Assembly (NCBI RefSeq): GCF_021353265.1
Contig: NZ_JAJTWU010000004.1
Coordinates: 431,013-495,012 of the forward strand
Origin: Pelomonas cellulosilytica
Lineage (GTDB): Bacteria; Pseudomonadota; Gammaproteobacteria; Burkholderiales; Burkholderiaceae_C
Reading direction: 5' to 3'
Length of the DNA stretch: 64,000 bases
A program made the position numbers and the translations under genes. Under the pieces are notes generated by a model. It did not search any database. It saw only the letters and a program-made list of their open reading frames with translations, and was not told where the DNA came from. Below are positions 1 to 64,000 of the stretch, one piece after another (the stretch's first letter is position 1; every line of letters begins with the position of its first letter).

Positions 1-1150
1 TGCCGTTGCGGCCGACGCTGGCATAGAAGATGTCCACCAACTGCGTGACGGGCCGGGGATGCTTGTCTCGCGCCCAGAACCACTGCCCATTGGCCAGCAG
101 TGTGACGTTGGTCTCAGCCGGGTACCACCACAGATGGGCGCCGGGCTTGAGCCGCTCGCGCGAGCCGAGGTCGGCGTCCGTCCAGTCGGGCCAGCCGAAG
201 TTTTCCGGCGCGGTGGACAGCGGGATGACGCTCCATTCGGTCGTGCGGCCATAGCCACTTTCCGTACCCACCCAGCGAACGTCCGGCCCCTTGCCCATGA
301 TGACCGCCTTGGGCTGCAGCCGCCGGATCAGGTCGTACCAGGCGTTGTAGTCGTAGCTTTGCGAGACGCTCGGGTCGGGGTTGGCGCCGTCGAACCAAAC
401 CTCGGCGATCGGGCCGTACTCCGTCAGGAGCTCGTAGAGCTGGTTTAGGAAATAGCGGTTGTAGTCGTCGACCTCGTAGTTGAAGCGGTAGCGCGGCCCG
501 TCGAAACCAGGCGCGGCGGCACGTCCGCGGCTCGGGTCGCTCTTGAAGCTGGCGGGGTCGGTGGGGATGGTGCTCCTAAGCTTGGGGCTGCCATTGCCGT
601 AGTAGCCCGCCGGATTCGCAGGGTTGGTCTTGAGCTGGTACAGGTCGGCCGGCGACAGGTAGACGGCGAGCTTGACGCCCGAGGCCCGGGCCGCGTCGGA
701 CACCTCGCGCACGAGGTCGCCCCGGCCGTTACGCCAGGGACTTGCGACGGTGGAGTGGCCGGTGTAACGGGTAGGCCACATCGAGAAGCCGTCATGATGC
801 TTCGCCACCAGCACGATCATTTTGCCGTCGAGCAGCTTGACGGCGCGCAGCCACTGGCGGGCATCCAGCTCGCCGGGGTTAAACAGCGCGGGATCCTCGC
901 GGCCACTGCCCCATTCGACCTCGTTGAATGTGTTGACACCGAAGTGAAGGAAGAAGGTGCGCTCCAGACGCATCCAGTCGACCTGATTCGCACGCGGCAG
1001 CACCTTGGCGGCCTTTTCGGCCACGACGGCGGGAGAGTCGCCGGGCTGGACGACATGCAGCGGCGCATAAGGAATGCCGCGATCGGCTTGGGCAACAGAG
1101 GCAAGCCCTAGCGTGGCGAGGACCAGCAGTTGGGAGAGGCGGTACTTCAT
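1..1150 (-). CDS. Alpha-L-fucosidase (GH29), 3' end outside window
   Basis: This frame is open from the ATG at 1150 to the window edge, giving about 383 residues. It starts with a signal peptide (MKYRLSQLLVLATLGLASVAQA, cleaved about residue 23), so the enzyme is exported. The body has GH29 alpha-L-fucosidase features: FFLHFGVNTF near residue 66, the KHHDGFSMW block near 117, and EVWFDGAN near 250, where the Asp of the WFDG motif is the family's catalytic nucleophile. It would release terminal L-fucose from glycans. The C-terminal part, including any carbohydrate-binding domain, lies off the edge. The 355 bp between its start and the next gene is shared by the two divergent genes. Confidence 0.88.
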   Translation of the reverse strand, partial: MKYRLSQLLVLATLGLASVAQADRGIPYAPLHVVQPGDSPAVVAEKAAKVLPRANQVDWMRLERTFFLHFGVNTFNEVEWGSGREDPALFNPGELDARQWLRAVKLLDGKMIVLVAKHHDGFSMWPTRYTGHSTVASPWRNGRGDLVREVSDAARASGVKLAVYLSPADLYQLKTNPANPAGYYGNGSPKLRSTIPTDPASFKSDPSRGRAAAPGFDGPRYRFNYEVDDYNRYFLNQLYELLTEYGPIAEVWFDGANPDPSVSQSYDYNAWYDLIRRLQPKAVIMGKGPDVRWVGTESGYGRTTEWSVIPLSTAPENFGWPDWTDADLGSRERLKPGAHLWWYPAETNVTLLANGQWFWARDKHPRPVTQLVDIFYASVGRNG

Positions 1151-1505
1151 GGAACAGGTCGAAAGAGCCGGCGGCGCCGGGCGCGATACGGGGCTCGCGA
1201 TTGTGGGCCAGCGCTGCCAGCGCATGTGGAACCGTGCCGGTCCTCAGAGCCGCGAGGCGGCCCCAGAGCTCGCGACGCCTCGCGACGCCGTCAGTTCGGG
1301 TGATGCGAGGCGGCTGAACAAAAGGTAGAGCAGCGGCGGATTTGCAGCCAGGCCGCCTGCAGCGCCGGGATGCCCGCCGCAATACCTTCGTGACACCACC
1401 ACTCGTCCTCGGGGGGCATGTCGCATCTGGCCACGCCACCCCGTACTGAAAGGCAAGGCCTGGTGTATTTCGCGTCGGGCCGCCTGTTGATGACGAGGTG
1501 ACGAG
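1151..1505. other. Divergent intergenic region, nothing recognised
   Basis: This 355-bp gap separates the minus-strand fucosidase from the plus-strand NHL lipoprotein. Overlapping short ORFs cover it in several frames, but none has a recognisable product. It presumably holds both promoters; I could not identify convincing -35/-10 pairs. A GAGGTGA sequence near 1494-1500 is a plausible ribosome binding site for the gene at 1506. Confidence 0.4.
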
Positions 1506-4109
1506 ATGGACTCAACACATGGATGCCGCGGCGCGGCGAGTCGGCCCCGATGGCTGCGCTGGCTGGCGTCAGGCCTGACGGCGGCGGCCTTGGCGCTGAT
1601 GGGCGGCTGCGGTAGCGACGCCAACGACAGCGATGCCGCACCCATGGTTCAGCCGCCGGTGATCACCGGCCAGCCGGCGCCCGTGTCGGCGATGGCCGGA
1701 ACGGCCGCCAGCTTCACGGTGGTGGCCAGCGGCAGCGCGCCGCTGCGCTACCAATGGCAGCGCGATGGCAGCGACATCGCCGGCGCCACGGCGGCCGGCT
1801 ACACGCTGGCGGCGGCAGCACCGGCCGATTCCGGTGCAAGGTTCCGCGTCGTCGTCTCCAACAGTGCCGGCAGCGCGACCAGCGACGCGGCAGCCCTGAC
1901 CGTGATCACCGCCCCGCCGGTGCTGACGATCACGCAGCAGCCGGCCGACCAGAGCGTCACGTCCGGCACACCGGCCACGTTCAGCGTCGCGGGCACCTGC
2001 AGCACCGGCACGCTGCAGGTGCAATGGCAGCGCAACAACGGGCCGGGAGGCGGCTTTGCGGCGATACCCGCAGCCACCGGTGCGACCTACAGCCTCTCGC
2101 CGAGCAGCGCCGACAGCGGTGCCCGGCTGCGCGCGGCGCTGGACTGCAGCGGCCAGAGCGCCACGCTGAGCGCGGAGGCAGGGTTGACGGTAACGGCACC
2201 GGCCTCAATCAGGCTGGACCCGCTGCTCGTCACCGGACTGCGGCCGCAGGCGAACATCAGCGGGCTGGTCGCCATCGATCTGGACGCCACCGGCGGCACT
2301 GCCACGCTCGTGATGCAGAACCAGCTCAAGCGGCTGAGCGCGGACTTCAACCAGGTCGCGCCCTACGCTGGCGGCAGCACCTCCACGCCGTCCGACGGCC
2401 CGCGCGCCACCGCCGGCCTGCTCGGGACGCAGGCCGTCACGCATGACGCAGCGGGGAATCAGTACGTGATTGCCGCCGACACTGTGCGCCGCATCGGCAC
2501 CGACGGCCAGGTCACGACGCTTGCCGGCAGCTTGACGGATTCGGGCTACATCGACGGTCCCGGCACGACCGCCAGGTTCAACAGCCCCCGTGGCATTACC
2601 TTCGGCCCCGACGGCAATCTGTACCTCACCGACGTCGGCTCAAACACCGTCCGCCGGATCACGCTGGCAGGCCAGGTGAGCACCGTGGCCGGCAACGGCA
2701 CGCGCGGCTACGCCGAAGGCAGCGGCCAGGCGGCGCAGTTCAGCGGCCCGTTTGGCCTGGCCTTTGCGCCCAATGGCGACCTGCTCGTTGCAGACAACGG
2801 CAACCAACGCGTGCGGCGCATCACGCCGTCCGGCCAGGTGAGCACGCTGGCCGGCAACGGCATGACCGGCCCACCGGCGGTCGCGGCGGCGGGCGCCTCG
2901 CCGATCGAGGACCCGCGCGGCCTGGCGGTGCGCGGCAACACGCTCGCCGTGGCGCAAGGTGTGGGCATCGTCACGCTGATCGACCTGGACACCGGCCGCA
3001 CGACGCCCTACGCGGGCACCTATGGCCGCACCGGCGGCTACGCCGATGGTCCCCTGGGCCAGGCCGTGTTCGGCAACCTGTGGAGCCTGACGGCGCTGCC
3101 CGACGGCCGCTACCTCGTCGCCGATTCGCAGGCGCTGCGCCTCATCGAGGCGGGCGGCGCGGTGCGCACGCTCTATGGCGGCAACAGCGAACTCATGGAC
3201 GTGACCGGTGGCCCCATCTGGCAGCGCAACTTCTCCTTCGCCAGCAACACCGAGCAGACGCTGACGGTCGATGCGGCGGGCCGCGTCATCGTGGCGGCTG
3301 ACGGCGACGTGCGCCGCATCGCGGCCGATGGCAGCGTGAGCCTGATCGCCGGCCTGCCGGGCGGGCGCCGCGGCATGCTCGACGGCAGCGGCAGCGTCGC
3401 ACAGTTCACGCGCGTGGGCAGCGGCCTCGCCGCCGCACCTGACGGCACGCTGTGGGTGGCCGACGACACCGCAATCCGCCGCATCGCGCCGGACGGCAAC
3501 ACGACGCTGGTCGCCGGCTACCGTCAGTTTCTTGGCGACACGAGCGGCACGCCGTCCTTCGGCGCGGTGGATGGCGTCGGCAGCAGCGCCCGCTTCCAGT
3601 CGTCGATGTCGATGGCAGTGGGCCCCGACGGCGCGCTCTATGTGGCCGACCCGTCCAATTGCGCCATCCGCCGCGTGACGGCCGATGGCACGACGACCAC
3701 CTGGGCCGGTGTGATGGGCCAATGCACCATCACCGACGGCACGCGCCTCACGGCTCGCTTCCGCGCACCGCGGTCGCCGGCCTTCGCCCCGGATGGCTCG
3801 CTGTGGGTGAGCGACCGCGGCGGGCTGCGCCGGATTGCTCCCGACGGCACCGTCACCACGGTCTCGGCCCCGCTGGGACCGCTGGCCTTCGGCCCTGACG
3901 GTGATCTCTTCATCGGCGCCAGCGACGGGCTCTACCGCATCGCCGCCGGCACGACCACGGCAGTCCAGCTCATTGCAGGCGGCCAGAACGACCTGCCGGT
4001 CTACGGCAATGCACCCCACCTGAGCCGCATCGACGCGCTGGCCGCGCTGGGTCGGCGTCAGCTGGCGCTGCTGTCGCCGCTAGGCTTGATGCTGGTCTCG
4101 CTGCCATGA
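1506..4109 (+). CDS. Ig-like and NHL-repeat lipoprotein
   Basis: 867 aa. The N-terminus has a basic region, a hydrophobic stretch and a lipobox (ALMGGC, Cys about residue 35), so it should be a lipid-anchored envelope protein. Two Ig-like domains follow (about 45-135 and 137-235), each ending in an ALTV/GLTV strand. From about residue 330 to the end there are repeated blades with the pattern PDGxLYVAD...xxVRRIxxxGxVxTxAG, typical of NHL beta-propellers. The family usually mediates binding at the cell surface; the ligand here is unknown. A GAGGTGA sequence precedes the start codon by about 6 nt. It stands alone, with a divergent fucosidase upstream and a tRNA remnant downstream. Confidence 0.82.
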   Translation: MDSTHGCRGAASRPRWLRWLASGLTAAALALMGGCGSDANDSDAAPMVQPPVITGQPAPVSAMAGTAASFTVVASGSAPLRYQWQRDGSDIAGATAAGYTLAAAAPADSGARFRVVVSNSAGSATSDAAALTVITAPPVLTITQQPADQSVTSGTPATFSVAGTCSTGTLQVQWQRNNGPGGGFAAIPAATGATYSLSPSSADSGARLRAALDCSGQSATLSAEAGLTVTAPASIRLDPLLVTGLRPQANISGLVAIDLDATGGTATLVMQNQLKRLSADFNQVAPYAGGSTSTPSDGPRATAGLLGTQAVTHDAAGNQYVIAADTVRRIGTDGQVTTLAGSLTDSGYIDGPGTTARFNSPRGITFGPDGNLYLTDVGSNTVRRITLAGQVSTVAGNGTRGYAEGSGQAAQFSGPFGLAFAPNGDLLVADNGNQRVRRITPSGQVSTLAGNGMTGPPAVAAAGASPIEDPRGLAVRGNTLAVAQGVGIVTLIDLDTGRTTPYAGTYGRTGGYADGPLGQAVFGNLWSLTALPDGRYLVADSQALRLIEAGGAVRTLYGGNSELMDVTGGPIWQRNFSFASNTEQTLTVDAAGRVIVAADGDVRRIAADGSVSLIAGLPGGRRGMLDGSGSVAQFTRVGSGLAAAPDGTLWVADDTAIRRIAPDGNTTLVAGYRQFLGDTSGTPSFGAVDGVGSSARFQSSMSMAVGPDGALYVADPSNCAIRRVTADGTTTTWAGVMGQCTITDGTRLTARFRAPRSPAFAPDGSLWVSDRGGLRRIAPDGTVTTVSAPLGPLAFGPDGDLFIGASDGLYRIAAGTTTAVQLIAGGQNDLPVYGNAPHLSRIDALAALGRRQLALLSPLGLMLVSLP

Positions 4110-4146
4110 GCAATGGCAACGAGGGACCAGGTCCGGAAACGACAAA

Positions 4147-4163
4147 CCCGGCCCGAGGCCGGG
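4147..4163 (-). terminator. Stem-loop downstream of tRNA remnant
   Basis: CCCGGCC (4147-4153) pairs with GGCCGGG (4157-4163) across a 3-nt loop. Read on the minus strand it is followed by TTTGTCGTTT. It lies just beyond the 3' end of the tRNA-Val remnant, as expected for that tRNA's original Rho-independent terminator. Confidence 0.5.
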
Positions 4164-4178
4164 CTTGCGAAGTTCTCG

Positions 4179-4212
4179 TGGGCGGTGCAGGGTTCGAACC
4201 TGCCCCCTGCCG
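4179..4212 (-). pseudogene. tRNA-Val 3'-end remnant (attachment-site-like repeat)
   Basis: The 25 bases 4179-4203 are identical to the 3' end (acceptor stem, T arm) of the intact tRNA-Val genes at 8065 and 8177. After loss of two bases the match continues through CCCCTGCCG. The anticodon arm, D arm and 5' acceptor strand are missing. The encoded CCA of the intact genes is not kept here (CGA instead). A displaced tRNA 3' end like this is the usual scar left when an element integrates into a tRNA gene. Its partner would be the intact tRNA at 8062-8136. Confidence 0.75.
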
Positions 4213-4418
4213 AGTAAACGCGCTTTCTTGGCGTGATCGAGTGACCCGCTCGAACCCCCACAATAAGGGAGCATCCCGAATGGGCGTGGCGCAGATCTGG
4301 CGCAAAGCTTGGCCTTCGGCACGATGATTGAACGGCGGTCCGCAACGGGTAGTCGTAGTCCGTGAGTCGTTAGAGACCACGCGCTCGCGACGCTGCTGCC
4401 TCGGCACTTCGGGAAGGC

Positions 4419-5645
4419 TCAAGCCATACGTTGCAGATTTGCTTCGATGGCCGCACGCAGGGTCTTGACCGTCGCGGGCCGAATCACATGACGCTTCGCG
4501 CGCGCGGCAAAGGTTTGCGCCACGACCAATGCCCGGTCCATGACTGCCTGCGCGAAATCAGCATCGACGCCACCTTGCTTGGCCAGGTTCAGCATGTGGT
4601 TGCGCGTGATGCTGCGACCCTCGCCACAGACGTCCATCTGGTGTTCGCCGCTCGGCCCTTCGCTGAAGGTCAGGTCGTAGCCCGGCGCGAGTCGCCAGGT
4701 GCGGTCCCGCCCCAGCCGGTAGGAGAACTTCTTGGCATGGTCGTCGCGGTTGTTGAAGACCACGTTGAACACCGTGCGTTCGAAGGCCTTGTCGACCTCG
4801 ACCTGGCTGCGGGTGATGAACCGCGTGGCGCGCAGGAAGGTGAGGTAGTCCAGCGAGGAAGGCAGGCGGAAGTTGGCGTGCATGAGCCCAGCAAGGGTGT
4901 GCACAGGAACGCGCATCCCGTCTTGCACGTCGAAGCGCTGGATGCCGAAGGCGGCGAGCTTCTTATCCAGGTCGAAGTAGCGGGTGGTCGGCATGTCGAG
5001 CCCTAACGCGCCGGCGAGTTCCGCATAGAGCACCTCGATGGCGCAGACCTCCTTGTGCTCGTCGTGGGCCTGGAACTTCACCAGCCATGCTTCGGAGCCC
5101 TCGAACGGGACGGTGCTCATCAAGCCGGTGGCTGGGTTGTAGTGCACCAGGACCTTGGGGCGAGCGCCGTGAGGCGAACCACCCATCACAGCCAGCCTGC
5201 GAAGCGCGTCACTGTCCTTGTCCACAAGGATGACCCTAGCCTGCTGCGCCAGGTCAAGCAACTCCACGTCCTCGACTGGCAGATCCATCTTCTGTGACGG
5301 CTCGAAGTTCAGCGCCCCGATCGCCCGGCCGTTGATGAACGCCAGCCGGTCCAACGGTGACACGCTGGCCGGATTGCGGCCGTGCTTGCGAAACAGTCGG
5401 TCCATCAGCAGCAGCCCCCAGCCATCGGGCAGAGCATCCGCCACGAGCCCAGGCAGGCGCATCTGGTGGGCGGGGAAGCCGCCATATGCGGTCGGCCGCA
5501 AGGCCAGATTGCGGGGAGACAGTTCCAGTCCCTGCCGCAGCGCTTCGGCGGAGTATTCGAAGAGCAGGCGCAGGCCATCATCTGCCAGCGTGCCCAACAG
5601 CCACCGCTCACCCCAGCCCTCGTAGTACACGGAAACCTTCTTCAT
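4419..5645 (-). CDS. hipA: HipA-family serine/threonine kinase toxin
   Basis: 408 aa, close to the family's usual 400-440. The N-terminal part (about 1-110, with GRNPASVSPLDRLAFING) matches the HipA couple domain. The C-terminal kinase-like domain holds NNRDDHAKKFSY (about residues 295-307), containing the catalytic Asp, and APGYDLTFSEG about 20 residues later, matching the metal-binding Asp segment. In E. coli HipA phosphorylates glutamyl-tRNA synthetase and drives persistence; the target here is inferred only by homology. It sits 3 nt after hipB, so the pair is co-transcribed. All key regions appear intact, so the toxin is probably active and held by HipB. Confidence 0.88.
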   Translation of the reverse strand: MKKVSVYYEGWGERWLLGTLADDGLRLLFEYSAEALRQGLELSPRNLALRPTAYGGFPAHQMRLPGLVADALPDGWGLLLMDRLFRKHGRNPASVSPLDRLAFINGRAIGALNFEPSQKMDLPVEDVELLDLAQQARVILVDKDSDALRRLAVMGGSPHGARPKVLVHYNPATGLMSTVPFEGSEAWLVKFQAHDEHKEVCAIEVLYAELAGALGLDMPTTRYFDLDKKLAAFGIQRFDVQDGMRVPVHTLAGLMHANFRLPSSLDYLTFLRATRFITRSQVEVDKAFERTVFNVVFNNRDDHAKKFSYRLGRDRTWRLAPGYDLTFSEGPSGEHQMDVCGEGRSITRNHMLNLAKQGGVDADFAQAVMDRALVVAQTFAARAKRHVIRPATVKTLRAAIEANLQRMA

Positions 5646-5648
5646 GGG

Positions 5649-5984
5649 TCAGGCCTCGGGCTTCGCTGCGCCACTGCCTTTGGGTTTGCGGGGCGCCCGC
5701 TGGCGCTGCGCGCGCTGGGCTTGCTCCATCTGTGCAATCGAGCGGACCTCCAGCACGAACGCTTGCTGCAGGTCCTGGGTCAGCCCCAGGGCCTGCACCA
5801 CGCGAATCAGCGAGGTGATGGTGCTCTGCCCATTCTTCTCCAGCGCCTTGACCGTGCCTGCGGACACACCAGCACGCAGCGCCAACTCAGACTGTTGAAG
5901 CCCCTGGGTCAGCCGAGCCGCCCTCAAGCGAGCGGCCAGTTCCTGAGCAATTTCATCGGCGGTTGCGAAGCCAAAGTCCAACAT
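5649..5984 (-). CDS. hipB: HipB-like XRE antitoxin and autorepressor
   Basis: 111 aa. An XRE helix-turn-helix fills residues about 15-70 (RLTQGLQQSELALRAGVSAG, then an ALEKNG turn). The C-terminus is a basic, Gln/Arg-rich tail ending near GAAKPEA, which could contact the toxin or DNA. It lies directly upstream of hipA (3-nt gap), the standard antitoxin-toxin order. An AAAGGG ribosome binding site lies 4 nt before the ATG. The promoter and two CTATCC-type boxes upstream (6024-6114) fit repression by the HipBA complex. Confidence 0.85.
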   Translation of the reverse strand: MLDFGFATADEIAQELAARLRAARLTQGLQQSELALRAGVSAGTVKALEKNGQSTITSLIRVVQALGLTQDLQQAFVLEVRSIAQMEQAQRAQRQRAPRKPKGSGAAKPEA

Positions 5985-6023
5985 ACTGCCCTTTCACCAA
6001 GGTAATCAAATTTAACGGTCATA

Positions 6024-6114
6024 AATCTATCCTTTATGGCACCATGGGTCAATTCATCGAAAAGCAATAAAGGTCAGTTATTTGTCCAATAAATTCGCAA
6101 CTATCCTCTAATGG
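6024..6114 (-). promoter_or_regulatory. hipBA promoter with two candidate HipB boxes
   Basis: On the minus strand TTGACC (6047-6052) and TAGATT (6024-6029) are separated by exactly 17 bp, a good sigma-70 promoter about 40 bp upstream of hipB. Two near-identical plus-strand boxes occur: CTATCCTTTATGG at 6027-6039, overlapping the -10 region, and CTATCCTCTAATGG at 6101-6114. TATCC is the half-site bound by E. coli HipB, so these are likely autoregulatory operators. That assignment is inference. Confidence 0.6.
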
Positions 6115-6270
6115 ACGGAAAGTTAACCGCAATGTTGCAGCAAAGTGCCAGCCTTAGTGCGTCAGCCCGCGCGGATAGCTCATGCAGTTCCGCGGGGCGG
6201 GTGCGCGCGCGCCAGCGGCTTGGATCGACACGCCGTGCGGCGCTGGCGCGCCTTGCCTTTGCCGCTCACC

Positions 6271-6305
6271 GGAATTGACCCATCCTTGCGCATCGGAATT
6301 GACCC
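6271..6305. repeat. Direct GGAATTGACCC repeats, transposon-end-like
   Basis: GGAATTGACCC occurs twice, at 6271-6281 and 6295-6305, with a 24-bp period. Short repeats of this kind lie near the ends of IS21-like and related elements. A transposon ATPase fragment begins about 90 bp downstream. No matching opposite end was found, so this is a relic. The surrounding 6121-6397 shows no gene. Confidence 0.4.
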
Positions 6306-6397
6306 GGCGCGAGGAGCGGCCAGCAGGTGAAGGCGCGCAGACACCGGCGCCCGGGCACGCAAGGTCGGAGCAAGAGGGTCAGGGTGTGGGCGCTTAA

Positions 6398-6817
6398 AGA
6401 TCGCAGCCGCTGTGGCGCGACATCAAGCAGCACGTGCACGAGCTGGCCGACAACACGCGGGTCACGCCCATCTGGGTCGTCGACGAGGCGCAGAACCTGC
6501 CGCGGAGTTCTTCCGCGACTTTCCCGCGTTCCTGAACTTCGCCTTCGACTCGCACGACCTGCTCAGCGTCTGGCTGGTGGGGTATCCCACCCTGGCCGGC
6601 TCGCTGGAGCGCGCGCCGTACGCGGCGCTGGCCAGTCACATCCAGGCTCGCGTCGCCTTGCGCCCCATCGTCGAGCGCGAGCGCTTCGCGCAGCTCATCT
6701 CCCATGGCCTCAAGAGCGCGGGCTGCCAGCACACGCTGGTCTCCGATGCGGGCTTGGAGATCCCGCGTCAGGCCAGCATGGGGCTGCCTCGCCAGGCCGG
6801 GCGCATCCTGTGCACCT
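6398..6817 (+). pseudogene. Transposon helper ATPase fragment (IstB/TniB-like)
   Basis: The segment encodes the middle and C-terminal part of an AAA ATPase of the kind that accompanies transposases. It has a Walker B-like IWVVDEAQNLP at about 6466-6500, then FLNFAFDSHDLLSVWLVG and ARVALRPIVERERFAQL. An in-frame stop sits just upstream (6395-6397) and the Walker A part is missing. A one-base deletion near 6500 shifts the frame between the VVDEAQNL block and the EFFRDFPAF block. It ends at about 6817, where toxin-gene sequence in the opposite orientation begins. It is non-functional. Confidence 0.65.
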
Positions 6818-6928
6818 CCAGAACGGATCGGCAAGTCCGCCATATCGCTGGATCTCGTCGACCAGCCGTAGCGCGCGAGGGAACAAGACTTCCCAGGCGC
6901 CAGGCGGCAGACGCGGCGTTACGCCCAT
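6818..6928 (-). pseudogene. AbiEii-like nucleotidyltransferase toxin, N-terminal stub
   Basis: An ATG at 6928 overlaps the stop of the HTH antitoxin by 10 nt, the coupling expected for an antitoxin-toxin pair. About 37 codons follow (MGVTPRLPPGAWEVL, then RALRLVDEIQRYGGLADPFW). They resemble the start of AbiEii/AbiGii-type nucleotidyltransferase toxins, in which ADPFW is followed by a glycine-rich GGGT segment. Here the homology stops at ADPFW (6818) and the sequence runs into the inverted transposon ATPase fragment. The catalytic region is therefore lost. The family assignment is from memory of similar N-termini and is moderately certain. Confidence 0.5.
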
Positions 6929-7410
6929 AGGCCTTGCCGGTGCACGGCGAGAGACTTCGCCAGTTGGGCCACATTGCGCCACACCGCCTTGGGCGACACG
7001 CCCTCGTTCGCGGCGGCTTCTTCAACGGCCATCACGACCAACGGCAGCGGCGCCTCGTCCAGCAGGTGTGCCAGGTGGGCCGCATAGCCCTCCGGCACGC
7101 TGCCACTCGCCAGTGCATGGCCAAGCGCATCAGGCGGCACCTCTCGGGAGTAGCTCACGCTGGCGTTCTTGGCTGCCATCCACAAGCCGCGCTTGCGGGC
7201 GCGCGCCGCCTGGCTGGGCGGGTCGAAATCCAGCCCGAGCACTGCAAGCACATGAGCCACCCGGTTGAAGCCCAGGTCGCTCAGCGCGCCCGCCTCCAGG
7301 CCCACGAGCGTCTGGCGTGAGAGTCCGCTCAGCTGGGCGAGCCGGGACTGCGTCAGTCCCAGCGCCTCGCGCCGCTGGCGGATCGTGATACCAAGACTGG
7401 AGAGGTCCAC
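6919..7410 (-). CDS. XRE-family antitoxin, orphan partner of truncated toxin
   Basis: 163 aa with a GTG start at 7410. Residues 5-65 form an XRE helix-turn-helix (RQRREALGLTQSRLAQLSGL, then LVGLEAGALSDLGFNRV). The C-terminal half, with SVSYSREVPPDALGHAL, LLDEAPLPLV and VWRNVAQLAKSL, resembles regulators that precede AbiEii-like toxins in Burkholderiales. The gene is full length and still has a palindromic operator 17 bp upstream (7427-7444), so it probably remains an active autorepressor although its toxin is truncated. It could act as an anti-addiction antitoxin against related toxins; that is speculation. Confidence 0.72.
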   Translation of the reverse strand: MDLSSLGITIRQRREALGLTQSRLAQLSGLSRQTLVGLEAGALSDLGFNRVAHVLAVLGLDFDPPSQAARARKRGLWMAAKNASVSYSREVPPDALGHALASGSVPEGYAAHLAHLLDEAPLPLVVMAVEEAAANEGVSPKAVWRNVAQLAKSLAVHRQGLWA

Positions 7411-7426
7411 GCTGCCGGATCTGAAA

Positions 7427-7444
7427 TGTCGAATATTTTTGACA
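7427..7444. promoter_or_regulatory. Palindromic operator of the orphan antitoxin
   Basis: TGTCGAA (7427-7433) and TTTGACA (7438-7444) are inverted half-sites with one mismatch and a 4-bp AT spacer, 17 bp upstream of the GTG start. The position and symmetry fit an operator for the dimeric XRE regulator encoded just downstream on the minus strand. Confidence 0.6.
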
Positions 7445-7569
7445 CTCTATCATCCTCGGGCCGAATCCGCCAGGATGCAGGCCTGCGTTGCGGTGTGTCC
7501 AGCGCTCGGCCCCAGCTCGAGGCGCAGGGCGCCAGTGAGTCACCGCTGGCGCCGCTCAACGCCCCCGGC

Positions 7570-7611
7570 GGCCACCCAAATTCCCCCGCTCATGGCCACC
7601 TCAAACTCCCC
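7570..7611. repeat. IS21-like terminal repeats
   Basis: Two imperfect copies of GGCCACCnnAAAnTCCCC lie at 7570-7586 and 7594-7611, 24 bp apart. About 100 bp downstream begins a transposase N-terminal fragment in the same orientation. Repeated end sequences are characteristic of IS21-family elements, so this is read as the left end of a truncated copy. Confidence 0.5.
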
Positions 7612-7709
7612 AACCTGAGTTGATCGGGAACGGGAGGTAAGAGCTGGCGCCGCCGGCGCCTGTTGGCAGGACACATTGAACTGAGTCTTCCCCGATGGAA
7701 GGCCAAGGA

Positions 7710-7889
7710 GTGAATGTCTTGAAGCCCAACAAGCGAGCGACGATCCCGACGTTGCTGGAGCGCGGAACGCCCTAGAGAGAGATAGCCCCGCTCACGGGCA
7801 TTGATCTCAAGACGGTCAGAAGCTACCAGGAGCGGTGGCTGGCCGAGCAGGCAGATTCCCGCGGGGTAGCCAAGGGCTCGGGTGGATGC
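7710..7889 (+). pseudogene. IS21-like transposase (IstA-type) N-terminal fragment
   Basis: Reading from GTG 7710 gives VNVLKPNKRATIPTLLERG, a TAG stop at 7773, then REIAPLTGIDLKTVRSYQER and WLAEQADSRGVAKGSGG. This is the N-terminal HTH segment of an IS21-like transposase with one in-frame stop. Recognisable similarity ends by about 7890, and no DDE domain or IstB gene follows. It is a dead fragment. The remaining bases to the tRNA terminator (7890-8017) show no gene. Confidence 0.6.
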
Positions 7890-8017
7890 CATGTCGTTCT
7901 TCCTCGAGTCAGTTGCAGGACTCGGGGGCGAGTGGCGCAAATGCACCAAAGGTGCCAGCCGAACTGGCAATTCCGGAGGGGGGGCCGGGAGCAGTCGGGG
8001 AGACCGCGACACAAAGC

Positions 8018-8050
8018 AAAAAGCCTCGCAAATCTATGACTTGCAAGGCT
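8018..8050 (-). terminator. Rho-independent terminator of the tRNA-Val pair
   Basis: AGCCTCGCAA (8022-8031) pairs with TTGCAAGGCT (8041-8050) with one G-T pair. On the minus strand the stem is followed by a T-run (plus-strand A-run from 8018). It lies 11 bp beyond the encoded CCA of the first tRNA-Val, so it ends the tRNA transcript. Confidence 0.75.
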
Positions 8051-8061
8051 TGTGCTGGTCT

Positions 8062-8136
8062 TGGTGGGCGGTGCAGGGTTCGAACCTGCGACCCCTGCCG
8101 TGTGAAGGCAGTGCTCTACCGCTGAGCTAACCGCCC
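8062..8136 (-). tRNA. tRNA-Val (anticodon CAC), copy 2
   Basis: The minus strand folds as a complete tRNA. GGGCGGT pairs with ACCGCCC in the acceptor stem, and the D arm is GCTCAGCGGTAGAGC. The anticodon stem CTGCC/GGCAG has loop TTCACAC (anticodon CAC, reading GUG), and the T arm contains GGTTCGAACC. The discriminator base is A at 8065, and CCA is encoded at 8062-8064. It is 72 nt without CCA and identical to the copy 37 bp upstream. Its 3' end matches the remnant at 4179, so this copy may be the rebuilt attachment site of the adjacent island. Confidence 0.95.
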
Positions 8137-8173
8137 GGGTTCTGGCGTTGCGTGTACAGGACCAGGTGACACC

Positions 8174-8248
8174 TGGTGGGCGGTGCAGGGTTCGAACCTG
8201 CGACCCCTGCCGTGTGAAGGCAGTGCTCTACCGCTGAGCTAACCGCCC
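8174..8248 (-). tRNA. tRNA-Val (anticodon CAC), copy 1
   Basis: This is an identical tandem copy of the tRNA-Val at 8062, with the same stems, anticodon CAC in loop TTCACAC and encoded CCA (8174-8176). It lies on the same strand as lgt-dnaQ, about 50 bp after dnaQ ends. The pair could be read from its own promoter or from dnaQ readthrough. Confidence 0.95.
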
Positions 8249-8300
8249 TGAACACGCATCGGGCGTTGCAATGAACGCGCCGTATCCGGGAAGCCCACGA

Positions 8301-9026
8301 TTATGCCACGACTGGCGCCGGCTCCAGCACTCGCCATTTGCAACTTCCACCGGCCGCCTTGTCGAGGTCGATCAGCAGCTTGGCGTGCGCCGCGGCTTCG
8401 GCTTCGCTTGCGCGGATGACGGGCAGCTCGAAGCGGCTCAGGTCGACAGCCTCGAAGGCGGCATGGGCGTCGCCGCCGCTGTCCCCATGGTCGTCCATCA
8501 GCAGCGCGTCCTGGCCGCGCGTCAGTCGAATGTAGACGTCAGCCAGCAATTCGGCATCCAGCAGCGCGCCGTGCAGCGTGCGCTTGGAGTTGTCGACCTC
8601 CAGCCGACGGCACAGCGCGTCGAGCGAGTTGGCCTTGCCGGGAAACAGGTCCCGCGCCATTAGCAGCGTGTCGCGCACGCTGGCGACATGGTCGGTCAGC
8701 ACGCCGCGCTTGAGGCGGCGCAGCTCCGCATTGACGAAGCCGATATCGAACGGCGCGTTGTGGATGACGAGTTCCGCGCCAGCCAGGAAGGCGAGCAGCT
8801 GGTCGACGATCTCCGCGAACTTGGGCTTGTCGGCCAGGAAGGCCTCGGTCAGGCCGTGCACGCGCAGCGCGTCCTCGTGGCTGGCACGCTCGGGATTGAT
8901 GTAGAGGTGCAGGTTGTTGCCGGTCAGCTGCCGGTCGACCATCTCGACGCAGCCGATCTCGATGATGCGGTCGCCTTTGTCGGCCTCGAGGCCGGTGGTC
9001 TCGGTGTCAAAGAAGATCTGTCTCAT
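8301..9026 (-). CDS. dnaQ: DNA polymerase III epsilon subunit (3'-5' exonuclease)
   Basis: 241 aa with the start placed at ATG 9026, which overlaps the lgt stop by 4 nt (ATGA). The longer upstream frame is only the lgt antiphase. DEDDh proofreading exonuclease motifs are all present: Exo [10 protein letters not shown] (residues 5-13), Exo [13 protein letters not shown] about residue 98, and the Exo III block with [14 protein letters not shown] about residue 160. It removes misincorporated bases as part of the Pol III core. Coupling to lgt and the downstream tRNA-Val genes forms one minus-strand unit. Confidence 0.95.
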
Positions 9027-9841
9027 GCGGGACGGGCGTTGCGTCGGCTGGCCCAGGTAAAGAGGGCCAGGCCGCCGAGGATCATCGGCACGCACAGCCA
9101 CTGGCCCATGCTCAGGCCGGTGCGCATGGCGAAGTCCTTCAGGAAGTCGTCGGGCTCGCGGAAGTATTCCGCCGTGAAGCGCAGCAGGCCGTAGCCGAGC
9201 AGGAAGAGCCCGGAGATCTGCCCCGTCGCGCGGGGTTTGCGCGCAAACCACCACAGCACGATGAAGAGCAGCAGCCCCTCGCCGGCGGCCTGGTAGAGCT
9301 GCGACGGATGGCGGGCGAAGCCAGCCGGGTCATGCGCCTGCGGGAAGATCATCGCCCACGGCAGGTCGGCCGGTGCCTGGCGGCCCCACAGCTCGCCGTT
9401 GATGAAGTTGCCCAGCCGCACGGCCGCAATGCCCGTCGGCACACACGGCGCGATCAGGTCGGACACCTCTAAGAAGCTGCGCCCGCGCTTGCGACCGAAG
9501 AACCACAGCGCGAACAGCACGCCCAGCAGGCCGCCGTGGAAGGACATGCCGCCCTTCCAGACCTCGATGATCTCCGGCAGGTGCTGGATGTAGTAGTCCG
9601 GCTTGTAGAAGAAGCAGTAGCCCAGCCTGCCACCGAGCACCACGCCCAGCACGCCGTAGAAGAGCACGTCGTCGACGTCCTGCTTCGTCCAGCCAACGGC
9701 CATGTGCTGCGGCATGCGCGCGCGCCTGCCGGCCAGCCACAGGAAGAGCCCGAAGGCGATCAGGTAGGTGATGCCGTACCAGTGGATGCCGCCGGATCCA
9801 ATGTGGATGGCGATGGGGTCGAACTGGGGGTGAACCAGCAT
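9023..9841 (-). CDS. lgt: Prolipoprotein diacylglyceryl transferase
   Basis: 272 aa and polytopic. It transfers diacylglycerol from phosphatidylglycerol to the lipobox Cys of prolipoproteins at the inner membrane. Diagnostic blocks are present: [14 protein letters not shown] near residue 17, [10 protein letters not shown] near 100, and the Lgt signature with [13 protein letters not shown] near 143, which includes the essential Arg and Asn/Glu residues. It is translationally coupled to dnaQ. The window's lipoproteins (for example the NHL protein at 1506 and the DUF1800 protein) would be its clients. Confidence 0.95.
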
Positions 9842-9917
9842 GCTGAGCAGCGGAAGCGAAAGCGGCCGGCATCATAGCCAGCCCTCCCCGACTGCCCGCC
9901 GGCGGGTTAGCGGCGGG

Positions 9918-10178
9918 TTAGCGGCGGCGCTTATCGCCGGGCCGCAATTGGCCCAGCGCTTCCATCTGCTGGGCGCGGCGGGCTGCCTTCTTGGCGTCAA
10001 GAGATGCCATGGCCTTGCGCTGCGTCAAACCTGTGATGTCTGCCCACCACCACCAAAGCGCTGCCAGGCCGAACGGAGACAGCACAATCGCCCACGCCCA
10101 GACGTCGTCCTTGTGGAACTGGACCCAGCCCCCCAAGCGCAAGACGACCAACAGCACGCCGATCACCACAAACGCCAT
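9918..10178 (-). CDS. Small Trp-rich membrane protein (TIGR04438 type)
   Basis: 86 aa. A hydrophobic N-terminal helix ([15 protein letters not shown]) is followed by a tryptophan-rich stretch with WAWAIVL and [12 protein letters not shown], then a charged, Arg/Lys-rich tail ending KRRR. This matches the small Trp-rich protein family found mainly in Burkholderiales, whose function is unknown. It lies between lgt and the cytochrome c gene and is divergent from the latter, with about 58 bp between the two starts. Confidence 0.75.
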
Positions 10179-10236
10179 GCGGCATCTCCTTCAGGTATCT
10201 TTGCACCACTGTAGTTCAACGCCAGGAAAGGTTTTC

Positions 10237-10533
10237 ATGAAAGCACTGCTTCTCACCCTCGCCCTCGTCGCCCCCGCCGCCTTCGCCAGCCAGGAGCTGG
10301 CGCAGAAGAAGAACTGCCTGGCTTGCCACGCGCTCGACAAGAAGCTCGTCGGTCCCGCCTACAAGGACGTGGCCGCCAAGTACGCGAAGGACAAGGACGC
10401 CTACAAGAAGCTGGCCGAGAAGATCCAGAAGGGCGGCTCCGGCGTCTGGGGCCCCGTGCCCATGCCGCCGAACACGCAGGTCAACCAGGCCGAGGCCGAA
10501 ACGCTGGCCAAGTGGATCCTGACGGTCAAGTGA
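10237..10533 (+). CDS. Class I c-type cytochrome (c551/c552-like)
   Basis: 98 aa with start ATG 10237, preceded by AGGAAAG. A signal peptide ([16 protein letters not shown]) is followed by a mature domain of about 80 residues. The heme site CLACH lies near residue 28, and the axial Met is in GPVPMPPN near residue 77. This is the size and layout of small periplasmic electron carriers such as cytochrome c551/c552. The partner is not evident from the neighbours. A strong terminator follows at 10564. Confidence 0.92.
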
Positions 10534-10563
10534 CCTACTAACCGGCCGATCCGGCTGAATGGA

Positions 10564-10586
10564 ACAGGCCCTGCGGGGCCTGTTTT
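10564..10586 (+). terminator. Rho-independent terminator after cytochrome c
   Basis: ACAGGCCC (10564-10571) pairs with GGGCCTGT (10576-10583) around a TGCG loop, and the stem runs into TTTT. It lies 30 bp after the cytochrome stop codon. Confidence 0.85.
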
Positions 10587-10706
10587 ACTTGGGGCCATGA
10601 GCCAAAGGGACGGGTCAGCACCGGGAAGCCTTCATGGGCAAGTCATGCCGGCTGCCAAGAATGCGCCGCGCGCAGGCCGTTCTGCGCGAAGACCCAACGG
10701 CCCCCC

Positions 10707-12083
10707 ATGACCCTCAACCGCATCCACAAGCTCGCGGCCACCGCCGCCGCTCTTGCCGCGCTGTTCAGCGCCTCCACCGCGAACGCCGCATCCGCCTCGC
10801 TGGAAGGCTGGGCGCTGATGCCCGCCAACACGTTCGCCGACGGCCCGACGACGGGCCAGTTCGCCAGCGGTGCCGGCGGCAACCCGCTGCCCCTGGTGAA
10901 CAAGCAATCCGTCCAGGGCTTCTCCGCCGTGCTGGCAGGCCCGACCGCCGGCAGCTACTACTTCATGCCGGACAACGGCTTCGGCACGCAGGGCAATTCG
11001 GCCGACGCGCTGCTGCGCATGTACGCCGTGACGCCCAACTTCAAAACCGCCCTGGGCGGCACCGGCACGGTGTCAGCCGCCAACTACAACACCGGCGCGG
11101 CGATGAGCGGCTTCACGAGCGGCAGCTACATCAACCTGTCCGACCCGAACAACCTGCTCAGCCTCAAGATCCAGGCCGACTACAAGCGCTACTACAACAA
11201 CGCCGCCAACCCACTGGTCGACCCGAGCATCCGCAACGACCGTCTGCTGACCGGTGCGGACTTCGACGTCGAGTCGGTGCGCAAGGACAAGAACGGCAAC
11301 CTGTGGTTCGGCGACGAGTTCGGCCCCTACCTCGTCAAGACCAACGCCCAGGGCGAAGTGCTGCGCCGCGAGATCGGCATGCTGGGCGTGGCCTCGCCTC
11401 AGAACCCGGCCGTCATCAACGGCACCATCAGCGCGACGCTCGGCAGCTCACGCGGCTTCGAGGGCATGGCCATCAACCCGAACGGCGACCGCCTCTACAC
11501 GCTGCTGGAAGGCTCCGTGACGGGCGATCCGGCCAAGACGCTGCGCATCAACGCCTTCGACGTCAACACCGAGGCCTACACCGGCGAGCAGTGGCGCTAC
11601 CAGCTCGATGCCAACGGCACCAACATCGGTGACATGACGGCCATCAACGACCATCAGTTCCTCGTCATCGAGCGCAACGGCGCCACCGCCACGGGCGGCG
11701 GCACGCCGTTCAAGAAGATCTTCTCGGTTGACCTGAACAAGGTGGACGCGAGCGGCAACCTCGTGAAGACCGAGGTCGTGGACCTGATGAACATCGCCGA
11801 CCCGCACGACCTCAACGGCGACGGCAGCAAGACGTTCACCTTCCCGTTCGTCACGATCGAAAGCGTGCTGATCCTGGATTCGCACACGCTGCTTGTCGCC
11901 AACGACAACAACTACCCTGGCACCGGGGGGCGCGACCTGGGCTCGGACAACACCGAGTTCCTGAAGATCCACCTCGACCAGGCGCTCAACGTGGCGGCCG
12001 TGCCGGAGCCGAGCACCTATGCGCTGATGCTCGGCGGCATGGGCCTCGTGGGCTTCATCGCGCGCCGCCGCCAGCAACGCTGA
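10707..12083 (+). CDS. PEP-CTERM esterase-like phytase family protein
   Basis: 458 aa. A signal peptide covers about residues 1-27 (ending STANA). The body resembles the 'esterase-like activity of phytase' family: YYFMPDNGFGTQGNS near 90, FDVESVRKDKNGNLWFGDEF near 189, GFEGMAINPNGDRLYTLLEG near 252, and HDLNGDG near 371. The C-terminus is a textbook PEP-CTERM sorting signal: VPEPSTYALMLGGMGLVGF, a membrane segment, then ARRRQQR. An exosortase would cut there and send the protein to the surface or matrix. No exosortase gene is in the window. A strong terminator follows. Confidence 0.87.
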   Translation: MTLNRIHKLAATAAALAALFSASTANAASASLEGWALMPANTFADGPTTGQFASGAGGNPLPLVNKQSVQGFSAVLAGPTAGSYYFMPDNGFGTQGNSADALLRMYAVTPNFKTALGGTGTVSAANYNTGAAMSGFTSGSYINLSDPNNLLSLKIQADYKRYYNNAANPLVDPSIRNDRLLTGADFDVESVRKDKNGNLWFGDEFGPYLVKTNAQGEVLRREIGMLGVASPQNPAVINGTISATLGSSRGFEGMAINPNGDRLYTLLEGSVTGDPAKTLRINAFDVNTEAYTGEQWRYQLDANGTNIGDMTAINDHQFLVIERNGATATGGGTPFKKIFSVDLNKVDASGNLVKTEVVDLMNIADPHDLNGDGSKTFTFPFVTIESVLILDSHTLLVANDNNYPGTGGRDLGSDNTEFLKIHLDQALNVAAVPEPSTYALMLGGMGLVGFIARRRQQR

Positions 12084-12100
12084 TTCCGGTAGCGCATACA

Positions 12101-12125
12101 AGGGCCGCCCGCGGGCGGCCCTTTT
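12101..12125 (+). terminator. Terminator between the PEP-CTERM gene and acs
   Basis: AGGGCCGCCC (12101-12110) is complementary to GGGCGGCCCT (12113-12122) and is followed by TTT. It sits 17 bp after the PEP-CTERM gene stop, in the convergent gap with acs. Confidence 0.85.
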
Positions 12126-12140
12126 GCTGGCGTAGGGCGA

Positions 12141-14102
12141 TCAGTAGGCCTGGCCCAGCTGCTCCAGGATGGCTGGGTTCTCCAAGGTGCTGGTGTCCTG
12201 CGTGACGCTCTCGCCCTTGGCCACCGAGCGCAGCAGCCGCCGCATGATCTTGCCGGAGCGCGTCTTGGGCAGGTTGTCGCCGAAGCGAATGTCCTTGGGC
12301 TTGGCGATCGGGCCGATCTCCTTGGCGACGTGATCGCGCAGCTGCTTGGCGATGGCCTTGGCCTCGTCGCCGGTGGGGCGCGGACGCTTCAGCACGACGA
12401 AGGCACAGATGGCCTCGCCGGTCGTGTCGTCCGGGCGGCCCACGACAGCGGCTTCTGCGACCAGCTCGGTGCAGCTGACCAGCGCGGACTCGATCTCCAT
12501 CGTGCCCATGCGGTGACCGGACACGTTCAGCACGTCGTCGATACGGCCGGTGATCGTGAAGTAGCCCGTCTCGGCGTCGCGGATGGCGCCGTCGCCGGCC
12601 AGGTAGTAGCCCTTCAGCTCGGCCGGGTAGTAGCTCTTCTTGAAGCGCTCGGGGTCACCGTAGATCGTGCGGATCATGCTGGGCCACGGCTTCTTGACAA
12701 CGAGGATGCCACCCTGCCCGTTGGGCACGTCATTGCCGGTCTCGTCGACGATGGCCGCCGTGATGCCCGGGAAGGGCAGCGTGCAGGAGCCGGGCACCAG
12801 CGTCGTCACGCCCGGCAGCGGCGTGATCATGTGACCGCCGGTCTCCGTCTGCCAGAAGGTGTCGACGATGGGGCAGCGGCCGCCGCCGACGTTGGCGTGG
12901 TACCACTCCCAGGCGGCCGGGTTGATGGGTTCGCCCACCGAGCCCAGCAGGCGCAGGCTGGACAGGTCATAGTTCTTCGGGTGCACGGCCTCATTCGTCT
13001 CGGCCGCCTTGATCAGCGAGCGGATGGCCGTGGGCGCCGTGTAGAAGATCGTCGCCTTGTGCTTCTGGATCATCTGCCAGAAGCGGCCAGCGTCCGGGTA
13101 GGTCGGCACGCCCTCGAAGACGATCTCGGTACCGCCCAGCGCCAGTGGGCCGTAGGTGATGTAGGTGTGGCCGGTGACCCAGCCGATGTCGGCCGTGCAC
13201 CAGAAGATGTCGTCGTCCTTCAGGTCAAAGGTCCACTTGGTCGTCAACGCCGCATGCAGCAGGTAGCCGCCGCTGCTGTGCTGCACACCCTTGGGCTTGC
13301 CGGTGGAGCCTGACGTGTAGAGCAGGAACAGCGGATGCTCGGCCTCGACCCACTCGGGCGGGCACACGGTGGACTGCGCCGCGGTCAGCTCGTGCAGCCA
13401 CAGGTCGCGACCCTCGACCCAGGCGATCTTGCCGCCGGTGCGCTTGTAGACGATGACGTCCTTCAGCGTCGGGCAGCTGTTGTCGGCCAGCGCCTCGTCC
13501 ACGATGGCCTTCAGCGGCAGCGACTTGCCGCCGCGCTGCTGCTCGTCCGCGCAGATGAGCGCCACGGCGCCGGCGTCCTGCACACGGTCACGCAGGCTCT
13601 GGGCGGAGAAGCCGCCGAACACGACCGAGTGCGTCGCGCCGATGCGCGCGCAGGCCTGCATCGCGACGACGCCCTCCACCGACATCGGCATGTAGATGAC
13701 GACCCGGTCGCCCTTCTTGATGCCGCGCGCCTTCAGCGCGTTGGCCAGTTGGCTGACGCGGTCCAGCAGGTCGGCATAGGTGACGGTCGTCACCGAGCCG
13801 TCGTCGGCCTCGAAGATCAGCGCCGTCTTGCCGCCCTTGCCTGCCTCTACGTGGCGGTCCAGACAGTTGTAGGACACATTGAGCTTGCCGTCCTCGAACC
13901 ACTTGAAGAACGGCGCATCGCTGTCGTTGAGCGTCTTCGTGAACGGCGTCTGCCAAGTGATGAGCTCGCGGGCCAGGCGGGCCCAGTAGCCCGCGTAGTC
14001 CTTCTCCGCCTCGGCCACCAGCGCCGCATAGCCGGCCTCGCCCTTCACATGAGCATTGGCGACCCAGGCGGGGCTGGGGGCGTAGGTGTTCAGCGTACTC
14101 AT
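12141..14102 (-). CDS. acs: Acetyl-CoA synthetase (AMP-forming)
   Basis: 653 aa, the normal Acs size, starting at ATG 14102 with a GGAG ribosome binding site 8 nt upstream. The ATG at 14222 would add a non-family extension. It converts acetate, ATP and CoA to acetyl-CoA through acetyl-AMP. The adenylate-forming P-loop [11 protein letters not shown] lies near residue 260 and [12 protein letters not shown] near 410. [12 protein letters not shown] lies near 493 and [14 protein letters not shown] near 510. The C-terminal [11 protein letters not shown] carries the Lys that Pat acetylates and CobB deacetylates in this family. An HDAC-like deacetylase elsewhere in the window is unrelated by position. 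Confidence 0.96.
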
Positions 14103-14220
14103 CGAAGTCTCCTCGAGTTGATTGGCGCGGACTGTGCTTCGGGCGTCTGACGATGCCCTGACGGCGGAGCTGTCATTCGTGGCACCTAGAATTTCCACTG
14201 ATTCTTCCAGCTTGCACCGC

Positions 14221-14853
14221 ATGGCCCACGATCCTCAGCTCCGCCCCCTGCCCCGCCTGATCTTCGCCAGCCGCTGGCTGCAGCTACCGCTGTATCTGGG
14301 ACTCATCGCCGCCCAGGCCATCTACGTGTTCCAGTTTTGGACCGAACTGGTGCACCTGATCGAAGCGGCCTTCGGTGACCAGCATGCGCTGGAACTGCTG
14401 GTCAAGAGCATCGGCTACAAGAGCATGACCATCAAGGATGCCGCAGGCGCCGTCATCGGCTATGAGCCGATTGCCAATCTCAACGAGACCATCCTGATGC
14501 TGGTCGTGCTGGGCCTGATCGACGTGGTGATGATCTCCAACCTGCTGATCATGGTCATCGTCGGTGGCTACGAGACCTTCGTGTCACGCATGGACCTGGA
14601 CGGCCACCCCGACCAGCCCGAGTGGCTGAGCCATGTGAACGCCTCGGTGCTGAAGGTCAAGCTGGCCACCGCCATCATCGGCATCAGCTCCATCCACCTG
14701 CTCAAGACCTTCATCAACGCCGACAACTACGCCGAGAAGACGCTGATGTGGCAGACGGTCATCCACGTCGCCTTCCTGCTGTCGGCCATGGCCATCGCGT
14801 TCACTGACCGGCTGCTGCCGCAGCCGCCGCATCACGGCGAAGACAAGCACTGA
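14221..14853 (+). CDS. YqhA/UPF0114 family membrane protein
   Basis: 210 aa, starting at ATG 14221, which fits the family N-terminus better than the longer frame. At least four membrane segments are visible: [20 protein letters not shown] near 20, [16 protein letters not shown] near 90, [14 protein letters not shown] near 146 and [15 protein letters not shown] near 180. The [12 protein letters not shown] and [17 protein letters not shown] blocks identify UPF0114 (TIGR00645). Function is unknown. It is divergent from acs with a 118-bp gap. Confidence 0.88.
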
Positions 14854-14880
14854 TCGCCCCTCAGGCCGGCCCGGCCGCCA

Positions 14881-16266
14881 TCACCGGCCGACCATCTGCG
14901 CCGGCACCACCCAGGCGTCGAACTGTTCGGCCGTCACGTGGCCCAGCGCCAGCGCGGCCTCCCGCAGGCTGCTGCCGTCCTTATGCGCCTTCTTGGCGAT
15001 CTGGGCAGCCTTGTCGTAGCCGATGTGGGTGTTCAGCGCCGTCACCAGCATCAGCGAGCGCTCCACCAGCTCGGCGATGCGGGCCTCGTTGGGCTCGATG
15101 CCCGCGGCGCAATGCGTGTCGAAGCTGCGCATGCCGTCGCCCAGCAGGCGCACGCTCTGCAGGAAGTTGTGGATGACCATCGGGCGGAACACGTTCAGCT
15201 CGAAGTTGCCTGACGCCCCACCGATGTTGATGGCCACGTCGTTGCCCATGACCTGCGCGGCCAACATCGTGACCGCCTCGCTCTGCGTCGGGTTGACCTT
15301 GCCGGGCATGATGGACGAGCCGGGCTCGTTCTCCGGAATGCGGATCTCGCCGATGCCGCTGCGCGGGCCGCTGGCCAGCCAGCGCACGTCGTTGGCGATC
15401 TTGGTCAGGCTGGCGGCCAGCGTCTTCAGCGCGCCATGCGCGTGGACGAGCGCGTCGCAGGACGCCATCGCCTCGAACTTGTTCGGCGCAGTCACGAAGG
15501 GGTGGCCCGTCAGTCGCGCCAGCTCCGCGGCGACCGCATCGGCATAGCCCCTGGGCGCATTCAGCCCCGTGCCCACCGCCGTGCCGCCTAGCGCCAATTC
15601 TTGCAAGTGTGGCAGCGCCGCCAGCACATGTCTTTCGCCGTGGGCCAGCTGGGCCACCCAGCCGGAAATCTCCTGCCCCAGCGTCAACGGCGTCGCGTCC
15701 TGCAGGTGCGTCCGGCCGATCTTGACGATGCCGTCATTGGCCTCGGCCTTGGCCTGCAGCGTCGCCCGCAGCGCGCGCAGGGCCGGCAGCAACCGCTCAT
15801 GCAGCGCCACGACGGCGGCGACGTGCATCGCCGTCGGGAACACGTCGTTGCTGCTCTGGCTGCGGTTGACGTCGTCGTTCGGGTGCACCAGCCGCCCCTC
15901 GCCGCGCTCGCCGCCCAGCAGCTCGCTGGCGCGATTGGCCAGCACCTCGTTGACGTTCATGTTGGTCTGCGTGCCGGAGCCGGTCTGCCAGACGACGAGC
16001 GGGAACTCGCCCGCATGCCGCCCGGCGATGACCTCGTCGGCCGCCGCGACGATGGCGTCGGTCTTGCTCGCGTCCTGCAGGCCCAGCGCCTGGTTTACTA
16101 CCGCCGACGCGCGCTTGACCGTCGCCAGTGCGCGGATCAGCTCGGGCGACTGCCGCTCGCCAGAGATGTCGAAGTTCTGCAGCGAGCGCTGCGTCTGCGC
16201 CCCCCACAGCCTGTCGGCCGGCACCTCGATCGGGCCGAAGGTGTCGCGTTCGATGCGAGTGGTCAT
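14881..16266 (-). CDS. fumC: Fumarate hydratase class II
   Basis: 461 aa, starting at ATG 16266. This is the iron-independent fumarase interconverting fumarate and malate. Motifs: [20 protein letters not shown] at the N-terminus, [15 protein letters not shown] near 96, and the fumarase/aspartase signature [11 protein letters not shown] near 317, which includes the mobile-loop serine. It is divergent from the class I fumarase at 16352, with only 85 bp between the starts, so the two isozymes may share control. Confidence 0.97.
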
Positions 16267-16351
16267 GGTGGGGGCTCCTGGCGGGTTGTCAGCTCCATTG
16301 TGGGGTGGCGCCGGATAATCGGCGCCGCAGTCCACCCCCACCGACTTCGCC

Positions 16352-17893
16352 ATGACCGTCACGATCCGCCAGCAAGACCTCATCGACAGCATCGCCGCCG
16401 CGCTGCAGTACATCTCGTACTACCACCCGGCCGACTACATCGCCCACCTCGCCCGGGCCTACGAGAGCGAGCAGAGCCCCGCGGCCAGGGATGCCATCGC
16501 GCAGATCCTGACCAACAGCCGCATGTGCGCCGAGGGCCGGCGCCCGATCTGCCAGGACACCGGCATCGTCAACGTCTTCCTGAAAATCGGCATGGACGTT
16601 CGCTGGGAAGGCTTCAGCGGCAGCATCGAGGACGCCATCAACGAGGGCGTGCGCCAGGGTTATTTGAATCCCGACAACAAGCTGCGCGCGTCCGTGCTGG
16701 ACGACCCCATCTTTGCGCGCAAGAACACCAAGGACAACACGCCCGCCGTCGTGCAGATGGAGGTGGTGCCCGGCAACACGGTGGACGTCATCGTCGCGGC
16801 CAAGGGCGGCGGCAGCGAGAACAAGAGCAAGGTCTACATGCTCAACCCCAGCGACGACATCGTCGACTGGGTGCTGAAGACCGTGCCGACGATGGGCGCC
16901 GGCTGGTGCCCGCCGGGCATGCTGGGCATTGGCGTCGGCGGCACGGCCGAGAAGGCCGCGCTGCTGGCCAAGCAGGCGCTGATGGAAGACATCGACATGT
17001 ATGAGCTGCTGCAGCGCGGCCCGCAGAACAAGCTCGAGGAACTGCGCATCGAGCTCTACCAGAAGGTCAACGCGCTGGGCATCGGCGCCCAGGGCCTGGG
17101 CGGCCTCACCACGGTGCTCGACGTGAAGATCAAGACCTTCCCGACGCACGCGGCCAGCAAGCCCATCGCGATGATCCCGAACTGCGCCGCCACCCGCCAT
17201 GCGCACTTCGTGCTGGACGGCAGTGGCCCCAGCTACATCGAGCCGCCGAGCCTCGACCTGTGGCCCGATGTGAATTGGGCGCCCGACTACAACAAGAGCA
17301 AGCGCGTCGACCTGAACGCGCTGACGCCCGCCGAGGTGGCGAGCTGGAAGCCCGGGGACACGCTGCTGCTGAACGGCAAGATGCTGACCGGCCGCGACGC
17401 CGCGCACAAGCGCATCCAGGACATGCTGGCCAAGGGTGAACCGCTGCCGGTGGACTTCACGAACCGCGTCATCTACTACGTCGGCCCCGTGGACCCGGTG
17501 CGCGACGAGGTCGTCGGACCGGCCGGCCCGACCACGGCCACGCGCATGGACAAGTTCACCGACATGATGCTGGCCAAGACCGGCCTCATCGCGATGGTCG
17601 GCAAGGCCGAGCGCGGTCCCGTCGCCATCGAGTCGATCAAGAACCACAAGAGCGCCTATCTGATGGCGGTGGGCGGCGCGGCCTACCTCGTCAGCAAGGC
17701 GATCAAGGGCGCCAAGGTCGTGGGCTTTGCCGACCTCGGCATGGAAGCCATCTACGAGTTCGACGTCGTGGACATGCCGGTCACGGTCGCGGTGGACGCC
17801 AGCGGTACCAGCGCCCACATCACGGGCCCGGCCGAATGGCAGCAGCGCATCGCCTCCGGCAAGCCGGTGGGCATCCCGGTCGCGACCGCATGA
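16352..17893 (+). CDS. Fumarate hydratase class I (Fe-S)
   Basis: 513 aa, an oxygen-sensitive [4Fe-4S] fumarase of the FumA/FumB type. The N-terminal alpha domain carries [15 protein letters not shown] near residue 52 and [15 protein letters not shown] near 185. The three cluster cysteines are expected among Cys53, Cys62 and later Cys residues such as the one in [10 protein letters not shown]. The beta domain follows from about 330 with [16 protein letters not shown]. It is divergent from fumC and overlaps the next GNAT gene by 4 nt. Confidence 0.95.
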
Positions 17894-18354
17894 TGCCCTG
17901 GCGCGTGCGCCCGGTGGCGCGGGACGACCGCGCGGCCTGGCAGCCGCTCTGGGACGGCTACAACGCCTTCTACGGCCGCAGCGGCGACACCGCGCTGCCG
18001 GCCGTCGTCACCGACTCGACCTGGGCGCGGTTCTTCGATGCCTACGAGCCGGTGCACGCCCTTGTCGCGGAGGACGCCGACGGCCGGCTGCTGGGGCTGG
18101 TGCACTACCTGTTCCACCGCAGCACGACGCGCATCGAGCCCACCTGCTATCTGCAGGACCTGTTCACGGCGCCCGAAACCCGGGGCCGCGGTGTGGGCCG
18201 CGCGCTGATCGAGGCCGTCTACGCCGCCGTTCGCGACGCGGGCGGACGCCGCGTGTACTGGCAGACCCACACCACCAACGCGGCGGCCCGCTCGCTCTAC
18301 GACGGGCTGGCGCGCCACGACGGCTTCATCGTCTACGGCCACGACGTGGCCTGA
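17890..18354 (+). CDS. GNAT-family N-acetyltransferase
   Basis: 154 aa. The ATG at 17890 overlaps the fumarase stop (ATGA), so it is translationally coupled. The fold is complete: [16 protein letters not shown] (strand 1 and helix), LLGLVHYLFHRST, then CYLQDLFTAPETRGRGVGRA near residue 92 with the acetyl-CoA pyrophosphate loop RGRGVGRA. THTTNAAARSLYD near 128 is also typical. It probably acetylates a small amine; the substrate is unknown. The terminal gene is convergent with the DUF3857 gene. Confidence 0.85.
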   Translation: MMPWRVRPVARDDRAAWQPLWDGYNAFYGRSGDTALPAVVTDSTWARFFDAYEPVHALVAEDADGRLLGLVHYLFHRSTTRIEPTCYLQDLFTAPETRGRGVGRALIEAVYAAVRDAGGRRVYWQTHTTNAAARSLYDGLARHDGFIVYGHDVA

Positions 18355-18364
18355 ACGCGGACGC

Positions 18365-20251
18365 CTACTTGTAGAGCACCTGCTGGCGCAGGTCGTCCAA
18401 CACCGGCTTGAGCGCCTGCTGGTACTGCGCCATCACCTCGGCGGAACAGACGTTGGCGGGCATCCGGTCGGTGATGCTGCGGCTGACGCGCAGCACGCGG
18501 CCATCGAGCTCGTAGCGGCTTTCGTAGCTGACCAGCGGCCCGTTGAACGCGGTGCCCTGCGGCACCGACAACACCTGCATGTTCTCCGGCAGCGTGATCT
18601 CGAACACCTCCTCGCTGTGCGACGACGTGCAGGCGCTCGGGTATTGCACCGCCGGCTGGTTGACCACGGCCACGTAGGCCCCCACGGGCGCCGTGCTGAA
18701 CAGGACCTGCCCGATGCCGAACGCACCGGCCGTGCCGAGACGCAAAAGCGGCTTCAGCGAGAACTCGGCGCTGTACTCGAACTCGTCGCTGCGACGCATC
18801 GGGTCGGACGACTTCAGGCTGCCGTCGCCCTGCACGCGCATGCGCTCGAAGTACGTCTTGACGGCCGTCTCCATCTGGTCCTTGCTCAGGTTCTTCAGCC
18901 CCAGTCGCATCTGCTGCCCGAAGCGCCCCTGACCCTTGAACTCCACCTCGCCCTTCATCGAGCCGTCCGCCCCGATCGCGTAACGCGTGACGACGCGCTG
19001 GCTGGCCCGGCCATCGTCGGCCGGCGTGCGCGGCGGCACGCCGTCCACAGCGGCCAGCACCGGCTTGTCCTGCACCACCATCGGCAGCTGGCCGAACGGC
19101 GTGTCCGAATCGGTCGAGTCGACGAACAGGCCCAGCGACGGCAGGTAGTTGATGACATGGTTGACCATGCTCAGCACCGGCACCTCGGGCAGCTTGAACA
19201 GATTGCCGGAATTGACCAGCACCTGGTGGCTGGCGATACCCTTGGCCTGAAGCAAGGCCTGCAGCAGCGTCGCATGGTCCTTGCAGTCGCCCATGCGGTT
19301 GTCGATGACGAAGGCCAGGTCGCGCGGCACGACGGCACCGATGCCCACGCAGTTGCCGGCATAGCTGATCTCGCGCGACACCCAGTCGTACAGCGCCTGG
19401 GCCTGCGCACGCTCGCCTTCGACGCCCTTGGTGATGCTGTCCGCCAGCGCCTGCACGCGCGGCGTCACGGCGGCCTTGGGCGTGGCCCGTTCGACATAGC
19501 GCTGCGCAATCTCGCGCGTGCCTTCGAAGCTGGAGACCGCATAACCCGGCTCCGTGCCCAGCTCGTAGATGCTGTAGTCGCGGCGCTCGTTGATCGTCGG
19601 CTGCGGGTTCTTCAGCGTCCAGGTCAGCAGCTGGCGCTTGCCGGCGGTCTTCTCCGAGAAGTCCATCTGCCAGGCAGCGTGCTGCAGCTTCATGCCGGCC
19701 GGCGCATCCACGGTAATGCTGACGTAGTCGAACGCGTAGCTGCGGCTGAACTCGTTGTGGCGCGAGAACTTGCCGGGGAACAGCGGCTGCTTCGTCACGA
19801 TTCGGTAGCTGATCTCTGCTGCGTCGCCCACCTGCAGGTCCGGGAAGACGACGGTCGTCTCGTTCCAGTCGGAGAACGCCGCCGCCGCGCCGCGCTGGCC
19901 GGAGGCCGTGCGCAGCTGGAAGTTGCCCTTGGGCACCGGCAGCTTGCGGCCATCGGCCTTGCGGGTGAAGGCCTCCACCATCTCCAGCCGCTGGGCGCTG
20001 GCGCTGTAGCTGATCTCCTCCTTGCGCACGCCGTCGGCGGCGTCGGCCTTCAGCAGCCGCGTGACCTGCCGGTAGGTGCTGACCTCCGAGCCGTCCTCGG
20101 CCACGACGTGGCGCTCGCTGTAGAGCTCCGTGCGCGCCGGCAGATCGGTTGCCATGCGCGCGTCAGCGGCCATCGCGGGTTGCTGCAACGCGGCGGCGAG
20201 CGCCGCGACCTGCACAGTGCGGGCAAGCACCCGGTGCATGAGATGAGTCAT
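18365..20251 (-). CDS. DUF3857 transglutaminase-like exported protein
   Basis: 628 aa with a signal peptide (to about residue 28, ending PAMAA). The N-terminal DUF3857 domain covers about 40-230. A transglutaminase-like domain follows with the expected triad: Cys in MGDCKDHATLLQALL near 319, His in VNHVINYLP near 358, and Asp in LFVDSTD near 370. The C-terminal region is a third, beta-rich domain. It is likely periplasmic. It is the last gene of a minus-strand run after the deacetylase and the MscS channel (16-bp gap). Confidence 0.85.
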   Translation of the reverse strand: MTHLMHRVLARTVQVAALAAALQQPAMAADARMATDLPARTELYSERHVVAEDGSEVSTYRQVTRLLKADAADGVRKEEISYSASAQRLEMVEAFTRKADGRKLPVPKGNFQLRTASGQRGAAAAFSDWNETTVVFPDLQVGDAAEISYRIVTKQPLFPGKFSRHNEFSRSYAFDYVSITVDAPAGMKLQHAAWQMDFSEKTAGKRQLLTWTLKNPQPTINERRDYSIYELGTEPGYAVSSFEGTREIAQRYVERATPKAAVTPRVQALADSITKGVEGERAQAQALYDWVSREISYAGNCVGIGAVVPRDLAFVIDNRMGDCKDHATLLQALLQAKGIASHQVLVNSGNLFKLPEVPVLSMVNHVINYLPSLGLFVDSTDSDTPFGQLPMVVQDKPVLAAVDGVPPRTPADDGRASQRVVTRYAIGADGSMKGEVEFKGQGRFGQQMRLGLKNLSKDQMETAVKTYFERMRVQGDGSLKSSDPMRRSDEFEYSAEFSLKPLLRLGTAGAFGIGQVLFSTAPVGAYVAVVNQPAVQYPSACTSSHSEEVFEITLPENMQVLSVPQGTAFNGPLVSYESRYELDGRVLRVSRSITDRMPANVCSAEVMAQYQQALKPVLDDLRQQVLYK

Positions 20252-20267
20252 CCGACCTCCCTGGTCG

Positions 20268-21572
20268 TCAATGTGAAGGAGCCGCTGGATTCTCCACGGG
20301 GACAGGCCCCGTCTTGGCCCAATGCTGCACCTGCTGCGGATACGGGATGTCCACGCCCAGCCGCTGCAGCGTGTGCAGAATCGCCAGGTTCACGTCGGAG
20401 CGCACGCCACCGCTGCCGTTCTCGGGGTCGGCGATCCAGAAATAGACAGTCAGCTCCAGGCCGCTGTCCGCGAAACGACTCAGCTGCACGGACGGCCCGG
20501 GGTCGCTCAGCACGCGCGGAACCGTGGTCAGCGCGGCGGCCAGCTCCTTGATGACCTGGTCCACGTCGCAGTCGTAGGCCACCTGCACAGTCGTGTTCAG
20601 CAGCACGCGCGGGTCGGCCAGCGACGAGTTCTCCACCCGCTGCGTGATCAGCACCTCGTTGGGCACGATGGCTTCCTTGCCACCGAGCGAGCGGATGACC
20701 GTATAGCGCGTCTTGATGTCTGTCACGCGGCCCTCGAAGCCGTCGACCTTGACCATGTCGCCGATGCGCAGGCTGCGCTCGGCCAGGATGACGAAGCCGC
20801 TCACGTAGTTGGCCGCCAGCTTCTGCAGGCCGAAGCCCAGGCCCACGCCGAGTGCGCCGCCCAGCACGCCCAGCGCCGTCAGGTCGATGCCCGCGGCCGA
20901 CAGCGCGAACAGCAGGCCCACGAACAGCAGCAGCGAGCGGATCGCGCTGGCCGCGATCTTGCGCATGGACAGGTCCATGGACTCGCGCTTGAGCAGCCGC
21001 GCCTCGATGGTGGATGACAGCCACAACGCCAGCAGCAGCACCAGCACCGCCGTGATGCCACCCTCGATGACGTTGCGCAACGTCAGCTTGACGGAGCCGA
21101 ACTTCCAGCCGATGTCGTCCAGCTCGTCCATCATCATCGGCCACAGCCCGGTGATCCACAGCACCGCGCCGATCCACACCAGCCACGAGCCAAGCTTTTC
21201 CACGCCGAGGATGAAGTTCGACTTCGGCCACGCCGCCCGCAGCACGCGGGCGACAAGCCTGATGGCGGCCAGAGACACGAGCAGCGGCAGCACCAGCTTG
21301 ACCAGCGCGGGCGACAGCCCCCACACCGGCAGCAGCCGCCGGGCGGCAAAGGCGAACGCCATGGCCAGCAGCGGGAACAGCGCGCCGTCGAACAGTCGTT
21401 CGCCGAACAACACGCTCAGCTCGCGCCGCTCGACGGCGCGCGACAGCACGGCGCTGACGAGGCCGGCCAGCAGCAGCGCGGCCAGCAGCAGCGCCCATTC
21501 GCCCAGCGCGGCGGCGCTGAAGACGCGGGCCAGCAGGGCCTGGAGTTCATTCAGGCTCAAAGGTTGGTGCAT
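20268..21572 (-). CDS. MscS-family mechanosensitive channel
   Basis: 434 aa. About six hydrophobic segments precede the MscS core. In the pore helix region, VLGGALGVGLGFGLQKLAANYVSGF near residue 240 has the Gly/Ala packing of TM3 and the kink. The beta domain follows with AERSLRIGDMV near 265, KTRYTVIRSLGGKEAIVPN near 288, and then the alpha/beta tail. It should release solutes on hypo-osmotic shock. It follows the deacetylase by 6 bp and precedes the DUF3857 gene, suggesting one transcript. Confidence 0.9.
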   Translation of the reverse strand: MHQPLSLNELQALLARVFSAAALGEWALLLAALLLAGLVSAVLSRAVERRELSVLFGERLFDGALFPLLAMAFAFAARRLLPVWGLSPALVKLVLPLLVSLAAIRLVARVLRAAWPKSNFILGVEKLGSWLVWIGAVLWITGLWPMMMDELDDIGWKFGSVKLTLRNVIEGGITAVLVLLLALWLSSTIEARLLKRESMDLSMRKIAASAIRSLLLFVGLLFALSAAGIDLTALGVLGGALGVGLGFGLQKLAANYVSGFVILAERSLRIGDMVKVDGFEGRVTDIKTRYTVIRSLGGKEAIVPNEVLITQRVENSSLADPRVLLNTTVQVAYDCDVDQVIKELAAALTTVPRVLSDPGPSVQLSRFADSGLELTVYFWIADPENGSGGVRSDVNLAILHTLQRLGVDIPYPQQVQHWAKTGPVPVENPAAPSH

Positions 21573-21578
21573 AGAAGT

Positions 21579-22514
21579 CTAGAGATCGGCCAGGACGCGC
21601 AGGTGAACACCCACGCTGCGTGCGAGCGCCGGCAGGTGATAGCCACCTTCCAGCACCGACACGATACGGCCTTGTGCGTGACGCTCGGCGACGGCCTTGA
21701 TCTTCAGTGTCAGCCACTCGTAGTCGGCCTCCACCAGGCCGAGCTGTCCCAGCTCGTCGTCGCGGTGGGCGTCGAAGCCGGCCGAGACAAACAGCATCTG
21801 CGGCTTGAAGCGCTCCAGCGCCGGCAGCCACATGGCCTCGACGATCTCGCGCACTTCGGCGCCGCGCGTGTACGGCGGAATGGGCACGTTGACCATGTTC
21901 GTCCCCTTGGGCACGGCGCCGCTGTAGGGATAAAGCGGGTGCTGGAACAGGCCGACCATCAGCACGCGGTCGTCACCCGCGATGATGTCCTCGGTGCCGT
22001 TGCCGTGGTGGACGTCGAAGTCCACGATGGCCACGCGCTCCAGCCCGCGCACGTCCAGCGCATGCCGCGCGGCAATGGCCACGTTGTTGAAAAAGCAGAA
22101 GCCCATGCTCTGGTCGCGCGTCGCATGGTGGCCCGGCGGGCGAACGGCGCAAAAGGCGTTGTCGGCGCGGCGGTCGATGACGAGGTCCGTCGCCTGCACC
22201 GCGGCGCCGGCGGCATGCAGCGCGGCCTGCCAGGTGTGGGCATTGGCTGACGTGTCCGGGTCCACCGCGGCGCGAGTGCCGCTCTCCTCGCACTGGCGCA
22301 GCAACGCACCGATCTCGGCCACGTAACCATGGGTGTGGGCACGCTCCACGGCCTTCAGGTCGACCGGGCTGGCGTCCTCGTGCTGCAGCGTCGGGGCCAC
22401 CCCGGACGCGATCAGCCAGTCGTCGATGGCGGCGAGCCGCTCGGGGCATTCGGGGTGGCCCGGCCCCATATCGTGGCGGCGGCATTCGGGCGGGCTGAAG
22501 TACGCGGTGGGCAT
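21579..22514 (-). CDS. Class II histone-deacetylase-like amidohydrolase
   Basis: 311 aa, the usual size for bacterial HDAC/acetylpolyamine-type enzymes. The Zn site and catalytic residues are present: RPPGHHATRD near 130 (the His dyad), VDFDVHHGNGTED near 165, SAGFDAHRDD near 251, and EGGYHLPALA near 292. The N-terminus has HDMGPGHPECPERL, a family signature. It removes acetyl groups from lysine or polyamines; which one cannot be told from the sequence. It is divergent from moxR with 29 bp between the starts. Confidence 0.92.
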   Translation of the reverse strand: MPTAYFSPPECRRHDMGPGHPECPERLAAIDDWLIASGVAPTLQHEDASPVDLKAVERAHTHGYVAEIGALLRQCEESGTRAAVDPDTSANAHTWQAALHAAGAAVQATDLVIDRRADNAFCAVRPPGHHATRDQSMGFCFFNNVAIAARHALDVRGLERVAIVDFDVHHGNGTEDIIAGDDRVLMVGLFQHPLYPYSGAVPKGTNMVNVPIPPYTRGAEVREIVEAMWLPALERFKPQMLFVSAGFDAHRDDELGQLGLVEADYEWLTLKIKAVAERHAQGRIVSVLEGGYHLPALARSVGVHLRVLADL

Positions 22515-22543
22515 GACCGTTGTCTCTTGCTATGGTCAGGCCC

Positions 22544-23479
22544 ATGACGACGACATCACGAGCGCTGACAGCGCAACTGCAAGCGCTGCAAAACCAGATT
22601 AGCACGGTCATCAAGGGCAAGCCGGCGCAGATCGCCGACTCGCTGGCCTGCCTGGTGGCCGGCGGGCACCTGCTCATCGAGGACCTGCCCGGCGTCGGCA
22701 AGACGACGCTGGCACACGCCCTCGCCATTTCGCTGGGGCTGAAGTTCTCGCGCCTGCAGTTCACGGCCGATCTGCTGCCCAGCGACCTGCTGGGCGTGTC
22801 CGTCTACGAACGCGAGAAGAACGGCTTCGCCTTCCACCCCGGCCCGGTTTTCGCCCAGGTACTGCTGGCCGACGAGATCAACCGCGCTGGCCCCAAAACG
22901 CAGAGCGCGCTGCTGGAGGCGATGGAGGAGCACCAGGTCAGCATCGAGGGCGTCAGCCACCCGCTGCCCGAGCCGTTCTTCGTCATCGCGACGCAGAACC
23001 CCAGCGAGCAGCTCGGCACATTCCCGCTGCCGGAGTCGCAGCTGGACCGCTTTCTGATGTGCATCTCGCTGGGCTATCCCGATGCCGGAGCAGAGCGCGA
23101 GCTGCTTATGGGTGGCGACAGCCGCGAGCAGCTGAAGGCGCTGCGGCCCGTCATGACACCATCCGAGCTGATCGAGGTGCAGGCGGCGGCGAAGGCCATC
23201 CACGCCGCGCCGCCCTTGATCGACTACCTGCAGGCGCTGCTCGCCGCCACGCGTTCGGGCCAGTGGTTCGTCGAAGGCCTGTCCCCTCGGGCGGGGCTGG
23301 CCGTGCTGCGCGCCTCCCGCGCGCGGGCGCTGCTGCAGGGGCGGGACTACGTCTCGCCCGACGACATCCAGGCCATCCTGCCGCAGACCATCGCGCACCG
23401 GCTGCAACCGCGAGCGGGCGCCGGGCGAGGGGCCAGGGAACAGGTGCGGGCGATGGTTGAGGCGATTCCGCTGCCCTGA
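22544..23479 (+). CDS. MoxR-family AAA+ ATPase
   Basis: 311 aa from ATG 22544 (in-frame starts at 22520 and 22532 would only add 4-8 residues). Walker A is LPGVGKTTLAHAL near 53, Walker B is LLADEINRAGPKTQSALLEAM near 107, then FVIATQNPSEQLGTFPLPES (sensor 1), and the lid with GLSPRAGLAVLRASRA. MoxR proteins act as chaperones that insert metal or fold partners. They usually form operons with DUF58 and transglutaminase genes. Here those partners lie just beyond an antisense GntR gene. Confidence 0.92.
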   Translation: MTTTSRALTAQLQALQNQISTVIKGKPAQIADSLACLVAGGHLLIEDLPGVGKTTLAHALAISLGLKFSRLQFTADLLPSDLLGVSVYEREKNGFAFHPGPVFAQVLLADEINRAGPKTQSALLEAMEEHQVSIEGVSHPLPEPFFVIATQNPSEQLGTFPLPESQLDRFLMCISLGYPDAGAERELLMGGDSREQLKALRPVMTPSELIEVQAAAKAIHAAPPLIDYLQALLAATRSGQWFVEGLSPRAGLAVLRASRARALLQGRDYVSPDDIQAILPQTIAHRLQPRAGAGRGAREQVRAMVEAIPLP

Positions 23480-23502
23480 CGGGCGTCACCTGGCCGACGG
23501 CT

Positions 23503-24216
23503 TCAGCCGGTGCTGGGGCCCGCCAGCCGGTTGCCGGCCCAGCGCTGCTGGGCATTCAGCAGATGGGTGCGCATGGCCGCCTGAGCTGCCAGCGGGTCGT
23601 GTGCCTCCAGGGCGGCCAGGATGCGCTCGTGCTCGACAAGCGCGTCGCGCCAGTTCCGGTGCGTGTCCGCCCTGGCGCTGAGCTGCAGCGACATCGGGCT
23701 GTAGCGGCCGTCGAAGAGTTCGCCCACCATGCGCTCCAGCACGGCGTTGCCGGCCATCGCCGCCACCGCGAGGTGAAAGCGCCGGTCGGCATCGAGCGCC
23801 GGTCGGCCGGCCTCCATGGCCTCGCGCATCGCGTCCAGCGCTTCACGTACGGCCGCCAATCCGCGCGGCGTGACCCGGGTGCAGGCCTGCGGCATCAACC
23901 CGCCTTCCAGCACTACGCGCGCCTGCATCAGCTCCAGCGGGCTCTCGCCCAGCGCCGTCGTGCCGGCCTCGGGGTCGCCGCTGCTGCGCACGTAGATGCC
24001 GGCGCCCATGCGGACTTCCACGCAACCGGCAATCTCCAGCGCGATCAGCGCCTCGCGCACCGACGGGCGCGACACGCCCAGCTGCTGCGCCAGCTCGCGT
24101 TCGGGCGGCAGGCGGCTGCCGATGCGGTAGCGGCCCTCGCGGATGAGTTCGCGCAACTGGTCGGCGATCTGGTGGTACAGACGCCGGCTGTCCGTTCCCT
24201 TGAGCGGTTCAAGCAT
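23503..24216 (-). CDS. FadR-subfamily GntR transcriptional regulator
   Basis: 237 aa. A winged HTH covers residues 10-78 (LYHQIADQLRELIREGRYR, SRLPPERELAQQLGVSRPSV, then GAGIYVRSS). An FCD ligand-binding domain runs from about 95 to 225, with Asp/His metal-ligand positions suggested by FHLAVAAMAGN near 145 and HERILAAL near 195. FadR-type regulators respond to small carboxylates. It sits antisense between moxR and DUF58, which normally adjoin each other, and it is divergent from DUF58 with a 53-bp gap, so it may control that gene and itself. Confidence 0.85.
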   Translation of the reverse strand: MLEPLKGTDSRRLYHQIADQLRELIREGRYRIGSRLPPERELAQQLGVSRPSVREALIALEIAGCVEVRMGAGIYVRSSGDPEAGTTALGESPLELMQARVVLEGGLMPQACTRVTPRGLAAVREALDAMREAMEAGRPALDADRRFHLAVAAMAGNAVLERMVGELFDGRYSPMSLQLSARADTHRNWRDALVEHERILAALEAHDPLAAQAAMRTHLLNAQQRWAGNRLAGPSTG

Positions 24217-24269
24217 GCCGGCATTGTCACCGCCCGGCCGCGGGCTCCGTGGACCTATATCCTTGCCGC

Positions 24270-25253
24270 ATGGCCGCGATGCTCTACCTGCGCTCGCGCT
24301 GGCAACGCTGGTGGGAGGCCCGCCAGCCGGTGGCAGACACCCACGGGACGACCCAGCGCAACACCTACATCCTGCCCACGGCGGCGGGCCTGGCGTTCTG
24401 CGGCACGCTGGGCGTGCTGCTGCTGGCGTCCATCAACGAGCAGCTGAGCCTCGGCTATGCCCTCACATTCGCGCTGACCGGCGCAGGCCTGGCCTCCATG
24501 CACACGACGCACGCCAACCTGCGCGGCCTGCAGATGGACCTGAAGGCACCCGAGGGCGTGCATGCGGGCGACGACTACGCCGTGGAGCTGCGGCTGCACA
24601 ACCCAGGGCGGGCACGCTTCGGCATCGCCGTCAGCGCGCAGCTCCACGACGGCGAGACGCCGCCCGCCTGGGTCGATGTGCCGGCGCTGGGCCATTCGGT
24701 GCTGACGCTGCGCCTGCCCGCGCCGCGGCGTGGGCTGCAGGCGCTGCCGCGGCTCGTCATCGCCACGCGGTTTCCGCTGGGCTTCTTCCGCGCCTGGAGC
24801 TACTGGCGGCCTGCTGCCAAGGTCTGGATCTATCCACGCGCCGAAGCGGTCACGCCACCCTTCCCTGCACAGGCCGAGGCCGGCGCCGGCGAGGCCGCAT
24901 CGACGCACCAGTCCCAGGCCGGTACCGATTTCTCCGGCGTGCGCAGCTACCGCCGCGGCGACTCGATGAAGCACATCCTCTGGCGCAAGTCCACGCTGGC
25001 GATGGACCAGGGCGCGGCGCCCTGGGTGCGCGAGACCGAGGCACCGCTGGCGCGCGACCTGTGGCTGGACTGGCGTGACACACAGGGGCGCGATGTCGAG
25101 GCCCGGCTGTCGCGCCTGACGGCCTGGGTGCTGGCCGCCGAGCGCCAGGGCCAGCCCTATGGCCTGCGGCTGGCGGGCCACGAACTACCGCCCATGCTGG
25201 GTGCCGCCCACCGCCAGGCCTGCCTCGAACGGCTGGCGGCGTACGCGACATGA
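24270..25253 (+). CDS. DUF58 domain protein
   Basis: 327 aa from ATG 24270 (ATG 24279 is also possible). Two close hydrophobic helices near 35-75 (LAFCGTLGVLLLASINEQ and LGYALTFALTGAGLAS) anchor it in the membrane. The DUF58 region includes FPLGFFRAWSYW near 170 and the family core DFSGVRSYRRGDSMKHILWR near 220. DUF58 proteins accompany MoxR ATPases and are thought to act as adaptors or VWA-like partners. The stop overlaps the start of the transglutaminase gene by 4 nt, so they are coupled. Confidence 0.88.
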   Translation: MAAMLYLRSRWQRWWEARQPVADTHGTTQRNTYILPTAAGLAFCGTLGVLLLASINEQLSLGYALTFALTGAGLASMHTTHANLRGLQMDLKAPEGVHAGDDYAVELRLHNPGRARFGIAVSAQLHDGETPPAWVDVPALGHSVLTLRLPAPRRGLQALPRLVIATRFPLGFFRAWSYWRPAAKVWIYPRAEAVTPPFPAQAEAGAGEAASTHQSQAGTDFSGVRSYRRGDSMKHILWRKSTLAMDQGAAPWVRETEAPLARDLWLDWRDTQGRDVEARLSRLTAWVLAAERQGQPYGLRLAGHELPPMLGAAHRQACLERLAAYAT

Positions 25254-27292
25254 ACGCGCTGGCCGGCCGCTGGCAGCGCCTGCCGCGCGACACGCGCGAC
25301 AGCCTCTTCCTGCTCGGCGTCATCACCGCCGTCATGGCGCCGCATGCCGGCCATCTGCCGCTGTGGGCCACGACGCTCACGGGCCTGATGCTCGCCTGGC
25401 GCGCGCAGATCGCCTGGCGCCAGCAGACGCTTCCCAGCCGCTGGTGGCTGCTGGGCGTGACCGCCGTCTACGCCGGCCTGACCTGGCTGACGTTTCGCAC
25501 CCTCGTCGGCCGTGAGGCCGGCATCACGCTGCTGACCGTGCTGATGGCGCTCAAGACGCTGGAGCTGCGCGCAAGGCGCGACGCCTTCGTCGTGTTCTTC
25601 CTTGGCTTCTTCCTCGTGCTGACGCAGTTCCTGTATTCGCAGTCGCTGCTGACGGCGGTGTGGTCGCTCGGGTCGCTATGGGGGCTGCTGGCGGCCGTCG
25701 TGCTCGCGCAGATGCCCACGACCGACGCCGGCGGCCTGCCCAGCATCGGCATCGCCGCCCGCCGCGCCGCCGGCACGACGGCGCTGGGCCTGCCGGTCAT
25801 GGTGCTGCTGTTCGTGCTGTTCCCGCGCATCGCGCCGCTGTGGGGCGTCCCGACCGAGGCCATCGGGCGCACCGGGCTGTCCAACCAGCTGGAGTTCGGC
25901 GCGATGAACGAAATCGCCAACGACGACGGCATCGCGATGCGGCTGAAGTTCGACGGTGCCGTGCCGCCACCGGACCAGCGCTACTTCCGCGGCCCGGTGC
26001 TGACCCGCTTCGACGGCAAGACCTGGCGCGCCCCGGACACCCGGCCAGGCCAGAGCTGGCTGCGCGGGCGCGACGACCTCGAGACGCTCGGCCCGGCGCT
26101 GCGTTACGAGCTGACGCTGGAGCCGCTGCGCATCCCCGTACTGCCGCTGCTGGAGATGAGCCCCAACGACGCCGGCAACGAGCTGCAGCTGCCGGACCTG
26201 ACGCTGGTGCGCGGGCCGGAGCTGCAATGGCTGGCGCCACGGCCCATCACCGAGCGGCTGCGCCTGAAGGCCGAGGCACACGTGCGCTGGAGCGCCGGCC
26301 TGCGGCTCAACCGCCTGCAGCGGACCATCAACCTGGAGCTGCCGGCCGGCGGCAACCCGCGCTCGCTGGCCTGGGCGCGCGAGCTGGCCGCCGAGCCGCG
26401 TTTCGCGCAGCTCGAGCCCGGACCGCGCGCCGAGGCGCTGGCCGAGGCGCTGCTGGCGCATGTCCGCGCCAATGACTTCCTCTACACGCTGTCCCCCGGC
26501 CGCTACGGCGAGCAGTCACCCCATGTCATCGACGAGTTCTGGCTGGACCGGCGCCTGGGCTTCTGCGAGCACTTCGCGTCGGCCTTCGTCGTGCTGATGC
26601 GCGCCATGGGCGTGCCGGCGCGCATCATCACCGGCTTCCAGGGCTGGGACGCCGAGCCGCAGGACGGCTACCTCGTCGTGCGCAATGCCAACGCCCACGC
26701 GTGGGCCGAGTTCTGGGTGGACGGCAAGGGCTGGCAGCGCAGCGACCCGACCGCCGCGGTGGCGCCCAACCGCGTCATCCAGGGCCTGGCACTGCAACCG
26801 CAACCGGGCGCCTACAACGTGCTGGGGCAGCTCAACCCCACGCTGTGGCGCGCGCTGCGCAACGGCTGGGAGACCGTCAACAACCGCTGGCAGCAGCTGG
26901 TGCTGAACTACTCGCGCGAAAACCAGTTCGACCTGCTGAAAAAGGTCGGCTTCGAGCGGCCCGACTGGGCAGCACTCGGCCAGGCGCTCGCCGGCGTCAT
27001 CTTCGTGCTGGCTGTAGCCGCAAGCGCCTGGATCCGCTGGAGCAGCCGGCCGCACGACGCCTGGAGCCGGCAGCGCGCACGCATCGTGGCCCGACTGGCG
27101 CGTGCAGGGGTAACCGTTGGGACCCATGAAGGCCCCGCGGCGTGGGCGCGAGCGCTGCGGCAGCGTCACGGGCAGAAGGCCGAGCCGGCGGCGCAGTGGC
27201 TGGAGCGGCTGGAGCGGTCACGCTATGCCGCCGGCGCGGCCGTACCCCACTGGCGTGAATTTCATCGGGCTGCCCGACTGCTCAAGCCGTGA
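25250..27292 (+). CDS. tgpA: TgpA-like membrane transglutaminase (DUF3488)
   Basis: 680 aa. About six N-terminal membrane helices (residues 20-200) form the DUF3488 region. A periplasmic transglutaminase domain follows with the full triad: Cys in RRLGFCEHFASAF near 440, His in NANAHAWAEFWV near 481, and Asp in RSDPTAAV near 500. A further membrane helix lies near 580 (LAGVIFVLAVAASAW), with a cytoplasmic DUF4129-like tail. It resembles Pseudomonas TgpA, an essential periplasmic transglutaminase. It overlaps DUF58 by 4 nt and, with moxR, completes the conserved trio. Confidence 0.92.
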   Translation: MNALAGRWQRLPRDTRDSLFLLGVITAVMAPHAGHLPLWATTLTGLMLAWRAQIAWRQQTLPSRWWLLGVTAVYAGLTWLTFRTLVGREAGITLLTVLMALKTLELRARRDAFVVFFLGFFLVLTQFLYSQSLLTAVWSLGSLWGLLAAVVLAQMPTTDAGGLPSIGIAARRAAGTTALGLPVMVLLFVLFPRIAPLWGVPTEAIGRTGLSNQLEFGAMNEIANDDGIAMRLKFDGAVPPPDQRYFRGPVLTRFDGKTWRAPDTRPGQSWLRGRDDLETLGPALRYELTLEPLRIPVLPLLEMSPNDAGNELQLPDLTLVRGPELQWLAPRPITERLRLKAEAHVRWSAGLRLNRLQRTINLELPAGGNPRSLAWARELAAEPRFAQLEPGPRAEALAEALLAHVRANDFLYTLSPGRYGEQSPHVIDEFWLDRRLGFCEHFASAFVVLMRAMGVPARIITGFQGWDAEPQDGYLVVRNANAHAWAEFWVDGKGWQRSDPTAAVAPNRVIQGLALQPQPGAYNVLGQLNPTLWRALRNGWETVNNRWQQLVLNYSRENQFDLLKKVGFERPDWAALGQALAGVIFVLAVAASAWIRWSSRPHDAWSRQRARIVARLARAGVTVGTHEGPAAWARALRQRHGQKAEPAAQWLERLERSRYAAGAAVPHWREFHRAARLLKP

Positions 27293-27434
27293 TCGGCGAC
27301 GACACTCGCGCCGCACCATCTCTGCAACCGGACCGATGCCCCTTGGCTTCCTGAAGCGCCTGTCCTGCGGCCTGACGGCTCAGGCGGCCTGGCAGCAGAG
27401 CGCTGCACAGTGAACGCCATCGGCGCAGCCGCGC

Positions 27435-27836
27435 TTGCCGTTGGACTGCCTCGGCAGCGACCTCCAGCAGATCGCGCTGCGTGGCGCCTCCTGGGGGCAG
27501 CAGCGGCAGCAGGAGCAGCGCATGGCCGACGCCACCCGCCAGCTGATCGGGAGCCGACCCGACGACCGGTCGTTAACCGGTCAAGACTTAGGCAAGCTCT
27601 TCCCGCTCGCCTCGGCGGCGATGAACGGGTACGCGTCGATGGTGGAGGCGCTACTGGAGTCCATCGCCGTGCGGCAGCAGGTCAACGCCAAAAGCCTTGG
27701 CAAGGCAGCACCGCTGACCCTGGCCAGGCTGACGCCACCTCTTTGGGCCTGCGGCCCCGCGCGGCTGATATCGGTCAGCTGGCAACAGACCTGGACGGCG
27801 TCCCGCCGGCCGTCAGGCGCCCTGCCCCGCATGTAG
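27435..27836 (+). pseudogene. Degraded paralogue of the adjacent ankyrin-like gene
   Basis: An open frame here contains ATRQLIGSRPDDRSLTG, KLFPLASAAMNGYASMVEAL and QQVNAKSLGKAAPLTLA. These line up in order with EEIAAFIARAPGDLSLTAKD, RTPLIAAASDGYPQVVRAL and RINEPDDDGTTAW...LPLTLVAC of the protein encoded at 28174. Similarity stops after the APLTLA segment, and there is no signal peptide. It looks like a truncated, decayed duplicate. The 142 bp before it after tgpA contains nothing else recognisable. Confidence 0.5.
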
Positions 27837-28173
27837 CGAGGCTGGTCAGTGCGGCGCTGGACGCCTGGGGCACCAACCGCGGGTGTCGAACGATGATCGA
27901 GCCCGAAATTGACCACGGCTGACCACGAGCGGCACCGCGTCGTACGAGCCACGATATTGAATCGCGCCGGCTTGCCGGTTGCCGTGACGGTCCACAGCAT
28001 GTCAGGCGACATGCCTTCTTCCGCCGACCGCTCGCTCGCCTGGGCGGTCAGCCGGGCGATTGCCAAACTGGAATGTCGCGGGAAACTGCGGGCGGGACCA
28101 GATTTCCCGTCTCGAGTGACGCCCGCTTGACGTCCTCCCTTCTGCGGCGTTTTCCTTTCAAGGTCAGTGAACG
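27837..28173. other. Gene-free gap, nothing recognised
   Basis: A short ORF at 27909-28130 has no recognisable product. The gap probably contains decayed sequence of the duplicated ankyrin-like gene plus the promoter of the intact copy at 28174, but I could not identify either clearly. Confidence 0.35.
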
Positions 28174-29238
28174 ATGAGACATCTGTGCAAATGGCTGACA
28201 TGCATCGTGGTTCTGGTGGCCCCCGCCTGGGGCACGGCCAGTACACCCCGGATGCCGCGGGAAGTGATCGACCGACTGGGCCTGCAGATCCGGGAAAACT
28301 TGGAAGATGCGAAAGCGCAGCAGACGCCTGAGGACCTGGAGCGCGCCGCCGCCGAGGAGATTGCAGCTTTCATCGCCCGCGCACCCGGCGATCTGTCCCT
28401 GACGGCCAAGGACGAGGACGAGCGCACGCCACTGATTGCCGCCGCCAGCGACGGCTATCCGCAGGTGGTACGTGCGCTGCTGGCCGACCCAAGCGTCCGG
28501 CTCCGCATCAACGAGCCGGACGACGACGGCACGACCGCCTGGATGCGCGCCAACTTCGCGCTGCCGCTGACCCTGGTCGCCTGTCAGCCAGGCACCCTCA
28601 CGCTGGAGCGCTCGGCGCTGTTGGCGCCCTACGTGCGGCGCATGGGTCAGCTGCTCAAGACGCAGGGCGCGGCCATCAACGACGTCATCCAGCAGCTGGA
28701 AGCCGCAGGGGCCGACCCCGACATGGACGCCGCCAAGCGCGCCTGGCTCCGGCAATGCCCGAACGCCACGCCCGCGCTGCAACAGGCGCTGGCCGACGGC
28801 CCGCTGGTGCAGACGTTGGTCAAGGAGGCCGTCACCCGCCAGCGCGAATTCAACATAACCGCCGCTGAGGCCCCTAGAAAACTGCCCGTCCGCCCGCCAC
28901 CGGGCATGCACTTCATCGACGTCGAGGCGAAACAGGGGCGCGGCAAGGTGGTGCCCGAGTGGACGTTCAACGACGCGCGCTGCGAGCGCATGGGCAAGCC
29001 GGAGCCGCCCAGGGCGGTCAACTGGCGCGGCTGGATCACCTTCAAGATGATCGCCAGGACGCGCGCCGCGGTCGTCGAGGTGGCGGATTTCGAGGTCATC
29101 GGCTCCGCGCCCGAGGCCGTCGTCGACTTCTTCCGCAACGCCCTCGTGCGCGCGCTGGTGGACTACCGGTGCGCGGGCGAGCACCTGTTCAAGCAGGTGA
29201 TCACGGTCCAAGTGAGCGCACGTATGCTGGGCCTGTGA
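28174..29238 (+). CDS. Exported ankyrin-like repeat protein
   Basis: 354 aa with a signal peptide (MRHLCKWLTCIVVLVAPAWG). Around residues 70-125 there is one clear ankyrin-like unit (DERTPLIAAASDGYPQVVRA and LL), followed by NEPDDDGTTAW and a second, weaker unit. The C-terminal about 110 residues (from GMHFIDVEAKQGRGK) form an uncharacterised domain, possibly of TonB-C-like alpha/beta character. It overlaps the lytic transglycosylase gene by 4 nt (GTGA), so both are likely periplasmic and co-expressed. Function is unknown. Confidence 0.7.
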   Translation: MRHLCKWLTCIVVLVAPAWGTASTPRMPREVIDRLGLQIRENLEDAKAQQTPEDLERAAAEEIAAFIARAPGDLSLTAKDEDERTPLIAAASDGYPQVVRALLADPSVRLRINEPDDDGTTAWMRANFALPLTLVACQPGTLTLERSALLAPYVRRMGQLLKTQGAAINDVIQQLEAAGADPDMDAAKRAWLRQCPNATPALQQALADGPLVQTLVKEAVTRQREFNITAAEAPRKLPVRPPPGMHFIDVEAKQGRGKVVPEWTFNDARCERMGKPEPPRAVNWRGWITFKMIARTRAAVVEVADFEVIGSAPEAVVDFFRNALVRALVDYRCAGEHLFKQVITVQVSARMLGL

Positions 29239-30365
29239 AGCACCCTCGCAAACCCCCGATCGCCGCGCTGGCCCTGCTCTGCGCAATGACCGCCCACGCC
29301 AAGCCCCGTACCGCCCGCCACGAGCCGCCGCCCAAGCCGCTGGGCACGCGGCCGGCGCTCGTCGCCTTTGCCAATGAGCTGGCCACGGCCGAGGGCTGGG
29401 ACGCGGCCACACTGCGAAGGCAGCTTGCCGCGGCCAGCGACCTGCCCAAGGTGAAGCAACTCATCCTGCCGGCATCGACACCGTCGGCCAAGAACTGGGC
29501 AGCTTACCGAGATCGATTCATCGAGCCCAAGCGCATCGACGCGGGCGCCACCTTCTGGGACGAGCATGCCGAGGCGCTGGCCCGCGCCGAGGCGCAGTAC
29601 GGCGTGCCGGCCGAGGTCATCGTCGGCATCATCGGCGTGGAGACCTTCTACGGGCGCATTACCGGCGGCTTCAAGGTGCTGGATGCGCTGGCCACGCTGG
29701 CCTTCGACTTCCCGGCCGCCCACCCGCGCGCCGCCGAGCGGCAGGCCTTCTTCCGCAGCGAGCTGGCCGAGTTCCTGCGGCTCACGCGCGAGCAGGGCCT
29801 GGCGGCCGAGGACGTGCGCGGCAGCTATGCCGGCGCGCTGGGCTGGCCGCAGTTCATGCCGGGCAGTTGGCGTCAGCACGCGGTGGACTTCGACGGCGAC
29901 GGCCACATCAACCTGATGGCCAGCCCGGTGGACGCCATCGGCAGCGTGGCCCACTACCTGGCCGCACACGGCTGGAAGCCGGGCCAGCCGACGCACTTCG
30001 ACGGCGTCACACTGACCGACGACGCGGCCCAACGCGCGCGGCTGCTGGCGCCCGACATCAAGCCCACGTTCAGCGCCGCCGAGCTGGCCGAAGCTGGCGC
30101 CACGCTGCCCGAGGCGGCGCGCGGCCACGCCGGCCCACTGGCCGTCATCCAGCTACAGAACGGCGGCGCCGCCCCGACGGTGCTTCTGGGCACCGAAAAC
30201 TTCTGGGTGGTCACGCGCTACAACTGGTCGGCCTACTACGCGCTGGCAGTCATCGAGCTGGGCCGGGCAGTGAAGACGCGCTACCAGGTCTCTTCCGCAG
30301 GCAGCCGCACCGGGCCGGACGGTTTTTCCGGCGCTACGGGCAGCGCGGCGCCGCAGGTCCAGTAG
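29235..30365 (+). CDS. mltB: Lytic murein transglycosylase B-type
   Basis: 376 aa with a GTG start at 29235 inside the previous stop. The signal peptide ends near AMTAHA. It cleaves peptidoglycan between MurNAc and GlcNAc, forming 1,6-anhydroMurNAc. The MltB core is intact: the catalytic Glu in IIGVETFYGRITGG near residue 136, YAGALGWPQFMPGSW near 200, and the Ca-binding-like DFDGDGHINL near 220, followed by SPVDAIGSVAHYL. ENFWVVTRYNWSAYYALAV near 330 is the family C-terminal motif. No lipobox was seen, so it is probably soluble in the periplasm. Confidence 0.93.
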   Translation: MKHPRKPPIAALALLCAMTAHAKPRTARHEPPPKPLGTRPALVAFANELATAEGWDAATLRRQLAAASDLPKVKQLILPASTPSAKNWAAYRDRFIEPKRIDAGATFWDEHAEALARAEAQYGVPAEVIVGIIGVETFYGRITGGFKVLDALATLAFDFPAAHPRAAERQAFFRSELAEFLRLTREQGLAAEDVRGSYAGALGWPQFMPGSWRQHAVDFDGDGHINLMASPVDAIGSVAHYLAAHGWKPGQPTHFDGVTLTDDAAQRARLLAPDIKPTFSAAELAEAGATLPEAARGHAGPLAVIQLQNGGAAPTVLLGTENFWVVTRYNWSAYYALAVIELGRAVKTRYQVSSAGSRTGPDGFSGATGSAAPQVQ

Positions 30366-30684
30366 CAGCACGCCAGCGCGCGCTTGCAGCTCGGCATCGT
30401 GCCGTCGCTGCCCGACCGCCAGTCCCGGCATGACGGCCTGGCAACGAGCGCGTCACTAGCGGCCTGGTCGCTTGCCATTACCGGCGATGACCAAGCCGGC
30501 TGTCGGAGCCGGCCTGCACGAGACCCGCCAGCGGTTGGACGGCAGCCAGAAGCTGGGCCGCGTCGAAGCGCTCCCCGTCGCGCAGCAAGGACTGCAATCG
30601 CCGACCTGTCGGCGCGGTTCAATGCCATCCTGCGCGGCTGGTACGTAAGCGTGCTGGGAAGTCAGGTTGACGTCGGACAGCGGT
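30366..30684. other. 319-bp gap, no gene recognised
   Basis: Overlapping short frames on both strands have no recognisable product. The stretch lies between the intact mltB gene and an accessory-type gene followed by IS remnants, so it may be decayed mobile DNA; no family could be named. Confidence 0.35.
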
Positions 30685-31149
30685 TTAGGCGGCCCGCCAG
30701 TTGAGAACAGCCTCGGCCAGGTCGTCCTCCCAACACTCCTGCCTGACGACCTCCGCATGCTCTGTGGATAGGTACTCAAGAAACGATGCGACGACGGTGC
30801 GCTGCTTGGCACTGAGCAGCGAAAACTCGAAGCCGACTGGACCCGCTGAGAACCGATTGATGAACCGCATCATGAATAGATCACCAATGCTGTCTGTGGC
30901 GTCAGATGCGGCGATCTCCATCAGCCGTGGGAGCAGATAGGCCATTGCAGAAGGGGTTAGATAGCACAGGGGGCCCCACGCAACTGTCCCAAAGTCTGCA
31001 GCGACGAGTTCCTCGCGCGCCTTGCCACCGAGCATTTGCTCGTATTCATCGCGCTCGGGCTCATAGAGGTCGGCTTGAACGTAGGCCGATGGCTTTGCGA
31101 AGCATGCGAATGCCCCTGCTGCCTCTGCAAAATCAAAGTTCGACTTCAT
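30685..31149 (-). CDS. DUF6714-like protein
   Basis: 154 aa with no signal peptide. The central part, AADFGTVAWGPLCYLTPSAM then YLLPRLMEIA, and the C-terminal LLSAKQRTVVASFLEYL with ECWEDDLAEAVLNW resemble DUF6714 proteins. Those are small cytoplasmic proteins often found near accessory or immunity genes. The N-terminal cysteine motif seen in some members is absent. It stands alone between mltB and transposase remnants and was probably acquired horizontally. The family assignment is moderately certain and the function is unknown. Confidence 0.55.
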   Translation of the reverse strand: MKSNFDFAEAAGAFACFAKPSAYVQADLYEPERDEYEQMLGGKAREELVAADFGTVAWGPLCYLTPSAMAYLLPRLMEIAASDATDSIGDLFMMRFINRFSAGPVGFEFSLLSAKQRTVVASFLEYLSTEHAEVVRQECWEDDLAEAVLNWRAA

Positions 31150-31240
31150 GATGCCGGACGTGTACTAGGGAGACCGTTTCTGGCGGAACCGTGGCGTTCG
31201 CGACCGGTCTTCCGGGCGACCGCTCAGAGACGGAGTGGGA

Positions 31241-31375
31241 CTATTTTGAGCCTGGCGCCCCCCAACGATAGGGCCGCAGTTCAGCAAGGTCGCGTGCGCG
31301 TTGAGTCGGAAGACGCGTCAGGACGTCGCGAAGGTACCCGTAGGGGTCGTGGCCATTTAGGGCTACGCTGAACAA
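31241..31375 (-). pseudogene. IS66-family transposase C-terminal fragment
   Basis: The last 44 codons of this frame read LFSVALNGHDPYGYLRDVLT, then LPTQRARDLAELRPYRW. This is the conserved C-terminal end of IS66 TnpC (NGxDPxxYLxDVLxRxxxxxxxxxxELLPxxW). Nothing of the catalytic domain remains upstream, where sequence changes to other material by 31376. It is a dead fragment. Confidence 0.75.
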
Positions 31376-31505
31376 GCCGTTGATTTCGAGGCTGCGTCGT
31401 GCAGACGTGCTACCCGGTCGAATTGACGCCGTTTTGCCCTGCCCAAGCCGAGTTTTTCGGCCTTTTTGAGGCAGCAGCCGTGCTGCGCGCCCACTGCGGA
31501 CGCAC

Positions 31506-31787
31506 TCATGCCACCAGGCGCTTGCGCGCCAGGTAGATGTTGGCCAAGCCCAGCACCACGAACGCTCGCGTCGCGTTCTTCGCCAAGCCCTTGTAGCGAA
31601 CTTTGCTGAAGCCGAACTGGCGCTTGACCACGGCGAACACGTGCTCCACCCGCGAACGCGTCTTGGATTTGATGCGGTTGACGATGCGCTCCAAGTCGGC
31701 CACATGCTCCGTGCCTCGGACCCTCTGATTCGTTCTGTCTTTGGCCTTCGGCGCCTTGGCGGCGATCAACTCCTGCTGGGAGGCGCC
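31506..31787 (-). pseudogene. IS5-family transposase C-terminal fragment
   Basis: About 93 codons read QELIAAKAPKAKDRTNQRV, then SKTRSRVEHVFAVVKRQFGF, SKVRYKGLAKNATRAF and LANIYLARKRL. This is the C-terminal third of an IS5-type DDE transposase, including the catalytic-Glu region RVEHVF. The N-terminal two thirds are missing: the frame continues upstream to 31997 but with unrelated sequence. The gap 31376-31505 holds what looks like an IS end. The following 31788-32009 has no recognised gene apart from the RidA promoter region. Confidence 0.72.
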
Positions 31788-32009
31788 ATGGCGCAAGGCG
31801 ATTCGCTTCGCCGCCGCGCGTAGCGACTGTTCGACGTCAGGCGGCCAGATGCCGACGATTTCCGCTCCTGCCAATAGCAGACCGAGAGTTCGGAGGAAAG
31901 CGAGCCGATGGCCGTTTAGCCGCTTGCTCCGCCACCCGCCCTGCCCTTGTCGTTGGATGTCGGGGTGTAGCATGCCGCCGTTTTTTCCCTGCGCCACAGC
32001 GCTTCCTCC

Positions 32010-32477
32010 ATGAGCTCCTCCGCCATCCAGGCCAAGCTGGCCGAACTGGGCATTACCCTGCCCCCCGTGGCCGTGCCGGCCGCCGCCTACGTGCCTTTCG
32101 TGCGCACCGGCAACCTCGTCTTCCTATCCGGCCATATCGCCAAGAAGGATGGCAAGCCCTGGGTGGGTCAGCTCGGCAAGGACGTGGACACCGCCACGGG
32201 CCAGCAGGCCGCACGAGCCGTCGCCATCGACCTGCTCGGCACGCTGCAGGCGGCAGTGGGCGACTTGGGCAAAGTGGTGCGCATCGTCAAGGTGATGAGC
32301 CTTGTCAACAGCACGTCCGATTTCACCGAACAGCATCTTGTGACGAACGGCTGCTCTGAGTTGTTGGCCACCGTGCTTGGCGAAGCCGGCAAGCATGCGC
32401 GCAGCGCATTCGGCGTGGCTCAGATCCCGATGGGCGCCTGTGTCGAGATCGAACTGATCGCGGAAGTCCAGGCCTGA
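32010..32477 (+). CDS. RidA (YjgF/YER057c/UK114) family protein
   Basis: 155 aa of the longer RidA subgroup. LVFLSGHIAKKDGKPWVGQL near 34 and AARAVAIDLLGTLQAAVGDL near 70 fit the family, as does FGVAQIPMGACVEIELIAEV at the end. In this subgroup the archetypal deaminase Arg is not clearly placed (the C-terminal segment reads QIPMGA), so imine hydrolysis is possible but not certain. Its stop shares one base with the dsbB start (TGATG), so the two are coupled. Confidence 0.85.
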   Translation: MSSSAIQAKLAELGITLPPVAVPAAAYVPFVRTGNLVFLSGHIAKKDGKPWVGQLGKDVDTATGQQAARAVAIDLLGTLQAAVGDLGKVVRIVKVMSLVNSTSDFTEQHLVTNGCSELLATVLGEAGKHARSAFGVAQIPMGACVEIELIAEVQA

Positions 32478-32971
32478 TGTTCTTCGTGCCCCCTTCCAAG
32501 CTGCCGGGGCGCGCGCTGGCCGGCATGGCCATCGCATGCTTTGCCGCCGTGGGTGCCGCGCTCGTGGCCCAGCATCAGTTCGGCGTGAAGCCCTGCCCTT
32601 GGTGTGTACTGCAGCGTGCGGTCTTCCTGCTCATCGGCGCGCTGACGCTGGTGGGCTGGGTGGTTCAGCGCCAGCGCTCCCTGCGCCAGGGGGTTGTCGT
32701 GCTGGTGCTGGTGCTGTGCGCTGCGGGCCTCACGGCGGCCGTTTTCCAGCATGAAGTGGCCGCGCAGACGGCCAGCTGCGCGATGGGCCTGGCGGACAAG
32801 ATCGTCACCGCGCTGGGTCTCGAGGATCTGTGGCCCTCGGTCTTCATGATCACGGCCAACTGCTCGGAGGCCGCCGCCTATACGCTGCTGGGCCTGCCCT
32901 ACGAGGTGTGGAGCGGGCTGTTGTTCGCCGCTCTCGGGGCGCTGGGCTTGGTTGTGCTCACGAAGCGCTGA
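32477..32971 (+). CDS. dsbB: Disulfide bond formation protein B
   Basis: 164 aa with four membrane helices. The first periplasmic loop carries VKPCPWCVLQR (CXXC, near residue 39). The second loop carries the second Cys pair, one in TASCAMG and one in TANCSEAA. This is the arrangement used to reoxidise DsbA with electrons passed to quinone. The 3' end overlaps the convergent MocR gene by 14 bp. Confidence 0.93.
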   Translation: MFFVPPSKLPGRALAGMAIACFAAVGAALVAQHQFGVKPCPWCVLQRAVFLLIGALTLVGWVVQRQRSLRQGVVVLVLVLCAAGLTAAVFQHEVAAQTASCAMGLADKIVTALGLEDLWPSVFMITANCSEAAAYTLLGLPYEVWSGLLFAALGALGLVVLTKR

Positions 32972-34346
32972 AGCCCGGCAGGCGCTGCAGCGCATCCTCC
33001 ACTGCCTGCAGCGCGCGGCCGCAGTCGTCGCGGGTGAGGCCACCGCCCAGGCACAGCCGCAGACCGTCGGGCGGCTGGCGGTCTGTTGAGAACGCCGTCG
33101 AAGCCACCGCCAGCACGCCGATAGCGCGCAGCTCCGCTGCCATCGCCACCGACCGTGGCGCGCCCCCCTCCTCCACCAGAGGTAGCCAGGCGTGGAAGCC
33201 CTGGCGGTGCGTGCGCAGCCCATGGCGGCCCAGGCGCTCGGCCATCAGTGCGCTGCGCCACTGGCATTCGGCCCGCACGGCCGATAGCACTGCGTCCGCC
33301 TCACCTTGCTCCAGCCACGTCGCGACAACGGAGTTGATGAAGGGCGAGGCCATCACGGTCGTCGCCCGCAGCGCGCCGGCCAACCGCTGGTGGGCTGCCG
33401 CCGTGGGCGCCTGAACGTAGGCAATGCGCAAGCCGGCGCCCAGCCACTTCGACAGGCCGCTCACGTAGTAGACGAGGCCTGGCGCATAGTCCGCCAGCGG
33501 CGGAGGCACGGCGGCCGGCAACATGCCGTAAGCGTCGTCCTCGATGACGGGCACGCTGTAGCGCAACGCCACGTCGGCGATCTGCTCGCGCCGGCGCAGC
33601 GACAGTGTGGCCGTCATCGGGTTGTGCAGGTTGGGGCACAGGTACAGCGCGCCGATTGCCGCGCTCTTGCAAGCGGCCTCAAACTCGTCGGGTCGCAGGC
33701 CTTCCTCGTCCATCGCCAGGGGATGCAATGGCGTGCCAAGCTGCGCCGCGATGGCCTTGATGCCCGGGTAGGCCATGCTCTCGACGCACAGGCTCTGGCC
33801 GGGCTTGACGAGCATGGACACCAGCCCCAGCAGCGCGGCATGGATGCCTGGCGCCACCAGCACACGGTCAGCGTCCGCCTTGGCCAGCCATTGGCGCAGC
33901 CAGCGAGCGGCCAGGTCGCGGTCGCGCGGGGTGCCGCCGAAGTCCTGGTAGCGCATCAGGTCATGGAGCGGCGTGTTGACGATCGCGGCAGCGGCCTGCT
34001 CCTGCAGCCGCTGCATGGCCGGGTGCTCTTCGATCTCCGGCGGCAGGTTCATCGTCATCTCGGCACCGGTGCCGGCCCGCAGAGGCAGGCCGATGAACGA
34101 ACCGCGCACATAGCTGCCTAGCCCCGGGCGTGATGCCACCAGCCCGCGGTCGCGTGCCTCAGCAAAGCCGCGCACCACGGTCGTGTAGTTCAGGTCCAGC
34201 ACCTTGGCCAAGTCGCGCAGCGGCGGCAGACGGTCGCGCGGCGCGAGGCGACCATGCTGCAGGTCTTCGGCAATCAGCTCCGGGATGACCTGGTAGGCCG
34301 GCAGGGCGCTGCCTTTGATGCGCGAGATCCAGTGCGTAAACGGCAT
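32958..34346 (-). CDS. MocR-type PLP-dependent GntR regulator
   Basis: 462 aa, starting at ATG 34346 (the upstream extension is low-complexity and unlike the family). An N-terminal GntR winged HTH (LAPRDRLPPLRDLAKVLDLN, YTTVVRGFAEARDRGLV) is fused to a fold-type I aminotransferase-like domain (about 90-460). That domain has CPNLHNPMTATLS, VIEDDAYGML and the PLP Lys in SGLSKWLGAGLRIAY. MocR proteins sense amino-compound ligands through PLP. It is divergent from the nitrilase cluster, with 290 bp between starts containing direct repeats, so it is the obvious candidate regulator. Confidence 0.88.
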   Translation of the reverse strand: MPFTHWISRIKGSALPAYQVIPELIAEDLQHGRLAPRDRLPPLRDLAKVLDLNYTTVVRGFAEARDRGLVASRPGLGSYVRGSFIGLPLRAGTGAEMTMNLPPEIEEHPAMQRLQEQAAAAIVNTPLHDLMRYQDFGGTPRDRDLAARWLRQWLAKADADRVLVAPGIHAALLGLVSMLVKPGQSLCVESMAYPGIKAIAAQLGTPLHPLAMDEEGLRPDEFEAACKSAAIGALYLCPNLHNPMTATLSLRRREQIADVALRYSVPVIEDDAYGMLPAAVPPPLADYAPGLVYYVSGLSKWLGAGLRIAYVQAPTAAAHQRLAGALRATTVMASPFINSVVATWLEQGEADAVLSAVRAECQWRSALMAERLGRHGLRTHRQGFHAWLPLVEEGGAPRSVAMAAELRAIGVLAVASTAFSTDRQPPDGLRLCLGGGLTRDDCGRALQAVEDALQRLPGFSAS

Positions 34347-34414
34347 GGCGGCAGTGTGCCGAAGAACACCTCCGCCGTGCGGCCTGACGCGGCGCTGAAG
34401 CGGTGCGGTGACTC

Positions 34415-34550
34415 CATTGATCGGGTGCATTGATTGCATTGGATGGTCGCCGCCGTGGTGCGCAGGCCGAATGGACGCGCTGACGATGCGTGGCGGGTCG
34501 TGCGACGACTCGAGGCCGCCGACGCCCCTTTGATCGGCCCTTGATCGGCC
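34415..34550. promoter_or_regulatory. Direct repeats between MocR gene and nitrilase cluster
   Basis: CATTGAT occurs at 34415-34421 and 34428-34434, with a variant CATTGGA at 34437-34443. TTGATCGG occurs within the first repeat and again as TTGATCGGCC at 34530-34539 and 34541-34550, exactly one helical turn apart. MocR regulators typically bind direct repeats in such divergent regions. Binding here is inference. Confidence 0.45.
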
Positions 34551-34565
34551 GGCCGCGCCGCCCGG

Positions 34566-34581
34566 TGGCACGTGCCTCGCA
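34566..34581 (+). promoter_or_regulatory. Sigma-54 (RpoN)-type promoter of the nitrilase cluster
   Basis: TGGCACG (34566-34572) is a perfect -24 element and TCGCA (34577-34581) a one-mismatch -12 element. The invariant GG and GC are separated by exactly 10 bp. It lies 55 bp upstream of the first cluster start codon. This would make transcription dependent on RpoN and an enhancer-binding protein such as NtrC. Confidence 0.65.
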
Positions 34582-34636
34582 ATGACAGCTGCGTCCGGCA
34601 AGCCGCCGGAAGCCCTAGCCCCTCGTGAGGAACGAC

Positions 34637-35119
34637 ATGCCGAAAGTGACCCATCCCGCCGCCCAGAAGGGCGATTTCCTGGTCGACTACGAAGAGAAGG
34701 TCTTCGAGGACGTCAAGGCCGATCCGGGCGAGAAGGCGCTCGTGACCTTCCACACCGTCGCGTTCGAAGGCTCCATCGGCTTCGTGAACCTGCTGCAGGC
34801 CACCCGCCTGCAGCGCAAGGGCTTCGAGACATCCATCCTGCTCTACGGCCCGGGCGTGACGCTGGGCGTGAAACGCGGCTTCCCCAAGCTGGGCGACGCT
34901 GCCTTCCCCGGCCACCAGAACTTCAACGAGCAGATCACCAAGTTCATCGCCGAGGGCGGCAAAGTCTACGCCTGCCGCTTCGCGCTGCAAGCGCTGTACG
35001 GCCACGGCGAAGGCGCACTGATCGAAGGCGTGCGGCCGATCAACCCGCTGGATGTGCTGGACATTGTGCTGCTGCACCGCAAGGCCGGCGCGTTCATCCT
35101 CGACACCTGGACCCTCTGA
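34637..35119 (+). CDS. Nit1C cluster protein, MSMEG_0572/Sll0783 family
   Basis: 160 aa from ATG 34637, with GAGGA 6 nt upstream (the GTG at 34625 is the alternative). It is cytoplasmic and alpha/beta, with [20 protein letters not shown] near residue 37, [18 protein letters not shown] near 65, and [18 protein letters not shown] near 108. It resembles DsrE-like folds in its LLYGPG pattern. This is the first gene of the conserved nitrilase cluster; the Synechocystis homologue Sll0783 is induced by nitrogen starvation. The biochemical role is unknown. A sigma-54-type promoter lies just upstream. Confidence 0.88.
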
Positions 35120-35124
35120 CCGCC

Positions 35125-36117
35125 ATGGCTGCCCCCACGACGAGAAAGACGGTGCGCGCCGCCGCGGCGCAGATCGCGCCGGACCTTGAGTCCGACACCG
35201 GCACGCTGTCACGCGTGCTGGAGACCATCCGCGACGCGGCGCGTCAGGGCGTGGAGCTGATCGTCTTTCCGGAGACTTTTCTGCCCTACTACCCGTACTT
35301 CTCGTTCGTGCAGCCGCCCGTGCAGCAGGGCCCCGCGCACCTGCTGCTGATGGAGCGCGCGCCCACCGTGCCCGGCCCGACGACCGAGCAGGTGGCCGCA
35401 GCCGCCCGCGAGGCCGGCATGGTCGTCGTGCTGGGCATCAACGAACGCGACCACGGCAGCCTCTACAACACGCAGCTCATCTTCGATGCCGACGGCAGCT
35501 TGCTGCTGAAGCGCCGCAAGATCACGCCGACCTACCACGAGCGCATGGTCTGGGGCCAGGGTGATGGCGCCGGGCTGCGCACCGTGGCCACGCGCGTCGG
35601 CCGGGTGGGCGCGCTGGCCTGCTGGGAGCACTACAACCCGCTGGCTCGCTACGCGCTGATGACCGAGCACGAGGAGATCCACTGCGCGCAGTTCCCCGGC
35701 TCGCTCGTCGGGCCGATCTTTGCCGAGCAAATGGGAGTGACGATCCGCCACCACGCGCTGGAGTCCGGCTGTTTCGTCGTCAATGCGACCGGCTGGCTCC
35801 GCCCGGAGCAGATCAAGTCCATCACGACCGACGACAAGCTGCAGAGCGCCTTGCGCGGCGGCTGCCATGCGGCCATCGTGTCGCCCGAGGGCAAGTACCT
35901 GGCCGAGCCGCTGACCGAGGGTGAAGGCCTCGTCATCGCGGACCTGGACATGGCACTCATCGCCAAGCGCAAACGCATGATGGATTCGGTCGGCCACTAC
36001 GCCCGGCCGGAGCTGCTGAGCCTGGCGATCCGCCGCGACCCTGCCAGCACTACCCGGCCACTGAGCGCCGACACCGAAGCGCTGGCCGGGCCGGCGCTGG
36101 GAGCCGACCATGCTTGA
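35125..36117 (+). CDS. Nit6803-type nitrilase
   Basis: 330 aa, a carbon-nitrogen hydrolase converting nitriles to acids and ammonia. The Glu-Lys-Cys triad is intact: Glu50 in [13 protein letters not shown], Lys132 in [17 protein letters not shown], and Cys166 in [14 protein letters not shown]. The long [10 protein letters not shown] and WGQGDG segments match the Nit6803 subgroup, which takes aromatic and aliphatic nitriles in vitro. It is the second gene of the cluster, 5 bp after the MSMEG_0572-like gene, and overlaps the radical SAM gene by 8 nt. The physiological substrate is unproven; in Pseudomonas fluorescens the cluster is linked to cyanide assimilation. Confidence 0.93.
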
Positions 36118-37246
36118 CCACTTGCCCGAACCCAGCCGCGCGCTGATGACCGAGCTGCAATCGACCGGCCTGCGTCTGCAGGACCCGGGCGCCGGAGCCC
36201 CCAGCCGCCGCGGCGGCGCCGGCCCGTCGGACCACAAGGCCGTGACGGTGGACGGTGTGACGCTGATGGTGCCGGTTCACACGCATGGCGCGTTCAGCTC
36301 GCCTTTTGTGGCCGACACACCGGGGCCGGATGGCCGCAGCGTGCTGCGCCGCGGCAGCATCCCCATTGCCAGCATCGCCTTCCCGCGCCAGCCGCGCTTC
36401 TACGGGCTGAGCACGGCCGATGGCATTCCCTACTCGCACATCGCCACACTGCATGGCGCCGACGTGCTGGCCACCACCGTGCTGCAGACCTGCATCCGCT
36501 ACGAGAGCCGGCGCAAGGCCTGTCGCTTCTGCGCCATCGGCCAGTCGCTCGCCGCCGGCCGCACCATCGCGCACAAGACGCCCGCACAGCTGGCCGAGGT
36601 GGCCCGAGCCGCCGTCGAGCTGGACGGCGTCAAGCATATGGTGATGACTACCGGCACGCCGCCGGGGTCGGACCGCGGCGCGAAGGTGCTATGCGACAGC
36701 GCCAAGGCCATCCGCGCCTCGGTGGACCTGCCGCTGCAGGGCCAGTGCGAGCCGCCGGACGATGACGCGTGGTTTCGCCGCATGAAGGATGCCGGCATCG
36801 ACACGTTGGGCATGCACCTGGAAGTCGTCGGCGAGGAGCTGCGCCGGCAGATCCTTCCTGGCAAGGCCGAGGTGCCGATGGCGCGCTACTGGGATGCCTT
36901 CGCTGCCGCCGTGGAGGTTTTCGGCCGCGGCCAGGTCAGCACCTACCTGCTGGCCGGCCTGGGCGACAGCCCTGAGCTGCTGCTGTCCACGGCCGACCGT
37001 CTGCTGGCGTTGGGCATCTACCCCTTCGTCGTTCCCTTCGTGCCCATCAGCGGCACGCCGCTTGAAGATCACCCCGCCCCTAGCACGGCGTTCATGCAAA
37101 GCGTGCTGGAGCCACTGGGCGCGCGCCTGGCTACCGCGGGCCTGCGGGCCAGTGACATCAAGGCCGGCTGCGGCAAGTGCGCCGCGTGCTCCACGCTGTC
37201 GCGATACGAAGACGCACCGACGCAAGCGCCCGCCCTTGCTGCCTGA
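36110..37246 (+). CDS. Nit1C radical SAM protein, MSMEG_0568 family
   Basis: 378 aa. The probable 4Fe-4S/SAM site is [18 protein letters not shown], with Cys128, Cys138 and Cys141, that is CX9CX2C instead of the usual CX3CX2C. Barrel segments follow: [15 protein letters not shown] near 180, [13 protein letters not shown] near 206, and [16 protein letters not shown] near 230. The C-terminus has a second cysteine cluster, [15 protein letters not shown], that could hold an auxiliary cluster. The sequence context resembles biotin-synthase/HydE-like radical SAM enzymes. It overlaps the nitrilase by 8 nt. The reaction is unknown but it probably makes or modifies the cluster's metabolite. Confidence 0.88.
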
Positions 37247-37262
37247 CAACCGGGAGCCCGCC

Positions 37263-37850
37263 ATGACTGCCACTGCCCACGTCCACCCGCTCACTTCGCT
37301 GCCCTGGTGCGAACTGGCGTACCAGCCGGAGCCGGAGTTCCGCATCCAGTGGGCCAGCGACCCGTGGATGAACCGCCAGGCCTACGCGCTACGCCGCCAG
37401 GTGTTCTGCCAGGAGCAGGCGCTGTTCAACGGTGACGACCGCGACGCCATCGACCGCGGCGAGCCGACGACGCGTAACCTCGTGGCCCTCTCGTGCATTG
37501 CCGGCCAGGCCGACGAACTGGTAGGTACCGTGCGCATCCACCGCGCCGCGGCGGGGGTTTGGTGGGGCTCGCGGCTGGCCGTGCATGCCCACTGGCGCCA
37601 ACACCGCAAGCTCGGCAGCAGCCTCATCCGCCTGGCCGTCTGCAGCGCCCGTGCGCTGGACTGCGAGGACTTCCTCGCCCATGTCCAGATGCAGAACGTA
37701 TCGTTGTTCGAGCGCCTGAACTGGCGCGTTCTGGAAACCAAGACGCTGCACGGCCACCCGCATGCGCTGATGCGGGCGGACCTCGCCCACTACCCACCCT
37801 GTCCCACCCCGTACGCCGGCTTCGTGCTGATAGGAGGCCGGCCATCATGA
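37263..37850 (+). CDS. Nit1C GNAT acetyltransferase, MSMEG_0567 N-terminal type
   Basis: 195 aa. GNAT features: RQAYALRRQVFCQEQALFNG near residue 40, LVGTVRIHRAAAGVWWGSRL near 84, then the acetyl-CoA loop area in HWRQHRKLGSSLIRLAV near 106, and FLAHVQMQNVSLFERLNW near 135. In some species this domain is fused to the AIR-synthase-like domain encoded next; here they are separate genes overlapping by ATGA. It probably acylates an amine intermediate of the pathway; the substrate is unknown. Confidence 0.87.
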   Translation: MTATAHVHPLTSLPWCELAYQPEPEFRIQWASDPWMNRQAYALRRQVFCQEQALFNGDDRDAIDRGEPTTRNLVALSCIAGQADELVGTVRIHRAAAGVWWGSRLAVHAHWRQHRKLGSSLIRLAVCSARALDCEDFLAHVQMQNVSLFERLNWRVLETKTLHGHPHALMRADLAHYPPCPTPYAGFVLIGGRPS

Positions 37851-38866
37851 GCCATCTGGAGCAGCTTGCCCTCGGCCTTCGGACCGGCCGGGGCTTTCGC
37901 CACAAGCGCGACATCGCCAGCGTGCTGCCGCGAATTGCGCCAGGCGCGACGACCGTGCCCAACGGCGACGACTGCGCCGTTCTGCCCGACGGCCACGGAG
38001 GCCACCTGCTGTTCGCCATCGAGGGACTGATGCAGGACTTCGTCAAGGCCATGCCCTGGTTCGCCGGCTACAGCGGCGTGATGGTGAACCTCAGCGACAT
38101 CGCCGCCATGGGCGGCCGCGCGCTCGCCGTGGTGGATGCCCTCTGGGCCGCCGAGGAAGACACTGCCGGCCAGCTGGTGGCCGGCATGCGGGATGCCTGC
38201 GAGCGCTACGGCGTGCCCCTGGTGGGCGGCCACACCAACCTGCAAAGCCGCAGCGGCCAGCTCGCCGTGGCAGTGATGGGGCGGGCCAACCGCCTCATCA
38301 GCAGCTTTGCCGCCCGCGAGGGCGACCGCCTGCTGATGGCCGTGGACCTGCGCGGCACATGGCAGGCGGATCGGCCGTTCTGGAACGCCTCCACGGACGC
38401 TCCGCCGCAACGCCTGCGCGACGATCTTGCGCTGCTCCCGCTGCTGGCCGAGGCAGGCCTGTGCGACGCCGGCAAGGACATCAGCATGGCTGGAGTGCTG
38501 GGCACGCTGCTGATGTTGCTGGAGTGCTCCGGTGTCGGCGCCCGCGTAGACCTCGCCAAGCTGCCGCGGCCGCATGCCGCGCCCTCCTGGCTGGACGACT
38601 CCGGCGACGCCATTGCCTCGCAGCTGCGCTGGCTGTCCGCATTCCCGAGCTACGGCTTCGTGCTGAGCGTGCGGGAAGCCAACGCCCAGGCAGTGATGCG
38701 CCGCTTCGAGGCCCGCGGCATCGCCTGCGCGGACATCGGCACCGTGGTGCCCGGCACCCGGCTGGATGTGCAGCTGGGCGCCGAGTGCACGCCGCTGTGG
38801 GACCTGGCCGAGCAGCCCTTCATCGGCGCCGGTGCCGCGCCCGCTCCGCTGGGGCACGCCGCATGA
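37847..38866 (+). CDS. Nit1C AIR-synthase-like protein, Sll0787 family
   Basis: 339 aa of the PurM/ThiL/SelD ATP-binding superfamily. PNGDDCAVLPDGHGG near residue 38, GVMVNLSDIAAMGGRALAVV near 79 and GVPLVGGHTNLQSRSGQLAV near 122 correspond to the ATP and metal-binding Asp/Asn/His positions of AIR synthases. The C-terminal domain has DAGKDISMAGVLGTLLML near 206. Such proteins phosphorylate amides or carboxylates with ATP. Overlaps by ATGA on both sides show tight coupling in the nitrilase cluster. Confidence 0.88.
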   Translation: MSHLEQLALGLRTGRGFRHKRDIASVLPRIAPGATTVPNGDDCAVLPDGHGGHLLFAIEGLMQDFVKAMPWFAGYSGVMVNLSDIAAMGGRALAVVDALWAAEEDTAGQLVAGMRDACERYGVPLVGGHTNLQSRSGQLAVAVMGRANRLISSFAAREGDRLLMAVDLRGTWQADRPFWNASTDAPPQRLRDDLALLPLLAEAGLCDAGKDISMAGVLGTLLMLLECSGVGARVDLAKLPRPHAAPSWLDDSGDAIASQLRWLSAFPSYGFVLSVREANAQAVMRRFEARGIACADIGTVVPGTRLDVQLGAECTPLWDLAEQPFIGAGAAPAPLGHAA

Positions 38867-40053
38867 TGCGCATCGCTTTGCTCACGCACTCGGTGCGCCC
38901 GCGCGGCGGCGTCGTACACACGCTGGAGCTGGCGCACCAGCTCGCGCGTGAGGGCCATGCTGTCACGGTCGTGGCCTCGGTGGAGCAGAACGAGCGGCTG
39001 TTCCGCCCGGTCGACGTGCCGGTCGAGCTGGTGCCGCTGCCCGTGCTCACCGGCGGGCTCGTTGAACAGGTGCGCCAGCGCATCGAGGCCCTGGTGCAGG
39101 CGTTGCCGGCCGTGCTCGCACGTGGGAGCTACGACCTGATCCACGCCCAGGACAGCTTGAGCGGCAACGCCCTCGCCCGCCTGCGCGCCGCAGGCCAGCG
39201 CATGCCGCCGTGGCTGCGCACGGTCCACCACCTGGACCGGTTCGACGAGCCGGTGCTCAACGACTGGCAGGATCGCGCCTGGCGCGCCGCCGACGGTATG
39301 GCCTGCGTCAGCGACAGCTGGTGCGCGCACTTCCGCGACGAGCTCGGCGTGGCCGCCGAACGCATGTTCAACGGTGTGGACCTTGCGCGCTTTTGCAAGC
39401 AGCCAGCCTCAAGCGACGCGGCCGCGGTTCAGGCCCTGGGCCTGCCTTCCGACAGCGGCCCCGTGTGCCTGCTCGTGGGTGGCGTCGAAGCGCGCAAGAA
39501 CACCGTGCGGCTGCTTCACGCTTTCGCCCGCCTGCGCGACGATGACCCGGACTGGAGCAACGCACGTCTGGTGATCGCCGGCGGCGCGAGCATGCTGGAC
39601 CACAGCGCCGCCCGCTTCGCCTGGCAGGCTTCCCTCGCCGAGCTGGGCTTGGTCGAAGGCCCCGGTCGGCCCGTGGTGCGCACCGGCCCGCTGCCAGATG
39701 CCGCCTTGCCCGCGCTGATGCGCCGCGCGACGCTGCTGGCCATGCCTTCCCTGGTTGAGGGCTTCGGCCTGGCCGCGCTGGAGGCGCTCGCCTGCGGTAC
39801 GCCGGTCCTCGTCTCGCAACGCCGGCCCTTCACTGAGCACCTGGCCGGCGTGCCCGGCGTGGCGTGGTGCGACCCGGAGGCCATCGACTCAATCGCCACG
39901 GGCCTGCGCCATGCCGCCACCCGGCCCAAGCTGTCCGAGCCGCCTGCCGTCTGCACCGAGCACAGCTGGGCTCGCAGCGCTGCGCTGCACGCTGACTGGT
40001 ACCGCCGCACGCTCGCCACCCACGCCGAGCCGGCTGAAGCCGCCTTCACCTGA
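38863..40053 (+). CDS. Nit1C glycosyltransferase, MSMEG_0565 family (GT4-like)
   Basis: 396 aa. GT-B fold: the N-terminal RIALLTHSVRPRGGVVHTLE glycine-rich acceptor loop, VHHLDRFDEPVLN near 118, CLLVGGVEARKNTVRLLHAF near 203 (the KN nucleotide-sugar contact), and MPSLVEGFGLAALEALACG near 294 with the GT4 E-x7-E element. It would attach a sugar to the cluster product or a carrier. This is an optional member of Nit1C clusters. It overlaps the AIR-synthase gene by 4 nt and precedes the MSMEG_0570 gene by 9 bp. Confidence 0.87.
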   Translation: MMRIALLTHSVRPRGGVVHTLELAHQLAREGHAVTVVASVEQNERLFRPVDVPVELVPLPVLTGGLVEQVRQRIEALVQALPAVLARGSYDLIHAQDSLSGNALARLRAAGQRMPPWLRTVHHLDRFDEPVLNDWQDRAWRAADGMACVSDSWCAHFRDELGVAAERMFNGVDLARFCKQPASSDAAAVQALGLPSDSGPVCLLVGGVEARKNTVRLLHAFARLRDDDPDWSNARLVIAGGASMLDHSAARFAWQASLAELGLVEGPGRPVVRTGPLPDAALPALMRRATLLAMPSLVEGFGLAALEALACGTPVLVSQRRPFTEHLAGVPGVAWCDPEAIDSIATGLRHAATRPKLSEPPAVCTEHSWARSAALHADWYRRTLATHAEPAEAAFT

Positions 40054-40062
40054 TCTCTCAAC

Positions 40063-40353
40063 ATGCCCGCCATCCACTACCGCTTGCGCTGGCCCGATGC
40101 CAGCGAAACCCTCAGCTACTCGCCGTCGCTCGCCATCCAGGACTTCCTGGAAGTCGGCCAGGACTACGTCGTCGACGACTTCCTTCGCCGGGTGAACGAA
40201 GCGACCCGCATCGCCAACGAACGCGTGCAGGCCAAGTTCGGCTTTGTCTGCTCGCGCGCCAACGACCAGCTCGCCGACACCACCAAGCGGGCCGCAGCCT
40301 TCGCCCACCAACCCGACGCCCGCATCCGCGTGCTGGGCTTCTCGCCCGCCTGA
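40063..40353 (+). CDS. Nit1C small protein, MSMEG_0570 family
   Basis: 96 aa and cytoplasmic. MPAIHYRLRWPDASETLSYS at the start and LEVGQDYVVDDFLRRV near residue 30 define the family, and CSRANDQLADTTKRAAAF near 65 is also conserved. Members are called nitrogen-starvation-response proteins from the cyanobacterial homologues. It may be a scaffold or carrier because of its small size and invariant position between the glycosyltransferase and the flavoprotein. Function is unknown. Confidence 0.85.
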   Translation: MPAIHYRLRWPDASETLSYSPSLAIQDFLEVGQDYVVDDFLRRVNEATRIANERVQAKFGFVCSRANDQLADTTKRAAAFAHQPDARIRVLGFSPA

Positions 40354-40368
40354 ACCCTGGAGCATTCC

Positions 40369-41682
40369 ATGACGCAACCCTCCTCCTTCGACCACCAGGT
40401 CGTCATCGTTGGCGGCGGACAGGCCGGCCTGTCCATCAGCCACTACCTGCAGCAGTACGGCATCGACCATGTCGTGCTGGAGAAGCACCGCGCCTTGCAT
40501 GCCTGGTCCACACAGCGCTGGGACAACTTCTGTCTGGTCACGCCCAACTGGCAATGCACCCTGCCCGGCCATTCGTACAACGGCGCGGAGCCGCACGGCT
40601 TCATGCGCAAGCACGAGATCCTTGCCTACCTGGACGGCTTCAAAGCGCGCGTGAATGCGCCGCTGCGTGAAGGCGTGGCCGTGGAGCGCGTGCAACCCCT
40701 GTCCACTGGCGGCTTCGCTGTCAAGACGACCGACGGCGAATACCTTACGCGTCATGTCGTCGTCGCCTCCGGCGGCTACCACCAGCCTATCGTTCCGCGC
40801 CTGGCCGAGCGGCTGCCAGCTCACGTGACGCAGATTCACTCAGCCGACTACCGCAACGCCGCGCAGCTGCCGCCCGGCAAGGTGCTGGTGGTGGGCTCGG
40901 GCCAGAGCGGCGCGCAAATCGCCGAGGACCTGCACCTGGCCGGCCGCGAGGTCGTGCTGGCCGTGGGAGACGCGCCGCGCTGCGCCCGCTTCTACCGCGG
41001 TCGCGACGTGGTGGACTGGCTAGCCGACATGGGCTACTACGACATGCCGGTGACGCAGCACCCGTTGCGCGAAGGCGTGCGCGACAACACCAACCACTAC
41101 GTCACCGGCCGCGACGGCGGGCGCGACATCGACCTGCGCCGCTTCGCCAAGGAAGGCATGGCCCTCTACGGCGCGCTGGAGGCGCTGGACGGCGACACGC
41201 TGCACTTCCGCCCCGGCCTCAAGAAATCACTAGACCAGGCCGATGCGACCTACAACGGCATCAACGCTGCCATCGACCGCCACATCTCCGAGCGCGGCCT
41301 GCAGGCGCCGCCGGCCAGCGTCTACACGCCCGTGTGGGAGCCACCCGAAGAGCGCACGGCGCTGTCGCTGCGCGAGGCGGGCATCACGTCGGTCGTTTGG
41401 TGCATTGGCTTCGCGCCGGACTTCCGCTGGCTGGACGCTCCCGTCTTCAATGGCCGCGGCCACCCGGTGCACGAGCGCGGCGTCACTCAGGTGCCAGGGC
41501 TCTACTTCATCGGCCTGCCGTGGCTGCACACCTGGGGCTCGGGCCGCTTCTCCGGAGTGGCCCGGGATGCGGCCTTCATCGTGGAGCACATCGCCGGCCA
41601 GGAGCTGGCGGGCGACGCGCGGGCCGAAGCCGCCGCAGTCACGCCACGGCCGGCAGCCCGGCCAGCAGCTTGTCCAACGTGA
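40369..41682 (+). CDS. Nit1C flavin-dependent oxidoreductase, MSMEG_0569 family
   Basis: 437 aa. It is a two-dinucleotide-site flavoprotein: the FAD motif [18 protein letters not shown] near residue 11, a second Rossmann motif [17 protein letters not shown] near 170 (NADPH), [17 protein letters not shown] near 50, and [20 protein letters not shown] near 372. It resembles group B flavin monooxygenases. It would oxygenate a nitrogenous substrate in the pathway; monooxygenation of cyanide or a nitrile adduct has been suggested for homologous clusters. The last 44 bp overlap the convergent molybdenum hydroxylase gene. Confidence 0.9.
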
Positions 41683-43837
41683 TGGGATAGTCCCGCACGC
41701 GCACGCCGGTGGCGTTGTAGATCGCGTTGGCCACAGCGGCGGCGACGCCGCAGATGCCCAGCTCTCCCACGCCCTTGGCCTTCATCGGCGAGGAGATCGG
41801 GTCCACCTCGTCGAGGAACACGACCTCCTGGTGCGGGATGTCGGCATGCGAGGGAACCTCGTAGCCTGCGAGGTCGTGGTTGACGAAGAAGCCGCGGCGC
41901 GTGTCCACGTGCAGTTCCTCCATCAGCGCCGCGCCGACGCCCATCGTCATCGCGCCGATCACCTGGCTGCGCGCCGAAATCGGGTTCAGGATGCGACCGG
42001 CCGAGCACACCGCCAGCATGCGGCGCACGCGGACCTCGCCGGTGAAGGCGTCCACCGCCACCTCGACGAAATGGCCGCCAAAGGTGGACTGCTGGTAGCG
42101 CTTGTCGAGGTCGCCGTACTCGATGCCGTCCTCGGCGACGAGGCCCGAGAACGACTCCAGAGGCGCGGTCTTGCCGCCGCCCCGCACCTCACCGTTCGCA
42201 AAGGTAGCGTCCCCGCCGAAGCCGCCCTTCTCGGCGACCATCGCGCGCAGCTTCATGCAAGCGGCGTACACGCCGGCGCAGGAGTTGTTGCCGCCCCACT
42301 GGCCGCCGGAGCCGCAGGAGACGGGGAACTCGGAGTCGCCCAGCCGCACCAGCACGCGCTCCAGCGCAACGCCCATCACCTCGGCCGCCGTCTGGGCAAT
42401 GATGGTGTAGCTGCCGGTGCCGATGTCGGTCATGTCCGTCTCGACGACAACGCGGCCCTCGCCGTCCAGCCGGACGCGGGCCTTGGACTTCATCGCGATG
42501 TTGTTGCGGAAGGCCGCTGCCATGCCCAGGCCGACGAGCCAGCGGCCGTCGCGCACCTGCGCCGGCTTGGCCGACCGCTTGTTCCAGCCGAAGCGCTCGG
42601 CACCCTGCTTCAGGCACTCGACAAAGCGCCGCTGCGAGAACGGGCGCAGCGGCTTCTCGGGGTCCACCTGCGTGTCGTTGCGGATGCGGAACTCCACCGG
42701 GTCCAGGCCGAGCTTCTCTGCCATCTCGTCCATCGCGACCTCGAGCGCCATCATCCCGGATGCCTCGCCCGGCGCGCGCATCGCGTTGCCCTCGGGCAGG
42801 TCCAGCGTCGCCAGCCGCATCGCGGTGTAGCGATGCTCGCCGGCGTAAAGCAGGCGCGTCTGGTTGACAGCCGTCTCCGGACCTCCGCCAGGCAGGTCGC
42901 CAGACCAGCTCTCGTGGGCCACCGACGTGATGCGGCCATCGCGCCCGGCGCCCAGCCGGATGCGCTGGATCGTGGCCGGCCGGTGCGTCGTGTTGTTGAA
43001 GATGAGCGGCCGTTGCAGCGCGATCTTGACAGGCCGTTTGGCGGCACGCGCACCAAGCGCGGCCAGCAGCACGTCGGCCCGCAGAAACAGCTTGCCGCCG
43101 AAGCCGCCGCCGATATAGGGCGACTTGACATGCACGTCTTCCTTGGCGATGCCCAGCGTCCTGGCCAGGTCGCCCACGGCCCAGCCGATCATCTGGTTGG
43201 ACGTCCACACGGTGAGCTTGCGCCCCTCCCACCAGGCGATGGTGGCGTGCGGCTCCATCATCGCGTGGCCCTGGTCGGGCGTCGTGTAGGTGGCGTCCAG
43301 CTGCACGGGCGCCTTGGCGAACGCGGCCTCGAAGTCGCCGTGCCGCGTCTCGCCCTTGCCACCCATGCCGTCGCTCTTGGCCATCGGCGCGCCGGGCTTC
43401 TGCGCGGCGAGGTCGAAGCGGCCGGGTGCTGCTTCGTAGCGGATGTCGACCAGCGCCGCCGCGGCGCGCGCCTGCTCGAAGGTCTCGGCCACGACGACGG
43501 CCAACGCCTGGTGGTAGTGCTCCACCTCCGGGCCGCCCAGCAGCCTGGCGGTGTTCTTGCTGCCCTTGGCGAGCTTGCCGGCGTTCTGCGCGGTGACGAT
43601 GGCGATGACGCCCGGCGCGGCCCGCGCGGCCTTCAGGTCCATGCCGGCGACGCGCCCCTTGGCGATGCCGGCACCAACGACGAAGCCCACCGCCGGCCGC
43701 GGCGACACGTCGTGGTGCTCGTACGCATAGGGCGCCGTGCCGGTCGTCTTGAGCTTGCCGTCGATGCGCGGCGTGGGCCAGCCAACGACCTTGCCCTGGT
43801 CGATGGGGTTGGTGGTGGCGGGTTGGTCGAATCTCAT
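41639..43837 (-). CDS. paoC: Aldehyde oxidoreductase molybdenum-binding subunit (PaoC-like)
   Basis: 732 aa, the large subunit of a xanthine-oxidase-family enzyme. It has [20 protein letters not shown] at the N-terminus, [18 protein letters not shown] near 238, [18 protein letters not shown] near 355, [14 protein letters not shown] near 510, and the active-site Glu in [16 protein letters not shown] near 695. It hydroxylates aldehydes or aromatic heterocycles using a molybdopterin-cytosine-dinucleotide cofactor. It is coupled to the FAD subunit by a 4-nt overlap. Its tail overlaps the Nit1C flavoprotein gene by 44 bp. A PaoD-type chaperone is not present in the window. Confidence 0.92.
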
Positions 43838-44790
43838 ACCTTGGCTCCCGAGTCCTTGAAGATGCCCGCCAGCGTGCGCTCAGCCAGCTGGAGCTTGAAA
43901 GCGTTGTCCTGCGTCGGCCTCGCGCCGGCGAACGCCTGGCTGAAGTAGCCGTGCACGCCTTGGGCCAGCGACGCCTCGGCCGCCTCCATGCGCCACGGCT
44001 TGGGCGCCACGCCGCCGAAGGCGATGCGCCCGCCGCCACCCGGCGGCAGGACAGCCGCGACCGACACCAGCGCGAAGGCGTAAGACGCGCGGTCGCGCAC
44101 CTTGCGGTAGACGTGCACACCCGCAACCGGCGGTGGCAGGAGGACCGACGTGATCAGCTCGCCCGGCGCGAGCCCATGCTCGATGTGCGGCGTGTCGCCG
44201 GGCAGCTTGTGGAAGTCGGCGATGGGGATGCGCCGCGCCTGGCCATCGGGCTTCACGGTCTCGACCTCGGCGTCCAGCACGCGCATCGCCACGGCCATGT
44301 CGCTGGGGTGCTGGGCGATGCAGGCGCGGCTGGTGCCGATGACGCCCAGCGAGCGCGAGACGCCGTCCAGCGCGCCGCAGCCACTGCCGGGCCGGCGCTT
44401 GTTGCACGGCTGGGCGGTGTCGTAGAAGTACGGGCAGCGGGTTCGCTGCAGCAGGTTGCCGGCCGTTGTTGCGCGGTTGCGCAGTTGGCCGGAGGCGCCC
44501 GACAGCAGCGCACGCGACAGCACGGGGTAGTCGCGCCTGACTGTGGCGTCGGCTGCGAGGTCGCTGTTGCGCACCAGCGCCCCGACGCGCAGGCCGCCGT
44601 CGCGCGTGGGTTCGATGCGGTCCAGCTGCAGGCCGTTGACGTCCACCAGGTGGCCGGGTGTCTCGATCTGCAGCTTCATCAGGTCCAGCAGGTTGGTGCC
44701 GCCGGCGATGAACCGCGCATCGGGCCGCTGTGCCACGGCGGCGGCCGCCTCGGCCGGCGTGCGGGCACGCTCGAAGCTGAAAGCCTTCAT
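43834..44790 (-). CDS. paoB: Aldehyde oxidoreductase FAD-binding subunit (PaoB-like)
   Basis: 318 aa, starting at ATG 44790. The N-terminal FAD site is [20 protein letters not shown] (residues about 25-45) plus the GNLLQR segment. Cysteines in [27 protein letters not shown] and [12 protein letters not shown] match the extra [4Fe-4S] site of E. coli PaoB rather than plain xanthine dehydrogenase FAD subunits. It passes electrons from the molybdenum subunit. It overlaps both partner genes by 4 nt. Confidence 0.92.
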
Positions 44791-45428
44791 GCCGCACCTC
44801 CGGCCGCTTCGGTGATCGCCTCGGCGATGTTTGAGTACGCGCCGCAGCGGCACAGGTTGCCGCTCATGCGCTCGCGCAGCTCGTCGGCCGACAGCAAGGG
44901 CTTCACCGCGAGGTCGTGCGTCACATGGCTGGGCATGCCGCGCTTGAGCTCGTCCAGCATGCCCACTGCGGAGCAGATCTGCCCCGGCGTGCAGTAGCCG
45001 CACTGGTAGCCGTCATGCTTGATGAAGGCGGCTTGCAGCGGGTGCAGCCGCTCGGGCGCGCCGAGGCCTTCGATGGTGGTTACCTGGGCGTCCGGCGCCA
45101 TGACGGCCAGCATCAGACAGCTGTTGATGCGACGGCCGTCGACCAGCACGGTGCACGCGCCGCACTGGCCGTGGTCGCAGCCTTTCTTGGTGCCGGTCAG
45201 CTGCAGCTGCTCGCGCAGCAGGTCCAGCAGCGTCGTGCGGGTGTCGACATCGACGGTCTGCGTCTTGCCGTTGACCTCCAGCGTCACGCGACCCATCGTC
45301 GGTGGCAGGTCAGGGGCAGCGGTCATGGGTCGCTCCGGTGAGGCCGCGTCGGCCAGGTTGAACGCCGCGGTGCCGGCGCTGGCGATCAGCACCTCCCGGC
45401 GGGACAAGTTGCCGACGAAGTCTTCCAT
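44787..45428 (-). CDS. paoA: Aldehyde oxidoreductase 2Fe-2S subunit (PaoA-like), Tat-exported
   Basis: 213 aa from ATG 45428. The N-terminus has a Tat signal with the twin arginine in [12 protein letters not shown], followed by a hydrophobic stretch. The [2Fe-2S] ferredoxin cysteines lie in [18 protein letters not shown], with C60-loop-type INSCLML following. The helical domain holds [11 protein letters not shown] and the [13 protein letters not shown] pair. The signal would carry the folded three-subunit enzyme to the periplasm. It is the first gene of the paoABC run, 87 bp after the ggt start region. Confidence 0.92.
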
Positions 45429-45515
45429 GGTGCACCCCTGCTGCAAACCGTTGCAGCGTAGGGGTCGGGATGCGGGCCGTTTCGTCGGACAACGCGCCAT
45501 CCGTGCGTGAGCGCG

Positions 45516-47285
45516 CTACTCGCCCAGCACCACGCCCTCGCGCCGCGGGTCCGCGCCGCCCACCCAGCCGCCCTTCACGCGCATCAGCACCTGCAGGCCA
45601 CTGGTCAGGTCAGCCTCGTTGACGGCGTGGCCCCGCGCGCGCAAGTCGGCCAACTGCGACGCAGTCAATGCCCCGCGCTCGATGATCAGCGCTGCGCCGT
45701 TGAAGTTGCCGAAGTTCGGCAGATCCACCGCCTGCTGAACGGGCAGCCCCCAGGCCAACGCGCCGGTGATGACCTTGGCGACGTAATGGATGATGACTGG
45801 CCCACCCGGCGAGCCGGCCACCAGCACGAGCTGGCCGCTGCGGTCGAACACCAGCGTCGGCGCCATGCTGGAGCGCGGCCGCTTGCCGGCCTCTACGCGG
45901 TTGGCCACGGGCTTGCCGTCGGCGCCGGTCGGGTTCAGTGAGAAGTCGGTCAGCTGATTGTTGAGGATGAAGCCACCGACCAGGCCGGTGCCGCCGTCGC
46001 TCATCACGCGGCTGCCGAACGCCGACTCGACGCTGGTCGTCATGGACACCGCGTGGCCTTCGGCATCCACGACGCTGACCTGGCTCGTGCCCGCCTCCAA
46101 CTGCTCGGCCTGGGGCGCCCTCGCCTGCTTCAGCGTGCCGGGGTTGCCGGCTGCGGCGGGCGCCATCGCGCGCTCGCCGATCAGGGCGCCGCGCTCCTTC
46201 AGATACGCCGGCGCCAGCAGGTTGAGCCAGTCGCCGCCCGGGGCCGTGACGAAGGCCGGGTCGCCGATGAACTGCGCGCGGTCGGCGAACGCCAGCTTGG
46301 CGGACTCCGTGTAGGCATGCAGCCAGTCGGCCGTCAGTGACGTCGCCGCCAGGGCCTTGGGCTGGGTGTCGAGCAGGCCGAGGATCTGCATGACGGTGAG
46401 GTGGCCCGACGTGGGCGGGCCGAAGCCGCAGATGCGGTAGCTTCGCCAGTCGTTGCACAGCGGCGCGCGGACGACCGCGCGGTAGCCGGCGAGGTCGGCC
46501 GTGTCCAGCAGGCCCGGGCGGGCGTTGCCCTTCACGCGGCGCACGATGTCGTCCGCCACGGAGCCCTCGTAGAACGCCTTGGTGCCCCGCTCGGCGATGC
46601 TGCGCAGCACGGCGGCATAGGCCGGGTTCTTCAGCACCGTGCCGACGGGCTTGGGGTTGCCGGCGGCGTCGAAGAAGTACGGCCCGGCCTGCGGGTCGTT
46701 GCGCAGCGCGCCTTTCTCGCCAGACAGCAGCTCGAACAACCGCGGGCTGATCGCAAAGCCCTGGTCGGCCCTCCGGATGGCGGGCTCGAACAGCCGCTTC
46801 CACGGCACCCTGCCATGCGCCTCGTGCGCCTTGGCAAGCATGGCCAGCACACCGGGTGCGCCGGTGGACAGCCCGCTCATGATCGCGTCGCGCATCGGCA
46901 GTGGCTTGCCGTCAGGCTGAAGAAACATCGCCGGGGTGGCGGCGGCGGGCGCCGTTTCGCGGCCGTCATAGGCCTGCACGCTGCGACCGTCCCAGTGCAG
47001 CAGGAACGCGCCGCCGGCAATGCCGCTGGACTGCGGCTCCACGAGGCCAAGGACGGCCTGCACTGCGATGGTGGCGTCGATGGCCGATCCGCCGGCGCGC
47101 AGGATCTCGATGCCCGCCTCCGCGGCCAGCGGATTGGCGGCCGTCACGGCAAAACGCCGGGCCGGCGACGTCAGCATGGACGTCTTGGCGGTACGGCTCG
47201 TTGCAGCTTCGGGCTGCTCAACCGGCTGGGCGGCGGCAGTGGCGGCAGCCAGAAGGGCCGCGGTCAGACAGGGCGTCAGGTGCAT
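45516..47285 (-). CDS. ggt: Gamma-glutamyltransferase
   Basis: 589 aa from ATG 47285, with a signal peptide (LTPCLTAALLAAATAAAQ). It cleaves gamma-glutamyl bonds such as glutathione's in the periplasm after autoprocessing. The large-subunit part has GSAIDATIAVQAVLGLVEPQ near 66 and the FxxFGPPxSG-like GFGPPTSGHLTVMQIL near 285. The predicted nucleophile Thr is in AGTSQVSVVDAEGHAVSMTT near 395. SMAPTLVFDRSGQLVLVAGS and GSPGGPVIIHY near 488 complete the oxyanion region. It is expressed with or ahead of the paoABC genes. Confidence 0.93.
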   Translation of the reverse strand: MHLTPCLTAALLAAATAAAQPVEQPEAATSRTAKTSMLTSPARRFAVTAANPLAAEAGIEILRAGGSAIDATIAVQAVLGLVEPQSSGIAGGAFLLHWDGRSVQAYDGRETAPAAATPAMFLQPDGKPLPMRDAIMSGLSTGAPGVLAMLAKAHEAHGRVPWKRLFEPAIRRADQGFAISPRLFELLSGEKGALRNDPQAGPYFFDAAGNPKPVGTVLKNPAYAAVLRSIAERGTKAFYEGSVADDIVRRVKGNARPGLLDTADLAGYRAVVRAPLCNDWRSYRICGFGPPTSGHLTVMQILGLLDTQPKALAATSLTADWLHAYTESAKLAFADRAQFIGDPAFVTAPGGDWLNLLAPAYLKERGALIGERAMAPAAAGNPGTLKQARAPQAEQLEAGTSQVSVVDAEGHAVSMTTSVESAFGSRVMSDGGTGLVGGFILNNQLTDFSLNPTGADGKPVANRVEAGKRPRSSMAPTLVFDRSGQLVLVAGSPGGPVIIHYVAKVITGALAWGLPVQQAVDLPNFGNFNGAALIIERGALTASQLADLRARGHAVNEADLTSGLQVLMRVKGGWVGGADPRREGVVLGE

Positions 47286-47311
47286 CCGCCCGATCTTAGG
47301 CAGCCTGCTCG

Positions 47312-48691
47312 TCAGAAGTATCCCAAGTCCTTCTGCGTGTAGTTTCCGATCTGCGGCAACACGGTCGGCAGATCCGTCGCCGAGACGCCCATCCACGTCG
47401 CCAGCGTGGCGGCGAGCTGGTCCACCGACGTGGTGGGCAGCAGGCGCCCCTGGCCGACGTCGTCGGGCCCGTTGACGCTGACCGATGGCAGCGCGCCGTA
47501 GAAGCGCCCGCCCTTGACCGCCCCACCCATGACGACGTGGTGGCTGCCCCAGCCATGGTCGCTGCCGTCGCCGTTGCTGGTCAGCGTGCGGCCGAAGTCG
47601 CTGGCGGTGAAGGTGGTCACCTGGTTGGCCACGCCGAGTTCCACGGTCGCGGCGTAGAAGCTGGCCAGCGCATCGTTGATCTGCGTCAGCAGGCCGGGAT
47701 GCTGCGCGACGAGGAAGTCATGCAGGTCGAAGCCGCCGATGGACACGAAGAAGACCTGGCGCGAGACGCCTAGCGCCTGCCGTGCAGCGATGAGTTTGGC
47801 CACCATCGCGAGCTGGTTGGACAGGCTGGCCGACGTGTCGAACGGTGTCGTCAGCGCCGGCACGCCGGCCAGCGCGGCGCTAAGGGTGGCCTGGGCGTCC
47901 ACCGAGCGCTTGACGACGCGGTTCAGCTCGGCCTCCATCAAGTGCGTGCGATCGGCGCCGGTGATGAGCGCGCGCAGTGCCGTCGAGCAGGCCTGCGAGC
48001 CGTACAACGACTTCGTGATGCCGTTGATGGCCACGGCGCCGCTGGTGGACACCTGGTACTGCACGGCCTGCTTGCCCGACATGTAGACCGCGTTGCCGGA
48101 CGCATTGATGCACGTGAAGGTCGACGTGGTGTTGCCGCCCAGGAAAAGGTCGCCCATGCGCCCCCCCCAGCCTGAGGTCGCGCCCTCGGGCGAGCTGGCC
48201 TGCCAGACGGACTGCTGGTCATTGTGCGAAAACAGCTTGGGCGGCAGCGGCACGCTCCTGGCCTTGTACTGCGCCAGCGTCGTCGGCTGCACCAGCGTGC
48301 CGATGTTGAGCTGCACGGCCAGCTTGCCAGCGTCCCACAGGCCCTTGAGCCGGCCGAACTGCGGGGCCAGCGCCATCTGCCGGCCGTCGGCGCCGACGGG
48401 CAGCGCCGTGGCGGCGAGGCTGTCTCTCGGCGTGGCGAGAGCCTGGCGGATGCTGGCGTAGGCGGCGTAGCTGGCGTCGTCGTACGGCACCAGCGTGTTG
48501 CCGTAGTCGTTGCCACCGTAGAGGAATACGCAGACCAACGCCTTGTAGTCGCCCGGCGCGGTGGCCGCGGCGGCCTCGCCGATGCCGGCCAGCGACAGCG
48601 CCCATGGCGCCGCCGTGCCGGCCACGCCGAGCGCCGATGCGCGGCGCAGAAACTCGCGGCGCTGCAGTTCGGGGAGTCGATTGAGCTTCAT
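47312..48691 (-). CDS. DUF1501 family protein, Tat-exported
   Basis: 459 aa. The N-terminus carries a Tat signal (LQRREFLRRASALGVAGTAA). The mature part belongs to DUF1501, which is sulfatase/alkaline-phosphatase-like: KALVCVFLYGGNDYGNTLV near 50, FVSIGGFDLHDFLVAQHPGL near 315, TASDFGRTLTSNGDGSDHGW near 360, and GSHHVVMGGAVKGG. The Asp/His residues would bind metal. The partner gene DUF1800 lies 7 bp upstream, the conserved pairing of this family. The substrate is unknown. Confidence 0.9.
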   Translation of the reverse strand: MKLNRLPELQRREFLRRASALGVAGTAAPWALSLAGIGEAAAATAPGDYKALVCVFLYGGNDYGNTLVPYDDASYAAYASIRQALATPRDSLAATALPVGADGRQMALAPQFGRLKGLWDAGKLAVQLNIGTLVQPTTLAQYKARSVPLPPKLFSHNDQQSVWQASSPEGATSGWGGRMGDLFLGGNTTSTFTCINASGNAVYMSGKQAVQYQVSTSGAVAINGITKSLYGSQACSTALRALITGADRTHLMEAELNRVVKRSVDAQATLSAALAGVPALTTPFDTSASLSNQLAMVAKLIAARQALGVSRQVFFVSIGGFDLHDFLVAQHPGLLTQINDALASFYAATVELGVANQVTTFTASDFGRTLTSNGDGSDHGWGSHHVVMGGAVKGGRFYGALPSVSVNGPDDVGQGRLLPTTSVDQLAATLATWMGVSATDLPTVLPQIGNYTQKDLGYF

Positions 48692-48698
48692 GCCGGCC

Positions 48699-50438
48699 TC
48701 ATTTCTGGATCTGGTATTCGGGGCAGGCCATCAGCATCAGGATGGCGGCCTGCACGCGGTTGAGTTTGCCGGTATCGGTGCTGGCGCTGATGGTAGCGAC
48801 GGCGGTCGCGATGGTCGACTCGGTCGCGGCCGAGATGCCGCCACCGCCCAGGCGCAGCGACAGGTTGGCCACGAGGGCCGGTGCATCGGCGGCCAGCGCC
48901 AGTTCGGTCGTGTAGACGGCCTTGACCTCGCCGACGCCGCTGGCGATGGTCGTCTGCATGAAATTGAGATAACCCGCGACGGTGCTCTCGTTGCACAGCT
49001 GGAACTCCGGCGCCGTGACGCCGTTGGCACCGAGCGTCGTGCCCGGCGGCACATAGCCCGGGCGGAAGAAGTTGAACACCGAGCCGCTGCGCAGCGGGCT
49101 CTGGCCCAGCCGGGTGGCCGGGTTGCTCGTGTCGCCCACGTTCCACAGCCCCGTGGGCGAAGCCGCGCCGAACGTGCGCGCCCATTGCAGCAGGCGATGC
49201 ACCGGCTCGCGCAGCTTGCCGGCCGACACGCTGGTGGGCACGCTGCGCGCCTCGGTGTCGAGCAGGATGGCGCGGATGACAGCCTTCAAGTCGCCGCGCA
49301 CGCCGCTGCCATTGTTGGCCCAGACGGCGGCGACACGAGCCACGTAGGCGGGGCTGGGGTTTGAAATGACCAGCCGCTGGATGAGTTGACGGCCGATGAA
49401 CGGCCCGACGTTCGCATGATTGGCCAGCGTGTCCATCGCCGTCTTCAGGGCGGTGGGACCGTCGGCGGTAGCGGGAATGTCGACGTCCAGCACCTTCTTG
49501 GCGCCGGTCGAGAAGCGCGAGGCGGTGTGCACCATGGGCTTCATCACGTAGCCCGGGTCGGTGGCACTGTTGCCGTCGTGGTCCCAGCCCGTGAAGACGC
49601 GGGCCAGGTCGGTGATGTTGGACTGCGTGTAGGTGTCGAGGGGGCGGCCGTCCGTACCCTGCTTCGTTGTGCCGTCGGCGTTCAGCTGCACGAGGCCGAT
49701 GCTGAACAGCTGCATCACCTCGCGGGCGTAGTTCTCGTCGGGCACGCGGCCGGTCTTGGGGTCTTCCTTCTGGTTGCCCCGCATGTTGAGGTAGTTGCCC
49801 ATCGCGGGCGACAGAGTGACGGCTTCCAGCAGCGCGCGGTAGTTGCCGAACGCATGCTTCTCCAGCAGGTCCACATAGGCCGCGCCCATGAAGCCACGCC
49901 ATTGCACCGGCAGGCCGGCCATCGAGACGACGAAGATCTCGGACAGCGCGAGCACGACGCGCTGGCGCAGCATGTCAGGCGCCGACATCAGCTTGCGCCA
50001 CAGCGTGTTGTCCAGCCCGTTGAAGTTGTTGACGTTGGCGGCGATCGCGTAGCCCTTGCCCACCATCCAGTCGAAATGACCATCGTTCACGGGCAAGGCG
50101 AACTGCGCGTCCAGCCAGGCGGCGTAGCCGTCGGCCTTGACGGTGGCGATGTCCGCCGCCGTTGCGGCAAAGCCGGCCTGCGCGAGAAAGCGCGCGGCTT
50201 GCGCATCCGTGGGTGGCGCCGGGGGTGGCGGGGGCGGTGGAGGCGGTGTCGCCGCGCCGGCCGACGAGCCCGGGTTGCCGCCCGCATTGCTGCCAGCGGC
50301 GCCGCTATCGCTGCCCCCACCACCGCCCCCGCCGCAGGCGCTCAGCAGTGTGGCGGCGGCCAACGCGGCGGCAGCAGGGTTCAGAGATGCGACGGGGTCG
50401 CCGGCGGGGGCCGGCGGAGCGGTGAGAAGGTCTGGCAT
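48699..50438 (-). CDS. DUF1800 family lipoprotein
   Basis: 579 aa. A lipobox (LLSAC, Cys about residue 35) is followed by a Gly/Ser/Pro-rich linker with long G and P runs. The DUF1800 domain starts about residue 75 (ARFLAQAGFAATAADIATVK) and includes YVDLLEKHAFGNYRALLEAV near 188, EDPKTGRVPDENYAREVMQL near 222 and FTGWDHDG near 270, and ends with ILMLMACPEYQIQK. It forms a two-gene unit with the DUF1501 gene. These pairs are widespread but uncharacterised and probably act in the envelope. Confidence 0.88.
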   Translation of the reverse strand: MPDLLTAPPAPAGDPVASLNPAAAALAAATLLSACGGGGGGGSDSGAAGSNAGGNPGSSAGAATPPPPPPPPPAPPTDAQAARFLAQAGFAATAADIATVKADGYAAWLDAQFALPVNDGHFDWMVGKGYAIAANVNNFNGLDNTLWRKLMSAPDMLRQRVVLALSEIFVVSMAGLPVQWRGFMGAAYVDLLEKHAFGNYRALLEAVTLSPAMGNYLNMRGNQKEDPKTGRVPDENYAREVMQLFSIGLVQLNADGTTKQGTDGRPLDTYTQSNITDLARVFTGWDHDGNSATDPGYVMKPMVHTASRFSTGAKKVLDVDIPATADGPTALKTAMDTLANHANVGPFIGRQLIQRLVISNPSPAYVARVAAVWANNGSGVRGDLKAVIRAILLDTEARSVPTSVSAGKLREPVHRLLQWARTFGAASPTGLWNVGDTSNPATRLGQSPLRSGSVFNFFRPGYVPPGTTLGANGVTAPEFQLCNESTVAGYLNFMQTTIASGVGEVKAVYTTELALAADAPALVANLSLRLGGGGISAATESTIATAVATISASTDTGKLNRVQAAILMLMACPEYQIQK

Positions 50439-50557
50439 GGGCGTGACAAGAAATGCGCGGGGCGGATGATGCCCACGCCACAGGCCTTGGCACGCCGCTC
50501 AGCGCGGCGCCGTGACAAACGTTGCGCTGCTTACGTCGCGTAACGCGACGAGACGTT

Positions 50558-51196
50558 TCAGAGCAGCGGCACGCCCGTCTTGCTCTGCGCGAACTCGCGC
50601 GTCACGCCCTCGGCGAGTTCGACGACGCTGATACCGTGCGGCGTCACATCGAACACGCCCAGGTCCGTGATGATGCGATCGACGACGCCGACACCCGTCA
50701 GCGGCAGCGTGCAGCTGGGGATGATCTTGAAGTCTTCGGTGCCGTCCTTCTTGCGGGCCACGTGCTCCATCAGCACGATGACGCGCTTGACGCCGGCGAC
50801 GAGATCCATCGCCCCGCCCATGCCCTTGACCATCTTGCCGGGGATCATCCAGTTGGCCAGGTCGCCCTTGCAGCTGACCTGCATGGCGCCCAGGATGCTG
50901 AGGTTGATCTTGCCGCCACGGATCATCGCGAAGCTGTCGTGGCTGCCGAAGATGCTGGAGCCCGGCAGCGTCGTGACGGTCTGCTTGCCGGCATTGATGA
51001 GGTCGGCGTCGACCTGGTCCTCGGTCGGGAACGGGCCGATGCCCAGCATGCCGTTCTCGCTCTGCAGCCAGACTTCCTTGTCCGCAGGCACATGGTTGGC
51101 CACCAGCGTCGGGATGCCGATGCCGAGGTTCACGTAGAAGCCGTCTTCCAGCTCCTGGGCCGCGCGGGCGGCCATCTGGTCTTGCGTCCAGGCCAT
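50558..51196 (-). CDS. scoB: Succinyl-CoA:3-ketoacid CoA transferase subunit B
   Basis: 212 aa. [17 protein letters not shown] near 20 and the catalytic SENG motif in [12 protein letters not shown] (Glu about residue 47) identify a beta subunit of SCOT/ScoAB CoA transferases. [19 protein letters not shown] near 128 is the second family signature. It moves CoA between succinyl-CoA and acetoacetate for ketone body or PHB-derived acetoacetate use. It follows scoA by 3 bp. Confidence 0.95.
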
Positions 51197-51199
51197 GGC

Positions 51200-51907
51200 T
51201 CAGGCCTCCTTCTTCGGAGAAAGGGTCACTTTTTCAATCCGCTTTTCCGGATTGGCGTTGACGACGATGCGGTGCACGTAAATGCCCGGCAGATGAACGT
51301 CATCCGGGTCGATGCTGCCGGTCTCGACGAGTTGCTCCACCTCCACGATGGTCAGCTTGCCGGCCATGGCCGCTGCCGGGTTGAAGTTGCGGGCCGTGCG
51401 GCGGAACACGAGGTTGCCGCTCTTGTCGGCCTTGAAGGCCTTGACCAGCGACACCTCGGGCATCAGCGCCCGCTCCATGACGTAGGTCTCACCGTCGAAC
51501 TCGCGCAGTTCCTTGCCCTCGGCCACAACGGTGCCGACGCCGGTCTTCGTGAAGAAGGCCGGGATGCCGGCGCCACCGGCACGCAGCTTCTCGGCCAGCG
51601 TGCCTTGCGGCGTGAACTCCAGCTCCAGCTCGCCGGCCAGGTACTGGCGCTCGAATTCCTTGTTCTCGCCGACATAGCTGGAAATCATCTTCTTGATTTG
51701 GCGCGTCTCCAGCAACTGGCCGAGGCCGAAGCCGTCGACGCCCGCGTTGTTGGAGATGACGGTCAGGCCCTTGACCGCGCTGTCACGCAGCGCGGCGATC
51801 AGCGCCTCAGGAATGCCGCACAGGCCGAAGCCACCGACGGCGAGCAACTGCCCGTCCCGCACCACGCCGCGCAACGCCTCGTCGGCGCTCGGGTACACCT
51901 TGTTCAT
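51200..51907 (-). CDS. scoA: Succinyl-CoA:3-ketoacid CoA transferase subunit A
   Basis: 235 aa. VGGFGLCGIPEALIAAL near 22, ISNNAGVDGFGLGQLLETRQ near 52 and SYVGENKEFERQYLAGELEL near 78 match the alpha subunit of SCOT, and GGAGIPAFFTKTGVGT near 110 is typical. It forms the CoA transferase with ScoB. A divergent PAS-LuxR regulator starts 82 bp away and may control the pair. Confidence 0.95.
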   Translation of the reverse strand: MNKVYPSADEALRGVVRDGQLLAVGGFGLCGIPEALIAALRDSAVKGLTVISNNAGVDGFGLGQLLETRQIKKMISSYVGENKEFERQYLAGELELEFTPQGTLAEKLRAGGAGIPAFFTKTGVGTVVAEGKELREFDGETYVMERALMPEVSLVKAFKADKSGNLVFRRTARNFNPAAAMAGKLTIVEVEQLVETGSIDPDDVHLPGIYVHRIVVNANPEKRIEKVTLSPKKEA

Positions 51908-51988
51908 GCCTTCGCCTCCGGCGGTTTTGACAAGCCGGCAAGGGTACTATCCCGCGCCTTCCAACGTCGATTACGCGATTTCGCCTAA

Positions 51989-52543
51989 GTGGAACCCGCC
52001 ACCCTGGATTACCGCAGCGCCTTCCAGCTGGCACCCGTCGGCCTGGTGCTGTCCGCTCAGCGCCAGATCGTCGACTGCAACGAACGCGTGCTGCGAATCT
52101 TCGGCGCGACGCGCGAACAGTTGATCGGCCAAAGCTTCGCCGTCATGTACCCCAGCGCGGCCGAGTTCGAGCGCACCGGCGCCCGCATCGTCGCGAGCCT
52201 GGACGCCCAGGGCCACTACGCCGACGACCGCGTCATGCGCCGTCTGGGTGGTGGCGAGTTGTTCTGGTGCCACGTCACCGGTCGAGCACTCGACCCCGCC
52301 GACCCGCATGCCCGCGGCATCTGGAGCTTCGAGGACTTGTCGGCGCGGCGCCAGATCACCGCCGACCTGACGCCGCGCGAGCGCGAGATCGCCGCGCTGT
52401 TGGTGGAGGGGCAGACCAGCAAGCTCATCGGCCGGCGCCTGGGCGTGAGCCCGCGCACGGTGGACATCTACCGCGGCCGGCTCATGAAGAAGTACGCCGC
52501 GGCCAGCACGCCGGAGCTGATCCACAAACTGCTGTCGGCGTAA
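51989..52543 (+). CDS. PAS-LuxR transcriptional regulator
   Basis: 184 aa with a GTG start. A PAS sensor domain covers about 8-115 (AFQLAPVGLVLSAQRQIVDC, NERVLRIFGATREQLIGQSF). A LuxR/GerE HTH follows, about 120-180 (LTPREREIAALLVEGQTSKL, IGRRLGVSPRTVDIYRGRLM). The PAS pocket could sense a small ligand or redox state. It is divergent from scoAB (82 bp between starts), so regulation of acetoacetate use is a fair guess, not demonstrated. Confidence 0.87.
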   Translation: MEPATLDYRSAFQLAPVGLVLSAQRQIVDCNERVLRIFGATREQLIGQSFAVMYPSAAEFERTGARIVASLDAQGHYADDRVMRRLGGGELFWCHVTGRALDPADPHARGIWSFEDLSARRQITADLTPREREIAALLVEGQTSKLIGRRLGVSPRTVDIYRGRLMKKYAAASTPELIHKLLSA

Positions 52544-52706
52544 TCCGAGAGGCAGCAGGCACGGCGCCGGGCCGCTTGCAAGCCGGTCCGCCATGACGCG
52601 GCCATGACGGTTTGCCGGCGGTTCGACGCCGCTTGCATCGCTGCCCTCCGCGGGGGGGGCCGACCCGAGGCGCCCGCGTTCAGCACGGCGCCACTGGACA
52701 TGCGAA

Positions 52707-53549
52707 TCAGTTGAACACGCCTTGCCGAAGCCACTTCGTCGCCACCCACTTCTCGCCGTCGACGACGGGCGAGCCACCATGCAGCGTCTGCGTGGACGGG
52801 TGCGGCCGGTCGTAGCTGAAGAACACCGCGTTGCCCTTGACGGGAGCGACGTCCAGGCCGATGTCCGGGAAGATCGTGGAGCCGCCGGCGCCCGGCGTGT
52901 TCAGGTAGATGACCAGCGTGCCCACGCGCTGGCCGCCCCGCTTGAGGATGTTGGGCGTGCTGACGTGGCCGGGGTCGAAATAGTCGTAGTGCGGCTGGTA
53001 TTCCGCGCCCGGGCGGTAGCGCAGCACCTGCAGGCCTTCGCCGTGGTCCAGCGGCCAGCGCAGCAGGGTGGCGATGCGCGACTCGACGCGACGGATCAGG
53101 TCCGTCTCGCAGCGCTCGAAGAACATGCCGTCGCTGGTGCGCGCGGCATTGACCTCGCTGCCATCAGTGCCGGTGGCGACCGTCTCGGAGCGCGCCAGCC
53201 GCTTGGTGGCCAATGCCACGATGCCGTCGCACTCGTCCTCGGACAGCAGGTCCGCAAAGACGACGACGCGCGGCTGGCGCAGCGCCATGACGACCTTGAC
53301 CTGGCGGTCACCGGCATCCACCACCGGGGCGAAGCGGCTAAGGTCCGGCTCCGGCATGCCGGGCGTCGTGCCGTGCTGATCGTTGGGTGTGGTGGCCTGC
53401 CCCAGCGTACGGGCCAGCGCCTGTCGCGCGATGGACTCGTCCCAGCCGCTGCCCAGCATGGCCGCCAGGATGCTCTCGGACGGGTGGCCGGCGCGGGTCT
53501 GCTCGGCGATCCACTCGCACAGCTCGGGGGTGATGACTTGTTGACTCAT
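52707..53549 (-). CDS. 2-oxoglutarate/Fe(II) prolyl 4-hydroxylase-like oxygenase
   Basis: 280 aa. The N-terminal part is a helical region of unknown role. From about residue 90 comes a P4H-type domain: VVVFADLLSEDECDGIVAL, the Fe ligands His and Asp in YQPHYDYFDPG near 188, and the distal His in STQTLHGGSPVVDGEKW near 257, followed by ATKWLRQ, where Lys would bind 2-oxoglutarate. It hydroxylates a protein or peptide residue; the target is unknown. Its start overlaps the yaaA stop by 4 nt. Confidence 0.88.
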   Translation of the reverse strand: MSQQVITPELCEWIAEQTRAGHPSESILAAMLGSGWDESIARQALARTLGQATTPNDQHGTTPGMPEPDLSRFAPVVDAGDRQVKVVMALRQPRVVVFADLLSEDECDGIVALATKRLARSETVATGTDGSEVNAARTSDGMFFERCETDLIRRVESRIATLLRWPLDHGEGLQVLRYRPGAEYQPHYDYFDPGHVSTPNILKRGGQRVGTLVIYLNTPGAGGSTIFPDIGLDVAPVKGNAVFFSYDRPHPSTQTLHGGSPVVDGEKWVATKWLRQGVFN

Positions 53550-54325
53550 GACTTGCGACGGAAGACGAGGCGCTCGGGCGTCGACACCTCGGTAGCGAGA
53601 CGATAGCCGTCCAGGTTGAAGGCCTGGAGTCCTTCAGGCGTTTCCAGCCGCTGCTGGATGGCGAAGCGCGCCATCAGCCCACGGGCGCGCTTGGCGAAGA
53701 AGCTGATGATCTTGTAGTCGCCGTTCTTCCAGTCCTCGAACTGGCATTCGATAACGCGCGGCTTCAGCACGGCGCGGTCGGCAGCGCGGAAGTATTCCTG
53801 CGACGCCAGGTTCACGATGACCGGCACCTTCTGTGCCTTGGCCGCCCGGTTCAGGTGCTCCGCGAGGCGGTCGCCCCACCAGTCGTACAGGCTGGCACCC
53901 GCCGGCGTCGCCAGCCGCGTGCCCATTTCCAGCCGGTAAGGCTGCATGCGGTCCAGCGGGCGCAAGATGCCGTACAGCCCCGACAGCATGCGCACATGTT
54001 GCTGCGCCCAGGCGATGTCATCCTCGGAAAGCGTCTTCGCGTCCAGCCCGTCGTAGACGTCGCCATTGAAGGCCAGCACGGCCGGCTTGCTGTTCCTGTC
54101 GGTGAAGCGAGGCCGCCAGGCCTGGTAGCGCTCGACGTTGAGCTGGGCCAGCGGCTCCGAGAGATCCATCAACGCGCGCACATCGTCGACGGTCTTGGTG
54201 CGCAGGATGTCGATCAGCGCGGCGGTGTCGTCGAGGAACTGCGGGCGGGTCAGCGAGTCGGCCAGCCCGGGTGGCGTAGGGGTGTCGTAATCGAGCGACT
54301 TGGCGGGGGACAGCAAGAACAGCAT
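53546..54325 (-). CDS. yaaA: YaaA family peroxide-stress protein
   Basis: 259 aa, the standard length. MLFLLSPAKSLDYDTP at the start and LAFNGDVYDGLDAKTLSEDD near 85 are family signatures, as is HVRMLSGLYGILRPLDRMQP near 107. NLASQEYFRAADR near 172 and KIISFFAKRARGLMARF near 204 are also typical. YaaA lowers intracellular free iron and limits DNA damage under H2O2 stress and can bind DNA. Here it is coupled to an Fe(II) oxygenase gene, which is a suggestive pairing. Confidence 0.94.
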   Translation of the reverse strand: MLFLLSPAKSLDYDTPTPPGLADSLTRPQFLDDTAALIDILRTKTVDDVRALMDLSEPLAQLNVERYQAWRPRFTDRNSKPAVLAFNGDVYDGLDAKTLSEDDIAWAQQHVRMLSGLYGILRPLDRMQPYRLEMGTRLATPAGASLYDWWGDRLAEHLNRAAKAQKVPVIVNLASQEYFRAADRAVLKPRVIECQFEDWKNGDYKIISFFAKRARGLMARFAIQQRLETPEGLQAFNLDGYRLATEVSTPERLVFRRKS

Positions 54326-54361
54326 GGGCGCGGATTTTGGCGCCTGTTTGCCGCCTCGCCG

Positions 54362-54991
54362 TCAGCTGCGGGCGCCGACGTCGTTGAAGCGGTCCAGCGA
54401 GTACAACACCGCGGCCACCACCACCGCAGCCACGGGACCGGAAGCCGGCAGCAGCAGCGTGGCAACGACGGGCACGACCAGCACCAGCTGGCGCAGGCCC
54501 ACGCCGTACAGCACGCCGGCGCGGCGCACATAGCGCACGCCCGCGCCCGTCCATCGCGCCCTCGCCTCCGAATCGACCGGCATGCCGCCGATGAAGCCGG
54601 CGTGGTTGTAGAAGCGCACGGCCATCATGCTCGACACCAGCGACGCGAACAGCAGCGCCAGCAGCACCAGTTCCAGAACCAGCCGCGGCCCGAGCGTCGC
54701 CGGGCCACCAGCGGCATCGAACCCCTCGTGCAGCGATGGCGCCGCCAGCGAGACCGTGCCCATCAAGGCCAGCGCGGCCGTGGAGGCCAGCATCGTGGCG
54801 GACATCAGCGAGTTGCGCAGCGTCTGTACTGCCAGCACCTCCGAGCCCTTCTGCACGGAGACAACGCGGAACCACTCCTCGCGCAGGCCGGCATGCCGGG
54901 CCAGGGCCAGGCTCTGCGGCAACACGAGCACGGCCTCGTAAAGCGCGAGCACCGCCAGCGTCAGCCCGACCCAGACCCAGTCCGCCTGCAT
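54362..54991 (-). CDS. DUF599 family membrane protein
   Basis: 209 aa with about four membrane helices: VWVGLTLAVLALYEAVLVLP, AVQTLRNSLMSATMLASTAA, LVLELVLLALLFASLVSSMM and a C-terminal one. The RNSLMSATMLAS and SMMAVRFYNHAGFIGGMP motifs are typical of DUF599. Function is unknown. It lies 3 bp after the YeeE/YedE gene and 36 bp before yaaA, so it may be co-transcribed with the sulfur genes. Confidence 0.85.
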   Translation of the reverse strand: MQADWVWVGLTLAVLALYEAVLVLPQSLALARHAGLREEWFRVVSVQKGSEVLAVQTLRNSLMSATMLASTAALALMGTVSLAAPSLHEGFDAAGGPATLGPRLVLELVLLALLFASLVSSMMAVRFYNHAGFIGGMPVDSEARARWTGAGVRYVRRAGVLYGVGLRQLVLVVPVVATLLLPASGPVAAVVVAAVLYSLDRFNDVGARS

Positions 54992-54994
54992 GGC

Positions 54995-55411
54995 TCAGCC
55001 CCGGCGGCGTTCGAGCAGCTCAAACACGCCCATGCCGGCGAGCATGGCCGCGACGAAGACCACGGCCTTCAGCTCTCCCATGCCCAGCGCCACCAGCGCG
55101 GGCCCCGGGCAGAAGCCAGCCAGCCCCCAGCCGACACCGAACAGCAGGCTGCCGACCACCAGCCGGCGGTCGATGGCGGTCGCCGTCGGCAGCTGCAGCG
55201 TCGCGCCGAGCAGCGTGGCCTTGCGCCGCCGGGCGAGCGCGAATGCGACCAGCCCGATGGCGATGGCCCCCACCATGACCAACGCGAGCGACGGGTCCCA
55301 GGCCCCGGCCAGGTCGAGAAAGCCCATCACCTTGGCCGGGCTGGCCATGCCCGAGAGGATGAGGCCGAGGCCGAACACGAGGCCGGCGAGCAAAGCGGTG
55401 AGCACAGGCAT
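54995..55411 (-). CDS. YeeE/YedE half-transporter, C-terminal type
   Basis: 138 aa from ATG 55411. It has three to four membrane helices: PVLTALLAGLVFGLGLILSG, then WDPSLALVMVGAIAIGLVAF and LVVGSLLFGVGWGLAGFCPG, ending KAVVFVAAMLAGMGVFELLE. The conserved Cys in GFCPGPALVALG lies at the expected thiosulfate-relay position. It pairs with the next gene to form a full YeeE-like channel for thiosulfate or other sulfur species. The two genes are 10 bp apart. Confidence 0.88.
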   Translation of the reverse strand: MPVLTALLAGLVFGLGLILSGMASPAKVMGFLDLAGAWDPSLALVMVGAIAIGLVAFALARRRKATLLGATLQLPTATAIDRRLVVGSLLFGVGWGLAGFCPGPALVALGMGELKAVVFVAAMLAGMGVFELLERRRG

Positions 55412-55421
55412 GGCGATTCCC

Positions 55422-55856
55422 TCAGAAGCCCAGCAGGTGCCGAAGCACGAACACGGTGACGAAGCCGGCCCCCATGAAGGCCAGCGTGGCCACCAGCGAA
55501 CGCGGCGACAGGCGGGACAGGCCGCAGACGCCGTGGCCACTGGTGCAGCCGGCGCCGTAGCGCGTGCCCACGCCCACCAGCAGCCCGGCAAGAACCAGCG
55601 CGCCCCAGCCCGCGTCGATGCGCGGCAACGGCACAACCGTGAACAGCCCGTAGGCCAGCGGCGCGGCGATCAGGCCCAGCAGGAAGGCCAGGCGCCATCC
55701 AATGTCGCCGCCGACCGGCCGGAACAATCCGCCCAGCACGCCGCTGATGCCGGCGATGCGGCCGTTCAGAAGCACGAACAGCGCCGCCGCGACGCCGATG
55801 AGCAGGCCGCCCGCCAGCGACGCCAGCGGCGTGAAGGCGTTCCAGTCGATGTTCAT
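55422..55856 (-). CDS. YeeE/YedE half-transporter, N-terminal type
   Basis: 144 aa from ATG 55856. Helices: [20 protein letters not shown], then [20 protein letters not shown] and [20 protein letters not shown]. The motif [20 protein letters not shown] holds the two conserved Cys of YeeE halves that relay thiosulfate. It lies 4 bp after the BigR-type regulator gene. Bacterial bigR operons carry such transporters to move sulfur out when H2S or persulfides build up. Confidence 0.9.
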
Positions 55857-55860
55857 CGGT

Positions 55861-56187
55861 TCACTCCTTCGGGCAGTAGAGGTCGTAGAGCACAGCCAGC
55901 ACCTGCAGCAGGCGGGCATCGGCGACGCTGTAGAAGATGCGCTTGCCGTCGCGGCGCGTGTCGACGACGCCCTCCGCGCGCAACACCGCCAGCTGTTGCG
56001 ACAGCGTGGGCTGGCGGATGCCCAGCGCCTCTTCGAGGTCGCCGACGGACATCTCGCCCTGCGACAGCTGGCACAGCAGCAGCAGACGGTCTTCGTTGGC
56101 CAGCACCTTCAAGGCGCCGACCGCCTGGCCAGCGGCCTGGCGCAGCATGTCGGGATGGATGACGGCGTTGGACATGACGGGTTGCAA
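55861..56187 (-). CDS. bigR: BigR/SqrR-type ArsR-family persulfide sensor
   Basis: 108 aa with a winged HTH of the ArsR family ([40 protein letters not shown]). Two cysteines lie at residues 39 ([12 protein letters not shown]) and 105 (LYDLYCPKE). Their 66-residue separation equals that of the Cys pairs in BigR (42/108) and SqrR (41/107), which form a tetrasulfide link on sulfide exposure and release DNA. The start may be either ATG in MQPVMSN. It heads the sulfur transporter genes and is divergent from blh. Confidence 0.88.
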
Positions 56188-56191
56188 TAAG

Positions 56192-56236
56192 TTGACTTCA
56201 CTTTATCAATCAATAAAATGTCAGTCAATAGATTGA
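56192..56236. promoter_or_regulatory. Divergent bigR/blh promoters with shared operator
   Basis: Plus strand: TTGACT (56192-56197), 16 bp, TAAAAT (56214-56219), driving blh. Minus strand: TTGACT (56223-56228), 17 bp, TAAAGT (56200-56205), driving bigR. The inverted repeats TTATCAATCAATAA (56203-56216) and TCAATAGATTGA (56225-56236) overlap these elements. One BigR dimer site could repress both directions. Confidence 0.65.
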
Positions 56237-56253
56237 ACCAACGAGGATCCACC

Positions 56254-57132
56254 ATGGCCACCAGCACCACCGTCCAGGCCTTCTTCGACGACAAGACCTT
56301 CACGGTCTCCTACGTCATCGCCGACAGCGCGAGCCGTTGCGCCGCCATCGTTGACCCTGTGCTGGACTTCGATTTCAAGTCCGGCCGCACCAGCACCGTC
56401 CAGGCCGACCGGCTGCTCGCCTACGTCCGCGAGCACGGCCTCACGGTGCAGTGGATCCTGGAGACGCATGCCCACGCCGACCACCTGTCCAGCGCCCGCT
56501 ACCTGCAGGAGCACGTCGGTGGCCGCATCGCCATCGGCGAGCGCATCCGCGAGGTCCAGGCAACGTTCAAGAAGCTCTACAACCTGGAGCGAAACTTCCT
56601 GCCCGACGGCGCGCAGTTCGACCACCTCTTCAAGGACGAAGAGGTGTTCCACATCGGCGACATCGAGGCCCGCGCGCTGCTGGTGCCGGGCCACACGCCG
56701 GCCGACATGGCCTACGTCACCGACGGCACGGTGTTCGTCGGCGACACGCTCTTCATGCCCGACATCGGAACGGCGCGCGCGGACTTCCCCGGTGGCGACG
56801 CACACACGCTGTACGCCTCCATGCGCCGCATCCTGGCACTGCCGCCACAGACGCGCATGTTCGTCTGCCATGACTACCCGCCGGCCGGCCGCGCACCCGC
56901 CTGGGAGACCACCGTGGCCGAGCAGCGCGCCAGCAACATCCACGTGCGCGACGGCATCACCGAGGCCGAGTTCGTGAGCATGCGCAAGGCCCGCGACGCC
57001 ACGCTGGACGTGCCGGCGTTGATCCTGCCGTCCATCCAGATCAACATCCGCGCCGGCCAGCTGCCGCCGGCCGAGGGCGATGGCGTCAGCTACCTGAAGA
57101 TCCCGCTTAACGTGCTGGGCGGCAGCGCATGA
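56254..57132 (+). CDS. blh: Blh-type persulfide dioxygenase (metallo-beta-lactamase fold)
   Basis: 292 aa from ATG 56254, with GAGGA 8 nt upstream (an in-frame ATG at 56218 lies inside the promoter and is less likely). Metal site: LETHAHADHLSSARYL near residue 72, VPGHTPADMAYV near 149, FVGDTLFMPDIGTARADFPG near 165 and FVCHDYPPAG near 206. These are ETHE1/Blh persulfide dioxygenase positions binding one Fe(II). It oxidises glutathione persulfide to sulfite. It is divergent from bigR and would be induced by sulfide. Confidence 0.9.
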   Translation: MATSTTVQAFFDDKTFTVSYVIADSASRCAAIVDPVLDFDFKSGRTSTVQADRLLAYVREHGLTVQWILETHAHADHLSSARYLQEHVGGRIAIGERIREVQATFKKLYNLERNFLPDGAQFDHLFKDEEVFHIGDIEARALLVPGHTPADMAYVTDGTVFVGDTLFMPDIGTARADFPGGDAHTLYASMRRILALPPQTRMFVCHDYPPAGRAPAWETTVAEQRASNIHVRDGITEAEFVSMRKARDATLDVPALILPSIQINIRAGQLPPAEGDGVSYLKIPLNVLGGSA

Positions 57133-57151
57133 AAAAACCCCGCCTCTGGGG
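57132..57151 (-). terminator. Weak terminator after tolC
   Basis: Plus-strand CCCC (57138-57141) and GGGG (57148-57151) flank a 6-nt loop. On the minus strand the stem is followed by a six-T run. It lies about 20 bp after the tolC stop, in the convergent gap with blh. Confidence 0.45.
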
Positions 57152-57173
57152 GGCGCTGGCAGGCGGCAGGCGC

Positions 57174-58523
57174 TTACCTGGCCAGCAGCGTGTTGACGGC
57201 GCTAAGGTCTTCCGAGCGCAGCTGGCCCGAGGCCTGGCGCAGCTTGAGACTGTTCACCACGACGTCGTACCGGGCCTTGGCCAGGTCGCGCTGCGTGGTG
57301 TAGAGCTGCGTCTGCGCGTTCAGCACATCCAGGTTGACGCGCACGCCGACCTTGTAGCCGAGCTGCGTCGCTTCCAGCGCGAGCTTGGTGGACGATTCCG
57401 CCGCCTCGTAGGCGCTCACCTGGGCCTTCAGCGACTGCACGCCGAAGAAGGCGCGGCGCGTGGCCTCGGCGACGCTGCGGCGGGCGTAGTCGAGATCGTT
57501 GCGGGCCTTTTCCTCCAGCACCAACGTTTCCTTGATGCGGTTCTGCGTCAGGCCGCCGGTATAAAGCGGGTAGCTCAGCGTCAGGCCGATGCTGGCCGTC
57601 TTGGTCGTGCCGACGCCGGACGCCGTGGCGGCCGCGCCGTTGAGGTTGTTGTGCAGGTTCTGCCCACCGATCTGCGCGTTGGCATCCAGCGTCGGCCTGT
57701 CCGCGGCGCGGGCGATCTGCGTGTCCAGCTGCGCCACCTCCAGGCCCAGTCGCGCCTTGCGAATGGCCGGATGCTGCTCATCACCTGTGGCGACCCAGGT
57801 GTCGACGTTGTCGCTGGGCAGCGCGGGCAGCGCCACCGGCTGGGCCAGCGGCTTGGGCTCCACGCCGACTCGGCCGACGAACTGATCCAGCGTGACGCGC
57901 TTGACGCGCAGGTCGTTGTCGGCGGCCAGTTCCTGCGCGACCGCCAGGTCGTACTTGGCCTGGGCTTCACGCGTGTCGGTGATGGTGGCGGTGCCGACCT
58001 CGAAATTGCGCTTGGCCGAGGCCAGTTGCTCGGCGATGGCGGTCTTGTTGGCCTGCGTCGTCGACAGCGCATCCTTGGCGGCCAGCACGTCGAAATAGGC
58101 GGTCGCCAGACGGACGATCAGGTCCTGCTCGGCGGACTCCAGGTCGGCCTGCGTGGCCTCGTAGGCACGGCGGGCCTTGTCGATGGTCGGCAGGTTGGCG
58201 GCGTTGTAGACCGAGTACTTGCCCTGCAAACCAGCCGTCAGCGTGCGCGCGTTGAGCGCGTTGCCGCTGCCGGGCGGGTCGGTGCGGGCCTGGGTGCCCG
58301 TGGCGGCCAGCCCCAGCGACGGCCGCGTCAGTGCCTCGGCCTGCGCGGCGCGCGCGGCAGCAGCGTCGGCGCTGGCCCTGGTCGCGAGGTAGGTCGCGTC
58401 ATAGCCCCGCGCGGCGTCGTACAGCTCCTGCAGGCTCTGCGCCTGCGCCGCGCCCGCGAGCAAGAGGCCGGCGGCAAGGGCCAGCGGTTGCAGGATCAGG
58501 CGTGGGGCGTTGACGAGGGGCAT
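57174..58523 (-). CDS. tolC: TolC family outer membrane efflux channel
   Basis: 449 aa with a signal peptide (LALAAGLLLAGAAQAQS). The two-fold OEP repeat is visible: SLQELYDAARGYDATYLATR, LTAGLQGKYSVYNAANLPTI and DLIVRLATAYFDVLAAKDAL near 145 in the first half. SIGLTLSYPLYTGGLTQNRI near 310 and LNAQTQLYTTQRDLAKARYD near 410 are in the second. It forms the trimeric exit duct for RND, MFS or ABC efflux and type I secretion. It is preceded on the same strand by an isoaspartyl methyltransferase gene, a common order in Burkholderiales. The TetR gene lies upstream of both. Confidence 0.93.
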   Translation of the reverse strand: MPLVNAPRLILQPLALAAGLLLAGAAQAQSLQELYDAARGYDATYLATRASADAAAARAAQAEALTRPSLGLAATGTQARTDPPGSGNALNARTLTAGLQGKYSVYNAANLPTIDKARRAYEATQADLESAEQDLIVRLATAYFDVLAAKDALSTTQANKTAIAEQLASAKRNFEVGTATITDTREAQAKYDLAVAQELAADNDLRVKRVTLDQFVGRVGVEPKPLAQPVALPALPSDNVDTWVATGDEQHPAIRKARLGLEVAQLDTQIARAADRPTLDANAQIGGQNLHNNLNGAAATASGVGTTKTASIGLTLSYPLYTGGLTQNRIKETLVLEEKARNDLDYARRSVAEATRRAFFGVQSLKAQVSAYEAAESSTKLALEATQLGYKVGVRVNLDVLNAQTQLYTTQRDLAKARYDVVVNSLKLRQASGQLRSEDLSAVNTLLAR

Positions 58524-58659
58524 GGGATTCCTTGGCTGGGACGATGGGTGAAGCAGCGGCCGGGGTTATAGATGCAAAAGCAGCCGGTGACTGAAGCCAT
58601 GTGACGACTTGCGTCCGGCGGGCGTCGAGTGGCGCTATGCGGCGACGGGCTGCACGCCG

Positions 58660-59313
58660 TCAGAAGCTGAAGGCCGGCGCTTCCGCGAAGCCCGGCAGCC
58701 GGTCGGCCACGGTGTCGAACAGCTCCACCGAGCGGAAGTCGCTCGCACCGGTGCGCGTGACGAGCACCGCGCGCATGACCGGCTCGCCGCCGACGACGGC
58801 CGCCAGACGCCCACCCACCTTCAGCTGGTTCAGCAGCACCTGCGGCACCTCGGCCACCGAGCCGGACAGCAGGATGGCGTCGAACGGCTCCTCGGCCGGC
58901 AGCCCGCCCGCGCCGTCCTGGTTCAGCACGCTGACGTTCAGCACGCCCACGCGCTTCAGGTTGGCCGTGGCCTGGGCGGCAAGCGCCGCATCGGCCTCCA
59001 GCGCGATGACGCGCTGCGCCTTGTGGCCCAGCAGCGCGGCCAGGTGACCCGTGGCGGCACCGATCTCCAGCACCTTCTCGTGGCGCTGCACCTTCAGCTC
59101 CTGCAGCAGCCGGGCTTCGACCTTGGGTGCCAGCATGCGCCGCGTGGCGGTCAGCGGCAGCTCGATGTCGACGAAGGCCTGGGACTTGTGCGCCTCGGGC
59201 ACGAAGTCCTCACGGTGCACGATGCGCAGCAGCTCCAGCACGCTGGGGTCGAGCACGTCCCAGGGGCGGATCTGCTGCTCGATCATGTTGAAGCGGGCTT
59301 GTTCGAGATTCAT
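58660..59313 (-). CDS. Protein-L-isoaspartate O-methyltransferase family
   Basis: 217 aa. EQARFNMIEQQIRPWDVLDP at the N-terminus, then the SAM site EKVLEIGAATGHLAALLGHK near 79 (motif I) and NQDGAGGLPAEEPFDAILLS near 132. The family repairs isoaspartyl damage. In this proteobacterial subgroup, which sits beside tolC, the RPWDVLD N-terminus is typical and the substrate may differ. The gap to tolC is 136 bp. The first gene of the pair would be read together with tolC. Confidence 0.88.
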   Translation of the reverse strand: MNLEQARFNMIEQQIRPWDVLDPSVLELLRIVHREDFVPEAHKSQAFVDIELPLTATRRMLAPKVEARLLQELKVQRHEKVLEIGAATGHLAALLGHKAQRVIALEADAALAAQATANLKRVGVLNVSVLNQDGAGGLPAEEPFDAILLSGSVAEVPQVLLNQLKVGGRLAAVVGGEPVMRAVLVTRTGASDFRSVELFDTVADRLPGFAEAPAFSF

Positions 59314-59355
59314 CGGGTTCTCCGGGGCGCGATACGGCAGACAAAAACCAAAATT

Positions 59356-59997
59356 CTAGGTGCCCGGCGGGGTGGCGAGCAGGCCATGCAGCAGCAGGGA
59401 CATCTGCGCCTCCAGCAACTCCTCAGGACTCATGTCGCCGGGGCAGACGTCGTGCGTGCCGAACGAGTGCTCGTGCAGCATCATGTAGAGCATCGGCGAG
59501 ATCAACAGGTGCACGGTGGCCTCGATGGGCACGGCGCGGAATTCACCGCGCCGGATGCCCCGCTCGATCATCCCGCCCAGCAAGGTCTTGGACGGCTGGA
59601 TGACCTCGTCGACGTAGAACCTCGCGAGCTCCGGGAAATGGCGGGCCTCGATCATCACGAGCTTGCAGACGACGCCGGCATTGCCGCGCCCCACCTTGGC
59701 CCACCAGTCGCGCATCATCTGGCGCATCAGCTCCGAGATGGCGCCTTCGTACTGCGCCGCCTGGGCCGCGGACTCGACGATGTGCACGGACAGGTTTTCC
59801 CGCACCATCGCTTTGAAGAGCTCATCCTTGCTCGGGTAGTAGCGGTAGAGCGTGCCCTTGGCGACGCCGGCGCGCGCTGCAACTTCCTCGCTGCGCGTGG
59901 CCGCGAAGCCCTTCTCGACGAACAGCGCCAGCGCGGCATCCAGCAGTTCCTGCGGACGGGCATCCTTGCGGCGTTGACGGGGGGCGGCGGTGGTCAA
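59356..59997 (-). CDS. TetR family transcriptional regulator
   Basis: 213 aa. The N-terminal HTH is [56 protein letters not shown]. The C-terminal domain is of the TetR_C type, with [20 protein letters not shown] near 125. The ligand pocket is unknown. It sits 42 bp upstream of the PCMT-tolC genes on the same strand, and a clear palindrome sits just upstream of its start. It could control itself, the downstream efflux genes and/or the divergent uppP. Confidence 0.9.
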
Positions 59998-60006
59998 GAC
60001 GGGCAG

Positions 60007-60028
60007 TTAGTGACCGAAGGGTCAGTAA
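60007..60028. promoter_or_regulatory. TetR operator palindrome
   Basis: TTAGTGACC (60007-60015) and GGTCAGTAA (60020-60028) form a 9-bp inverted repeat with one mismatch and a 4-bp spacer. It lies 9 bp upstream of the TetR start and 107 bp upstream of uppP. The size and symmetry are typical for TetR-family operators. Confidence 0.75.
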
Positions 60029-60134
60029 TGTAGCCATGCGGCCAGCCCGCGGCAAGTTCCGGGCACGGGTCGTGCAACAAGGGCTGGCTACACTGCGCCG
60101 CCTTTTTCATTCGTCGCCTTTTCCGGAGTTGTAC

Positions 60135-60959
60135 GTGGATCCCATCCTGCTGATCAAAGCCGCCATCATGGGCATCGTCGAGGGCCTGACCGAGTTCCTG
60201 CCGGTCTCGTCGACGGGCCACCTGATCCTGACCGGCAGCCTGCTCGGCATGACGGACGCGAAGTCCAAGGTTTTCGATATCGCCATCCAGAGCGGTGCCA
60301 TCCTCGCCGTGCTGATCGTCTACTGGGCGCGCCTGCGCGAGGCGCTGGGCGGCATCGCGACGAGCGCCAAGCAGCGCCGTTTCGTCGCCAACGTCGTCAT
60401 CGGCTTCATCCCGGCCGGCCTTGTCGGGCTGACCGTCTACAAGGCCATCAAGGCCCACCTGTTCAACGCACCGGTCGTGGCGGGCGCCTTCATCGTTGGC
60501 GCGCTGATCATCCTGTGGGTCGAGAAATGGGCGAAACCCACGGCTCGCGTGCAGACCGTGGACGACATGACGGCGCTGGACGCGCTGAAGGTCGGCCTCG
60601 TGCAGTGCCTGGGCATGATCCCCGGCACCAGCCGCTCCGGCGCCACCATCATCGGCGGCATGCTGCTGGGCCTGTCGCGCAAGGCGGCGACGGACTTCTC
60701 GTTCTTCCTGGCCATCCCGACGCTGATCTCCGCCGGCGCGTACAGCCTCTGGAAAGAGCGCAACGCGCTGTCAGTGGCCGATGTGCCGATGTTCGCGGTC
60801 GGCTTCATCGTCAGCTTCCTGGCCGCCTGGGCCTGCGTGCGCTGGCTGCTGCGCTACGTCGCGACCCACACCTTCGTGCCGTTCGCCTGGTACCGCATCG
60901 CCTTCGGCATCATCGTGCTCGCCACCTGGCTCACCGGCACGGTCATCTGGGCAGACTGA
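60135..60959 (+). CDS. uppP: Undecaprenyl-diphosphatase (bacitracin resistance)
   Basis: 274 aa from GTG 60135 with GGAG upstream; the longer frame starts in sequence unlike the family. It recycles C55-PP to C55-P for peptidoglycan and other envelope polymers. Family motifs: [20 protein letters not shown] near residue 14 (the EGxTEFLPxSSxGH core) and [20 protein letters not shown] near 160 (PGTSRSG). About eight membrane helices. It is divergent from the TetR gene. Confidence 0.95.
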
Positions 60960-61033
60960 TCTGGCCCCTCTCGCCGAGAGGCCGGCTTGGGGGCGGCCCG
61001 GCGCCCGGCCCGGACACCGGGGATAATTTGCCG

Positions 61034-61855
61034 ATGCCCATCACGATCAAGACCGGCGCCGACATCGACGGCATGCGCATCGCCGGACGCCTGGCGTCCG
61101 AAGTCCTCGACATGCTCACGCCACACGTCAAGCCCGGCGTCACTACCAACGAGCTGGACAAGCTCGCTCACGACTTCATCGTCCACGTCCAGCAGGCCAT
61201 CCCTGCCCCGCTGAACTACTGCCCGCCGGGCTACACGCCCTACCCCAAGTCGATCTGCACGTCGGTCAACCAGGTGGTCTGCCACGGCATCCCGAACGAC
61301 AAGGCGTTGAAGAACGGCGACATCGTCAACATCGACGTCACCGTCATCAAGGACGGCTGGCATGGCGACACGAGCCGCATGTTCGTCGTAGGCGACGGCT
61401 CCATCGCCGCCAGACGGCTGTGCTCGTTCACGTATGAGGCCATGTGGAAGGGCATCGCCAAGGTCAGGCCCGGTGCGCGGCTGGGCGATATCGGCCACGC
61501 CATCCAGACCTTCGCCGAGAACGCCGGGTTCTCCATCGTGCGCGAGTTCTGCGGCCACGGCATCGGCCGCGTCTTCCACGAGGAGCCTCAGGTGCTGCAC
61601 TACGGCCGCCCCGGCACGCTGGACGAGCTGGTGCCGGGCATGATGTTCACGATCGAGCCGATGATCAACGCCGGCCGTCGCGAGATCCGCGAGATGGGCG
61701 ATGGCTGGACCATCGCCACGAAGGACCGGTCGCTCTCGGCTCAGTGGGAGCACACCCTGCTCGTCACCGAGACGGGCTATGAGGTCATGACGCTGTCCGC
61801 CGGCAGCCCGCCGCCGCCGGCCTTCATCACCCAGGCCGCCACCGCCGCTGCCTGA
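61034..61855 (+). CDS. map: Methionine aminopeptidase type I
   Basis: 273 aa from ATG 61034. All five metal ligands can be placed: Asp in [17 protein letters not shown], Asp in [12 protein letters not shown], His in [14 protein letters not shown], Glu in [13 protein letters not shown] and Glu in [10 protein letters not shown]. The substrate His is in VVCHGIP near 82. It removes the initiator Met from nascent proteins. It lies one base upstream of glnD, as in many proteobacteria. Confidence 0.97.
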
Positions 61856-61856
61856 C

Positions 61857-64000
61857 GTGGCGACGCTCGCCGACCTCCGCCAGCAGTTCAAGTCTGGCAA
61901 GCAAGCGCTCATCGACGGCTTTCTTGCCGAACGCCCCACGGTGGCCAGCGCCCAGCGCCTGCTGCGCCGGCTCGCCCGTCACGTCGACGACACGCTGCGC
62001 ATGCTCTGGGGCCAGGCCGGCATGCCCGACGGGTCCTGCCTGGCGGCCGTCGGCGGGTATGGGCGCGGCGAGCTGTTTCCGCATTCCGATGTTGACGTGC
62101 TGGTGCTGCTGCCCGACGGCGTGGAGGCCTACCGGCCCGGCCCGGCCAAGACGGCCATCGAGGGTTTCATCACGTCGTGCTGGGACCTGGGACTGGAGAT
62201 CGGCTCGTCGGTGCGCACGCTGGGCGAGTGCCTGAGCGAATCCGCCGGCGACGTGACCATCCAGACAGCACTGCTCGAAGCGCGGCCGCTGGCCGGCGAC
62301 GTGAAGCTGTTCCGCCAGATGTCGCGCCGCTTCATGGAGGCGATGGACGCGCGCGCCTTCTTCCGCGCCAAGACGCTGGAGGCCGTGCAGCGCCACACCA
62401 AGTTCGACGACACGCCCTACGCGCTGGAGCCCAACTGCAAGGAAAGCCCGGGCGGCCTGCGCGACCTGCAGATGCTGATCTGGATCGCCCGCGCGTCCGG
62501 CTTCGGCAAGACCTGGAAGACGCTGGCGCAGCGCGGGCTCATCACGCCGTTCGAGAGCCGCCAGCTGCAGCGCAACGAAGGCCAGCTGACGCTGATCCGC
62601 GCGCGGCTGCATGCCGTGGCCGGCCGTCGCGAGGACCGGCTGGTGTTCGACCTGCAGACCGCCGTGGCGCAGAGCTTCGGCTTCCAGGCAACCGGCTCGC
62701 AGCGCGTGTCCGAGGTGCTGATGCGGCGCTACTACTGGGCAGCCAAGGCCGTCACGCAGCTGCACCAGATCCTGCTGCTGAACCTGGAGGAGCAGATCAA
62801 CGGCTCCGAGCACAGCCAGCTTCGGCCCATCGAGGGGCAGATCGAGTTCAAGGATCGCGGTCGCATGCTGGAGGTCGCGACCGACGACCTCTACCTGCAG
62901 GACCCGCACGCCATCCTGCGCACCTTCTACGTCTACCAGACGACACCCGGCATCAAGGGACTGTCGGCCAGCACGCTGCGCGCCCTCTACAACGCCCGCG
63001 GCCTGATGGACGCCAACTGGCGGCGCGACCCCGTCAACCGTGCCACCTTCATGGCCATGCTGCGTGCGCCCGAGGGCCACACGCATGCCTTCCGGCTGAT
63101 GAACCAGACCTCCGTGCTGGGCCGCTACCTGTGGGTGTTCCGCGCCATCGTCGGCCAGATGCAGCACGACCTGTTCCACGTCTACACGGTGGACCAGCAC
63201 ATCCTGATGGTGCTGCGCAACGTGCGCCGCTTCTTCATCCCCGAGCACGTGCACGAGTACCCGTTCTGCTCGCAGCTGGCCGCGCAGTTCGACACGCCCG
63301 AGCTGCTCTACATCGCCGCCCTCTTCCACGACGTGGCCAAGGGCCGCGGCGGTGACCACTCCGAGCTGGGGGCCGACGAGGTGCGCCGCTTCTGCCGCCA
63401 GCACGGCATGAGCGCCGACGACACCACCACCTGCGTCTTCCTCGTCGAGCACCACCTGACGATGTCGCGCGTCGCGCAGAAGGAGGACCTGTCGGACCCG
63501 GAAGTCATCGCCGCCTTCGCCGCGAAAGTGGGCGACGTGCGACGCCTCACGGCGCTCTACCTGCTGACGGTGGCCGACATCCGCGGCACCAGCCCCAAAG
63601 TCTGGAACGCCTGGAAGGGCAAGCTGCTGGAGGACCTCTACCGCATCACGTTGCGGGCCCTGGGCGGCGCCCGGCTCAACGTGGATGCCGAGATCGAGGC
63701 CCGCAAGCAGGAAGCCCGGCAGGACCTCGCGCTGCACTCGCAGCTGCCCGGTACGGAGGAGCCGCTGTGGGCCACGCTGGCCGTCAGCTACTTCGCGCGG
63801 CATGACGGCGCCGAGCTGGCCTGGCACGCGCGCTCGCTGTGGCGCCATGTCGAGACGCAGGTGCCTGTCGTGCGCGCGCGGCCGTCGCCCATCGGCGAAG
63901 GCCTGCAGGTGCTGGTGTATTCACCCGACCAGACCGACCTCTTCGCGCGCATCTGCGGCTACTTCGACAGCGCCGGCTTCAGCATCCTCGACGCCAAGGT
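61857..64000 (+). CDS. glnD: PII uridylyltransferase (GlnD), 3' end outside window
   Basis: About 714 residues are visible from GTG 61857. The nucleotidyltransferase domain has [20 protein letters not shown] near residue 62 (GGxGRxE...SDxD). The linker has [18 protein letters not shown] near 195. The HD domain has [20 protein letters not shown] near 490, with a further His in LVEHHLTMS near 537. The first ACT domain begins near 685 ([19 protein letters not shown]). GlnD uridylylates and deuridylylates PII in response to glutamine, setting NtrBC activity. It is therefore a possible distant controller of the sigma-54-driven nitrilase cluster in this window. Confidence 0.96.

Follow-up and report, generated by a model that had tools for sequence, protein, structure and literature searches.

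How can one small repressor govern two groups of genes that are read in opposite directions, and how far does its control reach along the longer group? This question is raised by a locus of Pelomonas cellulosilytica (genome of 6.35 Mb; Pelomonas/Roseateles group), in which an ArsR-type regulator gene is followed by genes for membrane proteins and faces a gene for a predicted persulfide dioxygenase. The locus was analysed within a window of 64,000 nucleotides (the whole stretch of DNA under study), where genes were named from their Pfam and NCBIfam profile matches (Table 1). The window was then compared with loci of relatives: 141 loci with the sensor were collected, of which 11 with identical upstream DNA were dropped and 130 kept; they were picked by similarity to the sensor of the window and are not independent by descent. 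Loci bear our own numbers (prefix L).

Table 1. Features of the locus (positions in the window; a dot stands for features without strand)
Feature	Position	Strand	Basis
SqrR/BigR-type ArsR repressor (sensor), 104 aa, C35 and C101	55861-56175	-	Pfam HTH_5; PDB match BigR 3pqj; NF040642
YeeE/YedE half-transporter A (yeeA)	55422-55856	-	PF04143, 22.7 bits, below cut-off of 27
YeeE/YedE half-transporter B (yeeB, DUF6691)	54995-55411	-	PF20398, 206.6 bits; PF04143, 27.2 bits, above cut-off of 27
DUF599 membrane protein, module-specific subfamily	54362-54991	-	PF04654, 96.2 bits, above cut-off of 27
yaaA; neighbour, probably outside the module	53546-54325	-	
2OG-Fe(II) (prolyl 4-hydroxylase-like) gene; neighbour, probably outside the module	52707-53549	-	PF13640
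Persulfide dioxygenase of the MBL fold, stand-alone, lacking a sulfurtransferase domain	56254-57132	+	NF040641, positions 140-423 only; PDB 4ysk
Predicted operator palindrome ACTTTAT-N6-ATAAAAT; arms are both -10 boxes	56200-56219	.	Weight matrices over relatives
Predicted promoter of the dioxygenase arm, TTGACT-16-TAAAAT	56192-56219	+	Promoter scan
Predicted promoter of the sensor-transporter arm, TTGACT-17-TAAAGT	56200-56228	-	Promoter scan
Second perfect palindrome TCAATAGATTGA, possible second site	56225-56236	.	Read from the sequence

The sensor contains exactly two cysteines, 66 residues apart, a spacing that an earlier sequence-only reading of this DNA had likened to that of BigR and SqrR. 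The likeness is confirmed by alignment: C35 and C101 coincide with both cysteines of Xylella fastidiosa BigR (3pqj, the best PDB match, E 7e-25) and with both cysteines of 13ct/6o8l, another ArsR regulator that we take to be SqrR. Both residues are kept in 129 of the 130 homologous loci, the remaining row being a gap in the read, with a spacing of 66 in 127 loci and of 67 in 2. The ArsR winged helix is also found (HTH_5, 52.3 bits against a cut-off of 22), and the assignment as a dithiol ArsR sensor of the SqrR/BigR type is well supported. The gene starts with ATG, although an alternative TTG start is possible at 56187.

Reactions of such cysteine pairs with sulfur species have been reported for several regulators. 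According to the accessible text of PMC9774590, C41-C107 of SqrR and C42-C108 of BigR react with sulfide or persulfide, and SqrR bridges C41 and C107. A sulfur bridge is also described for the cysteine pair of SoxR (PMC12423496, accessible in part), and for YgaV the accessible portion of PMC9774250 gives oxidation of the pair by sulfide, together with a pentasulfide in the Acinetobacter baumannii protein. In A. baumannii, BigR, with C34 and C100, controls yeeE-yedE-pdo2 (PMC7315123, from the part available). By analogy with these proteins, we infer that the sensor described here responds to sulfide. It is very unlikely that this ArsR protein senses something else (a metal, arsenic or peroxide) and that the sulfur genes lie beside it by coincidence. 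Such a role would fit its score against the metalloregulator subfamily NF033788 (87 bits, above the cut-off of 55) and the existence of peroxide-sensing ArsR proteins such as RexT; against it stand the dithiol pair at SqrR/BigR spacing and the sulfur genes that mostly adjoin the sensor, both half-transporters lying behind it in 119 of the 130 loci.

On the other arm, the protein carries a metallo-beta-lactamase domain (PF00753, 64.7 bits) and the sequence THAHADH, presumably the metal motif of the MBL fold. Its PDB matches include 4ysk (E 3e-111), which we take to be a characterised dioxygenase, and human ETHE1 (4chl, E 5e-15). By its fold, metal motif and relatives, it can be classed as a predicted ETHE1-like MBL persulfide dioxygenase. 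The Blh model NF040641, which comprises a sulfurtransferase and a dioxygenase half (625 bits), is matched with 406 bits and over its dioxygenase part only. The genome holds one full-length match to the dioxygenase half, while the sulfurtransferase half (Blh model positions 4-104) is encoded separately, by a gene on a different contig whose neighbours look by eye unrelated to sulfur. The sensor, in turn, reaches 107.4 bits with the BigR equivalog NF040642, under the curated cut-off of 155. Because of this shortfall and of the missing sulfurtransferase half, the names BigR and Blh hold as family resemblance and not under the NCBI definitions.

Between the two arms, two sigma-70-like promoters face each other within 37 bp (56192-56228), with predicted starts 33 bp apart. 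The -35 and -10 boxes lie at 56192-56197 and 56214-56219 on the forward strand, and at 56228-56223 and 56205-56200 on the reverse strand. These two are the only promoter-like sites in the 4.7 kb from 52600 to 57300, where shuffled sequences give 0.2. Inverted repeats are formed by the outer TTGACT/AGTCAA, by the inner TTTAT/ATAAA, and by the perfect palindrome TCAATAGATTGA at 56225-56236. A and T make up 73% of 56188-56236 but 31% of the window; only 6 of about 64,000 49-mers in the window are as AT-rich, and all of them overlap this segment. Promoter scan, repeats and composition confirm the observation of overlapping, divergent promoter-like elements and inverted AT-rich repeats in 56192-56236. 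The centre of TCAATAGATTGA lies 21 bp, or two helical turns, from that of the operator, on the dioxygenase side only. A counterpart with the same centre (at least 4 of 6 positions) occurs in a minority of the loci with a divergent dioxygenase pair (28 of 87), and TCAATAGATTGA could be a second site for the sensor.

Relatives share a feature of this intergenic region. A palindrome with the consensus ATTATAT-N6-ATATAAT was first spotted by aligning by eye the regions upstream of their sensor genes, the copy of the window falling at 56200-56219, and was then described by a symmetric weight matrix. An operator of at least 12 bits is present in 119 of the 130 loci and missing from the other 11, while 0.3% of dinucleotide shuffles reach this score; the operator of the window is among the weaker ones (18.3 bits by the full matrix). 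Since the training loci of the matrix were also those that it scored, three further checks were made. When the genus was left out of training (the training sites themselves having come from the full model), the top place in the 64 kb went to 56200-56219 at 26.8 bits, followed by the overlapping 56215-56234 (20.5 bits), the best non-overlapping site reaching 6.5 bits. The unchanged matrix finds an operator in 20 of 25 held-out loci of the order (260 nt scanned per locus; the training locus L254 excluded), against 1% of mononucleotide shuffles. Away from the region upstream of the sensor, the score is attained at only 3 of 811,796 positions, scanned in 60 of the 141 loci. Five held-out loci have no site within the 260 nt. 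In two of them (L277 and L278), the sensor gene comes last, behind the transporters, and a 23-bit site lies about 1 kb from it, near the divergent dioxygenase; L273 has only 13 bits, elsewhere, and L261 and L265 remain under 11 bits.

The palindrome is also found well beyond these relatives: before blh-bigR in a Bosea plasmid (L279; BigR annotated by NCBI), in a matching Sinorhizobium locus, and on an Acinetobacter plasmid, next to the sensor gene. Its presence at the Bosea and Sinorhizobium BigR loci suggests that it is most likely the operator of the whole BigR kind. An Escherichia coli plasmid (L281; CP077244.1) carries a BigR-type regulator with a palindrome of 24.6 bits and a divergent FAD-dependent oxidoreductase gene alongside. 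A wider regulon in the genome of P. cellulosilytica was sought and rejected, as two pattern scans gave its own site and otherwise chance-level places only (2 places against 4 for a reversed-pattern control in one scan, 3 against 1 in the other). With its own operator alone standing out, the switch looks local; a weak site further away is possible.

The position of the palindrome relative to the promoters is what would link the two arms of the module. Each arm of the palindrome reads as the -10 box of its strand, both boxes matching at no fewer than 4 of 6 positions in 118 of the 119 loci with an operator, and many loci have TTGAC to the left and GTCAA to the right of the arms at -35 spacing, the window having TTGACT on both sides. 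A -35 pair with at least 4 of 6 positions in each box is found in 36 of the 87 loci with a divergent dioxygenase and in 8 of the 32 without (1.8% of flank shuffles); at 5 of 6 or better the counts are 21 of 87 and 0 of 32 (0.05%). The operator shared with relatives supports the view that both divergent promoters lie on one palindrome. Within the genus itself, the -35 pair is seen at the lower threshold in only 3 of 14 loci (the window, L031 and L032), and most of the others have a shorter intergenic space with the palindrome alone. In some loci of the genus (L033-L040 and L043), the start codon of the sensor lies about 6-8 nt past its -10 box, so that the sensor message would be leaderless there.

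Another use of the site is conceivable, in which the palindrome would be an operator of the sensor arm only, the outer TTGAC/GTCAA an extension of this operator, and the start of the dioxygenase gene (blh) elsewhere. A palindromic operator yields mirror -10 boxes for free, and loci without blh rarely have the right-hand or the left-hand TTGAC (2 of 32 and 4 of 32, respectively, at 5 of 6 positions or better). The former count is that of the sensor-facing -35 box, and it speaks against the mirrored arrangement because the plain reading would expect this box to be retained when the dioxygenase is absent, although phylogeny is here a confounder. On the other hand, no other promoter-like site was found upstream of blh in the window, and the distant site of L277 and L278 goes with the start of the divergent dioxygenase and not with the sensor gene. 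Three sensor-less members of the genus (L207, L208 and L209) have no operator but keep the dioxygenase gene, divergent from yaaA and about 43-227 bp from it; another start must serve there, and the arguments against a sensor-only operator are thus not decisive. Even so, we regard such an operator as improbable and retain the mirrored arrangement.

The gene content of the relatives indicates which genes belong to the switch. Besides the half-transporters, the divergent dioxygenase accompanies the sensor in 92 of the 130 loci and DUF599 in 32 of them; two loci of another make-up (L041 and L042) have sensor and transporters without a dioxygenase. This layout, kept across many genera, agrees with the claim that the transporter and dioxygenase arms form one module. 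The inclusion of DUF599 in the transporter arm was also borne out, and it involves a particular kind of DUF599. One copy was found in the genome of P. cellulosilytica. In 200 genomes of the family there are 81 high-scoring DUF599 proteins (>150 bits), 19 of middle score (50-150) and 2 fragments. In genomes with the sensor, which come from a separate, overlapping and equally large draw and are not independent by descent, 12 of 14 middle-scoring proteins are encoded within 3.5 kb of it, against 0 of 27 high-scoring (canonical) ones (Fisher p 1.2e-8, a post hoc value, since the scores and matches were already known when the 150-bit cut and the limit of 3.5 kb were set). Seven of the 19 middle-scoring copies lie away from a sensor, two of these in sensor-bearing genomes.

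A tree of DUF599 proteins separates the canonical and module groups by a long, well-supported branch. It has 56 rows, of which the canonical L235, L239, L240 and L251 were disregarded as presumed wrong reading frames, and its alignment left out L135 and L170 (misread) and L177 (out of frame at the end of a contig); the program cautions about long branches, and the tree was used for this split only. The module rows do not form one strict clade (4 label changes). By its scores, neighbourhood and tree position, the DUF599 of the module may be described as a distinct subfamily that belongs to the sensor module. Its place is not invariable, as the gene is on the dioxygenase arm, instead of the transporter arm, in one genome (G068, locus L244). 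In 119 module loci, DUF599 is present in 33, following yeeB in 32 of them and lying on the dioxygenase arm in L117, and a TauE-like gene in 9, in the slot of DUF599, with 0 loci having both and 77 neither. This distribution is suggestive only of two alternatives for one slot (Fisher p 0.061), TauE having been searched by blast, which may miss divergent members; a tenth match (L046) falls in a locus without the transporter pair. In the annotated Bosea and Acinetobacter loci, the sulfite exporter TauE/SafE is part of the module.

The structure of DUF599 was also considered. An AlphaFold model (mean pLDDT 89.5) gave no Foldseek match in the PDB at E <=0.001, and a profile search of PDB sequences gave nothing under E 0.3. 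Aligned with VIA-align, the model had its best Z of 9.6 with NINJ1, and Z of 7.5-8.6 at 12-13% identity with Orai channels. As these values are below the caution level of the tool for helical bundles, no fold or function is claimed for DUF599. A partial survey of the literature, mostly by title, gave no link between DUF599 and BigR-type regulation, and PMC12542790 was discarded as a false match to DUF5993. In Methylobacterium, mutations of a DUF599 protein (EdgA) helped growth on dichloromethane, a role in chloride export being likely in the view of its authors (PMC4271186, accessible portion), and sulfate starvation induces a plant DUF599 gene whose predicted location is the plasma membrane (PMC13349389, as far as its accessible text goes). 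Together with the TauE slot, EdgA and the induction by sulfate starvation make an anion exit a reasonable hypothesis. It is tentatively suggested, as an idea that could well prove wrong, that the DUF599 subfamily might be an anion (sulfite) exit channel in the place of TauE/SafE, both being wired to one mirrored operator-promoter.

The sequence-only reading had extended the transporter arm further, to yaaA and a prolyl hydroxylase gene, and this part did not stand in the same way as DUF599. As gene order the extended arm is present; whether it is a single transcript is a separate question. A six-gene sulfide-inducible operon, bigR-yeeA-yeeB-DUF599-yaaA-hydroxylase, in which YaaA (peroxide stress) and the hydroxylase would be functional members, is favoured by gaps of 10 bp or less from bigR up to DUF599, a gap of 36 bp to yaaA, an overlap of 4 bp between yaaA and the hydroxylase gene, and the absence of any terminator-like site from bigR through the hydroxylase gene in a terminator scan. 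It is also favoured by the match to the last gene of the transporter arm, which stops 23-59 nt short of yaaA in each of the 14 sensor-bearing loci of the genus, and by three members of the genus (L210-L212; yaaA 84, 80 and 67% identical to that of the window), where the yaaA leader differs and other genes, neither transporter arm nor dioxygenase, stand upstream. This operon is nevertheless considered rather unlikely. The sensor is found in 14 of 20 genomes of the genus (E <=1e-25), and yaaA and the hydroxylase gene are near it in 14 of the 130 loci, all of them in the genus and none outside. The six sensor-less members all keep the yaaA-hydroxylase pair with the same flanking genes, and no operator above 1 bit was found in the 8.7-8.8 kb around their yaaA. 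Furthermore, the yaaA start is directly preceded by the same 13 nt, CAAAATCCGCGCC, in 17 of the 20 genomes, where the upstream neighbour is DUF599, yeeB or the divergent dioxygenase, as would be expected of a start signal of yaaA itself. Finally, yaaA and the hydroxylase gene are 270 bp apart, with no overlap, in two members (L034 and L209).

From the retention in sensor-less genomes and the constant leader, the yaaA-hydroxylase pair appears to be there independently of the switch; the two genes are probably neighbours at the level of the genus and not members of the module. CAAAATCCGCGCC may possibly serve as the -10 box of a leaderless yaaA message; the promoter scan of the window detected no full promoter at the yaaA start. 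Read-through into the pair is possible, and would not be specially conserved. Open frames of yaaA of at least 250 codons are found in all 20 genomes. The genome of L209 shows one TAG inside its yaaA match, and that locus carries, by eye, an apparent remnant of yeeB.

We think it likely that the locus is a persulfide-responsive switch with its operator at 56200-56219 and both arms under its control. The reduced sensor would bind 56200-56219 as a dimer, with a footprint predicted to span both promoters. HlyU, a relative of the sensor, protects 35 nt over its palindrome (PMC4330345, in the part accessible); this is close to the 37 bp spanned by the two promoters, and one dimer could therefore cover both. 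The best reading by this analogy is that a single dimer would block both arms, RNA polymerase being kept out in both directions. When persulfides rise, a sulfur bridge would join C35 and C101 and the dimer would let go. Release would turn on the dioxygenase on one side and, on the other, the sensor itself (autoregulation), the YeeE/YedE pair and DUF599; as the promoters overlap, only one polymerase at a time could occupy them, and the arms would be coupled. The dioxygenase would make sulfite, for which DUF599 is a candidate exit. Some read-through may reach yaaA and the hydroxylase gene, which would probably keep a start of their own.

The switch is of a known kind, that of BigR, SqrR and PigS. 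The BigR operon of Xylella, Agrobacterium and Bosea (L279) likewise has a sulfide-linked dithiol ArsR repressor, a dioxygenase, YeeE/YedE proteins and this class of palindrome. In Bosea, however, blh-bigR-yeeE-yeeE-TauE is unidirectional, with the site before blh and a Blh that includes the sulfurtransferase half, whereas in the locus described here two promoters face each other, the dioxygenase has no sulfurtransferase half and DUF599 fills the slot of TauE. The precedent for the gene set is A. baumannii, where the accessible text of PMC7315123 gives cysteines 66 apart, two half-transporters and a stand-alone dioxygenase, but places the dioxygenase inside the transporter operon; in the Acinetobacter plasmid locus (L280), TauE/SafE and rhodanese genes follow. 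The precedent for the layout is PigS of Serratia (Gristwood 2011, known here through citing papers), an ArsR regulator with blhA and sulfur transporters in divergent operons. There, according to the citing papers, loss of PigS raises blhA; unlike here, pigS is under PigP control, and the likeness rests on gene layout. Bidirectional promoters with a shared -10 (Warman et al., PMC12825309, from its accessible part) are likewise pseudo-symmetric, one polymerase excluding the other, and their starts are commonly 18, 10 or 23 bp apart. The locus described here would fall outside this class: the predicted starts are further apart, there are two -10 boxes, 8 bp from each other, and each box doubles as one arm of a repressor site. 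What is new here is this promoter geometry, with a conserved predicted operator in which either arm forms a -10 box, and the dedicated DUF599 subfamily; yaaA and the hydroxylase gene are likely to be removed from the module.

These results are of biological significance because they provide a precise conserved operator for a widespread regulator of sulfide stress, and a compact promoter design in which the arms of the repressor site are both -10 boxes. They also connect DUF599, a family of unknown function, with sulfur detoxification and so open its function to testing. If the proposed anion exit is true, the product of the dioxygenase could leave the cell through DUF599.
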